This document shows positions 1 to 64,000 of a stretch of 64,000 bases of DNA, piece after piece. The position numbers were made by a program, and so were the translations under genes. This DNA comes from Tetmemena sp. SeJ-2015 (taxonomy: Eukaryota; Ciliophora; Spirotrichea; Sporadotrichida; Oxytrichidae), in the NCBI GenBank assembly GCA_027382625.1, contig JAJKFJ010021114.1, positions 62,001-126,000 on the forward strand, written 5' to 3'. The notes under the pieces are model-generated. The model was not told the DNA's origin. It searched no databases and worked only from the letters and a program-made list of their open reading frames with translations. Every line of letters starts with the position of its first letter. The first letter of the stretch is position 1.

Positions 1-3000
1 GATAAGATAAGATTGTGATAAATCCTGACACCTTGGATGTTACTGTCTTTGATGCTTTAAAATTATAATGAGTGTGATGAGTTTGGGATTAAGATTATAT
101 ACGAAGAGAGCTTGAATGATATGCTAGAGATAGAGGAGGAGCTCTTAAAAGTTGGCTCTTTTTACATAAACAAGCATGAATTTGTACTAGATTCTGATAT
201 TAAAGAGCCATAGTCAGCCATTGATAGAGCAGAACTCACCTACAATTTGATTCAAGAGGAGGCATAATTTTAATTCGAAAAGGTGAAACTTATCTCCCAA
301 TTCATGGAATGCTACGAACACACCTGTGATCCAGTCGAGCAGTTGAGAGTAAAATTATTTTTAATTGTTCTTAAGAATAATGCAAATGATCGTAGATACT
401 ATGTCAATGAGACCTAGGTTGAATCTTGAGTCGACCTACTTTGTAGACAGTTATAAGAATGAAATTGAAGTCATGGTTCAGAAAAGGGAGCTTTACAGAG
501 AACTACTAAACATACAAATAGAAATTGAGGAGAGTGAGAATACTTAAATCAGAAAGTTTTAAGAATTAAAATTCAGGAAGCTATAAGACCATATGAGAAA
601 CGCATGGAAATATGAGGAAAATGTTCAAAGGGAGTAAAAAGTAAGCGCATAAGATGAGGAAGGGAAGAAAGCAGTTGTAACTGATAAGCTAAAAGACAGG
701 CTTGAGTAAAAAGGCATACTAGATCCTGATAAGAGACAAAGAATGAAGGAGATTGCATAAAGGCATATAACTGAATACGCCAATAATCAGTACTTAGATT
801 TTCAAGATGAGATAAATTTTACATTATATTGAACAATTTATTCTAATGTTCTTGGTATTCCAGAAGTGACTGCTGAATAACTTTTTAACAATCAAGGTTA
901 AAAAGAGCCTCTAATGGTAGACACTTTAAGAGAGCATGGATTTTTCCAAAAGTAAATGGACGGCTATCCTTGGTACTTTGCTAAACGTAGAGATAGAGTA
1001 AAGCTTTAAGGAATATCAGACAGAGATATTGGGATTCTCGACTTTTACGAGTCCTTATCGGTTGTTTCAAAGGTGTATGCAGCTGTTTTACAAAGCTATG
1101 AAGAGCTTACCAGAGTGCATTTATCTGAAAATGGTTTCGCTTAATCTTGTCTAGAGAGAGCGTTGCTGATGGAGGCAAGAGGTAAAATTAAGATTCTCAG
1201 AAATATCACCCTTGACAGCGACTATCTTGTGTCAAAGTAAGATTAAATTTTAAATAAGGTTTTATAGGGCCACTCCAAAAATTGAAGAGGACTTGTACTT
1301 TTCTTCCTCAGATAAGCTAATTTTCCTAATGAGGGAAATGAAGTCTCACTTTGATCCTGACCAAATTTATGAGAAAGTTAATCCTTTGCTAGTAGCAAAG
1401 CTTGATATAGAGGTAAGATAGTTTCTTACTAAACATATGTTTTAGAGCGTTACAAAATTCAACTTTCCAAGGCTTAAAATTTCAGACTTGCCTTACAAAG
1501 ATGAATTAAGCCCGGAGGAATTAATCTCAAAGATGATAGACTTAGCCAAGATTACAGTGTCTTCAATGACTCTTGAAGAGAAGCTAATTGGTGGAAACAT
1601 TCACATAGAAGACTTTATGGAGAAGAAGGGAAAGAGTACTTTACCCGAAGTTGTAAATCAGCCTTCAATGATGATTATGAGTTGCAATCTGATAGAGGTA
1701 CTGAGATTGAGAGAGGAATTAATCCAAGCTATACACGAATCAGATGCTCTCTCTATTATTTACAAGTAGTAATTGAAAATTGTGAATAAAGACAGCTTCA
1801 AACTTATTCTTTCAGATGCTATAAACTTCGACACTTAGTAGATAGTGAAGGACAATATGAATTTGATTGATAGTAATGATGGCTTGAAACTTGATTTTGA
1901 TCTCGCTTTTAGAGAATTTGATGCCTCTCTTAAAGCCAATCTCGATTTCAAAAGCTAAAGTTGCATTAAAGCCTTAATGCTCGACTTAGGAGTAGAGGAA
2001 ATGAGAGCAGTTCTCCATTATAAAAGTAGTTTAATTAGCATATTAGAAAATTAGAATTTATTAGAAATCGAAATCTATTCCATAATTTTTAAGATTTAAG
2101 AATAAAGTACTATGATATATGAGCAATAATTATTTTCTTTGCTGAGATTTAAATCTTAATCTCAAATTCTTTTATAAAAATCTAGCAAACTAAGACAAAT
2201 ATCGCTTATACTAAACGATGCATAATTAAGTGTTGCACGTAGCAGTGAAATTGAATCAACAAATTATGGATGCTTGCTAAAGAGGACTTTGCGAACTTGA
2301 TTTTCTCACTAGCAAAAGACAAATTACTGTTCCAAACACTATCGTCAATCTCGGTAGAATACTTTCAAAGGGTGGTGATGGTTACAACTCTGAGATTCTT
2401 AATAGAGAGCGAAATAATTATCATGATCTATAAGCATATTCCAAATAATTTAAGGCAGTTGCTGCAAAGAGAGATAGGTGACAATATATATTTGATAAAT
2501 GCGAAGAAAGCAAGACAACGACCCTACATAGTTAAACGATTCACTAATGTACTAACAAAAGTGTAAACTTTTACATCCAAACCTGAAGTTAAACTGAGAA
2601 TCCTTAGATCTTATCGTCTTAAGCTTTGCCATAGCTACTGCAAGGATATTTTGAGGGAAGTCTACTAAGACTCTATAAAGATTCAAACTCTTCAAGCTGC
2701 TAATTAATTAAGGATTAGAAGCAGGCTTTTGCCTAAGGATTCAAATATCTTTTTGCTTGGACTAGGTGGCATATATGAAAATGTGTCTAGTTAGTTCATT
2801 TAAAATTCCAAGAACCTGTACAAGAATCACTAAAAGTTCAACATTTCTAATATCATAAATGCTAAGTTTGATACTCTGTTCTATGTGCCTTCAAGTGATG
2901 AGATTCTAGAGATAGAAACTAAAATCGATGAAAATAAAGAGCTCTAACTTCAGAACTAAGCTCAATATAAAAGGTCTGTTTCCACTTTTATTTTTCGGTT

Positions 3001-4562
3001 ACATTTAAATATACTGACCAAATAAACGAATCGCTAATCGACTCATAGTTAAAAGATTTGGCTAAGATACCTACTCTAAATGTGTTCTTTAAGCAAGAGG
3101 AAGGTTCCAACAGCTCAATAAGAAAAGTGGCTTTCAATGAAGCGTACTCCTACAATTCTCAAAGTTTAAAACTTTTGAATTACCTAACTTTGGTCCTGAG
3201 AATCTTTAACTTGGAGTATTACATGGGCAGAAATAATTCCCCTGGCTTAGATGTGCTCGAGATGGAGGACTTAATCTTGACAGGCAGAATATACTGGGAG
3301 CAGAGCGATAAGGATATGGGTTTCCAAAATGTAGACTATTCAAACCAAGCTATCTCAGATATAGTGATCAATAAAATAGTAAATAGGAGGAGAGCGAGAG
3401 TTGACTTGGCTGAAGACTTAAACTAAATTAGCAGAAGACTGCGAAAGATGAATGAGTGGCCTAAGAGGTTCACAATTGATAATCTTAAAATAGATACCAT
3501 AATTGATTTGCTCGCTAGTCAGCATACTCTTCTGTACAATCAATTTCTTTATGGACTCGAAGCTCTGGAAGATACCTTCCTTGATAAGAAGATTCAACTT
3601 TTATATATTATTTTCTACAGAGAAGAATGATGAGGGCTTTAACAAGATAAATGAAATAAGGGATAGAATAATGAGAAAGAGATCAGGAATCACCCTCTAT
3701 GATATACTCATGGTATTTTTAATATTTAAAGAATGAAAACGGATTTGACATGTCAGCTGTGAATGTAAATCCATACCATTAGAATATAGATCGCCACATT
3801 TTGAAAGACAATTAAGAGTTCAGTAAAATATACTAGCCAGTCGTGGATGAAGAATATCTCATCCCTTCTGAGATAACTTTACTGAAGAACCTTTTCAGCT
3901 CAGAATTTTTCCTGGACAACCAATACGCATTTTTGATGAACAGAACCTATTTAAATAACTACAGTAATTTAGAGAACTCTTTCCTCATTGGAATATGATA
4001 TAATTTATAGTGTATTTTGTTACTCAACTTGAATGATAATGATCGCGCATATGTGTACACAAACTTCTACTAGATAGATGAAATGATGGATGACTATCTT
4101 TCTTTTAAGGGAATATAAAAGGACAAGTTGACATCTCCTGGAGAAATCCTGAGCCAATAACTTGAGTTTCTTTAACTGAAAGTGGAGCAGAAGCTATTGC
4201 AGAAAGTGTTGATTTGCTGGATCAGCCATGGGGTTATTCCCAAAGATACTCAATCTTTTGAGAGGCAACTCAAGAACTATAAGGACTAAGTGCTCATGAA
4301 GATACTACAGGAGAGAGATCTACTCAATATAGATCCATAAATAGATAGTTATATTTATAACTCAATGAAATGTACACTAAGGCTAAGGAAAAACAAAGCT
4401 CATCACTTAAATTATGCATAAATTAGCAAAAGGTTTTAATTAAAGAGGCAAATTTTCAACATAAATTAATTTTACAAAAGTATATCTATAATTGAATTGA
4501 ATATTACTTTATCAAATAGATCTAATTTAAAAATTTATATAAAGCTTTTAAATGCAAGATGA
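1..4562 (+). CDS. large unrecognised protein, 5' end outside window
   Basis: The frame is open across 4.5 kb only when TAA/TAG are Gln, joined by short GT...AG introns (for example about 1237-1267 and 1413-1445). The predicted protein is charged and helical with no motif I recognise; a conserved-looking block (residues like GYPWYFAKRRDRV) lies near 960-1000. An in-frame TGA sits at 830-832. Removing 12 bp between two ACA repeats (821-823 and 833-835) deletes this TGA and keeps frame, so a tiny IES is possible. Another unresolved frame change occurs near 3600-3640. The 3' end is uncertain: the last TGA in frame (4560-4562) overlaps the next ATG, and the last 120 bp are AT-rich, so true coding may stop near 4440. 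It could be more than one MDS set. Confidence 0.55.
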
Positions 4563-4788
4563 CTCCAACAAAAAGACGAAGACTGAGCTTCAACAAGAAT
4601 AGGGCATCAAAGTTTCCAAAGAGGCTATATTTGATGCTTTTAATCAAAACTTATAGCACTAAGCTGTCCTTGATAGAGTCAATGAAAGAAAAGCGGAGAT
4701 TAATGTAATCAGAAGAGAACTCGAAATAAGACTGAATTATATTAAAATATACATTAAGGAAATATTTCAAGTTATAAAGAAATATTGA
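4552..4788 (+). CDS. small 78-residue hypothetical protein or first MDS
   Basis: An ATG at 4552 opens a 78-codon frame ending in TGA at 4786-4788, with internal TAA/TAG read as Gln. The product is hydrophilic and predicted helical (Lys/Glu/Gln-rich, ending in VIKKY). It may be a complete small protein or the first MDS of a gene whose remainder lies elsewhere. No homologue is recognised. Confidence 0.35.
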
Positions 4789-4835
4789 AATTCTTAAATT
4801 ATATGTAATCATAAGGAAGTCTCTCTGAATAATTA

Positions 4836-7591
4836 TCAGTGATGGTTCTATTTAGGCACGTTGATATTCGTTGTGTTGAAGTTAATATTCAAGTTTATAG
4901 ATCCTCTATTGTCTTTAATTATAAAATTAAAGTTAATCTTTAAAGACTCCCGAAGTTGGTACTGCTTGGCCAAATACTCCATGAGCTATTTATTATCCCA
5001 CCAGATTTACTGAAGTTAGATTTTAATTTTGTTTGAAGTTGAATCCAGGACCCCCACTCAACCTTGTAGGTATAATATCCTTGAAGTTTTGGAATTGAGA
5101 TCCAATTGATTGGGTATTATTGTTTTACGGTATCTGTTGTTGTCTTCTACCCCCTTGAGATGTCTTAAGCCTCTTCTATTTAAATTTAGTCTGATTTTGT
5201 TATGTCAATAAAGCCGTGCCTCTAGTTTAGGATTGAGATAGTTGCTATGAGCCAAACACTTATGGCATATTATTTCTAAAGCCTCTTTGCAAACCTAATA
5301 GCTCTCCACTATTTACATTAGAAAGAACATCTTTATCAGCAGTTGTAGTGGCTTGCATTTGCGATTAGATATCACCTGCTTAAATGATGGAATTCTTAGT
5401 GTTAGCAAAATTAATAGCTCCTGTCTAATTGAATTTGCGAGTTTGCTCACTTACGGTACCTGTTGAGGTAAAGGCATCTGCTTTTATTATATCACTAGTC
5501 ATACCTCCTTGGTTTGATTTTAAAGTTAGGTTGTTGGAAAACCTGTTGCGGTTAAAGTTCATTTGAGTTTGGAATTGCTAGGTAGAGTTAGAAAGATACA
5601 AAATAAATAAATCAGACTTCAGTATATTAACCTTTTCCTCTAAATCCATTCCATTTATATCAGGCAAAGAGAGACCACTAGTTAGAGTGGGATCAATATA
5701 CTAATTCAAGCCACTTAGAACACCTCCTTAACCTCCTCTGCTATAAAGACGAGATTATGCTCCTAAATTAACTGTAGAGGTAGGCTTTGATCCAGTATTA
5801 TTTAAGAAACCCGTTTATATGCTCCCAGTTGGAGAAATCATTCCTTTAGTTTTGAATGCGCTTTCTTCATTTGCAATGCGAGTGTTTTGCTATTAAATAG
5901 TTGTGAGGTTGCTATTTTATAGATTCTGGATGACCTCCTTTAAAGTATCATTTTCTTATTGCAAATCTTTACAGATATCAAACAGCTCTTTGCATTTGTC
6001 TTTCCAGAGATCATTCGTGAAATCTCTGCCCTCAAGTGCTCTCATCTCAAGTCTTAAGTTATCTAATTTAGAGAATGCTTGTTCTTTCATTTCTTTTTCC
6101 TTCTTAAATTTCCCTTCCATTTCTTTGAGCCTCTTATCGTTTGCTCTATTTGCTATTTCCAATTTATCTCCAAAGTTTCTATCAGCTAATTAAAGAGTTT
6201 TCAACTTCTTATCTCTCATCCTGAGCTCTTCAAGAACCTTATTTAAATCTATGTTTTCCATAATCTCAATATCCCGCATCTTGGATTCTAGTTCCTCAAT
6301 TCTTTTACTCTTAGAGTTTTTGTACTACTGCAGTCTCAATTTTTAGTTTTGCAAATTTTCAAGTTATTGTTAAAGTTTTTCAATCAACTTTTCATAGGAA
6401 GCTAAACTCTATTAGGTGTAATAAAGCTCTTATCTGATAATCTGCTCTCTTTTTTCAGCCTCAGCTAACTGCTCCCACAAGCATTCATTCGAAGTGAGTT
6501 TCTATCTTTGATTATAAAGCTCCCTTTCGTGTTTTTCTATAGCGAGGACTTCCTTCATTTTTGTGAGTATCTTATATTTACGAATGTACTTATTGAGAGA
6601 GTTGATTTCTCTCATTGATTCTGCATCATAATATCCTTGAGAGTGATAATTGCTTTGCTAGCCAGCATTTAATTAAGCTTTGGAGCTGGTGCTTGAAAGC
6701 TAGTTAAAATCTGAAAATTGATTAGTATTGCTGAGACCTAGCTATCTAAACTTATTAGAGCCCTATCCCCTAAACGAGTTGATACCTTGAGACCCTTCTC
6801 TCTTAGCAGCATTTTTAACTTTTTTGTCAAGTTGCATAATCTCCTTTGCTACTTCTTCCTTAATTTCGTTATTCAACTCACTCTTGTATGTAAGGAAGCT
6901 TTCTTTGAACTTTTGAATTGTGTTTTCTTTTTCCTGAATAGTCCTCTCATACTCATGTCTAATCTCCTACCTCATTAATCTTTCCATGAGGTAGAAATTG
7001 TCTTTGAGCATCCTAAGTTCTCTGTTTGATATATCGAGCTCATAAATGATAGTAAGGAGTATATATGATGCATAATGACAATGATTTGGTTGCCCTTCTG
7101 TGTGAGTTTTGAATTGATGAGTTTGTCTATATCATTGAGGAAGGCCTCACACTTTCTTTTAAAGTAAAGACCTTGCTACTCCTTCAGGTAGAGCATGTGC
7201 TTGTATTAGTTCTCTCTCAAGCATTGAGTTTCAACTCGCGTTCTTAGCTCCTACTCACCATACTTTAGAAGACCCTTACAAAATATTTGCAAGCATTCGT
7301 TGAAATCCTTCATCTAAAAATGGTAAGTTAAATCATTATAAAGCTTACAGAGAAAACTACTCCAGGGCCACTAGTCAAAGTCTCTACTTCAGTGCATCTA
7401 TTTCTAAGCCTAGTTAAGAATTGCTGAACAAAGGCAAGTTTAGTTGTGACATCAAGATGCGCATTTCTGTCTACTGACTAGAAAAGCGTTGAGGCAAATT
7501 ATTGCTGAGGATGGACAAAAACAGCCACATCTTTATCTCCAGCAGCTTGCTCAAAAATTGCAAGAAGTGAAGTATGCTCGTTCTTTATCAT
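4836..7591 (-). CDS. coiled-coil protein, hypothetical
   Basis: An ATG at 7591 starts a protein of about 890 residues with two canonical introns: 7314-7348 (35 nt) and 7039-7079 (41 nt). The first 80 residues are globular. The centre (coded roughly 7000-5900) is a long coiled coil with heptads rich in Glu/Lys/Leu, such as KLRLQQYKNSKSKRIEELE. The C-terminal third is Asn/Gln/Ser/Gly-rich low complexity. Stop is TGA at 4836-4838; many TAA/TAG codons are read through as Gln. No IES is needed, so this is one of the few genes here that is contiguous in the germline. A cytoskeletal or basal-body role would fit but is only inference. Confidence 0.75.
7314..7348 (-). other. intron 1 of the coiled-coil gene
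   Basis: On the minus strand this starts GTAAGC and ends TTTTAG; its removal joins ...GVVFS to MKDFNE... in frame. It is a typical 35-nt intron for this genome and serves as an internal reference when separating introns from IESs. Confidence 0.8.
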
Positions 7592-7705
7592 TTAAATTGA
7601 ATGCTTAATCAGTCTTATTTAGATAAAATTCTAAGTAATTGTCTATCATAAGCTAGGTTAAGTAAATCCTTTTATAATTCATTAGAAACAACACTATCAA
7701 ATATT

Positions 7706-8968
7706 ATGAACAAGAGTGAATTTACTTCTTCTGACGGAGGAAAGAATCAAACGACAAGAGAAATAAGGAGGATTATATTCGTTGGTGCAACCAAAAATTT
7801 CTTCAAAGTTGGCTATTACACTATTCATTACCTAGCAAAGCACCACCCTCAAATTAAGCTTAGACTGGCTGTTCCTAATATAGAGGATGCAGCCTCAGAA
7901 ATTATAAAAACTCATTTTAACTTAAAAGCAGCCCCCAACTGCAAAGGAGCGGATGTTGAGCTAGTAAGATGGGATCCCGAAAGACCCGACGAAACTCTTC
8001 CTGCAGTATTTAAGGATTGCGATGCTTCTTTGTTAGTAGCTCCGATTAACAACAGGATAGAGGTGAGTAAGCGATATGTGAAGATGTGCATAGAATGCAA
8101 CTTAGCATTTCTCATAAACATAGGAGTTTAATTTCAAGCTGAAGAGACCCTAACTATTGAAGTCGAGAATTAACTGCAAAGTCAATCGGTGTAAATAGCA
8201 AAAGAAGCCAGGGAGGTCGAAAATATGCTTGAGAAATCTGGGATCAGGTTTTGTAATTTGAATCTGCCCATGTTTCTCGAGAATTTGCTCTATCAAGTTG
8301 ATGATATTAGAGAAATTAATAAATTATTGAACCTCTCTATCTGATACAATCATTGCTCTTTATATAAGGTTTATGATTTATTTATTTATCTTAGTTACAT
8401 AAAAAAATAAAACTTAATCTTTGAATTTTGATTTGAAAAGATGAATATAAACTAGAATGGGTGCTTTTAATTTCCATGTGACTTGGATGCAAGATTTTCA
8501 TATGTGTCTTGCGAGGATTTAGGAGAAGTGGTTGCTGAGATGTTTGTGAATTAAATGGTGTTGAATGACACTAGATGGACAGCATCTGAGCAAGCAACTC
8601 CAAGAATGCTGATGGAAGCATTCACTCTCGTTACTGGCAGATAAATTGAATTCAGACGTTAGGAAGACTCATAATTCATTGAGCAGTTGATATAAGACAC
8701 TGGCTCTGCCTCTTCAGTAGAAGCTGCTAATAAGATTCTGCAGCTGTGGAAGAAGATAGACAGAGGAGAGGATCTTCCTCCCTCAAATTTGTTGAGAACT
8801 CTGCTCAAAAGAGAACCAATAACTGCTACTTAATGGGTGCTTTCTCACAAATGTTGCTTCATTAAATCTGCTATCAAATTATTTAAATTGAATTAAAACT
8901 TATTTTATGTGCCTTATATATGTTTAATTCAACCTAAAGAACAAAAAGATGTTTAACTCTATTAATGA
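7706..8968 (+). CDS. NmrA-like NAD(P)-binding Rossmann protein
   Basis: The N-terminal half (7706-8315) has a Rossmann start (IIFVGATKNFFKVGYY, residues 22-37) and the NmrA-like segment SGIRFCNLNLPMFLENLLYQ. The C-terminal half (8435 on) has the family's QFPCDLDARFSYVSCEDLGE block that follows the substrate loop. The halves are separated by 123 bp of AT-rich DNA without splice signals. A GAAA repeat at both edges restores the frame as ...DDIREKMNINQNGCF. NmrA-like proteins are atypical short-chain dehydrogenase relatives that act as redox sensors or isoflavone-reductase-like enzymes; substrate is not predictable here. The last 30 codons before TGA are AT-rich and may lie beyond the true end. 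Confidence 0.75.
8312..8434 (+). other. IES in the NmrA-like gene, pointer GAAA
   Basis: GAAA occurs at 8312-8315 and 8435-8438. Deleting one copy plus the 119 bp between them keeps frame and joins the two halves of the NmrA domain. The insert contains stops and no GT...AG pair in the right phase. Confidence 0.6.
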
Positions 8969-9124
8969 CTTAACTTATGTTTTAAGATTAAACAATAATT
9001 TAAAAATGTTTTGTAATGTAAATAAATTCGGTAATAACTGTAGTCATCCTTAGCCTCCAAAGAAAATTAAGAAATCCTAATTCATGAATCAGTATAATTT
9101 TTCCTCAAATAAGAATAAATTAAA

Positions 9125-9427
9125 ATGAATAAATTAAAATAGGCTGGTGGCAAACGATATTTAAATGATGAAGTTATGAAAGTATAATCAGGCCCCATTT
9201 ATTATGATTCACTTATTCACTAATTTTTTCCTGAAAATGAAATTGTAAAGTATAAATCAATAACTATGATTGTTCTTAATTGTCCAAAGGATCAATTCCT
9301 TCAGACTTTGAGGATTACGATAGAAGTTCAAGCATAATTTATACCAACAATAAATTTGAATAAATATAATTCCTTCAAATTTGAATTCAGATTGTCTCCC
9401 TTATTCATTTAATTATTCTACTCATGA
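9125..9427 (+). CDS. 100-residue orphan ORF
   Basis: ATG-initiated frame of 100 codons with four TAA/TAG codons read as Gln and a TGA stop. The product has alternating hydrophobic strands (residues like SITMIVLNCPKDQFLQTLRI) and is not obviously low complexity. With only one stop codon, chance ORFs of this size are common, so it may be spurious, an MDS of another gene, or IES-encoded. The 150 bp before it (8969-9124) hold nothing I can identify. Confidence 0.25.
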
Positions 9428-9449
9428 GAATCCTACTTCTGTTCAAAAG

Positions 9450-10170
9450 CATATAATTTTTAAATTTAATAATCTTAATTAAGCATGGAAGGCAAAGACA
9501 AAAGAGCCTCTGGGTATCTTGGATTTATCTATTTCATTTTAGAAGACTAGGAAGTTCTTTGAGGAGTCATTGATTTGTTTCTGTGTGAGCACTTTAGTTC
9601 TCTGAATTAGAATACCTTATCTTCTAAGCACGGGCTATAATAAATATTTAAACTAGATCTATACAGCAATAGAATTATATTGACCTGAGTTATTGATCTA
9701 TAGCACCATCCCATCCGAAGAAGGGCGAGGAGTGGTTGAAGCTCTGTCAGCGTTTGCTTTATTTATTAAGTTCCTTACATTGCTTTTTCTCTAAGAGCTT
9801 TCCCCTAGGCTCCCAAATTAGGCAGACTATCTTTATTCCCTCCCAAATAAAGAAGGCCTATCTTAGACGATCCCTTTTGGATCTTCTAATTAATCTAAAA
9901 CTTTTACAGTTTAGTAATAAATTAGGGTTTTGAGCTCCTCCCATTTCAATGAGCAAGTCATGGAGGGGTCTTGAAGTTTTCTTGGCGCTGTGGAACATAT
10001 TGACACTGGTACCTGATTTAGAAGTATTTAGTTTCTCTCTGTTTAATAAACTACTTGCTGTTGGGTAAAATTTAACATAATACATTAGGTGGACTCTTGC
10101 ACTCATCTATCCATATTCATCTGCACCTATGAACTTTGCTCCAAGTCCTTTGATAATCTTTTTCCCTAGT
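9450..10170 (-). CDS. unrecognised minus-strand coding segment(s)
   Basis: On the minus strand a frame runs from about 10170 (residues KGLGAKFIGADEYGQ) through a basic stretch ending in TGA near 9725. An overlapping second frame (residues YRSITQVNIILLLYRSS onward) continues to about 9450. One frame change is therefore needed, probably at an IES or intron in 9640-9760 that I could not place. No ATG is evident upstream before AT-rich DNA (10190-10330). No family recognised. Confidence 0.35.
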
Positions 10171-10362
10171 TAATCTTTAAATAGGATTTAAATCGCCTTC
10201 TTTTAATTACATTCTTTATTAATTTAAAGTTTGCTCTTCTTAATATAAAATTATAAATTATAAAAGGGGAGAGATTGATTTGATTAAATAATGAGATTCA
10301 AATAAAATCCCTGCATTTATTAATTCTAAATAAAAATTGAGCCATAATAAGTTTCCTGATGT

Positions 10363-10664
10363 TCATGTTTGCCTGAGTATTTCCGCTAAATGTTTCTCAT
10401 CTTTACAAACATCCTTCAGAAATTTATCGAGTCCTGCTACTCCCTGGGTCTTTGACTTTTTCTGTCTCTTTATGAATTTTCTATAGAGCACCTCAACATC
10501 AGTTAGTCCCAGAGAATCCAAGTACAAAGAATTCATTCCAGGATCGCTTAAAGCCTAGTAAATTATAATTTAAGACTTAGATAATAAATCATATTGACTT
10601 CTTCTTGTGGGCGATTGAAGAAATTATTTTTCTGCAAGAACTCATCTATGCTATACTTTTGCAT
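10363..10664 (-). CDS. small 85-residue hypothetical protein
   Basis: ATG at 10664, one intron at 10555-10598 (44 nt, GTCAAT...TACTAG on the minus strand), stop TGA at 10363-10365. The product begins MQKYSIDEFLQKNNFF and is Lys-rich and helical with a basic centre (RKFIKRQKKSKTQG). It is compact and complete but has no recognised family. The neighbouring minus-strand gene upstream may run into it. Confidence 0.5.
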
Positions 10665-10689
10665 CCTCAAAATAAACACTTTTATAATA

Positions 10690-11726
10690 AGAAACTTAAG
10701 TATTAGAGATGAATTGATATTATTTATAACTAATCCTTAGTTTGTTTGCTAATTGCATCTCAAAGCAAAAGTTGTTTTAGTTACTGCTTAGATTATTGAA
10801 AGCTCTCTAATCAACTGCACTGTTAGCTTAATTATCCCTACTTTCCTGAGCTGTGGATAGTTGACTTCTTTCTCTACTCTGCTGGGTAACTCCATACTTT
10901 TGATTTCTGTTTTGCTTTAGTTTCTCTGTGAGAATCTCATCTTTGGCGAGTTGGTTTCTCCTAAACAGCTCATTGATTTCAGAATATATCTGCAGCTATT
11001 CCTCTGTAGATTAAACCACATTCAGATTTTTGTAGTAGTGATTAATGTCTCCCTTGATAAGAAATAACAAGATAATTAACTACAGATTGATATCATAGTC
11101 TTGTCGATTGACACTCTGCATGACGAAGTTCATGACATTCTTGTTTCTCCTTTTGAAGTAGTAGTAAGCAGGGATGGCTCCTCTTCGCTCAGAGTAGTAT
11201 TGAAGCACTTCTTTCTTCAAATTTTCATCTAACTGCTCTTGCTAAGATAACTTCTATTGTGGCTCAAAATATAATGACTAATTTAAGAGGGTCTCTTCCT
11301 CTAGAATGACCTATGAATTGTTCTTATTGAGCATTTGTAGTCTGAGTTTTTCTTTCCAGTTCATTCCTTGGGAGAGGACACTTTGATTTTTAGGGTTGAT
11401 AGAAAGGCTTTGATCTCTGGATTGGTGAGTGAGAGCGAAGGAAGCTGCAGTATGGAAACTGCTTTCCTTTCTTTCTTTTTCACTGTCGCTACTTGAAGAT
11501 GACTCCAGAGACTCTTGCGAAGCTTCGAATTAGAATGCAATTTGGAGACAATTCTCGGACTTATAAATGAAAAATAAAAATATGAGTTAGACTGGAGTTT
11601 TTGCGAATGGAAGAGTGTGGAAGAGATGATGAGGAGTGGGATGAATCACTTCCACCATCCAGTTTTATTCTAAACTGCCTTTGTCAGTCTCTTGAGATTA
11701 AGTATTTCATCTATTTTAATACTCAT
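10690..11726 (-). CDS. Ser/Gln/Asn-rich hypothetical protein
   Basis: The frame is open on the minus strand from an ATG at 11726 (MSIKIDEILNLKRLT) or from a second ATG near 11645; the junction between these two starts probably hides an intron. The core includes an acidic/Ser stretch (ESLESSSSSDSEKERK) and a more globular block (QYYSERRGAIPAYYYFKRRN, then YDINLQLIILLFLIKGDINH). The C-terminus is Gln/Asn-rich. No family recognised; the 3' end is uncertain. Confidence 0.5.
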
Positions 11727-11877
11727 AGAGTTTAAAATTTATTGAAAACTGAATAGCTTTCTTATTTCTAAATTGAAAAGACCAGTTCAAATAGTAGTAT
11801 ATCAAATTCTATTATGCACCATCAGAGTAAATAGAGATAATTGACAATTTTATTCCAATAAATATTTTTACGAGAGT

Positions 11878-12909
11878 TCAGGCAAAGATAAAAAATATAA
11901 GGCTCTTCATAGAAAATAAAGTTTAAAGAAAAAACTTCATTCTTAATTTATCAACGTTTAGACTCACTTCATAATAAGAGTCTAATCTCTTCAATCCATT
12001 TATTATTTTATCTAATGATGTCATTAAATTCTTAACAAGATATAATCTAATAATTTTTTTAGAGAGATTGAAGTCAGATATTTTGGACTGAGGATTTTGG
12101 AATTTTAATCTCAAGCTCTTCTTTGTTGAGCTACTCCTAGATGAATCACTTGAAAATAAATCTTAGCTTTGCTCACTTATCTTCCTTTGGACAGGAAACT
12201 TAGGTATAGAGCTTATTTGATTAGAATTTTATAGGATAGTTTGGCTTCGGCCTTGCAAATTGCTAATTGTAGCATTCTAGAGAAATCTTAAAGAGGCCGC
12301 TCTATTCATCTTCAATCCTTTTTTGCCATTTTAAGATTGAATCTTGTTTATTTATTTCACCAGTTCTTAATGCTTTTCAGCTGAAACTTATTGACTAATT
12401 TACAGTTATTAATTTAAAAATATTTTAATGGGTAGTAGTATTTTAAGTTACTTAGTGAAGTTTGCTTGCGGAGTTTAGGAGTTCAAGATACTAGGTCTGT
12501 AGCCGACTTGATTATAAATAAATGGAATATAAATTAGTAGGTGAGAGTAAGAGTTTGCTGAACGCCCTGAAAGTTTTTTTAGCAGATAAATTCTGACCAG
12601 GTACTTCTTAAAATAATATTCATTGATGACAATCAAAGGAGTAGGAGGGTTGGCTCTGCTATTTTTAGCATTGTGAGGGGAGCCCATTAAAGACTCTAAC
12701 TAAGTGCTTGACTTCTGAATTGCGATTGCAAGAGGGTTGAGTATCTGTAGTTGCTTTTACTACTCTTATTGTTACTTCTAATGCTCAATATGCTGTTGAG
12801 TTAGCTTTGCCAGAGCAGGCACGATAAAGCCACTCTCTTTCTTTTGTGTTAGTTGTTACTCAAGGTGGCAAGTTAAATTCTAGTAGTTGTTTAATACAAT
12901 TTTTGGCAT
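11878..12909 (-). CDS. hypothetical 343-residue basic protein
   Basis: A single uninterrupted minus-strand frame of 344 codons runs from ATG 12909 to TGA 11878-11880. It contains more than 15 TAA/TAG codons read as Gln. It has a Gln-rich helix (HIEHQKQQQEQQKQLQ) near residue 45, a central aromatic segment, a Ser-rich patch and a basic C-terminus. A segment between the aromatic and Ser-rich parts is AT-rich and may be an in-frame intron. Function unknown. Confidence 0.55.
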
Positions 12910-12959
12910 AGTTTAAAATGTTTTACATGCGTTAAAATGTCCTCATACAACACACTTTA

Positions 12960-13354
12960 GATTCAAGTAATGATATTTTATCCAAAGCAATAATATGGTG
13001 AGTTAATTATATAAGATTCGTTGTTTAGGCATGAATTTTCCTTTTTATTTCACTCTGTACAGCCACACTTTTAAGTTTTCATTCAATACAAATTGGAACT
13101 CTAAAATTCCAAAAGCTTTTTCTGTCGGTTTCTCAGGCAATTAGGAAAGCAAATTTAATTCAGCATTTTATATAACATCAAAAATAAAAAAGATAAAATT
13201 TCTAAAGCATTTAACAGTAAATTTAAAAAGCATTGCCAAAAGCATAAGTCTAATCTAGAACTGCATTTTAAAAATATAAAATATTGGACATTAAAGAGAA
13301 TTTAAATATCAAAATGAAATTTATTTAAATCTAGATAATTAAATTGAATTTGGC
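12960..13354. other. AT-rich spacer
   Basis: Roughly 400 bp of AT-rich DNA with no coding bias on either strand and no clear repeats. It may be intergenic or germline-limited. Confidence 0.4.
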
Positions 13355-14491
13355 TCATTAAGCTTTTCTTAATATCGAGCTTCTTAGATTCCTATTTGTA
13401 GCTTAGTTTATAATTGATTTTACAATTTGAAGAAAGTCAGTAAGTTTTTTAAATAGTATCCTTCCCTCATTTTAGCTCTTCTTATTTTCGTAAATGGGAT
13501 TGAATACGAGGCTGACTGAGGGCTGATCATAAATCATTATATCTAGAGTAGCTGCGTTTCTAATCCAGACATACATAGATATTCTACACTAAAAGACATA
13601 AGAAATTAAGATATTTACAATTGCATCAGCAATCAACATAGGTTTCAATAGTGCTCTAACTAAAAAAAGTTATGAATATATCTCCATGATTCTCAAAAGT
13701 AATTTACATATTCTGCAAGGAGCGAATTCCTGAAGATAATCGTAATCCCTGAGAACTATCTAGTCATCAATTTAGGGCTTTGACCATGTTTTCTTTTGTA
13801 ACGTACCAGTTGAATATAGTCCTCTAACCTATAATTGAAGTTTATTTCTTCACTGAAGATCGCAATAAATAATCTAGTTGAATTGAACTCTTACGGTCGT
13901 TATATTAGTAGTTCTATCTTAGAGCAATATATGCAATGGGGAATGAGTAACTCTCCAAATATATTTATTCTTTATTTTTATAAATAGAAGTGATCTATGT
14001 CGTATGCTTTCTAAAGTATCTTAGTTATCTTGAGTTGGCTTACAATTAAATTGAAGTAAGCGAGTCTGAGACTATCAGTGGCGATTGCTTAGTTTAGATA
14101 AGGAATATTGTTAACTTTATTGAATCTAGAAAAAATGTCTTCTTCAACTACTGGGTCATTTCTAATATGGGATAAGTCAATAGAATTGCATACATGTCAT
14201 AAGAGTTTGGATTATTCATCCATAGTAGGTCAAATACATCACTCTTTGATTAAGTTGCGTGCTCTTCTCTCCACTCATTTAAACAAATTTATTTTAATTA
14301 AAAATGCTTCTTAAATTAAAAAGAAAGAGTAATTTAAATTTTCTACAGTACTTGACGTAAGAAAGATTTATTTTAAGAATGAGGGAGATGTTTTTACTTT
14401 TAGACTAGACAACTTTGTGAATGAGATCTTTGGGATGAGAAATGATCTTGATTGAGTGTCTTTTGATGTGGGCTGGCGGAGTTTATTGCAT
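13355..14491 (-). CDS. unrecognised minus-strand gene with introns
   Basis: ATG at 14491 begins MQQTPPAHIKRHSIK. Coding then proceeds through segments joined by likely introns, including a well-formed stretch (residues like DSLRLAYFNLIVSQLKITK and RLEDYIQLVRYKRKHGQSPK) coded at about 14100-13710. The last part begins KPMLIADAIVNILISYVF and ends at TGA 13355-13357. Two junctions (near 14200 and 13690) could not be phased with certainty. No domain recognised. Confidence 0.45.
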
Positions 14492-15125
14492 TAGATGTTT
14501 ATTAAAATTTAATTCATCTTTATCTAAATATACTTGATTATTTAGGGAAATATTTCACTCAAAAATTAATTAAATGTAGAAAATTATCAAAATTATTTTA
14601 ACCAAAAATTTAGTTTTATTTTATTAAATTTGAGGTAATATTTTTGGAAAAACAATTTTAAAATAAGCTTACGGAGAGTATAGGAAGATTTAATTGTAAT
14701 TATTTATTGTAAAAATACAAAAAAGGATAGCATCACCCTCAATATAGCCTTATTATTCACAAAATCACTCAATTAATTATTCTTCTTATAGCATATTTTA
14801 TTTAGTTAATAAAACCATAAACAGAGCGAGATAGGCATTGTTATTGTAGAATCACATATAATTCTCTTATAATTACTACATAAATTATACTATATAAATT
14901 TAAATAAATATTTTATCATTTTCATATATAAAATAAATAAAATGCAGATACATGCCCTTAAAATTAAGGGAAATAATTTTTATTCAAGAGATTTAAAATA
15001 ATCTGTTTTTAAATAATTACGATATTCACCACAACCTAAGATTAATAAAGCCAAAAAATCTCATTAAACAACTTAATTATAAACAGTAGTGTATATTTTA
15101 ATACAACTAAAATATAAAAGAAATA
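14492..15125. other. very AT-rich spacer
   Basis: More than 600 bp of extremely AT-rich DNA with poly-A/T tracts between divergent coding regions. I see no gene, structured RNA or inverted repeat in it. Confidence 0.45.
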
Positions 15126-16600
15126 ATGGAAAACACGACCCTTTCTGCAAACACATCAGAAAATGTAAATTTGACACCGATTAACTTACCATCCACTTAG
15201 TCCAACTCAGCTCATCAAAGTAGTTTATTATTATTTTAAGTCGCAAATCTTCTTATTTAACGCAATAAAAATAAATTTCACCACCAGCTCCCGGCTATAA
15301 GCTAATAAAGGTATCCCCTACAACAAATGAAAACTCAGAAACCACACAAAAAATCAATATGATGGAAAATTCAACAGGATTACTAAGCGCTTTCAAGGCT
15401 TAAAATAAAAATATTATCTTAAGAATTTTTCCATAAGAGGAGAGAAAAAAGTATTTAAAAATAAAATAACCAAATAAAATTTAGATTATTAGAACAAATC
15501 TGAAATTTATAAGGCTGGTCGATATAATTTTTAAGAAATGAGTCATCACACATGTTTATCAGTCTAGTAAAATCTGGTATTTTATTATTCTTCCTATTTT
15601 ATTATATTCATATCCAAAATTAAAATACACGACTATTTTTGGATTGAGGAGCTTCTTTGCTTTCAATAACTTCATTTACTTTCTGTCTATAAGGTATTTT
15701 ATTTTTAGTTTAACAAATCAGTATGCCTTAGAAACATACGTACTTTAATTTAGAATATACAAGGCCAGATAATTTAATGATGTTTCTAGATAAGTTTTGA
15801 TTATATACTAGTTTATAATTTATGTTATAATACATAAAAATAATTTATTTTAATTTTAAAGGGTTCAAAGTCAGCCTCTCCTTTAAAGAAGAAAGTACTT
15901 CTATCACCAACTAAGCAAATAAACTGAAATAAACTTTTGCATCATTTAAGTTGCTATAAATTTAGTTTAGTAGTAATTAATAACAATCTAAAGACGAAGC
16001 AGCAGGAGATTACTCCTTATTAATAAATCATAAAGTATTTTTTTAATATAAGTTTCCTCTTTTATAGTACTGCAAAAATGGGGAGACCTACAACTAAAAG
16101 CTATCAAAAGGGCTATCCTATATTCATTAAATGTTTGTTTTAGGCTTTAGTAATCTCGAATTTCAGATCAAGTCTTAAATTTATTACTTAGATTATTATG
16201 AATAGTGTTAAATGTAAATAATGGGTTGACTATAAATGAAGCAGGGAATCTTGTTCCTTCTTCTTCTATGGTTAGACAAACCAGCAATAAATTATCGATT
16301 ATAAATAATCCCTCTACCTTCAGACCACTGACTTCTTTTAATTATTTACTTGCAGTTTGAATAAGCGGAGACAATCGATATTACCATAATTCTTTCAATA
16401 GTAACTTTAACTCTATTTTTAGATATATTTGACGAAGCGATAGATCCCCCCATGAGTGAAAGTAGTTACAACTCTCTATCAGATTATGTACAATCAGTAT
16501 AATGGTTTATTTAGATCTGGCCACACATCTTAAAAAGACTCTGGCCAAGCACAATAGCAGGAGAACGCAAAACTATTCAATCAAATTAATTGTTAGTGTA
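15126..16600 (+). CDS. IES-interrupted gene, possible membrane segment
   Basis: ATG at 15126 (MENTTLSANTSENVNL). Coding-like pieces follow, separated by AT-rich DNA: a Pro/Thr segment (PPAPGYKLIKVSPTTNE) at about 15284-15530; a hydrophobic segment (PILLYSYPKLKYTTIFGLRS) near 15590-15710; a basic Ser/Lys piece (GSKSASPLKKKVLLSPTKQI) near 15860-15925; and a last piece (SESSYNSLSDYVQSVQWFIQ) near 16455-16590. The junctions are not resolved; the frame is permissive because only TGA stops. It may be a separate gene or the start of the phosphatase locus downstream. Confidence 0.35.
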
Positions 16601-16632
16601 ATAAATTAATGTGAATATAGTTTAATCATTGA

Positions 16633-19600
16633 ATGGGGAGCATCAAAGAGCAGATTGAACTGGAAGATCAAAGCAATAAATCTCCCCTCCTTAATAAGGA
16701 TGATGACAGCGATAGCTCCTCTGACTCTTCCTCCTCTGAGAGCCAAGAGTCTATCTCTTGTTTATCTTCTGGAAGCGGCAGGTGCAAATTCCTAGATTAT
16801 AATTTACCTTAAGCAATTAAATACTTTACAGATTCGTCTTAGAACAACTCTAAGGGAAAAAGTGAAATGAGTAAGTCCAAGAGCATGAACTTGTCAGGCA
16901 GAATCATGGATAAAATCAATCTTAATCTTGGTTCAAACCCTAGCAAGAGAGTGCATTTAGAAATCAATTATATTCACCACTTATTTTTCAACTTAGTTTA
17001 TTGATACTTAAATTATTATAAGAATTTGAGTTTGATTTTTAGTAAATATATTTTGTAGTATGAATGATAATTTGAATTGCTCCATATAGTGCTAGCAGCT
17101 GTGTCGGCTGAACCACTAATTGAATCAATAGCTCTCCCTGCCAGGAATTAATAGGAAAGATCTACCTTCTCCAGACTCTTTAGACTCCCCAGGACTGTTG
17201 AGCGTTTTCGATGCGAGAGAATTCTTACAAAAATATATTATTATTGAATGTTGTTGTAAACAGGGAAACTGCGCAGAGGAAGCTCAGAGAATATTTCTGA
17301 GTTCAAGAAGTCTAAAAATAGAGTTATAAGGAGAGGACGACACATCTCTCATTTAGCATTTCACAGACAACTCAGAAAGTAACTACTCCCACATCAAGCA
17401 GAGGGAGGATCCTTCTTTATTCTTTATATAAATATTCTATAAATTATTCACTTTATTAATCATTAATCCATTTAATTTGAATTAAAAAATAAATAAATTA
17501 TTCAAGCTTGATAGAACAATCTCACTAAGAAAAGCAAAGATGCCTTCAAAATTAAAGCAAAGCACACCTATTACCAAATTATAATTATGCTGCAAATTAC
17601 TACTCTATCATTAATAACACCATATTTAAATAAATAATTAATTTATAAATAAATCTTTGTATGTTTTCATATTTATTTTCTATAATTGAATAGCTGGTAA
17701 GTGAAGTAGAGCAGAATAAGAAGATAAGCACTAATGTGGAGGAGCTTCACAACGACATCACGCCTAAGTCTAAACTTAGCTTGGATATTTCGCAAATAGT
17801 TTAAGTTTCTCAGAAGAAGGAAAAATATAATATTATCCATTTATTTGAAGGAAAAGAGACAAGTCAACAAAAGCAACATAGTTGAGAGTGAAAGACTCTA
17901 TTAAACTATAAATTATTATGATATTTTGATATAGGAATAAATCATAAGTATAGCAAGATCTATGTGCTTCAGATATTAGGAAGGACGTCAATCAGTACAA
18001 TTTCGGACCTGCAAAATAATAATAATATCTTTCTAAACATTAATTCATATATATTTATCAAATAAAGTATTGAGTATTTTAGTATGCAAGTCCACTTTCA
18101 AGCACTTCTAGATTCGGACATCAATTTCATGCTAATTTCTAGAGCTAGAGGAGATTACTTATAATATATGTTGATATATAGAAACACCCAAGACAGAAAA
18201 GCATTCTCCGTTTCTATAAGAGATGATCAATGTAAATCTTAATTTTTGAGTGATACCTATCGCAAAAACAATCAGAGCGACACAGGTAGAACGAGCTCCA
18301 TGATGCCTGCAATTAGGACTGCCAAGCACAAATCATTTGTAGTGGACCAGCTATCATTTGTGTCAGGTCACTTGTCCAGCGACTCTAATAAATTTAATTA
18401 AATGGAACTCAGGAGAAACAGAAGACACCCACTCAAAAGAAGTAAGTAATTCCCATCCCATATTTATTCAAATAGCATCATTTTTAAATATCATTATTTA
18501 TTTTTGGAGATGTTTTTGAATCATTAAAGTTCTTCTAATCTTTTAAATATACATTTACTATAAATGAGAATATAGGAATATTTATTTTCGTAAATCTTTT
18601 TGCTGATCATTGGATAACACTTTAATATAGAGACATCGTACAATACGATTCATTAAGAAATAGTTATATCTCAAGTGTATAATATGGATTCATGAGCTGA
18701 GGCAAGAGCACAAAGAGTTCTTCATGAGAGGAGTCGATTTGGGTTCCCCAATTCCCGCAAACGAAATCATTATGTCTTTTCAGAAGCAACAGCAGCAGCG
18801 AAGGTCATCAGTCAGGAACAGCTAAACTATAAAGCTAGCACTAAATGCAGCTGGCTCTTTGAATAATAACTCAGTGGTGTGTGGGGCCTCCAGTCCTGCT
18901 ATAGCTTCTAATCGGTCTCCTAAGGTGTAGAGTCCTCAGAGCAGCAGACAGCAAATCTTCCACTTCAAGAAACCATCAGAGTCCTCTCTCCCACCAGAAT
19001 GGCTCACAGACTGCGAAAACCCCCTCACTTGCTCAGAGTACAAAGACTAATCTAATAATTTAACATACTTATGTATAGAAGTAGACTTAACACTTCACAT
19101 CTTCCATTCTATCAATCAAATAAAGAAGATTAGAGACATACCAGATGTTGAGGATGACCAATTTATCGATTTCAAGTTCACAAAGCAATTACTATATTGA
19201 GTGAGAGTTATACAAAATTTTAAAGCCTAATTGCAAGAAGCTTATAATATTTGATTTGGACGAAACTCAAATTATTATTTTGAATTAACTCTAATCCATG
19301 TACTCAGACAAAAGGAAGATTTCTACTGTGATGACGATGAAGACGATGATGAAATCTCTTATTCTTCATATCAGTATCTTATATTTATAAATGGAGGAAG
19401 AGGATTTAAATGGAGATAGTGAGGAGGAGGACGAGTCTATAAGTTCCATGAACAAATCTCACATCCACAACTAACCTGAAGCAGTTGACTATGCTATGGG
19501 GAACCAAAAGGAATATATCTCTAGCGAGGGGTCACTTAATGAAGCCAAATCTATCTAACTATTCTAGGATGCAAAACCCATTTCTTCCCAAAATATTACT

Positions 19601-21950
19601 CATATCAAATTTAAAAATAAAGATGATCATTTATTTCTCAGGAAAAATTTTTGCAAAATTCAATAAAGGAAACCATTAACTTTAAACTATGGGATAAAGT
19701 TTTCCAAATAGATTGAGTTTTAACCTTAAGATAAAAATATCCTTAATTGTTTATATTAAGAGGATAATATAATTGATCAAGATGAATAATAATAATAACA
19801 ACAGCAGAGTCAGGCTCTCTATGACATCTATTGCATTTATGATTATAATTTGTGATTATCTATGGGTTTAAGAGTTTCGAGCCTGAAATATGGCTAGATA
19901 TATTGGACGTCTAAACTGGAGAGACAGCCAAGGCAGGTTTCTCAATAAGGCCTTATGCACTAGAGTGTTTGAAGTATGCTAATGAGAATTATGAGGTGGC
20001 GATCTTCACAGCAGGAAATTAGTGGTTCGCGGATCCTATCATTGATTATCTTGATCCTACAGGAGAACTCATCCAACACAGATTTTTTAGAGACCACACC
20101 ACTTACGTAGAAGAGCAAGGCTTTTATGTCAAAGACTTAAGAATACTTAGAGGCATCGACATCAAAGACATCCTCATTCAATTAATCACTTCTTATAATC
20201 TCGCATATACCTTCGATTTCAGTTTAATTTTAGATTGTAGATAACTACGTTTACTCGTTTGCATTCCAGTTGGAGAACGGAATTCCGATAGTGCCATTTT
20301 ATGGAGACAAGAGCGACAAAGAAATGATAAAGCTGATACGCTACCTCAAACACATTCACAAGCAGGAAGATATCAGGAACTACAATAATAACGTGTTCTA
20401 ATTCACGTATTCAATACTTGCATACTCTTATTCTTTAATTAAAGAGGATCCTAGGGTCTAAAATAGAGACTTTCATTCAGTACTACTTATAGTTTAGGCA
20501 TTAATTTAAAGAGAATATAGATACTCTTTGGATAAGATTACTGAGGACGATTCTGACGAGGAAGATATAGAGGAGGAAGAAGAGATGGACTAAGTCAATC
20601 CAGATCTGTGCGGCAGCCAAGGATTCAACCTAGTCTTTGAGGAGCGGAAAGCAGGAGAGTCTGGCTTTGGCGGAGGCCTTAGCCGACAATCATCCTTTAG
20701 ATCTCATTATAATTTAGATTAACAATCGCTATAATAGGTATTGTAAACTAAATATGAGGTAAATGTAAAATGTATAAAAATAGAACTTTTTTAGAAGATT
20801 TTTATTGTTGTTATTTCCTTGGAATAAATGACTTTTTAACACTTTAAAATTACTTTTATCTTAGTTTTATGGGGATGTTTCTCTCATGAATAAAAGTTTA
20901 TATTATGAAATTTTAAGTTAGATCAGAGTTCATCTCTGAGCAGCCTACTCAGAGAAACTAATACTCGGATGAGTTGATCAACTTTCCCAATCCAAGACAA
21001 GAATTAGAAGATGCTAAAATAATGGGGAGAGTGGAAAACTCCATGTGGAGAAGACACTCTCAGTAAAATCAGTCAAGCCATGCAATTGAAGTCATAATCG
21101 ATAGCTCCTCAACTCAGCACCTCCCTCCCATAGTCATTATCTAATAGTCTAGTGAACCTGATGAGCTTATATTTATTGAGTAGGAGTAAACTCAGTTTAC
21201 TACTGACATGAGGCAACACAGCTCTTAGTTTAGATCACTCAGAATATTATATTTGTAATAGGTCAAAGGCAGACTATGATTTCGAGTGGAAGGACTAGCA
21301 TGGAAGAAGACTCAGACAATAAAACTCTAAGAGGAGAGAGCGGAGGCACTCCTGAGAACATTATCTCCAACTTCTGTGAGTCTTGTGGCAACTACAAGAC
21401 ACCTGAGTATAAGCAATAGCCAAATCTCACTACATCAATTATAATAACTAACACTAAAATGATGAATATTTTCATCGTAGAACCTTTTGACTACTGCTAA
21501 CCCCAACTCAAACTTCTTAACTTCGCAAGTTTAATCTAGAAGACTCCCCCACCACAAAGTGCTTAATTAGCAAAGGAGCTTCAACCACTCTTTAGAGCCA
21601 CCCCAGTCAAATACTGACGAGAAGTCAAATCTACCCACAAACTATTATCCTCATTTTTAAACTTACTCTCTCCAAATATTAACGTAAACAACAGGATTCT
21701 AAACAAAAGATCTTCAACTGCTACTAAAAACCTAAGGTCTCCTAGAGTTTTATTAATTTAATTAAGAGGAAATCAATTGTCTGTGAAGCCTGGCTATTTA
21801 GGCGCATAAAAGAAGGTTATTGACGACTGTCCTCTCTATATTAAACCTCCTTAAAGGAATAGGAAAAATGTGCCAAAAAAATAGTCAGACACCTAATTGC
21901 TCTCTAACTATAACTCCTACTCACAATTATTTTAATAAATGCTATATTTT
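16633..21950 (+). CDS. FCP1/SCP-type (NLI-interacting factor-like) phosphatase, IES-rich
   Basis: ATG at 16633 begins an acidic Ser-rich N-terminus (DDDSDSSSDSSSSESQES). The HAD-family catalytic start KKLIIFDLDET is coded at about 19225-19267; after removal of a 23-bp IES it continues LIHVLRQKEDF. The FCP1 homology domain resumes at about 19930-20400: FSIRPYALECLKYANENYE, VAIFTAGNQWFADPI, FFRDHT, YVKDLRILRGIDIKD, then (after a 58-bp IES) LIVDNYVYSFAFQLENGIPI. Both Asp of the DxD motif are present. These enzymes dephosphorylate Ser/Thr, classically on the RNA polymerase II CTD. An acidic run (EEDIEEEEEMDQ) and a long low-complexity C-terminus follow to about 21950. Several further AT-rich interruptions (17450-17690, 18440-18620, 20750-20920) are probable IESs whose pointers I did not fix. 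More than one gene could be present. Confidence 0.75.
19264..19286 (+). other. 23-bp IES inside the phosphatase catalytic motif, pointer AACT
   Basis: AACT occurs at 19264-19267 and 19287-19290. Removing 23 bp changes the read-through DLDETQIII into DLDETLIHVLRQKED, the canonical FCP1/NIF motif. Without removal the frame is wrong, so this small insert has to be eliminated at the DNA or RNA level; it has no GT...AG ends. Confidence 0.85.
20176..20233 (+). other. 58-bp IES in the phosphatase domain, pointer ATT
   Basis: ATT at 20176-20178 and 20234-20236 flanks AT-rich DNA. Excision joins ...IDIKDILI directly to VDNYVYSFAFQ, the conserved 'IVDN' element of FCP1 phosphatases, in frame. Confidence 0.8.
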
Positions 21951-22209
21951 ACAGACGTTTATCATTATAAAATAATTTATAATAAATTGAAATAATAAAT
22001 ATATATTAAAAATTAAGAATCAGATGCTTTTGATAAAATTGGAGATTTCGTGTTTGCTTTATTTTAAAGAATTTCAATTTGATAATATAGCTATTGTTTT
22101 TTAAATCTTCATTTTTTTATTTGCAAGAGTCTTTGTTTTGTTTAATTAGGACAAGGAGATCTATAAAAGCTTCTGACTTAAGGTGTTGATATCATCATAA
22201 ACTATTTGT

Positions 22210-22700
22210 GAATTATTATTGTAATTTAATCAGTTGGGAGCCATTATTAGCAAAAGAGTAAAACCCACCCCTTTAAGAAAGACATCGAGCAAGACTTGCA
22301 GAAATTCAAATAGGTTTACGATAAACTGTTTGAAAAAGGCCATCTTGAGAAATATCTTACCAAACCTCCTCCTACCACTACTGTTGTTGACAAACTCATC
22401 AAAAACAATACAACTAAGCGAGCAGGGAGGAAGGACTAAATTGATAAACTTGATTTGAAAAATAATAATGCAACTCATATTTTAATATCAATATATATAT
22501 AATTTACTCATAGCCGGTATCACTCTTTAAGACATTGAACTTCATGAGATAATGTTTTAACTTGAGTTTGAAAGATTAGGCATTACCTATTATCAGAGGT
22601 AACTGTAATAACATTTATATATCAAATAAATAAGCTGCTCATACCAAATTAATTAGAGCTACTGCTCTTTATAATAATCAATATATTTACACATTTTCAG
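22210..22700 (+). CDS. orphan C-terminal coding fragment
   Basis: In one plus frame about 22250-22460 encodes a charged helical segment (HPFKKDIEQDLQKFKQVYDK, then a Pro/Thr run and KNNTTKRAGRKDQIDK). A second piece (ITLQDIELHEIMFQLEFERL) follows near 22520-22590. The composition is coding-like, but no start is present and both sides are AT-rich. It may be one or two MDSs of a gene whose other MDSs lie elsewhere. Reading in other frames gives only shadow ORFs. The 21950-22210 interval holds no recognisable feature. Confidence 0.4.
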
Positions 22701-22854
22701 AAACTTAGTTTATTTGCTACACTTTTTTCACAAAATCAACTATGCAAAGTCTATGAATATGTATTTCCTTGATCAATAAGACCATAGAAAGAATAGAAGA
22801 GAGAGAAAAGATTAATAAGAATAAGTGCTTTGCAATTATAATTTGAAATATAAA

Positions 22855-23850
22855 ATGAGAGCGAATACTGACGGATAAGAGCTGGAGGGAAACATTAACT
22901 TGGGAGGCGATACTGAGACTGCCCAACAGCCTACAACTAAAGGAGGCAGATAGCCTCAGAAGGGGGCACAACCTGAGAGACGATTCGTTGTTCCTCCTGA
23001 GTTCAGGAACTTATTTCATTCTAATATTTCAATGAATTTTATATAGTTTACTTATTCAAGTAATAAACACTCTGGATGAACCAGTTTGTGAGACTATCGT
23101 AAGTTGCTTTGCGAAATTCTTGCAAGGAAAAAACTTTAGAAACTAAGTCAAACTCCTTATTATAGAAAAGAGATTTGGCAAAAATTTGGTACAAGCTGAG
23201 AGTAGTTATTAACCCTATTACTCCATTCCTATCAGATGATAAAAGAAAGGAAATAAGAAATTGTAAGTCCTCTTATTATTGTTCTGATAATTATTTGTAG
23301 GGGATTTGTGGGGACCTTTCATTTTCTGTTTGATGTTGGCAGTGTAAGTTTCTGATGAGAGCCTAAATTATTAATAGAACCCTGAGTTCTGCAACTAACG
23401 CAGATGACAAGACTTTGCTTTTTGAAATCGTGTTCATCATCGTGTGGGTAGGCGCAGGTGTTATTTCAGTGAATGGGCAACTACTAGGTGGAAAAATGTA
23501 ATCTTAGTCTTTCAATAATTGCTGTTAGTTCTTTCTTCTAAAGCGTTTGTCTGCTGGGATACTGTTTGTTCCCTCTAAATATAGCTGCACTGATTAACCT
23601 GGGAATAGGCTCAAGCATTAGCATTCTCATCAAGTTGGCTTATGTGGGACTTGCATTCGTGTGGTCTACTTATTGTAAGTGCATCTCTCTCTATCTCTCA
23701 TATTTTTGTTTGCACTGCTGTTTTCTAAACTAATTGATTGTAGCATCGGTTCACTTTATTAAGGAGATGGTCCCCGCAGATAGAAAAGCACTTGCTATGT
23801 ACCCAGTGTTCCTTTTCTACTTGTTCCTTTCTTGGTTCATCATTCTCTGA
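22855..23850 (+). CDS. YIPF6: YIP1-family membrane protein, YIPF6-like
   Basis: ATG at 22855 gives a Gln/Gly-rich cytosolic N-terminus. The conserved core follows: TLDEPVCETI, intron 23099-23165, KRDLAKIWYKLRVVINPITP, a second intron, then WDLWGPFIFCLMLA, which is diagnostic of YIPF6/YIP4. Downstream are the hydrophobic segments VGAGVISVNGQLLGGK, FPLNIAALINLGIGSSISIL and YPVFLFYLFLSWFIIL ending at TGA 23848-23850. At least five short introns with GT...AG ends give exact phase. Yip proteins act in ER-Golgi vesicle traffic with Rab GTPases. One extra frame change around 23010-23070, between the N-terminus and TLDEP, is probably an IES but its pointer is unresolved. Confidence 0.9.
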
Positions 23851-24041
23851 TCACTGTTCATAAACCACACCTCCTTAATTCTATAAGTTTATACTTTTAA
23901 CTTCTCCTTCTTACAAATATTTCACTTTAAATTTACCCCAACAATAGTCCACTTACTTGGCTGATGAAAGTAAATAAAATTGAATTTTAATGAAGGTAAT
24001 TTATATAAATATAAATTTATTTCTAAAGTGGAGTGAACAAA

Positions 24042-24965
24042 ATGACAACGAGCTCTTCAAAAACATTTTCCCTTGTCAAGTACGACACACCCATCCTCGT
24101 CTCCAAGGCCTTTGGAAAAACTAGACCTGGCGGCTATGGCTCTAGCAACTCTTCTGCCTCCACATCAGCTGGCTCTAACAGATCTAGAGACAACGCTAAT
24201 TCTATGAGAACCGAAGACTATACTTAAATTATATTTGAGAATAACAACTTATCTATAAGTAGTTAAGATTGGAGAATATTTGAACTCTATTTTGCCTCCG
24301 AGGGAGTATCAGGACGGTGGTTAACTGTGGGTTCAGTACGTCTCCCCCACTCCTGCCACAAGGATAGACGTTATAAATCTCCAAGATGAACTTGATAAAA
24401 AACTCCAAGAACGTCAAGCCAGAGAGACTGGAATATTTCAATCTATATGTGTTTGAATATGCCCAATAAGAGAAGAACTCTACTCGCAGGCGTTCGATGA
24501 GTTGATTAGACAAGTTACAATAAATTGTGCAGAGCGAGGCTTCCTGCTGGTAAGAGTCAGAGACGAAATCAAAATGACCATCCAGGCTTATCAAACGCTT
24601 TACGAATCCTCCATCGCCTATGGCATGAGAAAGGCCCTCCAAGCTGAACAACGAAAATCAGAAATGCTCATCAAGATTAACTATATAATGGAAAGAAGTA
24701 GTTATGAAGATATGATTAATTTGTTGTTAACTAACTGAATGACAACTGCGATGAGTTGGAGCAGGAGGTTGACGATTTAAAGAGAAGAATACAGCAATTG
24801 CTAAAGCAAGAAAAGAAGGAGAAGGAGTTGGGAGAGAGAAAGCACCAAGAGGACATCAAGATCATTAACGATGAAAACCTACTCCTAAAAACTTAACTCA
24901 AAACCATGCTCACCAATCCTTAAATTAATATTTCTAATTACTACTAATGCAATAAGTGTGTGTGA
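24042..24965 (+). CDS. DNALI1: axonemal inner-arm dynein light chain p28 (DNALI1)
   Basis: ATG at 24042. After removal of three IESs the protein reads SLVKYDTPILVSKAF..., NSILPPREYQDGGQLWVQYV, TPATRIDVINLQDELDKKLQ, RQARETGICPIREELYSQAF, DELIRQVTINCAERGFLLVR, VRDEIKMTIQAYQTLYESSI, then a coiled coil ending near TGA 24963-24965. This matches the p28/DNALI1 family over its whole length (about 270 residues). p28 is a light chain of single-headed inner dynein arms in motile cilia, fitting a ciliate. All three IES excisions are in frame and restore family-conserved residues, making this gene the cleanest proof that the window is germline DNA. Confidence 0.93.
24222..24246 (+). other. 25-bp IES in DNALI1, pointer ACTTA
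   Basis: ACTTA at 24222-24226 and 24247-24251. Excision puts ...RTEDYTYLQVVKIGEYL into the frame that continues NSILPPREY. Confidence 0.8.
24431..24454 (+). other. 24-bp IES in DNALI1, pointer GAATAT
   Basis: GAATAT at 24431-24436 and 24455-24460. The insert carries an in-frame TGA; excision yields RQARETGICPIREELYSQ, the conserved family sequence. Confidence 0.9.
24677..24726 (+). other. 50-bp IES in DNALI1, pointer TTAACTA
   Basis: TTAACTA at 24677-24683 and 24727-24733. Excision joins ...KSEMLIKINQ to LNDNCDELEQEVDDLKRR in frame, restoring the C-terminal coiled coil. Confidence 0.9.
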
Positions 24966-25272
24966 ATGTGAATCACTGAAGCTAATAAGAATATAAAGGA
25001 TGTGGGAGCAACTAATAAAGGCCAGAGTGTTCAAGCTATAAATATAAGTTAGTTATCTATAATCTTCAAATCATCCTCTTTTAATAAAGTGGCTTTATTT
25101 AACAAAAGTTGTCTTCTCTTTTTACTATAACTCCTCACAAGTCATATAATCTATATTGTATTTGAGTTTAAATCCTCTTAAATTTGAGTAAATAACTTGC
25201 TTTATGACTTCTTCCGTCGGACTAATAAAGTTTAGTTTGAAATAAAATATGAAAAATAAATAATAAACTGCA

Positions 25273-26127
25273 ATGAGTATGTGCAACAGAAAGTGCTCCA
25301 AATTTTATCAGTATGGAATAGTCTTGCTGTTATTGTCAGCTACTTGCTTAATTAGCTAAACCAGTGCTCGAGGAAAGACTTATGATGACCTTGACGAAAT
25401 ACTGAAGAAGGAGGGACTGAACTCCACAAAGACACATGTAGAGCACAAAGATGTTATAGACCAGGGCTCTCACATAGATCCTAATAAAGTCATCCACAAA
25501 CCTCCTCAACAAATAGCAGAGGAAAAGGCAGTAAATTAACCTTTATTACTATCTCTCATATTAGTAACGATGGGAGTTGTCATTCCCAAAGCTTATACAG
25601 CTTCTAGTCCTTCTGCGAGAAGCAGTAATACAAAGACTTACGAGAACAGAGCCAAGAAAAGCTCTGGTAGTGGGGCAAATGAAGACTCCTAACAGTCACT
25701 GCCGCTCAAATACTTGAGAATCCCAAAACGTGACAAAGATGCTCAGTTTTATTTCTTCCTGAGCACTCTTCTCCTACTGGTGACAACCATAACTATAATT
25801 GCAAGTTGTGGCTGTCTTTTTTACTTCCTTCTCAAGAACTTAGCATCCATGCAAGAGCGAATGATAGATCAGGACGCCTCAGATTTCGCTTAAGGGCCAA
25901 AGCAAGGAGCTTATGATAAATTGCTTGAAGATTATACTTTCAATTTGTATTTGTAGTCTAACAGTGGGTAGAACAACTTTTAGAGGTTTGAGGATGATGA
26001 AGAGATAAATCAGAGAGAAGAGGCCAAGCAAAATTAAAGACAAGACTAAGCGCAAAGATAGCAGAATTCTAACCTACCCAATCTACTAAATTAAAGAGCC
26101 AATCAAGTTCAAGAAAATAAACCTTGA
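25273..26127 (+). CDS. secretory/membrane protein with signal peptide and one TM segment
   Basis: ATG at 25273 begins with a signal-peptide-like region (YQYGIVLLLLSATCLISQTS). A hydrophilic lumenal part follows (about 25360-25720). There is an in-frame hydrophobic patch (LLLSLILVTMGVVIP, coded near 25540-25590) that could be an intron or IES remnant. A strong transmembrane helix (FFLSTLLLLVTTITIIASCG, coded about 25750-25820) is followed by a Gln/Asn/Glu-rich cytosolic tail ending at TGA 26125-26127. No family recognised. The 300 bp upstream (24966-25272) are AT-rich with no gene. Confidence 0.6.
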
Positions 26128-26266
26128 GTTTTAGAGATAGGGGATTGCTGAATTTACTTATAATGATTATCAATTTTCCAACAGTAATCAATACTTAAGA
26201 ATGACTTTTGAATATCAAGCCTTAACATTGGTTGAATACTTTCGACATTTCCATTATAACTATGTG

Positions 26267-27437
26267 ATCTAAGTTTTCGTGTTTAGTGAGTCAAGTGCGC
26301 AGATCAAACCCAGACATCTTGGTGTGCACCCCTGGCAGACTGATAGACCTCTTGAAAGAGTACAGCTTAGATCTAAGTGAAGCCCACTACTAAATTCTTG
26401 ATGAGGGAGATAAGATGTTGGACATGGGATTTGAAGAGGATATTAAGGAGATTCAGAGCTACCTGCCCTAGGGTTCTAGAAGCATGGTGTTCTCAGCTAC
26501 TGTGCCTTCCTTCATTTAGGAGCTGGCTAAGAAGCAGTTCCAAAATCCTATTCTCATAGATCTGGTTGGAAATGACACTAACCAAGTGCCAGATAGAATC
26601 AAGAACTTGGGAGTGATGGTTGCTGACAACGAAGCCAGATCAACCCACATTAAGCACTTTATTGACTAATGCATTCAATTTACAATGATGATTGTTTTTG
26701 AGGAGAATAGGGACAAGAAGATCATCATCTTTACTGAAACTAAGCAGGAGGCTAAGGATCTAGAAAGAGAGAGCTACGCTTCGTTCATAGCTCTTCATGG
26801 AGACTTAGAACAGCAGGCCAGAGAATAGAGACTCAACAGATACAGAATCCCAGGCAGCAAGCACATCCTAGTAGCCACAGATGTTGCCTCAAGAGGTTTA
26901 GACATTGATGATATAGACGTTGTGATTCAGTTGGGCTGCCGCCATATTGACTCTTTCGTGCACAGATCAGGAAGAACAGGTAGAATTGGCAAGAAGGGTC
27001 TCAACAAATCAAATAATGATGTGGCTTAGTTTAAAATGGGAATAGAGAGTTTATCATATTCTTCGAGCAAGACGAATTCAAGTTCGTTCTGAATCTGGAA
27101 GATGAGCTCAACATCAACATCGACATCACTAGCATTTAGAAAAATATTTGGATTTACACTACCAAGCTCAAACAGGAGGAAGATGAAGCCACTGAAAAGA
27201 AAACTATCGAAAAGTTGCTAAGCAACGCAACAAAGACCAAGAAGCTTTCAAACTTACCACTCATTGAAAAAATTAAGAATGAATACATGTCTCAGATGTC
27301 GGAGGAACAACAGCTTCAAGTTTTGGACTACTTTATTACCATAAATATTTATTGCGTTACTTGCTCAACAATTATCTAGGCACCCACTTGAACTTAGCCA
27401 ACTAAGTTTCATTCCTTACAGGAGACTCCAGACTCAA
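26267..27437 (+). CDS. DEAD-box RNA helicase, MDS 3 (helicase core centre and C-terminal lobe)
   Basis: This segment encodes motif Ib ([11 protein letters not shown]), motif II in the form DEGD ([12 protein letters not shown]), motif III SAT, motif IV ([12 protein letters not shown]), motif V ([13 protein letters not shown]) and motif VI ([10 protein letters not shown]). An intron of about 46 nt at about 27000 splits [13 protein letters not shown]. It lacks the Q motif, motif I and motif Ia, which are found far away at 46.85 kb and inverted at 28.4 kb. Resemblance is to the DDX21/nucleolar helicase group: [13 protein letters not shown] follows motif VI and the tail is RGG/Ser-rich. It starts within an intron half ending in TTTAG at 26286 and probably ends at pointer CTCAA (27433-27437). 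Confidence 0.92.
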
Positions 27438-27634
27438 GACTCAATTTTTACTATTTAGTTTGAGCTTTGATAATGACCTACTATCCTTCATATTTAATTA
27501 AAAATATACATTTGTTGATATTTATGATAATTGCAAATAATTTTATGGTATGCTTAGTTCTTCTAAATAAGTAACAATTTCTCAATACTTAAGTTTCGAG
27601 TGCACTGACCAGAAATTAGCAAGAGACACCAGAG
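27438..27634 (+). other. probable IES between helicase MDS 3 and MDS 4, pointer CTCAA
   Basis: CTCAA at 27433-27437 and 27635-27639 flanks about 200 bp of AT-rich DNA. The junction keeps the frame for about 30 codons, but a further frame change is needed near 27700, so this pointer is tentative. Confidence 0.4.
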
Positions 27635-28166
27635 CTCAAATCCAAGATTACTGCAATCATTAAATCGATTGACAGATATGATGTGTCTACATATTTTCTA
27701 TCAAGCGAGAATCCCCTATAACTATGTGACTAAAAATGACAGCTCCCATTTCCTATTCGACACTGATGAACACAACGAACAAGCACTATCTGAGTTTGTG
27801 TCAGGCGAGGCGGGGGACTTCCAGAGCACAGACTTCAGAAGAGTTGACACCCTAGATAAGGTTATGAAGGAGATTGTAGAAAAAAGAGTCAAAGTCCACC
27901 AAAGCAGCAACAGTGGAAGAGGCTATGGAAGGGAATCCTCAGGATATTTACATTTTTATAAAATGCTATAATATTCCCAAGGAGGCTAAAGAAGAGGTTC
28001 ATTCACTAGAAGAGACTACAATAACGAAGAGGGCAAAGACTACAACAACAGAAATTCAAGAAGCAGCAACAACTTCTCAGATTCTAATGAATACGGAAAT
28101 AGATCTAGATCAAGTGGAGGTTCTTAAGGCAGAGGAATCAGAGACTATTCTTCTAGAAGGTCATGA
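27635..28166 (+). CDS. DEAD-box helicase, MDS 4 (C-terminal tail)
   Basis: The segment encodes residues ending in FLFDTDEHNEQALSEFVSGE and DKVMKEIVEKRVKVHQSSNS, then a Gly/Arg/Ser-rich tail (RRGSFTRRDYNNEEGKDYNN, RNSRSSNNFSDSNEYG). Stop is TGA at 28164-28166. A 27-bp in-frame insert at 27944-27970 flanked by ATATT repeats interrupts SSGY|SQGGQRRG and looks like a small IES. The RGG-like tail is typical of nucleolar helicases. Position next to MDS 3 and absence of another helicase C-terminus support assignment, but there is no overlap to prove it. Confidence 0.6.
27944..27970 (+). other. 27-bp putative IES in the helicase tail, pointer ATATT
   Basis: ATATT at 27944-27948 and 27971-27975. Removal is in frame and replaces a hydrophobic insert (YLHFYKML) with a continuous Gly/Ser/Arg-rich tail. 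Confidence 0.5.
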
Positions 28167-28360
28167 ATATATTATCAAAACCTTTAACGCCTTAATTAAA
28201 ATTTCATGGTTTATTACATCTTTATCTAGAACCATATGTTTTAACTCAATCTGAAAGTGTCATGCTATTTCTTTGAGTCAAGAATGATTTTTTTGAGCCT
28301 CAATTTCCAGAATTATAAAATAATAGGCATTCATATTCACGGTTGTTAAGGCACAAGAGC

Positions 28361-28540
28361 TAGATGATGCAAATATGATGCTTACTTTGATAAGAGGCTC
28401 TATCTCCACCACCATAGACTAGAACAGATTTGAGGTTAGTGAACTTTTCGACTTAAGTTTGAACTTGAGAGGCAAGTTCTCTAGTTGGTTCTAGAATAAT
28501 GGCTTGAATTTTATTAGTATGGCTCTCAGACTTCTTCCTT
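28361..28540 (-). CDS. DEAD-box RNA helicase, MDS 2 (inverted; motif Ia segment)
   Basis: On the minus strand this 180-bp piece encodes KKSESHTNKIQAIILEPTRE, LASQVQTQVEKF and SVLVYGGGDRASYQ, that is motif Ia (EPTRELA) and the GG motif, exactly the part missing between the 46.85 kb and 26.3 kb pieces. Its upstream edge carries pointer AAGGAAGAAG (minus strand; 28531-28540), shared with 47268-47277. Its downstream edge ends inside an intron that begins GTAAGC at 28385 and carries pointer ATCTA (28361-28365), shared with 26267-26271. With both junctions the helicase frame is continuous. Confidence 0.93.
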
Positions 28541-28989
28541 TCAAATTTGGCATTATATCCTATAAACGAAGGGTTGGAAAGAGTTAAGTTTTATTTTGAT
28601 AAAGTTATAAATTGCTTATTTTTTAATTAAAGGAGGGATCAAAATAATATTCTTTTACTAATACTAAGCAGGGCAAAAAATTTGGCATTCTTATCGTTCC
28701 TTACTTTTAAAAAGCAAGGCATCCATTCTATAGGTTTCAATTTCATATGACTCAGTTTTACAGAAGCCAAAATAGAACTAGCAATTTATCTTTTCTATTT
28801 AAAATTGTCAGCAGAATATCCATACTAGTGCTCAAGTCTAAAGTAAACAAGCTCAAATTGGTTCTCCAATTGCCAAAAGATCCCATAAATTGTTCTGCTT
28901 TTTGCAGTAGAAAACATATTAAGAGTATTGAATTAAATTGCGTATTATAATAATCAGGAGTAGAATAATTGCGAAGTAAATCTAGCAAA

Positions 28990-29450
28990 TCTATGGCTTC
29001 AAACCACCAATCCACTGCAAGAGCCACAACATTCAAAGAAACTCATTTTATTTATATCTAAATTTTAAACTGGCAGCACTAATCATGAAGACAAGCAACT
29101 CAATATCCAAAATGAACTTACTCAGGGAGAATAAGTCCACGCAAACGAAACTTAGAAGAAACTTAAGAAGTAAGTAAATTCATACTAGTTCATAATATTT
29201 AGTTAAAATTCTGCAAGTCCCTCTAAAGCACAAAATAGTCAGGGCAATCCCAACACCAACAACCAAATATCCTCTCCTAGAACATATACACATAATCAAC
29301 TATAGAAAGGATATTATTAAATTTCTGGAATTAGAAAAAGAGATGTATAAGTGTAAGCATCAAAGACTTAATTAAAAGATCTTTAGATTTATAACTACCT
29401 TGGTGTAAGATTGCATACTTTTGGAACCAACTATAACAGTTTTAGTTTTT
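28990..29450 (+). CDS. uncertain Ser/Gln/Asn-rich coding segment
   Basis: Several overlapping plus frames are open (residues like SASPSKAQNSQGNPNTNNQI and GIRKRDVQVQASKTQLKDLQ). The composition resembles other low-complexity proteins here, so this may be the 5' part of the gene that follows. No start or splice structure is certain. The interval 28570-28990 has no gene I can support, although a minus-strand frame (28758-29036) is open. Confidence 0.25.
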
Positions 29451-29474
29451 AATTGTTCGAATTATCTCTTATTT

Positions 29475-29735
29475 ATTTTTCAATTTTTCCTCATTTTAAA
29501 CTATTCTTCGACAAACTAATCTTCATAATTTTCTTCATCATCATATTCTTTCAAATTATTCCACTTATTCTTTATACTCTTACTGCTGCGATTGCTATTG
29601 CTGTAGTTGCTATTACTGTTAAAATTATTGGTCCAAAATTTTTTAAAAAGAGGATTACTAGTTGGAGTCTAACTATAGTCCATGGAGTAACTCTTTTAGC
29701 GGTTCTCTTACAAATCATCAGGTCGTCATTCAAGA
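29475..29735 (-). CDS. Asn/Ser-rich acidic fragment, probable orphan MDS
   Basis: The minus strand reads SYSMDYSQTPTSNPLFKKFW, then an Asn/Ser run and an acidic end (KEYDDEENYEDQFVEEQFKM) to a TGA. That is typical ciliate coding composition. The plus strand of the same interval gives a very hydrophobic ORF that is most likely its antisense shadow. Flanks are AT-rich. It could be an MDS of a gene scrambled elsewhere. Confidence 0.35.
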
Positions 29736-29887
29736 TCTACTTCTTTATTTATTTAAAATATCTCTTATCTCCGATTTTCCATTCGTATTCATCATATAAT
29801 TCTTTTTATTCTATTTATTTATATTGATCTTTGTTTATTGTCACAAATTCAAAATTTATATCAATTTAAATAAATTTAGAAGGGAAA

Positions 29888-32800
29888 ATGTCCATGGAGG
29901 TTCCAACTAAAAGGGTAAGAATAAAGCATAACATGAAATTAATATCCTAAAATAAGATGGGCGATTTATATAGTGCAATTAAATTAATTGAGTAACATAT
30001 AAGTTTAGACTAAAGTCAGTAAATTTCTCAACAACCTAATCTGATACACCTTTAAACAACAGCATCTTACTTGAGGTAGACAACAGCCAGTAACTCTAAG
30101 TCAGTCAAGACCCAGCCTATATCATTCATATTTTATCATTCATCTAATTAAATCAAGTGGCAGCAATTATCAAATCTCCCTCCAAGATAAGAATGAATCT
30201 TCACAAAGCACCCAACAATCACAAGTCATATAACATGGAAACAAAGCAACTGCTCATATTCATAATTCTAATAAAAGTAAGGACACACCAATAAATCTCA
30301 ATAAATTCTAATGATTGAATTGGCTTAATCTTGGAAAGATCTTTATTCTCCTTTTAGATTTAAAATAAGTTCATTTGTAAGAATGATATCTCATTCTAAT
30401 AGATAAACCCTAATCGAATGAGAAGACGAGTGTCAGGGTAGTTCACTAAGCTAATATCTTTTAGATAAATAGATATAATTTCTGTTTATCTCTGTTAGTG
30501 CTACTTGCTATGATATGGATCCAGAGTAGCCATAAAGGAAAAGCTCTTAACCTTAGACTTCCTCTGTAAAAAAGAGTTTGCATTGTAATTATTGCCAATG
30601 AGATTGCTAAAACAAATATAGAAAGAACAGTTAGTCAGAAGTTGGAGTAAAACCCATTCCCTAATGGCTAAATAAAGGACACAACTAAATCTTCATATAA
30701 GATTGCCTCTTAAAAGTAAAGTAGTCTAGCTAAGCAAACAAATGTTGAAATTGGTGTAGTAACTATTAATCCCTTAAAGTCTACTGATTCTACCTCAAAT
30801 TACAAAAAAAGTAACAATTTATTTTCTTCATAAGTATGATTGAAAGCTCATAGATTTCTTCAAAAGCAAATGATTCGACACAAGCACCCAATAGCAAGCG
30901 AAAAATTAATAGACACTCAAAGTCTGGTGTAAGTTCAAAGGTTGCGCAGTAATAGAGCTCAAGGTTTCAAGAGAAACATACCTCATCAACTTCAGTGAAC
31001 TAAGACTAGCTTAGATCGCAAATGAATTCGAATATATCCCATAACAACCTGAAATCCACTGATAGCCCAGCACTTGATTACTTCTCAAAGCAAGATGATG
31101 AAATGACTCCAAACGAACGAGAGCTAAGAGGGTTCATGGATGTTAAAGCCGCTCTAAATTTTCACAGCCTGAACAGTTGCAACACATAGGATAATGCAAG
31201 CTGCTAGGCTCTGAATTCTAATAGGCTTTCAAGTAATCCACCTTAAAATCCTTCCAACAACTCTATTTCAAAGCATTAGAGGTATCCTAACAATCCAATA
31301 CTCAGCAATAGTAAAAGTACTTCCCTACTCAAAACTCCTCAGAACGAGTATAGACCAGGTGATGGCAGTTTCTATCAAAACAATTTGCAAAATAGCATTT
31401 CGAGCAACCCTCGACTCAACTTTTATCCTAGTCCCTCAACAGCTTAAAAGACACAAAATGAAAATGCTACAAGCTTGCATATGAATAGTACTCAAAAGAA
31501 CTTAGTTTCATTGCTCTAAAGAGACTCTAGTGGTTAACTAAATGAAGGAGAGGGCAGCAGCAATAACTTTTCACTTCATTTAGATAGCTACAGAGCTAAG
31601 AATAGGCCTTAAGAGATAGACAGGATATTAAAGTCTCATTTGGAGAAAAAAGGTAAAATTAGGAATTAACAGTAGGAAAATCAACAATAGAAGATTTATT
31701 TTTAAGATTAGAGAAACCTAAAGCTTGGGAAACTCTTTTAACTAGGATCTAGATTCAAAACTAGGTCGCATCAGAGGAGAAGACGAGTACGAGAACCTCA
31801 TGATGGTTATAGAAGATGATAACCCTTACGACTCTTGCCAAGGAGGCAATAGGTAAATGGTGATAGGTTCATCTGATCTTCACTTTAAAAACAAATCTAA
31901 GCAATAAAACCTAAATGAGGAGCCTCTTTGTAACTTTGCCAATAATGAAGAGCACAAGAATTTTCAAAATATTTAGCATCTTTTAAATCAGTAAAGAGAT
32001 GACGCTGATATTAACTTGCTCATTAGCCCAAGAGACGACTCATCATATGAATACTGCAGAGGATTTACTATGCATCAGTTTTAAGAATTGAAAGGAGAAG
32101 ACTTTTAGGAAGTAATTTCAGATTGTGGAGACGACAACTTTAGCGCATAAGGGCCTCTTAGTTATAGAAATGATGGGTAATTTAAAAAGCATCAGCCCAA
32201 AGGTGGCATGTTCTAAGGATATTATCATTCAATCATAATTCAAATTATAATTATTCACTCAAATATATAATGAAATTTAATTTCTTAATAGCCAATGATA
32301 TTTATTTTCCTTTGCATTTAATAGCAAAGAAGACTAAAAGTAGGGAGTGGAGTGAGTCCCAAATTGGAGATGAAGCAAAAGTCGAGCAAAAGTAGGACTT
32401 TCATAGAGAGGAGCAGTCAAAATCCAGATCTTAAGTTAGATAGGTCCTTAGATTCATCTTAAGGAAAGCTCTCACTTCCTCACCAGTCTACCAAAGTTAT
32501 TGAGAAAATTCCCAGCCAAAGTTCAATCGGCCCTCAAACTTCTTCTCAAAAGCAGATTCAACTCTCAGCAAAGAGAAACTTAGCAAAGTAATCTTCAATC
32601 TAAGCGAGCTCAAAAAATCTTCCCTTTTGTAACAACTTATTCACAAGTAAGAAGCAGACTACTCACAAAAGGGACAACGATAACTCAGTTTCATAGTCAA
32701 GACTAGGAGCCTCAAACTACAATACCAAAGAAATGTCCCTCGTTAGGAAGGGAACAGAGGCTGCTAATCACATACCGATAGATGTCAGTCTTAATAGAAA

Positions 32801-33548
32801 GCAAAACCAAGACAAGAGTCGATTCAAGACTTCCAAGTAACTCTCAAATCATAAGAAGGACAGAATTGCTACTAGGGAGATATCATTGACAAAAACTCAC
32901 CATAAAATAATTGAAGAGAGCTAGAACCTTACAACTAACGCAAAAAATATTTCCCAGTCAGCTCAAAAGCGCTTTTCCTACTATGGAGGTAAGGCAGGCA
33001 TAGGTATCGAAACTAGTTCAAACGATACTTAGAACTTGTCTAAAAAGCTTAATGGGAGGCAGAAAACTGTAAGCCAAGCAAGGCTTAATATCCACTCTAG
33101 TAAAATTGGATAAGATTAAGAGATGAAATTGAACTCATCTAAAGGAGTTTAAGAGCGGAAAATCTCACAAGGAAAGAAAAGAGAGACTGATTAAAAAGGG
33201 CAAAGGGATCGACGAACTCCAAGCTCTGCTATCAAGCAAAGTAAACTTAATTTACTCAGTCAAACCATGAAAGTAGTACTAGAATCTCCTAAGCTGAAGA
33301 ATCAATGCTCTTAGAATAGCAATTAATTCCTTGAGAATTAGCTCACTCAGCCAATTCTTTGCAACCAAAACTCTCAAAAATTGTTGATGAACCTTATGGA
33401 GGGCTACGATCAGGAGTTTTAAACATCGGAGAAGGATTTAGAAAACGAAGATATGATGCAAGAAATTGAACATGCCACTAACGACTAAGATCGACCTTAA
33501 AGAGAGTTTGAAGTTTAGCTTTACACTCATAGCTCATACATTTAATGA
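29888..33548 (+). CDS. large Ser/Asn/Gln/Lys-rich hypothetical protein
   Basis: ATG at 29888 (MSMEVPTKRVRIKHN) is followed by coding pieces with small AT-rich interruptions to about 30830. Two long low-complexity blocks follow, coded 30835-32220 and 32320-33548. Recognisable compositional features are a basic motif NRMRRRVSGQFTKL (near 30420), a Ser/Asn-rich centre, an acidic block (GEDEYENLMMVIEDDNPYDS, near 31780) and a Lys/Ser/Gln-rich C-terminus ending at TGA 33546-33548. No enzymatic domain is visible. It may be a regulatory scaffold. IESs are likely near 30300, 31660-31730 and 32230-32320. Confidence 0.5.
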
Positions 33549-33599
33549 AAATAATTCAAATTATATTCGGAATTTATACTAGCAGACTTAAAATTTCTT

Positions 33600-34413
33600 A
33601 AGTCAACAGCTTTAAGTTGGAGCATTCAATTGGCCAAGTTAATTCGGAAATGACACTCAAAACTCGCAGAATTTATAAATTATAAAAGACTTTCTCCTTT
33701 AGTCATCCAGAGATTAGACCACTAATTAAGCAAGCTCACAATAGTACTAAGATTAATCTAACTCCACCTTTTAAAGTGATTTATATAAAACTTTATGTTT
33801 CAACCCTTAAACTTATGCTTATTGGGTTCTTATATAATTATAAGCTTGCGCATATTTACTTAGCTTTCTGAGATTAAGCAAAGAGTTTCTTTAGTTTTTA
33901 GAGCGTTGCAAGATAAGATAAGTAACCTTAACTCCACAGTGGACGAACTTTCGCTCGAAAATAAGATTCTTAAGCGTCGACTCATTTATTGCCAAATTTA
34001 CTAAATTCAAATTCATTTTCATTTTTATTTACTCAGCTATAGCAATAAACGAGTAAATAACCTACAGATTCGTGATAGTTACAAGTATAGGTATTAATTT
34101 GCAAGTTTATTTTTATAATGAGGAAAGCTTGCGAACAAGAAAGAGATATTTGGACTAATTTAAAAGAATTGATAATCAAAAATTAAAGCAAGGTCAATTG
34201 AATAATGAGCTTATAGAAGACTCAAATTTCGGAAATAGCATATAATAAATTATGAAGGGAATCTCACAAAGGACATCTAGTTGTTCAATTATTCTTCTGA
34301 GGCTTCTTCTTGGAGACTTGAACGATGTACCTCATCCTTATCTGAGAAGTGCTGTAGACGATGTAAACTTGGCGAATGCATTTTTAAATAAATACTTGCT
34401 TTAAACTTAATGA
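33600..34413 (+). CDS. short coiled-coil hypothetical segment
   Basis: The plus strand encodes residues like QVNSEMTLKTRRIYKLQKTF, then a leucine-heptad piece (ALQDKISNLNSTVDELSLEN) near 33900-33970. A last piece (LRTRKRYLDQFKRIDNQKLK) ends at TGA 34411-34413. AT-rich DNA at 33790-33890 and 33990-34110 separates the pieces (introns or IESs). It may be the 3' part of the preceding gene. It converges on the PARP gene with almost no spacer. Confidence 0.35.
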
Positions 34414-34414
34414 A

Positions 34415-37400
34415 GTTGGATTACTCGTTGTGCTGTAATTAGAACATCTTCTATAGATGTGGCTTGTCTGCATGGTAATCAATAACTTTACCGAAGGGAA
34501 TCTTGACTCCATTGGGGCAGACAAGAGTGTTCTTGTAGCCTGGTCCTCTGCGGCCCATTCCCTTGACGCTGCTGAATGGATAGTCTAGCTTCTCCACTTA
34601 CTCTGAGGTGTAAAGTTCCTTGCTCTTTCCTAGAGCAACTTCACAAAGTAGCATAAGATAGGAGTCTTGCTATTAGTAGCCTCTGTTTGCGTAGCCCAAA
34701 CTCTTTTCAAACATATCTGCGAAGTAGACACCTTTGCCGAACATGTAGCCAGTTACTGGGGCCTCAGGAGGAGCAATACGAAGACCCTAGCTCAAAATAC
34801 CGATGAAGTTAAACATGGCAGATCCGTGGAAGAGTAGGAAATGGTTAGGCACATCCTTGTAAGCTGAGATCATTTCAGCTTCTCCTTTGCGCTGGAACTT
34901 GAAAATGTTAGAAATCTCAAATCCTTCTTAGAAGTTATTATGCCCTTGATTCAGAAACTGAAAATAAAATCATAACGCTAATTAAGATAAGATATATAGA
35001 ATTTTTAATCAATTTTAAAGAAATCTTATAATAGCTACTAAAAAAGAAAAAATTTTAAAAAATTCAATGAGTTAAAATTGGGAAAGAAAAAACAAATAGA
35101 GGGGATGACTAACTCTTGAAATTTATTTTCTTCAATTTAAAAACCCCAGAAAAAATTTTTTAAAATTTTAAAATAATCCCAAAAATTACTTTATTGCAAA
35201 TTTAAAATTTAAAATTTTGGGGTTTTATTTTTTGTTTTTTAATTTAAAAAATAATTTTTCCATTTTTAAAATTTTAAAAGTTTTTAAAAAATTGATTGCT
35301 GTGTCTGGTATTTTCAATGTACTAGTGAATGACCTCAAACTCTCCTGATTCTTTCTCTAAGGGTTCAATCAGCAAGTTGAGTGCGTCGTGCACATAGTCT
35401 ACTGGATTTTGATCTTGCTGCTTATACAGTGCAGCTAATAGCATCTTTGATGCATATTCGATGTTTGTGAGACCCTCGAGCATATCATATTGCTGTTTAA
35501 TCTAATGACCGTAGTTCATAGGAGGAGCAATTTAGTTTTTGTACTGAGAGAGAGGAATGAGTTCATAGTATCTGCTAGACAACTCGCAAATCTTTTCCTT
35601 CACAGCTGCCAATTCATCATAGTTAGCATTAATTCCTTCCTTTGAGATTCTCTGGTCTTCTTCAATGCAACCCTAGATTTCCATGAGGATTTGTCTAGCC
35701 TCGATCAAAGATTCCTTCTTTACTGATGAGAAAGGCATCACATCGGGGTCAAGCCCAAATTGGTTCATTGCCCTTTGGTAACTCATAAGTAATGAGAAAT
35801 AATCCTATCTGTAATTGGGGCAGTTTACATGGTGACGTTAGAAATCTCTTCAAACAGATCAAATACAGGCTGGCTGAGTCTTGATTTAGGGCACTTTTCG
35901 TAATCGAAGGGTTGAAGGTAGTCTTCGAACTTGACTGTGATGTAATTTACTCTGGTGATGTTGTACTTCTTCTTCACTCTTGAGAAGGTGTCTAACTCGT
36001 CAAAGTTATTTCCTCCAGTCTTTGCTTTGAAGATAGTTCTGAACTCCTTCTTTGCTTCTTCCAAATCGTTAAAGGGAGTTCTTTGGTTCATTCCGTTTTC
36101 TCCGATTCTACCATAGCGAGTGAATATTAAAAAGTTCGTAAGTTTAAATTTGAAAACTACATAGAGGTCACGATTGGAATCATGGAGTAGCTGCATTTTG
36201 TAGAACACATAGTCGCCATAGATACCGTTCTTCAAGTCAACTTTAGTAAGATAAACATCCCATGCTTGATCTTTCTCTAAGTCATAGTAGACCTGGTAGG
36301 ATTTCTCAAATTTTCCAGTGGTATCAACAGGAATCTTGAAATCTTATTCCTTTGCTAGTCTCTTTTCCCTTTCTTGGGCATCAAGCATGTAAGCCTCAGA
36401 GTCAGCTTCAAAATCTACTTTACTAAGATCACTTTATAATTTAAATGATTTAGTGAATAATAGGAGCAGGCCAATTCTTGTTGTCAACCTAGGACAGAGA
36501 TCTTTTGAAGACGTTGATATCAAGGTTTTGACCAGTAAGCTTTTAAAGTTCTTTGTTCATCACACCGCTTTCCTGCTCAACTGCGTAGTGAAGAGGAGTT
36601 TTACCATTTGCAATTTACTCAATCTAATAAGATATAGACAATAATTATTGCATCCTTCAAGGTTAGGTTAAATTTGGCATTGCTTAGAAGCTTGAGAATG
36701 CTCACATTCTCATAGGAACCATAACGAAGGGGATTAACAACATAATGAGCTGCAGATCTTCCCGTCACATCTTGGCAGTTAGTATTTGCTTAGAGTGATC
36801 TCTTGTTCTCCAGCAAGATTGTCACTAAATTAATCTCTTCCAAATTAAAATGTGAAGGTAAGGTGTTTACTTTACCATTTCGTTGTTATTCATAACAGCA
36901 TGCATAATTGGATCTCTGCCATCACTATCGCAAATGTTAATCTTCGCTCCATGCTCTATGAGTCCAATTAAATTAGACCTCATGATCTCATTGCCAGGAT
37001 TGAGTCTTATAAGAGTGATAATCGGTGTGGACATATATTTGCCTTCAGGGTTATAATGATGATCTTTTACTTCTTCTTTCTTGAAAGCTGGTTTAAAAGT
37101 TTCCTCTGGGTAAACAATGTTTACATCAGCTCCTGCCTTCACTAAGCAAAGGAAGAAACACAAATATTATAGGAAGATGTTTTGAATCATGAAGTCAGGC
37201 CTGTATACCCATTATTCTAAGGCTTTTCCTTTAAGACAGAGTGCAATAGGAGTGAAGCCCTCATTATCTACCTCATTTGGATTATAAGGAGGATTTTCCA
37301 TTAGTAGTAATTGAACAAGCAAGAGTGACCCTCCGATGACTGCGTAGTGCAAAGCGTTTCTTCCAAACTTATCCTTAGCTCTCAAATTTACTCCTCTTTT

Positions 37401-40400
37401 GCTAAGAGCATCATAAATTCTTTGTAGATGTTCAGCTGAGCAACTTGCAGCATTCATAGATAAAATGTGGAAAAGGTTCTGCCCCTTTGAATTAGTTTGC
37501 TGAACAATCTCATCATTAGGATTCTTGGATAAAAGAGTGAGCACTAGCATGAACTTTTTCTCGTCCATGGCATCTTGCATAGCAAGCATTAAATCGTAGC
37601 CATTATCAAGCATCAAGTAAGCTAAGCCTTGTTAGCCACCTCTGATAGATAATTTGAACATAGAAACTCCTTCCTTGTCACTCGCTTTAATGAGATCTCC
37701 AACTACATCATTCTACTACTACTACTAATTCATCATCCCGTTATTTAAGTTTAAGTTATTGCCAAACATTCCACCTCCAAAGAGACCTCCTCCTGCGAAA
37801 CCTCCAAAATTGTTGTTATATGCAGCTACTTTTTTTCTTGGTGCTTAGTTATAAACAGTCATGCCGAAAGCATTTTGATTATTGAAGACGTTCTCTCTAT
37901 ACTGATCATTATTATAATCTTCGTCTTCTTCATCAGAATCATCATATTCATCATATTCATCTCCATAGTCGGAGTTTGCTTTAGCTTTGAAGAGTTCTCT
38001 GTGCTTCTTCTTCTCCTTCTTTTTGTTGCTCTCTTCCATTTCTACATCAGCAGAAATAAGTCCTCTCTGCTTGCTCTTTCTCAAATGAGCTTCCTTTGCT
38101 TTCTCCTCTTCTTCCCACATCTTTTAAATAAAGGGGGACATGAAACATATCTTCTTGATCCTTTCTGGCTCCTCTCTGAAAGTAAGAGGAAGGACAGATG
38201 CGTTCTTTTGAATGAGGAGGATTGCATAGTTATAATGCTTTCTCATGATTCCAATACCTACAGGAGTGTTCCCATAGATATCCTTATTTTCAAGAGCAGC
38301 TCCTCTTGCAACAAGATAAAGAGCGCAGATTGAAGCTCCTCTCTAAGAGGCATAGTGAAGAGGAGTCTTCATCCATTTATCTGGCACATCGAGCTCTAAT
38401 CCCTTAATTCCGCAGATTGAGGAGACAGTTTCAATAGGATCGATTTGATTGCACTCGTTCCAGTTAGATATCTTAACGAAGGCATAGTGAAGAGGAGTTC
38501 TCTAATGTTGATCTCTCAAGTTTATTTCTACCCCTCTGTCAATCAAGAACTACTCAGTCTCAAATGTTGCATCAGCTGTAGCACTCGACATATATGACAA
38601 AGTTTAAATTGATAGTAGATATTGATAGCGTGATGGAGTAGGTTTCTACCCTTGTTATCAATTTGATTAATATTAGCTCCATGTTAGAGAAGTTCTTCAA
38701 TTCTCGAGTTTTGTCTTCTAATTAGAGCATATTTCAAAGCAAACAATCCACTCTAGTCCATTTGGTTTACATTCGCTCCAAGAGCCAACATCTAATATGC
38801 AACTTCGAATTTCTAGTGATCATAGTAGTTGAGGAATGGAGTTCTTCCCTTAGAATCAGGATAGTCAACCCTCACCTCCAAATCTAGGAGCTTATCGAAA
38901 GCTGTTTAGAACATAGGCTCACCTCTATTAATAAGGTTGTCCTTGCTAAGTTAGTTGAAGGGTGTAACTTCATCATTAGCTTAGATAACTAAATAAGATT
39001 TGAGATATATATCATAGTCTGGCTGGTCGGGTTCAATCTTCATAGATAGCAGGAACTCGAAAAGCTTTTCTTGAGGCTTACTAATAAGCTTAAAGATGTA
39101 TGGGCTTATGATTCTACATTTCTATCGTGAGTACCATACTCTCTAAGGACTTTGACTCCTCCAATGGTGTCATACTTAGCATTGGCATTATTCTCTGAGG
39201 GCTATTGGAGAGCTTACTGTTGCATATTATTGAACATGAATCCTTGATTACCAGCCATGCTTCTTCCTCTTTTGCCCATGCGCATGTTTTTCATTTTTTC
39301 TTCTCTCCTCAGTACCTTTTCCTCTTCCTCTTTCTTCTACTTTGCATTTATTCCCTCTTTATTCATCTATTAATTAAATAGGCTGCTTATTTTAAATATA
39401 GCTTCATCTGCACGAGCATGTTGTTCTTGTTGAACTCTAGATCTCTGTAGTACTTGAGTTTCTAGACTTGCATTTGCACATCAGCTCCTTGAGTTATCAA
39501 GAACTGCAGCATATCGATGAAGGGTAGCACTATAATTTGATTTATGAACTTGCGAGTGAGATCATTCTTCTAATCCTGGCTAAAGCTATGATTGTAATTG
39601 TAGAAGTTATTCTAGTCATGGAACTTATCAAAGATATCCTCATTGGTGATGTTGTATCTTTGGAAATTATTGTTGTGAATGAAGGACTGCTGATTCACGC
39701 GCAGCTAAATCTCCTAGAAAAAGTTCTAGTAGTTATCTGTGAAGGACTTTATGTACCTCAGGAAAGGAGTGAAACCATCATCGTCTAAGATATTCATAGT
39801 CTCCTTGGTTGGAGGGTCATTTTACAGCAAGAATTTCAAAATCTTAGAGTATATATAACTTAGAATAAGCTACATTAAATACAAAAGTAGTTCATGTTAA
39901 ATATCTTGTCCTTGAATGCAAACAGAAGTTCAGGCTCCTTGTTAATCGAAACATTAGCTTTTAAGTGCTCGAGAAGAGGAGAGTTATCACTGTCAAAATT
40001 ATTATAAACATAAATTCTATATAGTCAAGACAAATTGTGAAGGGAGTTCTCTTCTGAGAATCTTTGATAGAGAGATCTGCGCCTTTGTTGATCAGGAGCT
40101 TTGCAACTTGCTTTTGAATCTCCACTTGCTTCAAGTAGAAAGCTTTATTAGGTTTGTTGTCCAAATCATTCTGCCTTGGGATATACTTGGCAATATAGTG
40201 AAGAGAAGTTTGGCCTTCTAGGTCAGCAATGTTTGGATCAGCTCCCTTCTTTAGAAGATAAGAAACGAATTCTTCAGTTTCATCATCAAGCATCATTAAG
40301 GAAAGCATGATGAGGGTTCTTCCCTTATCATCTTTACCATTGACATTAACATTTGGTTCCTCAAGAAGACGCTTTACGCAACCAGTATGACTCTTTAACA

Positions 40401-43400
40401 TAGCAATGTTGATAGGAGTAATCTTCCAAGAGTTTTGGGCATTTACATCTGCACCTGCTTTAATCAGCAACTCAATGCAATCAATCCATCCGTAAGCTGC
40501 TGCATAGTGCAACGCTTAATTCATTGAGGAGTCAGTGTGATAAAGTAAATCACGCTAAATTAATAGAGGAGTCAAATGTGATACCACTCTGAACCTCTTT
40601 GAAGAAGGAGCGAGGCTATTCTGGTATGACCATTTCTGCAAGCCATAATAAGAGCATTCCTCTTAAACTTATCCTTTCCAAGGGTTCTAGCTTTCTTTTC
40701 TATCAACAATTCGCACAACTCGTAATGACCGTAAGCAGCTGCATAACTAAGAGGAGGCATCCTTGCAATTCCAACTCCAAAGTTAACTTTAGCCTTGAAT
40801 TCGAGAAGCACTTTCACAACTTCAGTCTTTCCGAATTTGCAAGCATAAGCCATTGCGTTGTTGCTCTTTTTGTCCTTTAAGTTAAGCAATTGAGGTGAAG
40901 TCTGCAAAATAGTTCTTGCGTTGTGAGCTCTTCCAGTCATTCTCTATAATTAAGATATAATTAAATTTAGAGTAGAACTTTATAGATGAATAATTAAATT
41001 CCTTTTGGGTTTGATTGCAGCGATGTGAAGACAGTTCATCTTTTAGTTGTCTACATCAGTAATATTGAAGAAATATTTGGATTAAATTAATTAAGAAGCC
41101 AGCTTAAATAAGAAGCTTAAGAGGTTCTGGACCTTCGCAAGCTGCAGCATAGTGACAAGCTCTTCTTAGATCCATGTCTACTATTGAATTCTCTGCCCCA
41201 GCATCTATCAAGGCCTGCAAGAAGCGAGGATTAGGGTTGATGCAAGCACAAAATAGAGGAGTAATGTCACGATTAGTATTTGCCTTTTTGCCAATTGAAA
41301 CTTTCAAGATTTTCTCGAGTTACGCATCATCAGAAAGCACATCCACATGGAGTTGATTGAATCTAAATAAAAATAGCCTCTTCATGAAATTTAATGCAAT
41401 CCGAAGTTAGGGAACTTTTGCATGTTCTTTATAAGCTCATAAGCAATCTTTCTGTTTCCAGCTCTAACTGCTTCATACGTCTATTTAAAATTACGAAATC
41501 CTAACTATATTATGCAGATACGCATAGCTTTGAAGAGTAATTTCGATGTTTGGGTTTAGTTTGTAGATCTGCTTGAAGGTCTCGTAATCGACTGTCTCAG
41601 AGTACATCATTCTTTTAATGAAGTACTCATTCTGTACATAGTACACTGGGTTAGATAAAATTTAAGACCACTTTACATTTAAAATTTCTGGTTCCTCTGG
41701 TCGTTGTCCCTGTATTCAAGGAAAGCATTGTTTCCTTGCCTGTTTCCTCTGCCTTACTGGACTTTTCTAATTCTTGCTCCATAAGCCATGTGACTTACAG
41801 AACCTGTGTCAACGAAGCTCATCAGATAGGTCGGATCCCTTACTCTTTGGTTGATGAAAATATCTCTCTCATGCTAGTAGTTGGAATGAGCAGGCACCTT
41901 GCACTTCGGGTGCATAAGAATCTCAAGGAAAGAATGCAAGTTCTTGGCAACAATATGCTCCATAGAAGTCCATTAGCATTCTGGGGACCAATAGGCAACC
42001 AAATTAGAGATCTTCTTCGTAGCTTCAACTCCTTTTTTTAGAAGATTTTCGTTCTCATTGAGTACCGCACGAATGATATTTTTGTTGTTGCATCGAACGC
42101 AGCACTCTAGATTCAGCTCGTTGGAAGGATCATCCTTGTACTTATCGTGATCAACTAGTTAGATATCTGGATTCCATCTTCCCTTCTTGAATTCTTTTGG
42201 ATGTCTGGGTGCTGGTTTCTTCTTCTCCTTCACTACTTTCTCTTTGCCTGCGGCTACTTTGCGCTTCTTAGCTGGCTTATCTTCATCATCCCCACCGCTT
42301 TCATCTCCATCCTTGACCTTTTTAGCTGGGCGTTATCTTTTCTCTCCGACTTTTGGAAGAATTGCTGACTTGCGTCCTTTGTTGTTATTAGCTTTAGCCT
42401 TGATAGAAGTATCAATCATAACTTCTTCATCTTCATCCAAATCCTCATCCTCTTCTTTAGGTTTGGAGACTTTGCCTTTCTTTGCAGCTGGGGCTTAAAA
42501 GATATAAAAATGGAAAGGCTTTCTTTTCTTCCTCCTCCCCTTCATCCTCTCCGTCCATATCAACGTCTTGGCCCCTAGCTCTCAGCTTTGAGGGAGTCTT
42601 ACTGCTCTAAGCACTTTGCTTGGCAGCTTCTTTCTTGGCTGGAGCTGCTTTAGCAGGAGGTTTCTTGACTGGCTACTTCATAGTAACGGGTTAGGTGGCT
42701 GGCATTTTTCCATTTCTTGACAAGATCCTTCTGGCCTTAATGGTTAAAAGCAGATTTGTTAATGTATAAGAATGGTGTTTTCATCATCTCTTGTCATCAC
42801 AGCTTAAGAGGCTTCCTCTTCTTCGTCCTCATCCTCCTCTTCCTCCTCTTCCTCTTCATCCTCATCCTCGTCTTCATCCTCTTCTTCTTCGTCCTCCTAC
42901 TCATCCTCTATCGCTTTCACTATAGTCAAATCATTAGATATTAAGATTATCATCGATTAATGCAATTAAATTTGAATATAAAATGGTAATCTTTGGCGGA
43001 AAAATTAAAAGAAGTATCTTAGAAACTTTCATCTTATCAATGAGAAACACATAAGGTGTATTATTAACTTACCAACTGAAGGCATTCCCTTGAGTGCTTG
43101 AGTGTGCTGCTTCTTTGCAATTGTGATCTTGGGCTTGGCTTTCTTTGCCTGCTCAACAACAGTTGCGGCAACTGGGCAGATGATCTAGTACTCCTGCACC
43201 GTCTACTTTGTGGCTTGGAGAACGTACGAAAGGGCCTCTGATTCTTGATAGATATCAAGAATCAACTCATCATCACCCTCGTTGAAATCATGAACAAGCT
43301 ACAGTGCAATTGTAAAGATACAAACATATCAGGATAGAAATAAAGAGGATCATCTTTAACTTTTATGATGAAAATGGATGGAGCTTCTGTAGTGGATTTC

Positions 43401-43833
43401 CGACCACTCAAACTCTCTATCACTCCAAGCTATGAAAAACTGTATCTTGGCTTTACCCATACTTACCTATCCAATTTTAAAGGTATTGAGGTCAGAAGGA
43501 TCAACAAACGCTACGTAGCTGCGTTATGCATGGACTACATTAGCCTTCTTTTTGCTTTAAGATTGAGATCTGTTAACAGACTTCTAGTTTAAGGAAAACA
43601 GATATTAAATGGAAATGAAATGATAAGTTTCTGGTCGGTTTCTGCTGCTTCTGTGCAGCAGCTGATCTAGTCCTGGTCTGAACTTCAGGCTCGCTGTCTT
43701 CAGACATGGACTCATCTTTCTAAAGTGAAAGGGTTGGCAAATGTACTAAATAATCCAGAAAAATTACCTGTTTTCTTGCAGGAGTTTTTGCTCTTGCATT
43801 AGAGAGACTCTTTTAATTGCGGGTAGTTCTCAT
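34415..43833 (-). CDS. ankyrin-repeat, WGR-domain poly(ADP-ribose) polymerase
   Basis: ATG at 43833 ([16 protein letters not shown]) starts a basic/acidic N-terminal region with a Glu/Asp run (about 42950-42800) and Lys-rich linkers. Many ankyrin repeats follow (coded about 41400-36870), for example [20 protein letters not shown] and [18 protein letters not shown]. Then come a WGR domain ([20 protein letters not shown], near 36120), the helical PARP regulatory domain, and the catalytic domain: [20 protein letters not shown] (active-site His), [20 protein letters not shown] (Tyr) and a candidate catalytic Glu in QHNE near 34424. The enzyme transfers ADP-ribose from NAD+ to proteins; WGR binds DNA ends or RNA and ankyrins bind partners. 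A 346-bp IES interrupts the catalytic domain. More introns and IESs lie between the ankyrin exons. The extreme C-terminus after QHNE is not clearly resolved. Confidence 0.9.
34946..35291 (-). other. 346-bp IES in the PARP catalytic domain, pointer AATCAA
   Basis: TTGATT (AATCAA on the coding strand) occurs at 34946-34951 and 35292-35297. Removing one copy plus the insert joins ...[10 protein letters not shown] to [20 protein letters not shown] in frame, as in PARP-family catalytic domains. The insert is almost pure A/T with a palindromic centre. Confidence 0.85.
35140..35226. repeat. inverted telomere-like motif AAAACCCC ... TTTTGGGGTTTT within the IES
   Basis: AAAACCCC lies at 35140-35147 and TTTTGGGGTTTT at 35215-35226, facing each other across an AT palindrome. 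G4T4/C4A4 is the telomeric unit of spirotrich ciliates, and C4A4 ends occur on known telomere-bearing germline transposons. Only single units are present here, so coincidence in AT-rich DNA cannot be excluded. Confidence 0.5.
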
Positions 43834-43943
43834 AACACTATGATCTAGAAGAATCTAAGCTAATAAATATTTTCTAATTTAAATTATAATCTCTAATAGA
43901 TCCCACTTTTTATCTTCAGTTCGCTAACTATAAAATATAGGCT

Positions 43944-46361
43944 TCAGTAAATACTGGTGATGACAATTTATTTATCAGATGAAGATTTCTTCATGGCCTT
44001 AAGAATCATCTTTATAAATTATTTAGGCGAGATTTATATTATATCTTACTCGCCAGGTTGATTAGGATTAGTATTATCACCATGATCTTTTGAATAATCG
44101 GAGTAATTATCTTCTCACAAAGAATAAAAATATATATCCTCCATTCGGATTGAAAGATCCTTCTTCCCCCTTGTTTAGGAATATTGAGAAAACTACTATC
44201 AGATACAAGGCAAGCACGATTAGAGTTATTAATCCCACAAATGCTAGGCGCTTGTGAATGCGTATTCCTTTTAAGCAAAGAAAGCGAAAGGTGTAACTAT
44301 TAGTTGTCGTTAATTCTTATCTGTGTACATCTATGTCTGAAACTGAATTTAAACAAATGAAAATTCCTGTTGTTGTTCTAAAATCTAAGCTGACTATCAT
44401 CGCGGATGTTTAAGCTTGGCGCATTATCTTCTTCATCTTCTTCATTATGAGCATCTTCTATAACTCCATTTATTTAAAAGTAAATAGAATAGTCCATGCT
44501 AAGATTTCAGATTTCGTCTGCTCACTCTGCTCCTCTAAGAAGTTTGGCTTCTCAGGCTGCGGACAGATCTCACACTTCGCTTTGAGTCACTAATTACACT
44601 CATGGCTTTGCTATGGTTGATAATTGATGGGGCTTTAGAAGCAACTCTTAAATTTTAGTCATTCCCTCTTCCAAGCATAACTTGGCCATGACTCATTTGG
44701 GCATACATATTTGCGTTGCTATAAATCCTTAATAAGAATAATTACTAAAACTATAAGACAAGGGTGAAGTTTGTTTCCTCAATGACTCAGGATGATATGA
44801 CCCTATCTTGTTCAGAAATTCTTCATTTAAATCTGATGGAAAGCTCCCATACTACTAGGTCAGTCCTGCATGCTCAGCTATATATTTTACACTAAGAGGC
44901 TTATCACCTATCTGTAATTTAATATAGAGCAAATTGATAGTCATTATACTTTAAGATTTGGCTGGTGTGGTTGAAATTCCAGCTATTCTCAATCTGGTTT
45001 GAAGCTCTTCTATTTCAGCTAATTCCTGTAGTCTCCTAAAATCTGCTTCGCTGTTTATTTTATCAATGTGCTGCTTGAAGAGTCTCTGCTCATGAACTTC
45101 CTAATCTTCTTGCGGTATCATCCCTTGCATAGATTGTGTAGGCTCCCAAAATCTTACTTAGTGGATTTAAGGAGAAACCAAGGGAGACTGGATGGCTTGG
45201 AGTGGAGCATTGTTTGGAATAACTTGCTGGAAAGCTTATGAAGAGAGACCGCTAGTCTACACTGATAGCTGCTAGGCAAGAGATGGTGAATGCTTCAAAA
45301 TGGAGTGCACTTACAAAAATTTAATTGGTTTAGAAACTTACTCATTCGGCTATCTTTACTGGTAAGAAATAATATATATAAGGGGAAGCGATAGGAAACG
45401 ATTGAAGTTTAAAAATATCTTAAGTTCTTGCTCAAACACTTTTTATTGATTTTTGTTAGGAGGATAAGGCTCAATTAAATTAATTAAAAAATTTAGAAAA
45501 TTATGGGCTATTACTCGGTGAAAAGCAAAGGAAGCTATTCTTACTAAATACTCTAAGCTTTCAGAAGATTCCAAAGTTACTAATTTTATTACTAGAGGGC
45601 GACAAAATCTTTAACTCATATAAAAGCAAATAATCTTGGTGAGATGGAATCTATCAAAGAGGCGAGGGTTAGTAATTTTGATTTATGTAATTTGAATCCA
45701 TGTCTTAATATTGATTAGCTAAAGATTATGATGATGCTTAGAATCCATATTTTTTCTCGTTTTTCATTTACTGCAAGGGGTTTCTATCAGGAGTGGCTGA
45801 AATTTAGTTTCCATTACTGACAACTTTAGGGATAGATCTTATAATAAAAACATACTTTCCTCAGATACTTGATTACTTCAGCCTAAATTCAATAACGATA
45901 AGCATTTCTATACCTTAAAATCAGAAAGGAGAATCTGATTATACTATTATTCAATTCTTACTTACTCTCATCTTAAAAATAGTTTTATTAAAACTCATAC
46001 TCTCACTGGGTTAGTTTGAAGTTTCATCCTTGAACTTCATCTGAAATTTTTCGTGCTGTCTCTTTCTGTACTCCTCTATTTGCAAGAGTTGCTTTGAATT
46101 AGTTTACTCTGAAGCTGCAATTTCCGCGCTCCCTATTGCTCTGTTTTCCTCTGTAGGATACTAGCTATTAAAACACCCGCTATCTTCCGAGGTATCTGTG
46201 ACGAGTATCTGATCTTAAATTGAGTTCAAGGGAGGGTGGTTGTTGCTCTGACTTATGGGGCTTTGCGATTGAATAGGCGTCACTCTCTCAGAGTTGTCAG
46301 CAGTTGAGGGTGGGACTTTTGTTTGGTCTGCTGGGTTTAAATCTGCTTGGTTATCTGTCAT
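43944..46361 (-). CDS. unrecognised protein with one C-terminal membrane segment
   Basis: ATG at 46361 (MTDNQADLNPADQTKVPP) begins a Pro/Ser/Gln-rich N-terminus. After about 45950 there are AT-rich gaps and a second coding piece, then a helical block (QRLFKQHIDKINSEADFRRL and ELAEIEELQTRLRIAG). A Ser/Arg-rich segment (SDSKRSVRSVRSLRSQTSQR) precedes a hydrophobic helix (LAFVGLITLIVLALYLIVVF, coded near 44230) and a short polar tail. This suggests a tail-anchored or single-pass membrane protein. Several intron/IES junctions, including one after the TM segment, are not phased. Function unknown. Confidence 0.55.
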
Positions 46362-46399
46362 TATTATTTATTCTGTGAGTCTCTTATTATGATGTTTAT

Positions 46400-46634
46400 A
46401 AATTTATCATCCCATACAGATAATTTTTGAAGCATTTATATCAATTGCATTTCAAGCTTTTCTTGTTAAAATTTGTAAAAATCAATTATAGATTTTAAAG
46501 CCACACAATAGTTTCGGATAGTATATACTGTTTATGGGTCTTTGGTAATCCATTATAAGAGAACTAGGTTTGTGTGTGTGGATGAATTAATAATTTATTA
46601 ATTTGTATTACCTACTTTCAAGATTAATTCTCTA
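46400..46634. other. AT-rich spacer
   Basis: Between the divergent genes at 46361 (minus) and 46635 (plus). It contains a short GT run (tgtgtgtg near 46575) but no other feature I can support. Confidence 0.4.
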
Positions 46635-46850
46635 ATGCTCGCAAACACACCAGCATATCATTCATTTGTAATATATTTCGAAGCAAAGTTAAACATGCTC
46701 AAAAAGGCAGACGCACTTATCAAGTTGCTATCCACTGCTACTAAGCAAACACTTCCTACAGCCTCAGTGGTTCAACTCCACCAGAGACAGTTAAATAAAG
46801 ATGAATTGATTAGATATTTGAGTTCGCCTCTTTCTCTGAGGGAAGAATGA
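46635..46850 (+). CDS. 71-residue ORF overlapping the helicase start
   Basis: ATG at 46635 to TGA 46848-46850, encoding a helical Leu/Lys/Ala-rich peptide (LNMLKKADALIKLLSTATKQ). Its stop overlaps the helicase ATG (46847-46849) as ATGA. It could be a small upstream gene, an upstream reading frame, or an N-terminal extension joined by an unseen intron. Codon composition looks coding. Confidence 0.4.
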   Translation: MLANTPAYHSFVIYFEAKLNMLKKADALIKLLSTATKQTLPTASVVQLHQRQLNKDELIRYLSSPLSLREE

Positions 46851-47277
46851 GCAGAGGAGTCGGATTCGCAGATGCAACTCCTCGCTCTAGCTCCTACATC
46901 AGGGCAGGGGATTTCAAGGCAAAGAAGGAAATCATCAAGACTATAAAGCTAGAAGAAATATAAGACTTAATCACTCTCGAAGATTTGGACTAATCCATCC
47001 AGCAGAGACTTATTAATGCAGGTGTCAAGGAACTCATGCCTGTCCAACAAGCTACTTACAAATTGTTCTTGGAGGAAAATGAGATCATCGTCAAGTAAGA
47101 ACCAATTTACATTATTGGCCACCATCCATTTTTCCATTTAGACTTTAAATGCTTTCCTTCTCTTTAGTTGAATTTAAATAATCATGTTTCCTAATTCCTA
47201 AATATAGATCCAGAACTGGAACTGGAAAGACCCTTTCATTCCTTTTGCCTCTCGAAGAACTCATTAGAAGGAAGAAG
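46847..47277 (+). CDS. DEAD-box RNA helicase, MDS 1 (Q motif and Walker A)
   Basis: ATG at 46847 (MSRGVGFADATPRSSSYIRA). The Q-motif region is INAGVKELMPVQQATYKLFL. An intron of about 115 nt (47095-47209, GTAAGA...TATAG) lies just before motif I, SRTGTGKTLSFLLPLEEL. The segment stops at pointer AAGGAAGAAG (47268-47277), where the germline sequence runs into AT-rich DNA. The continuation, KKSESHTNK...EPTREL, is on the opposite strand at 28.5 kb. DEAD-box proteins unwind RNA using ATP; this one looks closest to DDX21-type nucleolar helicases involved in ribosome biogenesis, an inference from motifs and tail. Confidence 0.92.
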
Positions 47278-47372
47278 ATTTTAATATCATAAAATTGCAT
47301 ATTAGATTTCTATGTTGAGGAGATTTGGTAAAAGAAATTCTAAATTTTTAATGGAAAAATAATAATCTTAGT

Positions 47373-50311
47373 TAAGTGTTGACATACTCCCCAACTAGGA
47401 GATTAAAGTTCAAAAAGGAATCTTCAAGTCAAAGTAATTTAGAACATGATAGATGGGAAGGAATCGAGGAGCTTTCTCCTTTGAATTTTGAGCATACTAA
47501 TTCAAACAATATAATTTGGAGCAGACTTAAAAAGGCACAAACTCAATTGAATCTTAATAACAAAGACTTTCCACCTCCCTAGATAACTCTGCTTGATCCT
47601 ACACTTCTGGAGGATGGTTTGCAAATATATTTTGGTTTTATGATCAAGCAACTACCTCACCTGCAGGAACTTAAGCATCAAGAACGGGAACGGCTGAGTA
47701 CAAATCTAGACAATAGACATTTAGACTACATCCCCCAATTGGAGCTTATAAATCAGTGATATAACTATTGCAATATTATTTTATTCTTATCAGTTAGTTA
47801 AAGAAGCATCATCTTTAAACTCCTATGAATATAAATAAGGGAGGAAGTGGAACTTTTAAGCATAATCAACAATACTTGAATCAAACACCACTCAGCGGTA
47901 ATAAAATAACCTCTTTCTTAAATTGATAGAGCACCAATTCTGCAAACAGGCTGCCGTTTGAACAATTCCACATAGAGGAAGAATTAAAGCCACTCACTGC
48001 AAGACTGAAATAGTCCTATCTCAACATAGCGATAGTAGATCAAATAGATGTGCAAGAGAAGTTGAAAAGTTAAATGGGCGATGATTATAATCAGAAGAGC
48101 TTTCCTCAAAGTGTAACCCATAAGGGCGGCTATATGTCTACAAGAAACAGAGACTCAGAGTATTTACCTGCTTTCCAAATTGATTATCTTTAATTTTGAT
48201 GAAAAACAGGTGGAGATGCAACTCTAGTGCCTTGGTGATGGCTAGCTGCAAAAGTTTCTCTCTAAAAAGTTCTAAAAGCTCGACAAGAGATCACTAGTAA
48301 ATCGACAAAATGGAAATAACCTTGGTGTGGCATCTAAGCAATCTTAAAAGGTACATTAGCGGCCTGACTAGAGAACTTTATTAAGCTAGTTTCAAATGAG
48401 TCAATCGAAGATTCTACAAAAGAGCTCATCATAGTAAAATATGTTCTACTCAACTCGAAATCATTTACTTCTTTTCTTCTCTTTCATATTTAATTTGATG
48501 TCTGATTTAATAGCAAGCAAGAATCAGGAGGCAGAAGCCTAGAGATAGAGCGATGTTTTGAGTGGGGAATTACTCGTTAGATAAAATGAAGTCCTAATGA
48601 AATAATTTGAGAGAGACCTGGAGGAAAGAGCAAAAGAGGCCAACAAGAAAGTGAATCCAGAGCAATAAAGAATAAACTTGATACTTAATCAGCTGCAAAG
48701 AAATAAGACTAATAGCGATCTGCAAGTTAAGAAGTGGATAAACTCTACTCAAGAACCTAAATCTTTAGGCAAGTAACTTTATTCTTTCTTTTTACTTGAG
48801 GAATACTTTAAGAGTGATAATCAATAGCTAACAGAGAAATAGAGCAGCAAGTTGGGTGATATCTGGAATGTTATGCCCAAACCTAAGCATGTAACTACAC
48901 TGGACATAAAGTAGAAGAAAATAAAAGCACTGAAGACTCCCAAGCATAATTACCTGAATGTTAAAACAGAGAGGCAGCTGATAAATGAAGATGAGGAAGT
49001 TATGTGGAGCAGCAATGGCCTTGTTGCCTCTTAAACACTTAAGAAAACATCTAGTATGACCAAGCTAGTTTTCAATCCCAAAACTGGCAAGCTTGAGGAA
49101 AAGTCTTAACAAATCTAGTAAGACAACCAGAAGCAAAGATAAAGGACTCTAAGCTAGAAACAGCCACTAAGGAAGACCACTACCAACTTGTGTTTTTTAC
49201 TTATTATAAATTGCCAGCAATAAAAAGAGAACTTCTCAAAAAGAAAAATGAGTTAATAGCTGACCCACTCCAAAAATTTAAAGAACCATATATTTTAATA
49301 AATAAGCAGTAGACGGGAGAGAAGAGTTGTCAGTGCAACTTTTCAAATCCAAGTTGAAGAAGGGCTTGCTTAAAAAAGATTGGATACAAGATAAAAGGAA
49401 GAAATGACAATGAAAGAGCAGAGATTTTAGAAAGCGAAGGAGGAAAACTATCTTCGCTAAGTTGAAGAGCTTGAAAACCAAAGAGAGGCAAAAAAATAGA
49501 GGCAACAAAACTGATATTAAAAATCCAGACGAGGTTTATGATAGTATTTCCGATTAAGAGAGCAATTAAAGTATTAATCTTGAAGGGCATGAAAGCAATT
49601 TAAGAATAAAAATCTAAGCCATCAAAAAATAACCTCATCTTACAAAGTAAGAAAAGAATGATAACTACTAGAGGCTTATTACTGGTTTATTTAACTTTGA
49701 GCAATAGTAAATAGCGAAGAAGCCGCCTCTAGTTGTGCATAATGAGCAGCCTAGGAACACTAGGTGCCAACATTTATGAGGAAAGCCTTGAAGCATAAAC
49801 TGGAACAAGTGAGTGTAAATATCATGAAAGACACCGTCCAAACTGTTATTAAGAATTTGCAAGAGAAATAAGATCACTTTGAAAAGATTGTTTAAATTTA
49901 TGTAATTATCATAAAAATTAAGCTGAATGACTTGTGCTCAATCATATAGAAGTGCGAGGAAAATAATTTTAAGAATGTTAAAGAAGAGAAGGGCTCGACT
50001 GCAAGGACACTTATGAAGACTGAGTTAGTTAAGAAAATAAATGAGAATGTGGAATAGAAAATGATCCAGCTTATAAACAATAAGATTGAAGAGAGAAACT
50101 ATATCAAGATGTTCACTTAAAAATTTATATTTTAATTAGCAAAATAAATTACAAGTCGATTGCAGGACACCATTAATTTAATTTAAATTTATGAAAGTGT
50201 TATGTATTTCTTAATTATTTTTAAATATCAATATTACTATTTTAAATAATTTATATAGAGGACATTAACATTCCTGTAAAAAAGATTGAGAAGACGAGAC
50301 TTAATGAGTGA
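47373..50311 (+). CDS. coiled-coil hypothetical protein, several MDS/exons
   Basis: Starting just after the helicase MDS 1, plus-strand pieces encode RRLKFKKESSSQSNLEHDRW..., LPHLQELKHQERERLSTNLD, then (47820-48200) FEQFHIEEELKPLTARLKQS. A helical block (48530-49150) contains VLMKQFERDLEERAKEANKK. The C-terminal part (49790-50110) is coiled coil (LKHKLEQVSVNIMKDTVQTV). The last exon ends INIPVKKIEKTRLNE at TGA 50309-50311. AT-rich gaps at 47750, 47910, 48420-48500, 49240-49330 and 50120-50260 are introns or IESs. The true N-terminus is not evident. No family recognised. Confidence 0.5.
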
Positions 50312-50399
50312 GTGAGAGTATATGAAATAATATGAGTTTAATTTAAATAGGGCATTAATTTCTTCTAGTATGAACAATTAAAGTCTGCTGTGTGTGTTG

Positions 50400-51017
50400 A
50401 CTCATTTAGTCATCTTTGAGACAGGGTCTAATTTCTAATAAGGAGTGAGACTTCCCTTAGGTGCGTTGAGTTAGCTGTTAGTTAATTGACTCTAGCATTT
50501 CTGGATTCATGGTGATCTGCTTGGGAACTCTATCGCTTTCTCCAATCTTTGGAGTTGAAAATGCCACATAGGGTTTGAGCTAAAAAGAGAGTTTAGAACA
50601 TAACAATAATCGACAATGATTTCTTACCTTGAAGCCAGTAAGATCAGGGACGTTGTAGACAGGCACTTTTGAAATATCGAAGATGAATCCTCCCTTGCGA
50701 GTAGATCTTCCAAAGGGTCTTTCGAGTTTCTCTGGACATCTCTGATTTTAAGTTGACCTTTGTAGCCCTATTTTTTGTACTGCTCTTTTTAGTAAAGAGG
50801 CATGGCGTGGGGGTTCTTGAACTTGCTGCTCTTGGTGAGTTTGTAAGAGTACATTCCAAGTCGCTTTCTGAAGACTGAAAATCCAAACACTTGTTGATAG
50901 AGCAGCTAGCTCCCTATGTTTTGGGAAAGGAGCACTTGATTGGTGAGGGTGGGTTGAGTGAGGGAGGCAGAGTGCATAAAAGTTTGGGACTACCTCATAA
51001 TTATCTTTTGCATCATT
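50400..51017 (-). CDS. MRPL41: mitochondrial large-subunit ribosomal protein mL41
   Basis: ATG at 51017 begins MMQKIIMRQSQTFMHSASLT, a plausible mitochondrial presequence. The core reads KGGFIFDISKVPVYNVPDLT GFK, intron 50580-50627 (48 nt), LKPYVAFSTPKIGESDRVPK. The VPDLTGFKLKPYV block is the signature of mL41. The reading frame then runs ...NPEMLESINQQLTQ without a TGA well past the likely end, so the last coding segment is probably terminated by an MDS boundary or lies elsewhere; the lower coordinate is approximate. Confidence 0.85.
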
Positions 51018-51130
51018 TTTATAAATATTTATAATTCACAAGTCTATTACCCTGCTAGTTCATTCTCACTTAGTGCAGATAATAAATTGAATTAGATTGA
51101 TAATAAATTAATAATTATTTAGAAAGAGAA

Positions 51131-51180
51131 ATGGTTGGCGAGATGAGAGCCCTCATTAAGGGAGTGGTCAAGGACCATAG
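51131..51180 (+). CDS. short first exon next to the mobile element
   Basis: ATG at 51131 encodes MVGEMRALIKGVVKDHRL, followed by a good GT...AG intron (about 51185-51225). Coding-like sequence then continues until it meets the left inverted repeat of the mobile element at 51272. Likely the start of a host gene whose remainder lies beyond 53.58 kb, but the phase across the intron does not match that remainder, so an additional junction is needed. Confidence 0.35.
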
Positions 51181-51270
51181 ACTTGTAAGTCATTATTCCA
51201 CTAATTACTTATAAATTATTTGTAGGGTTAACTCATATGTTATCACACATTTATTTTTTATTATGTGATA

Positions 51271-51471
51271 CTATTGTAGTATCAGCATTGATTTAGCGAA
51301 ATTTTTAAAATTACGTTGACTGGCGGTTGCCTCTACATGATCATCTTTCCGGCTGTGGCTGCTCAAATGCGTGGCAGTTGACTTGTCTGGCTTCAAATCT
51401 CTGTGAACTATATTTAATTTAAACCGGTATTCAATTAAAAGTACACTATAATTAAATTTATCAAGCGCCAT
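51271..51471 (-). CDS. kinase-loop ORF in left inverted repeat
   Basis: The outward-facing frame begins MALDKFNYSVLLIEYRFKLN and includes IVHRDLKPDK, the catalytic-loop signature of Ser/Thr protein kinases with Lys where Asn is usual. Only this small part of a kinase fold is present (about 60 codons), so it cannot be an active kinase. It is either a captured host fragment or a convergent sequence. The copy in the right repeat is almost identical. Confidence 0.45.
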   Translation of the reverse strand: MALDKFNYSVLLIEYRFKLNIVHRDLKPDKSTATHLSSHSRKDDHVEATASQRNFKNFAKSMLILQ

Positions 51472-51689
51472 TTAAAAACATTTGACTAATCGACTAATGG
51501 ACTAATGGACTAATGGACTAAACGACTAAACGATTAATTTAGTAAAAATCTGAGAGTTTAGATTTAGATTACTAAGACATTGGTAGACTGGCTCGAGAAA
51601 ATAAGGTGTAAAAATTAGTCAATTAGTCCGTTTTTGGGCAAGAATGAAATGGAATTAATTTATTAGGGCATGAATTAAACTTAATCTCT
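51272..51689 (+). repeat. left terminal inverted repeat
   Basis: 418 bp matching 53168-53582 in reverse complement. It contains an outward-facing ORF with a kinase catalytic-loop motif, an 8-bp iteron array at 51484-51538 and two inverted iteron copies at about 51617-51632. High identity between the two repeats implies recent insertion or gene conversion. Confidence 0.9.
51484..51538 (+). repeat. 8-bp iteron array, left
   Basis: Six to seven tandem units of the type GACTAATC / GACTAATG / GACTAAAC in register every 8 bp. Two inverted copies of the same core occur at about 51617-51632. Iterons near the ends are the usual binding sites of Rep initiators. Confidence 0.7.
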
Positions 51690-51752
51690 GGTTGAATATT
51701 TAGAGATATCTTAAAAGAATACTCCTTGATTAAACTGTTATAATTTTAAGCA

Positions 51753-53111
51753 ATGGAATCGCGCAACTCTTCATTGGGAGACAAAGGCAGCTCATTTATG
51801 CGGAAAGCATTCTTCTTGGCGCTCACCGTAGGCATTTCAAAAGATCAAGCTGCCAAGGTGGAGCGGGACTTGCAGAAAAGATTTCCTGACGTTGAGGAGG
51901 TGTCCGTCTTTGAGACCCAGAAGGACTAGGCGCAATATATGGCAATATTCCTCAGGACGAACACATTTGGCCGCAACAAGCAGTACTTCAATAACCCCAA
52001 TTACTGCGGCAAATAGTTCCTGGACAAGTCCGGCTTGGAATCAAAGGCGATCAGACGGAGCAATCTTACCCAGGCTATAAAATAAATCAGGCCCGTCAGC
52101 ATTTACACAGGATCGCTCCAAAGATTGCTAGAGGCCCTCAAAATTAGCCCCACTGAGCAAAGAATTCCGGGAAGAGTGAAGCTTGATGAAGAGCTGATGG
52201 AAGGAGACCCAGTCGTCTAGAAGGTGATCGAGCTCATCAGGTCAGGCAGAGTGCAGAGCTTCCAGGATCTCTTCAATCAGAACTAAGACAATGCTGTGAT
52301 GTGCGAGATGCTCACGGATGGAAAGAAAAAGCTGGAGACCTTATTTAAGCTCTACAGGAACGCGGGCGCGATACCAGAGCCAAACCTGTCTCACATCGAG
52401 GAGCTGCTCTCCTATCTATAGAGAATGAGATTAGTCCGTGGCAAAGATAAATAAGGCAGCTCGATTTCGGCAGAGATTGTTCAGGAGTACTAGCTGCAAG
52501 AGGCTCTAGACGCTCTGTATGAGGTGATAGTAAAGCAGAGCAATTCAAAGATGAAGTGTGTTTGGCTGCATGGAGAAAACGGCACCGGGAAAAGTACTTT
52601 GGCAGGCCTGATGGCGAAAATCTTCTCGTCAGAAATATTGGAAGAGGTTGCCGAAAGCTTTGCTTTAGATCAGAGAAAAACTGGCTTACCGCCTACTTTG
52701 GTCATCCTGGATGAAGTGAACTCTCCTGTCTTCTTCGGACACAAAGGGATAGCGAAGATGAAGAGATTCCTTGAGGGGAAAGGGTTTGTGGTCAATGTGA
52801 AGCATGGAGACGCAGATAAAAGATACCTGAACTGCTCGGTTATGGTGACATCAAATAAGACGCCACTGAAGAAAATGGATGAGCTAGATCGAGGAGCATT
52901 TCTGGCAAGGGTCAAATTTGTGGAAATGCGCAGGCGCGCAGGATACGTAGCCAAAGAATTCCCGTTTGCCGCAGATGAGCTGGCATAATACTTTGAGGAA
53001 AGATTGATCATGGAACGGCTCATTCATGGCCAAGGTGGCCTAGACGAAGATGAGCTTGCGGATACTAACACCTAAGATATGACAGAAGTGAATGAAGGGC
53101 ACTTTGCCTGA
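51753..53111 (+). CDS. Rep-like superfamily 3 helicase, ciliate code
   Basis: ATG 51753 to TGA 53109-53111, 452 residues, no introns or IESs. The C-terminal half is an SF3 AAA+ helicase: Walker A GENGTGKS (residues 274-281), Walker B LVILDEV (316-322) and motif C SVMVTSNK (362-369), in the order and spacing of viral and plasmid Rep proteins. The N-terminus looks like a Rep endonuclease domain with motif I-like FFLALT (20-25). A stretch aligned by eye with the HUH motif reads AQYMAIFLRT (60-69), so the metal-binding histidines appear to be missing. No clear YxxK nickase motif follows. Predicted role: replication initiator/helicase of the element. It could be nickase-defective, or use an unrecognised catalytic site. 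TAA/TAG are read as Gln throughout; TGA is the stop. Confidence 0.88.
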
Positions 53112-53167
53112 TTGCTTTGGATGAAAGCAGAGCGTATAATGCACATTTAAGCTTATAAGTTATTTCT

Positions 53168-53582
53168 AGAGATTAAGTTTAATTCATGCCCTAATAAATT
53201 AATTCCATTTCATTCTTGCCCAAAAACGGACTAATTGACTAATTTTTACACCTTATTTTCTCGAGCCAGTCTACCAATGTCTTAGTAATCTAAATCTAAA
53301 CTCTCAGATTTTTACTAAATTAATCGTTTAGTCGTTTAGTCCATTAGTCCATTAGTCCATTAGTCGATTAGTCAAATGTTTTTAAATGGCGCTTGATAAA
53401 TTTAATTATAGTGTACTTTTAATTGAATACCGGTTTAAATTAAATATAGTTCACAGAGATTTGAAGCCAGACAAGTCAACTGCCACGCATTTGAGCAGCC
53501 ACAGCCGGAAAGATGATCATGTAGAGGCAACCGCCAGTCAACGTAAAAAAAATTTCGCTAAATCAATGCTGATACTACAATA
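53168..53582 (-). repeat. right terminal inverted repeat
   Basis: Reverse-complement partner of 51272-51689, with its own iteron array at about 53321-53373 and a plus-strand copy of the kinase-loop ORF at 53386-53595. Confidence 0.9.
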
Positions 53583-53595
53583 TCATACATTGTGA
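53386..53595 (+). CDS. kinase-loop ORF in right inverted repeat
   Basis: Second copy of the outward-facing ORF, again with IVHRDLKPDK. It diverges from the left copy only near its C-terminus (ASQRKKNFAKS versus ASQRNFKNFAKS), where the outer repeat has small indels, and it runs a few codons into the flanking DNA. Confidence 0.45.
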   Translation: MALDKFNYSVLLIEYRFKLNIVHRDLKPDKSTATHLSSHSRKDDHVEATASQRKKNFAKSMLILQYHTL

Positions 53596-54290
53596 TAAAG
53601 ATTTTAAAACCTTTATATAGCCCAACGACTATAAGTTCCACTACAATCAACCTCTGTTCTCTCAGACATTCTTGAAGGGCCTTAAGAAATATTTTTTGAA
53701 TAGACAGATGACTAAAACTCACGTCTCCTTCCCCCTCATCGCCTTATTCTTTATTAAATATATACTCCTTATGCGTAAGCAGCAATTATTCAAGATCATG
53801 CAAACAATAAAGCTAAAATCTAATAAACTACTGTATAGTTGTTCACCGTTCCTTGGTGCATGTTTACCCTGGTTTTCAGATACTTCCAATCTGGTCACAT
53901 GGCTAGAAACATGCAACCCCAAAACTATCTCTACAGAAAGGGATACTACGGACTACAGCAGCAATACAACATGAACCCTGACAACCACTTCGATGGAAAC
54001 TTAAACTGCTGGACAACTGACCCAATACAAATATCACATATTATATATATCCTAGCAATAAAACATATATTCAGTAAATGTGCGGAGTTGATGTTGGACC
54101 CAAGAGACCTTGGGAAGATCTTAAGGAACCAGAAAAGGTTCTCTTTAAATTCCAAAGAGAAAGCACAGAGGACGTTAGAAAGAAGGTCAATGGATATAGA
54201 GGCTTCTGAATCTAAAAAGCATCTTGCGAAACGATAAGTGCTTTTTCTATAGTTGGCTAAATCAGACTAGTTCTTTCACTTTATCGGCAA
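53590..54290 (+). CDS. host coding segment right of the element
   Basis: Immediately right of the element the plus strand reads CDKDFKTFIQPNDYKFHYNQ, PLFSQTFLKGLKKYF. After an AT-rich interruption it continues FRYFQSGHMARNMQPQNYLY, RKGYYGLQQQYNMNPDNHFD and later AELMLDPRDLGKILRNQKRF. At least two further IES or intron junctions (about 53740-53870 and 54025-54075) are needed. No family recognised. 54290-54527 is AT-rich with no gene. Confidence 0.45.
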
Positions 54291-54527
54291 GAAAGTCTTA
54301 TAGCTAATTCTATTTAACTCTTTCATTTCACAAAAATTAAATAAAACATCTATTATAATTCTTCATTTATTCCTATCAAAATAAATTGTGTATATATTAT
54401 TTTGATGTCAATAAAATATATATTCATATGTTTTATAGAAGCTTCTAAATCTCAACTTTTTTAAGTAGAATATATGATTTGAGTAATCTTAAATTGAAAA
54501 TTATATAGCATTAAAGATAAATCTGAT

Positions 54528-57500
54528 ATGCAGATTCCTTTACACACTTAGACTCCATTAAAAATATGGAGAAATAAGAACCTCCTCTTCATCTTAATTA
54601 TATTTATTTATAATTTTGCTGCAAAGTAATCTCTCATTTAAAAATAAATTAATTTTTGAAAGCTTGAATTCTTATTAGTTTTGTTTAAATTCGGAAATAG
54701 CGCTCTCCCTACTTAGTACCTGGCTTGGAATTTCTTCAGTGTAGATGCATTGGGTGATAGCTATAACCTTGTGGCCTCAAGCGGCGCCCCAGATCCTAAA
54801 TTCAATATCCGTAAGTTATTTATAAATTAGTTTACCATCCTGAATCCATCTGATCATAATTTTAGAGTACTAACTTACCACTGCCGCAGTTCAATCATAC
54901 ACAGGCTTTTTGTTTTAAACTGATAACACTGCTTGCGCTCTGCCAAATACTGCATTCAACATAGGGACTACATTCACGTTCACTGCTTGGGTGTATTTAA
55001 CTGACCTTGCATCTGAGCAGGTGATTTGGTGCAAGCTTATGATCCACACTACTTACGTCGTCTCAGCCAGGGTCTGCGTCAAAATCAAATCTAATGCCAT
55101 ATGGGCTGGAGTCAATTCAGCTGGTTCCACAGCAACTGGCACTTATGTAGAGTCCAGTACCTTAGTATCGCCAGCACTTGGCTGGAACTTTATCTCTGTT
55201 GTATTTGCACCATCAGGTGGTGTTTCCACTGTCAAGGCTACTGTTTACAAACCAGATGGAACCAACGTAGTTGGCTCAACCATTTCTCTGACTGCTTTGC
55301 TAACTGATTCAGCCTAATTTACATCATGTTTAGGAGGAATCCTTACTTGCACCACTTGCACTATTACTACAACATATACAGTCACTTTAGGAATGAGCGG
55401 TGTCGTCAGTACAATTAGGCTATACAACTATACCTCCATTATTTAACTAAATTTTTTATTAATTTTAAATTGGTTTATGCACTTACTGCTGCTTAGATTA
55501 CTGGACACGTAATGACTACTGGCTGCAATAAGCTTTGCTTGCTCTGCAAGACTGAGGATAATGCGCAGTGCATTGAACAATACCCCTATCAAAAGATGGT
55601 CTATATCGACTTTATAAATTAATTTAAAAAATTAAGTTCATAAACTAGGAATTAATGTTTTACTAAATGACTTTGGTGTTCCTGATTACAGACAAACAAT
55701 TGAAGATCAGTCGCCTATGTACAAAAACGATTTCAAGGTAACTTTAATGCCATTAATGATAATTAAAGTTGGTGGGAACTGCTGCCACTGACCCCTATTA
55801 TGTGCACAACTAAGGATTGTACTTTAATAACAACCAGAATATTTACTCAAGGGCAGCAGTACTTTTCAACAGGAGTTCTTTCTCTCAAGAGTGGTGGTTC
55901 AGACCTTTTTCAAACATCAATACAGGCTAGTTCATTATGAAATTTATTTTATGAGAAAAGCTAACGTAAATTACTTGCCGCACCATTCATAATTTATGAT
56001 AGACTGCTACTACTTATACGATGACAGTTTTTTTCTAATTCACTGCTGCATCTTACCAAGTGGGAGTTTTCCTTGGAAATTCTACTCAATACATGAACAT
56101 CAGCTACAAGTTCAGTAAGCTCATGATTGCTTTGTTCATACATTTTATAGCGACTGACTTGTACAAATCAATAATTTATTGCCCTTTTAAAATGGCACTT
56201 CTTGTCTGTGACACTAATCAAGTTTTCTAAAACGAATACGAGGGTTTGCATTTACTACGATGCTGATGGAATTGTGTGTGGAGCCTCCACCTATACTTGG
56301 ATTTACTCAGACACTGGGACAAATAAGATAGATCTAGGATATGGATTTAATGGTAAGAAATAAATGCTCTTTGTTTAAGCAAATTTTATAGGAATGATAA
56401 GGCTTTACTATGCTTATGACTATCCGAAGCTCTATTCTCTCCCTAATTAGATTGTGAACTCAGGATGTACTTAATTCAACTCTTTTAAAATTTAATCTTT
56501 AAGTTGTGCGAATTGCGATAACTACTTCTCTGCAACTTGCTTCCCAAATTGCGGAATTAGTCAGTATGGAAGTAAGTGCACCAGCTGCCACTCCTACTGC
56601 AATTTAATTAATTCTTGTTACGATTCCGCGGTATATGCCTGCTTTTCTTGCGATGAAGTAGCCCACAAAATCTTCTACGCAGACACATTTTGCAAAGATA
56701 TTTTTTATTTTAAAGAGGTATGTGGAGATGGCTTAAACTATGGAACCTTTGAGTGTGACGATGGAAATCTGGTGAGTGGGGATGGCTGCTCGTCTACCTG
56801 CTATATTGAAAGCGGGTATCAATGCAGTGGAGGATCTTCTTCAACCCCTGACACTTGCTCAGAGATATGTGGAGATGGAATAGCTTTAGGAATCTTACCT
56901 TGTGACGATGGTATTATCATTTTACAATTAAAGATAGCATGATACAAATTTTTCCTCATGAAAATAATGTTATTGATGGCGATGGCTGTGATTCTACTTG
57001 CGCGGTTGAGCAATATTGGTAATGCGAGAACACAGCTAAAAACTCGAAGTCCGATTGCTTTGAAATATGTGGTGATGGAGTTTATCTTCTATGTTTTAGC
57101 CTACATATATTTATCTTGGACTGAAGTCAACAGTGAGTAGATACAAATTTGCTTGTGACGACGGTAACCTAATAAATGGAGATGGGTGCAATTAATACTG
57201 CGAATAAGAAACAGGATTCACTTGTAATTCACTTGGTGTTTGCAAAGAAATCTGTGGAGATGGAGTCGCTCATTTAGATGCTTGCGATGATGGGAACACA
57301 GTTGGGGGTGATGGATGCTCGTCAACTTGTACAATAGAAGCAGGTTATTCTTGCTCTGGTAGCATTTGCGTTGTGGCATATGGACCCTCAATTTAAAGTT
57401 ATACAGTCTCGAGGGATGATACGCAAATCAAACTTTTCCTCAACGACTCTATTCTCTTTTCTTACGCTTATGACTCGTCATCGTCAATAAGCTACTACAT

Positions 57501-59619
57501 TTTGGGCTCCTAGTCATTTTATTTTAATCTTATGGAGTTACGATTTCTTTCAACAACGACATAGCCACTAACTAAAAAACAGCCACAAATACACTGAGCT
57601 TTACAATAACGTTCAATGATGATATTCAGCTATACGGAGACGAGTTTTTTGTTGTAAACTTTAACCAAGAAGACTACATTAGTGCAACTTCCTCATATGC
57701 CTTAGTAGATTTTAATCAAAAAATAAGATTAAATAAAAAATTCACAATATAAGGTACCGCTTTATGGTCGAGAGATATCAAGTGTTACATTCTTTTAATT
57801 TATAATATGAGTGCAGTTGGAGCAGCAAGCGGCTTCGGAGGAATAATAGCTGCCGCTTGGATAGGTCTAGTTATTGTTTGGATCATCTTGGGAATGAAAG
57901 GGTAATTAAAGTTCTTGAAATTTAACTCAATCTTATAGTTTCCCGATAGCACCGATCTGGCATGTTACAACAGCACTTCAACTTTGTATTAAATTATAAT
58001 TTTAACATGCCTAGATTTTGCCACTTTCATAGTCCAATATGTCGACCTAAGGTAGATATATTGGAAAGGGCTTTGAGTATATTAACTTTCACATTTCATT
58101 CATACTCTTTGGAATATAACCAGATCAAAGAGACAATCCTGAAACCAAATATAAGTACTACTCCTACGACTATGCTTATTTTTATGGAACCTATAATGTG
58201 TTTGCTATGATGATAGATCTTTTCGTAGTAGTTGCTATTATAATGGGCGGAAGTTTAATAGTTGCAAGTGTTCTAGGAAAACCAGAGAAGGGGTAAATTG
58301 ATGTTCTTATATATTCTCTAGTGAATTATCGAGGTACACCTCTGCTAGAATCAAAGAAAGCTTGGTTATCTTTGTTGTGTCAATTATTTTCAACAAACTT
58401 ATGTTCCTAGGAATGTTTGGAGCAGGAAATCTAGAACTGGGAGGTAGCACTGCTGTCGCTGGTGGAGTAGTTCTTATCGTAAGTTTCTCATAATGGTTTC
58501 AACATTTTTAGATAATTGCGTTAGCCTTCATAGGTTTCCAAGGTTGGTAACTAGTTATTTACAGACAAGAAGTGAGTGAAGGGCAATCTTCCCCACCAAA
58601 AAGATGGAGAGGTTACTTCGGATATTTCAATAACAATGCATAATCTCAGGCTTTCTATTCTGTGTTCCTAGGAATGAAGTTCATGAGCTCTATATTTATG
58701 ATTGCGTTGTTGGATGACAAGCCAGTACAAATGATAATGCTTCTTGTTCTTTAATCTTTGGTAAGAAAGAATTGAGTTAACGATTTTAGTGGCTGGGATA
58801 TATCTTCATGGTAAAGCCTTACAAAGAGACCTACTTTAATGTAATGGCTTTAACAGATGAAGCTGGAGTTTTGATTTGTGTGGCACTCTTCTCAAACACT
58901 ATCTTTATCAATCCTTCTTAGAAATAATTTGCTCATTTTGAAAGTTTTAAATAATCCTGGACTGAACAGATTCGTGCTGACTGCAATAGGCTACTCTTAT
59001 GGAGTAGTAGTTACCCTCGTTATTATTCTGAATTACATATTCACGTTGGTATACTTCAGAGCTAGAAATCCACCAATCTTAGAATTACACTAAGACTACT
59101 CTATGCCAGTATAACCCAAAGGTCCAATTCATGCTTATATTTCAATTTAATTTAGATAATTCAGCCAGCTAGAAAAATGATGCAAATGCAAATCAAACCT
59201 ATGGGCCCTCAAGACCCTAATGAGTCAGACGTTGATATCAAGAAACCACAAAAGAAAATAGAAAAACCTGCGCCTCCACCTCCAAAGAAGAAAGCAATCA
59301 CACCTCCAGAGAAGCCAAGATCCAAGCCTAAGCCTCGCAGAAGAAGGCCCTCGCCCTCTGAAGATGAGTCTTCCTTATTACACAGAAGAAAGTGTAGACG
59401 TCACTGAAGACTATGATGATCTTCCGTCAGGTGATATTTATGATGGATCAAGAGGTGCTACCTCAAAATCTTGCTATTTATTTTACCAGAAAACCTTATG
59501 GAGCTGAGGCAAAAGTTACTAACGCATTTGGAACTTCAATGGGAGAGACAGACACTTCAGAGACTGTTAATTTCCAGGGTAGCTCGACATTTAACAAAAA
59601 ATCAGTAAAGTTTGAGTGA
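54528..59619 (+). CDS. large Cys-rich DUF4215-repeat membrane protein, copy 1
   Basis: ATG at 54528 leads into a signal-peptide-like stretch (NLLFILIIFIYNFAAK). Next is a LamG/concanavalin-like region (TFTFTAWVYLTDLASEQVIW, near 54970). Then come Cys-rich furin/growth-factor-receptor-like segments (CDNYFSATCFPNCGISQYGS) and a run of DUF4215 repeats at about 56715-57370 (CGDG...CDDGN...GDGCSSTC...G..C). After the repeats lie several hydrophobic helices, including GGIIAAAWIGLVIVWIILG near 57840, and a proline/lysine-rich cytosolic tail (EKPAPPPPKKKAITPPEKPR). Stop is TGA at 59617-59619. Introns and IESs are frequent. Likely a cell-surface or ciliary-membrane protein; ligand unknown. Confidence 0.7.
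56908..56957 (+). other. 50-bp putative IES in copy 1, pointer ATG
   Basis: ATG at 56908-56910 and 56958-56960. Removal yields PCDDENNVIDGDGCDSTC, completing a DUF4215 repeat. A 3-bp pointer is weak alone, but the frame and motif restoration support it. Confidence 0.6.
57079..57131 (+). other. 53-bp putative IES in copy 1, pointer AGT
   Basis: AGT at 57079-57081 and 57132-57134. Removal gives EICGDGVSRYKFACDDGNLI, a complete repeat unit. Confidence 0.6.
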
Positions 59620-59719
59620 CTAATTCACTTTATATATTGGAGAAGCTTGTTCATATTTTTATTATCATAGAGATTGATCTTCAATATTGAAGTCTGAAAA
59701 ATAATTTAATAATTAAAGA

Positions 59720-62700
59720 ATGGATTTTCAAGTTAAAACTACGATCGCAAAGGACTTTAAAAAGGTCCTATTCCCTTTTATTACTCTCATCCTGCTCGCA
59801 TCTGTCTAATGATACTTCACAGAAGCTTATTATATTTTAAAAAGCATAAAGTACTTTGGCTTACAGATACACACCAGACCTAGAATGGCTATTTTATTGT
59901 TTAAGATTTATTATTTGATCCGACGAGTGAAGGATGGAACGCCGGGTATTAGTATTAGAATGAATTACGAACTGGTACTCCCAGATGCTACTATGGAAAG
60001 TTTGGAGATAACAATGTTAATTTCAAAAGACCCAACAGACTTTGGAATGGAAATATATTTGAGGGTGAAGAGATAAACGTCTGTGAGCCTAGTGCAAGTT
60101 TGAGCATGGGAAGTGTTTTTGGAATTGGAATGTGGGTCTATATCATGGAATATTTCTTAAAATTTTTTACTTATGGATATAAATACTACGGCAACTGCAA
60201 CTCCTCATACACTATGGTGCAAGCAGCGGCCGAATGGTACTGACCCCGGAATAAGTTTATGCCTTCGTTTCGACCAATACAAATTTTACTTCACTGTGAA
60301 AGATGGTTCGGTTGGATTGACTCAATCAGCAGCTCTTTTCATCAACACTAGTTTATAAGACGTTCCCATCAGTGACATGGTACCGTAGCGTAAGTAATTC
60401 TTTAAATTTTTAATAAATAATTATAATCTGGGACTAAAAATTTTAAAGTCTATTTATAGTTGGATGGCAGTATATTTTCTTCAACATATACGCAGTGAAC
60501 AACTATACTTCATTCGGTGGGTACTATTTTAATTTTATAATTTCACAGACAGACTTGATCACAAATCTTACAACTAGACTAAGTACTACGACTCGGTATT
60601 TAAATGGGTAGATGATCCTCTAAATTACTGGTCGTTTGGAGCTATGATGGCTACTACTTCCTCAGTAATGCACGAGGTAAGAAATTGATACATTTCATAA
60701 ACCATTTTTAGTTCAGGGGCATAATTTAACATGTTCAAATTTACAAGACAAACGTGGGCAAGTTTCAGATATTTGACTAGTATACCTGTAAGCCATATTC
60801 AAACACTCATAATACATTAATTAGATAAATGCTAGCCCTACTGTAATCTCTGTAAAGTGTCAGACATACCTATGTGTATTCAGTAGTATGAGAAATCTAT
60901 CCATTAAACTAATTAATTTCATTTATCTATCCTTGGGTGGTATGACTTTTCTCCTCCTAAGTGGACTTTTTGGACTTACAATATATAAGACCTCGGTAGA
61001 TTTAATAGAGCACTTCAACCTCTAACAATTTTATTTAAGATTGAAATGATTTTAATGATATATCCTTAAGATCTTTAAAGATTATAATTATTAATTTATT
61101 CTTAAATAGTATTAAATTGACACATAGTTCAGAAGCCCGGGTGCTTTAGTAGATCCGATATACGTGGATAGGCAAGGATTTTTCTTTGATACACCGGCTA
61201 AACGTTTATATCTGGACAACTTTCACTTCAACAATCACCCAACCTTGGGAAATCAATTCGGTGACGTTTAATCTTTTACAGTCGAGACTTGGATTAAATT
61301 CAATACTTCAGGATCTGCCATCACCAATAACTTCTTTTTTAATTTTCTATGTGGTCAGGAAAATGAATGGAGGACATTACTTTATGATTAAAAATTATTT
61401 TATTCTTCAAATACTATTTTTATATGGTATAAATAAAATATGATGGGTTTCGATTCAGGTCCTTTGGTTTCCACAGCTTTGAACGCAGTGAGATACCAAC
61501 TATCGGTAACTGTAACACAAAACACTTGGTACTACTTCGCTGCCACTATTATGAAAATAAACTACTTCTAGTCAAAGCAGTGCATCCAATTTTACACAAC
61601 TTTCAACTGTCAAATCTTCAACTAGATCTTCACTGACTGGAGCAAATCTGCTTAATTGAGAATTGGAGAGGGCTTTTTGGGGGTTATTAGAAAGGTCAAA
61701 ATCTTCGAGTACCCTAAGATACAACTTGAACTATCCCACAACTTCAGACTTGCATGTAAGATCCAATTCTGATCACCTTCTATTTTTAGCTAACAAGGCC
61801 TGTTTGCCTTTCAATGGTAATATGTGCTTGGAGTGTGACATCGAAGCAAAGTCGAATGACACCAACTTTAAGTATAAGTGCTACTCAAACTGCAACGAGC
61901 ATCAATGGCAAGATGATTGTAGGTCCTGTGCCAATACGTGTCGATCCTGCTTTGGCTCGCAAGAAACTATGTGTCTTTCATGTTACTACCTAAACTACAA
62001 CCTTCACTTTCCCGGACACAGATGTATTGAACACTCATCCAAAAATATGCCTTTTGATTGGTTAAAATTAAGAATTTATACTGCGGAGATGGAAAGAATA
62101 TGGGATATCATCAGTGCGACGATTCAAATATGAACAGTGGAGATGGCTGTAATGTTAATTGCATTGTGGAGCCGGGATGGAAATGCGCTGGAGGAACCCC
62201 ATCAAGTGCTGATACTTGCTCTGAAACTTGCGGTGATGGTCGAAGAGTATTACAAGCTTGTGATCTATTATAGCTCAGAATTCATTTATCTAATTAAATG
62301 GATTAATTCAGTTTGAAGTAAATTATCTTCACGAAATTTCTTAATAAATTTTGATTCATTCTGCATTTGAGTATAAGAACTCAGCCTCAGGATTTGTTGC
62401 CAATTGATAAGTGCTAGTAGGAATAAAAGAAAAGAGAGAGTTCTTATCGCGTTTATGATAGATATAAGATTCTGGAAAAATTAATAAAGAAACTAACTTT
62501 GATTTTTATTTACAATTGACCAAGCTTAAGATTAGGAATAAAGAGAGATTATAATTACCTCATAAACTACTTTTTAAACTCATTTTATATCTTAATTACT
62601 AAAATCTATTTTTAATGAAGCACCTAACTATATAAATTTGTGATGACAATAATGTTGTAAGCGGAGATGGTTGCTCTTCAACTTGCGTGGTTGAAACTGG

Positions 62701-64000
62701 GTATACTTGCTCAGGTGGAAGTCTAACTACAAGAGATGTCTGCTTTGAATTATATAATATTTTGAAACGTGCGGAGATGGGAGAGACTATGGAAACTACG
62801 AGTGTGATGATGGAAATATAAATAATTTTTATTGAAATACAGTGAGTGGAGATGGTTGCTCTAAAGCTTGCAAACTTGAGTAAGGGTTTAAGTGTTTGGG
62901 AGGCAGTCCAACTACTGCTGATGTGTGTACTTCAACTTGTGGTGATGGGTATAAGAGAGGGACGGAGCAGTGTGACGATGGTAATACGAAAGCTGGTGAT
63001 GGTTGTAGTGCAACTTGTACATTAGAATTTGGATGGGGCACTTATCTAGTTAGTACCCTCCTTCCCTCAATTTTAATGGAAAATAATTTGCTATAAGATT
63101 ACTGTGCCTCGTATTATAAACTATTGGGTGGTGGATAATAAGTATTTGTATGTTCAGTTCAATGAAACAGTGATGATTTCCAGTACTTGGGCAACCTCTG
63201 ATTGGGAAATATATGTATCTGGCACTATTCCACCCTACAAATGTTTGTTAATAGGATATTAAAAATATTTGCCTACAACATGGTTTGGTTACTTTCTTCA
63301 TAAACAGCTATGGTTACGACACCAATGAATCCTATTGTAATAGATTTGGCCATCTCTTCTTAACTCTATGGGTTTGAAGAGCTTGTGTTTAACATCAAGA
63401 ATCCTAAGACTCTACTAAGCGGTACTTATGGAATAATTCCTATTTAAGATAAGAGACCGGCCTTGTGTACTAGTTCCTAGATCCTCAGTAATCAATAGGC
63501 TACGATTGCGATACCAATGCTTATAGAGGAATTATTAAGTAACCCATCGGATTAGCTATTCAACAATTTTAATTAAACTTTTTAAAAAACTAATTACATT
63601 ATAATTGAAAATGTATTGCCTTGGCCCTCTTTCTGTAATCAACTGCTTCTATGTTCCATCTATTAGGGAACCTCTAAATTTGTAAGGACTTGATTTTTTT
63701 AAACAATTGTAGTGGGAATGGCAGTTATGTACTAGGCAGTTTATCCTACTTGTTTGGTAAGAGTTAATTTTGCGACTTGATAATACTGTGGGCTGTGCTT
63801 TGATAAGTTATATTGCAGCAGATTCCCTACATTAAGATGGTAACTAAGAATATAAGACAATTTCTTCAATGCTGGTATGAACTTCAAAAATCAAGATGAC
63901 ATTCGACACAAGCTTCTATGGGATAATAATTGATCAAAAGATTTCAACAACCGTAACCGTTCTAATGGCTATTTTCATTATGTGCTGGCCTGCATTGCTT
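59720..64000 (+). CDS. large Cys-rich DUF4215-repeat membrane protein, copy 2 (3' end outside window)
   Basis: ATG at 59720 gives a hydrophobic N-terminus (KKVLFPFITLILLASV). It is followed by a segment with residues FDPTSEGWNAGYQYQNELRT, a LamG-like part, a furin-like Cys cluster (CRSCANTCRSCFGSQETMCL, near 61920) and DUF4215 repeats at about 62080-63030. The domain order equals copy 1, and the gene starts 100 bp after it on the same strand, so the two are tandem paralogues. Three exactly resolved IESs fall inside the repeats. Coding continues to the window end without its membrane part fully seen. Confidence 0.7.
62258..62637 (+). other. 380-bp IES in copy 2, pointer TTGTGAT
   Basis: TTGTGAT at 62258-62264 and 62638-62644. 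Excision joins ...LQACD to DNNVVSGDGCSSTC in frame. Nothing coding is recognisable inside. Confidence 0.9.
62744..62760 (+). other. 17-bp IES in copy 2, pointer TTTGAA
   Basis: TTTGAA at 62744-62749 and 62761-62766. Excision corrects the frame to DVCFETCGDGRDYGNYECDD. Confidence 0.88.
62813..62833 (+). other. 21-bp IES in copy 2, pointer GAAATA
   Basis: GAAATA at 62813-62818 and 62834-62839. The insert carries an in-frame TGA; excision gives CDDGNTVSGDGCSKAC. Confidence 0.88.

Follow-up and report, generated by a model that had tools for sequence, protein, structure and literature searches.

Transposon classes are defined by the enzyme responsible for cutting and joining DNA, and transposons with a replication-type protein, the Helitrons and Replitrons, carry an HUH nuclease. 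Among viruses, parvovirus NS1, papillomavirus E1 and polyomavirus T antigen are SF3 helicases that work on short repeated sites, in parvoviruses together with terminal repeats. Systems with D5/P4-type helicases, polinton-like viruses and Tlr elements, the last with long terminal repeats, are far larger and hold many genes. In ciliates, TBE and Tec are germline elements with terminal inverted repeats, and Tec inserts at TA. The relevant part of one account gives both TBE (Oxytricha) and Tec (Euplotes) three ORFs, one of them a Tc1/mariner transposase (PMC9797194). For Blepharisma, the sections of a second account that treat its germline describe IESs that are mostly TA-bound and a few transposase-bearing Bogo copies beside thousands of copies without a transposase, the BogoMITEs, which are read there as deletion copies of a Pogo transposon (PMC9942856). 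Here we describe a ciliate family that is abundant and mobile yet keeps a replication helicase and no recognisable cutting or joining enzyme. The family is apparently undescribed: we found no earlier account of such an element in the open-access literature, subscription journals, most preprints and repeat libraries lying outside the scope of that search.

Architecture of the element

The element occupies positions 51272-53582 of the window, i.e., of the whole 64,000-nucleotide stretch of Tetmemena DNA analysed, and comprises in 2.3 kb two inverted arms flanking one 452-aa gene. A preliminary description had placed inverted repeats of 415-418 bp at these positions, and its coordinates were right: the left arm (51272..51689, + strand, 418 nt) and the right arm (53168..53582, − strand, 415 nt), as delimited by arm pairing, contain perfect blocks of 379 nt and 35 nt and are 99.04% complementary when taken as a single 418-nt pairing. 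At either extremity stands a TA (51272..51273 and 53581..53582), and the two are presumed to be the copies of a 2-bp target duplication on the basis of TA statistics for 30 elements and of a sister element read at base level. Inside them lie a class-A outer end module (51274..51301, + strand, and 53553..53580, − strand), which corresponds to C2193:113274-113301 with 0 mismatches on the left and to C2193:115553-115580 on the right, and a subterminal box, ATGCGTGGCAGTTGAC, located by motif scan (51367..51382, + strand, and 53475..53490, − strand). The arms also hold the iterons reported earlier: six direct 8-bp steps of the GACTAATN type (51484..51531, + strand), mirrored by an array in the right arm (53325..53373, − strand), and an inverted iteron pair in each arm (51614..51629, − strand, on the left; 53228..53243, + strand, on the right).

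Between the arms, an SF3 initiator-like helicase gene was predicted from its ORF and Pfam matches (51753..53111, + strand; 452 aa, uninterrupted in code 6). As had been proposed, the frame is open only with TAA and TAG read as Gln, including 10 such codons before a TGA stop, and the gene is GC-richer than its surroundings, at 47.5% (57.6% at third positions) compared to 34.6% for the window. A family alignment places Walker A (GENGTGKS) at 52572..52595, Walker B (LVILDEVN) at 52698..52721 and VMVTSN, which we take to be SF3 motif C, at 52839..52856, all on the + strand. An ORF scan returned no further frame above 156 aa anywhere in the element, which is too little space for a transposase of ordinary length, in agreement with the initial observation that none lies inside; with the 452-aa frame as the sole ORF of size, the element likewise has no capsid, polymerase or integrase gene. 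Elsewhere in the window, the frame adjoining the element (49938-51035, − strand) matches mitochondrial ribosomal protein L27 (PF09809, 8.6e-6), and a frame at 36822-38657 (− strand) encodes an ankyrin-repeat protein (Ank_2, 1.4e-25).

A large family with three classes of outer ends

The window element is one copy of a large mobile DNA family. Across the 146 Mb and 5213 contigs of the same genome, a 429-base left-arm query returned 41 hits at ≥72% identity, two of them being the arms of the element itself, and many of the hits form inverted pairs. The protein gave at least 97 matches on at least 83 contigs, its own included, with identities ranging from 98 to 28%; these counts are a lower bound from 93 scored candidates out of 458, and two contig pairs with identical scores (C1787/C3586 and C2025/C3150) may each be one locus. 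The number of arm matches, many in inverted pairs, and of protein matches across contigs excludes chance. The spread of the protein over 83 contigs also rules out a single-copy gene; the preliminary description had named a single-copy locus present in the macronucleus as an argument against a mobile element. Among the matches listed, C4A4 repeats stand at the first base of nine contigs, and together with the genetic code they point to a hypotrich-type spirotrich; this telomere pattern is identical when reversed, and its reversed control is uninformative.

We delimited elements at the best matches and at 20 divergent ones, a sample whose proportions are not genome-wide. Size, arms, iterons and subterminal box were evaluated on 34 helicase elements, with three gene-less ones added except for size, and the 34 helicase elements with both ends measured 2166-2395 bp. 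Outer ends fall into classes A, B and C, in which TA is followed by TTGTAGTATC, TTCTAACAATC and TAGGATGAATAC, respectively, and each delimited element carries the same class on both arms. With ≤2 mismatches allowed, 81 class-A, 559 class-B and 215 class-C ends (total 855) were detected genome-wide, against 0 for each reversed pattern. Arm, protein and end matches alike thus bear out the prediction of many copies with the same ends.

Insertion at TA

Elements of the family insert at TA. For the 30 elements with both ends matching listed 12-mers, TA, which is no part of the 12-mers themselves, flanks the left end in 29 cases and the right end in 27, and no target duplication longer than TA was detected (mean best match of 3.7 vs 3.37 in mismatched flanks). 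The flanks of 14 elements were then joined with one TA and used as single queries, with 40 of 961 candidates scored. Uninterrupted sites at 90-100% identity were recovered for seven of the 14: L037 in C505 (100%, 180/180), L046 in C280, L011 in C4245, L052 in C849, L035 in C502, L058 in C3822 and L026 in C1662. The queries from the remaining seven elements, which include the one in the window, matched solely their own or partial flanks within the 40 of 961 candidates scored. The contigs with empty sites may be allelic, paralogous or somatic. L037/L076, the one case among the seven read base by base (462 and 457 aligned flank bases, 99.8 and 95.6% identity), shows that filled and empty sites differ by the element plus one TA, i.e., a 2-bp TA duplication, and these sites together bear out the suspected mobility.

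Such precise insertion with target duplication fits a transposon and speaks against a circular Rep-encoding replicon, domesticated or endogenised, which had been put forward as the possible origin of the element. Given also that there is no second gene of size and that HUH residues are absent from 21 family members (see below), we reject a circular Rep replicon with an HUH nuclease.

Insertions also occur within the family. A 1.1-kb class-B element (L050, 4037-5162) has inserted into the right arm of a helicase-bearing element; judged against the intact but diverged left arm, its insertion fits a single TA beforehand, and no helicase-like frame was noticed in it when frames were read by eye. 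Separately, the left flank of L041 and the right flank of L056 cross-match at 80%, i.e., both adjoin related sequence, and the two elements may share a target repeat.

Iterons, end swaps and arm homogenisation

Over lags of 4-20, 8 bp was the strongest period in 29 of 37 elements, compared to 54 of 740 shuffles, while the top period was another one in the remaining 8 of 37. Iteron arrays lie ~190-265 bp from the element end and, in many elements, an inverted copy lies ~100-170 bp further in. In a common frame the motif reads ATGGACTA in the window's group and TTGGAATA, TTGGAACA, TTGGTACA or TTGGTGGA (other strand) elsewhere. The subterminal box GCGTGGCAGTT recurred with ≤2 mismatches in 22 of 37 elements vs 1 of 37 shuffles, mostly ~83 or 104 bp from the end.

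To compare these features with the history of the protein, we used a protein tree for which 34 open frames were taken, each ended at TGA with no readthrough. Label changes were counted on 25 of the 34 rows, leaving out L015, L034, L036, L044 and L046-L050, which had no end label or clear iteron class (L046 and L047 have arrays, outside the seven iteron classes). With iteron labels assigned by eye (L021 being grouped with GGAAC) and the mixed end of L012 counted as B, iteron class required 6 changes, the minimum for 7 states (shuffled mean 15.8), while end class required 7 changes for 3 states, for which the minimum is 2 (shuffled mean 12.0). For iteron class and end class alike, 0 of 500 shuffles were as low as observed. 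Since no shuffle reached the end-class value, ends share some history with the tree, and swaps are frequent but not free. Among close relatives, ends differ between L012 and L011/L013, L015 and L017, L024 and L025/L035, L030 and L032, and L036/L037 and L026/L029, i.e., outer ends were swapped while the protein remained nearly unchanged. Overall, iterons track the helicase lineage more closely than ends do.

The two arms of long-arm elements resemble each other more than they resemble the arms of other elements: the own partner was the best match for 57 of 60 arms, with a median identity of 99.4% vs 93.6% to other elements. For seven short-arm elements (the class-C clade, with L040 bearing a variant end), the own partner was the best match for 0 of 14 arms. 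Three long-arm elements have class-C-like ends. The arms of two of them, L015 and L032, are only 89 and 83% alike, vs 99% in their sisters L017 and L030, and those of the third, L044, are 97% alike; the arms of L032 differ more than do synonymous sites between L032 and L030 (0.128). Based on the unlike arms of L015 and L032, few cases as these are, the arm-equalising process may depend on end class. Gene conversion alone could make arms alike without special replication.

A predicted SF3 helicase with a putatively non-catalytic N-terminus

When compared to Pfam, the window protein matched DUF5906 (9.6e-9, above the cut-off) and Parvo_NS1 (6.5e-4, just under the cut-off). Across 21 family members and at E up to 0.1, DUF5906 was matched by 20 (best 9.6e-9), Parvo_NS1 by 14 (best 4.8e-4) and PPV_E1_C of papillomavirus E1 by 7, while general P-loop families also matched weakly and about as often as Parvo_NS1 (NPHP3_N, 14 of 21). 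A phage primase-helicase profile matched the window protein at 4.2e-10 and 19 of the 21 members, the P4 primase C-terminus matched 6 of 21 (best 1.7e-5, far under its cut-off), and in a profile comparison with six plasmid Reps the helicase part alone aligned (probability 93.8). These matches support a D5/NS1-like SF3 helicase domain with Walker A, Walker B and motif C, whose activity is predicted. The initial label of a Rep-like SF3 helicase accordingly keeps its SF3 part and loses the other, no HUH Rep nuclease having been seen. A cellular helicase, the other outcome that the preliminary description had set against a mobile element, is rejected, the nearest profiles being viral, phage or plasmid helicases, though general P-loop families also match, if weakly.

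The protein database returned no related protein with the window protein, 21 relatives or a stop-poor helicase core (the 7999 candidates sharing most words being scored for the window protein and for the 21 relatives), and a sequence search gave no relative in viral contigs or phages. Plasmids yielded two weak matches (E 0.1 and 0.6), and among solved structures P-loop proteins were matched weakly, with E of 0.24 and 0.0024 at best. In genome contigs, the helicase core found matches at 29-44% identity in three stretches of bacterial DNA, with E of 3e-5 to 6e-5 as judged against candidate stretches only. A single-sequence AlphaFold model was too poor for use (mean pLDDT 37.8).

The helicase gene is under purifying selection. 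This is based on the five deepest of 19 pairs, those with synonymous divergence over 0.7, in which dN/dS was 0.11-0.17. The ratio was 0.25-0.56 in twelve closer pairs and 0.73 and 0.93 in two recent class-C pairs, the 19 pairs having members in common.

We then evaluated whether the N-terminus resembles a nuclease. Within residues 1-150, HxH is absent in 21 of 21 members, no His, Asp or Glu is kept at ≥80% (in columns filled in ≥18 of 21 members), and the kept polar positions are Tyr62, Ser/Asn75, Lys76, Tyr78, Tyr84 and Lys110; a profile of this region did not match the nuclease parts of plasmid Reps (probability 0.1). We read residues 1-150 as a putative DNA-binding domain without catalysis, for which papillomavirus E1 and polyomavirus T antigen provide models. 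Alternatively, the protein could itself be the transposase, its N-terminus being a diverged nuclease, either HUH-like or new, and the element moving as parvoviruses or Replitrons do. In favour of this, the element has no gene but the helicase, which selection maintains across a large family, all 21 members share Tyr78 and Tyr84, and the best part of the structural model, residues 20-63, forms a strand-helix-strand (pLDDT ~55-62, too weak to rely on). However, we consider this unlikely given the missing HxH, the lack of conserved acidic or His residues and the failed nuclease comparison, and given the exchange of ends around a protein that hardly changes.

A cutting enzyme probably supplied in trans

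With no recognisable cutting domain in the encoded helicase, the cutting enzyme is probably supplied from elsewhere. No DDE transposase was detected in the window element (ORFs and Pfam) or in the 21 members (Pfam, first 25 of 32 families), while DDE_3 matches are abundant genome-wide (921 candidates, 150 scored). Among the 150 DDE_3 places and the 281 of 855 ends listed, the nearest DDE_3 place lies 4095 bp from an end, and no transposase with class A-C ends was found.

A transposase had also been expected between the end pairs spaced 1.1-1.4 kb apart, but no such gene was seen when frames were read by eye in L069-L071 or in the element nested in L050, all of which have the appearance of foldback DNA. 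The three elements L069, L070 and L071, 1.2-1.3 kb in length, carry class A or B ends, lack the helicase and have an arm identity of 97.6-100%. Their iterons, of the TTAGACTATTGGAACA type, scored weakly in the 8-bp scan (lag-8 scores of 15, 16 and 11), with a wider unit spacing by eye, and look by eye like the array that precedes the helicase gene of L021; from this resemblance, the helicase may be able to act on copies other than its own. L072 is a decayed and L075 a deleted helicase copy. Two further loci, L073 (C1802:40900-42830) and L074 (C1252:5835-6975), have class-C ends, TIRs of ~53-64 bp and unrelated interiors, in both of which GGTGCGAATTGGCGAGGT-like repeats can be made out by eye; none of four L073 frames matched Pfam at 0.01.

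These data bear on a second alternative, in which the elements are ordinary Tc1/mariner MITEs that captured a viral helicase as a passenger with no role in movement. Insertion at TA, plentiful DDE_3 matches and gene-less elements with the same ends would all be expected from such MITEs. Yet the absence of coding capacity that defines MITEs and foldback elements fits only L069-L071, other copies holding open frames under purifying selection in the five deep pairs; gene-less elements have retained their iterons, iterons correspond to helicase lineages, and no transposase gene lies near the ends (150 of 921 DDE_3 candidates, 281 of 855 ends). Hence, we judge a passenger helicase improbable.

Taken together, we lean towards a TA-inserting family that has an SF3 initiator-type helicase as its sole encoded protein, copies itself via its iterons and is cut by a transposase acting in trans. 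Specifically, the N-terminal domain would bind the arm iterons, and the SF3 ring would melt the AT-rich arm and drive element copying. Through single-stranded or folded-back intermediates, one arm could serve as template for rewriting its partner. The outer ends would be cut and joined to TA by a transposase whose gene lies elsewhere, a Tc1/mariner-like enzyme being the obvious candidate. The helicase would thus be a replication module riding on interchangeable transposase ends. More tentatively, and with slightly greater doubt than assurance, we propose that the family could represent a new superfamily of nuclease-free initiator-helicase transposons, in which the replication module moves between interchangeable transposase-specific ends and arms are rewritten from each other. 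Because short-arm class-C elements showed no arm homogenisation (0 of 14) and dN/dS of 0.73 and 0.93 in two recent pairs, the model may not cover them.

The two remaining alternatives fit the data less well. Repeated integration of a virus or satellite of CRESS, parvo or polinton type, now endogenised, would account for an SF3 domain of viral or phage type and for long iteron-bearing arms, which recall viral terminal repeats, but is very unlikely considering the lack of a second frame above 156 aa in the window element, the narrow sizes of the 34 elements (2166-2395 bp), the TA duplication and the absence of relatives among viral contigs and phages. Least probable of all is a transposase regulator like IstB or TnsC rather than a replication helicase: AAA+ ATPases are described as partners of DDE transposases in the relevant part of one source (PMC11208146) and the window protein has a weak TniB match (E 0.0016), but DUF5906 and primase-helicase profiles fit it better than TniB or IstB does, SF3 motif C is present, and the iterons point to an origin-binding role.

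If the reading as a new superfamily of nuclease-free transposons is true, the element would be a replicon with its cutting and joining outsourced. The family separates copying from cutting in a testable form, offers helicase-iteron pairs that diverged within one genome, and comes with natural controls in its gene-less copies, swapped ends and short-arm clade. As a concrete origin of TA-bounded insertions in apparent spirotrich germline DNA, the family also bears on the provenance of eliminated sequences.

Comparison with known systems

The parvovirus NS1/ITR system, papillomavirus E1 and polyomavirus T antigen share with this family an SF3 helicase with short repeated sites, and parvoviruses terminal repeats as well, whereas the family has no HUH residues, a single gene, TA insertion and three swappable end classes. 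For CRESS-type plasmid Reps (phytoplasma, Lactococcus, Leptotrichia and others), the likeness lies in the helicase domain, which aligns at the probability given above, and their N-terminal HUH domain does not align with the family. D5/P4-type primase-helicases (DUF5906) are among the nearest helicase profiles to the window protein. Unlike polinton-like viruses and Tlr elements, the window element is one 452-aa gene in 2.3 kb, and unlike Helitrons and Replitrons, the family has inverted arms and a TA duplication, with no HUH seen. Compared to Bogo and BogoMITEs, its gene-bearing copies carry a helicase under selection. TBE and Tec resemble the family in their terminal inverted repeats and, for Tec, in insertion at TA. 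The preliminary description had considered the architecture unlike that of TBE/Tec elements, LINEs or Helitrons, and this view holds: where TBE and Tec bring a transposase, the family brings an SF3 helicase alone.
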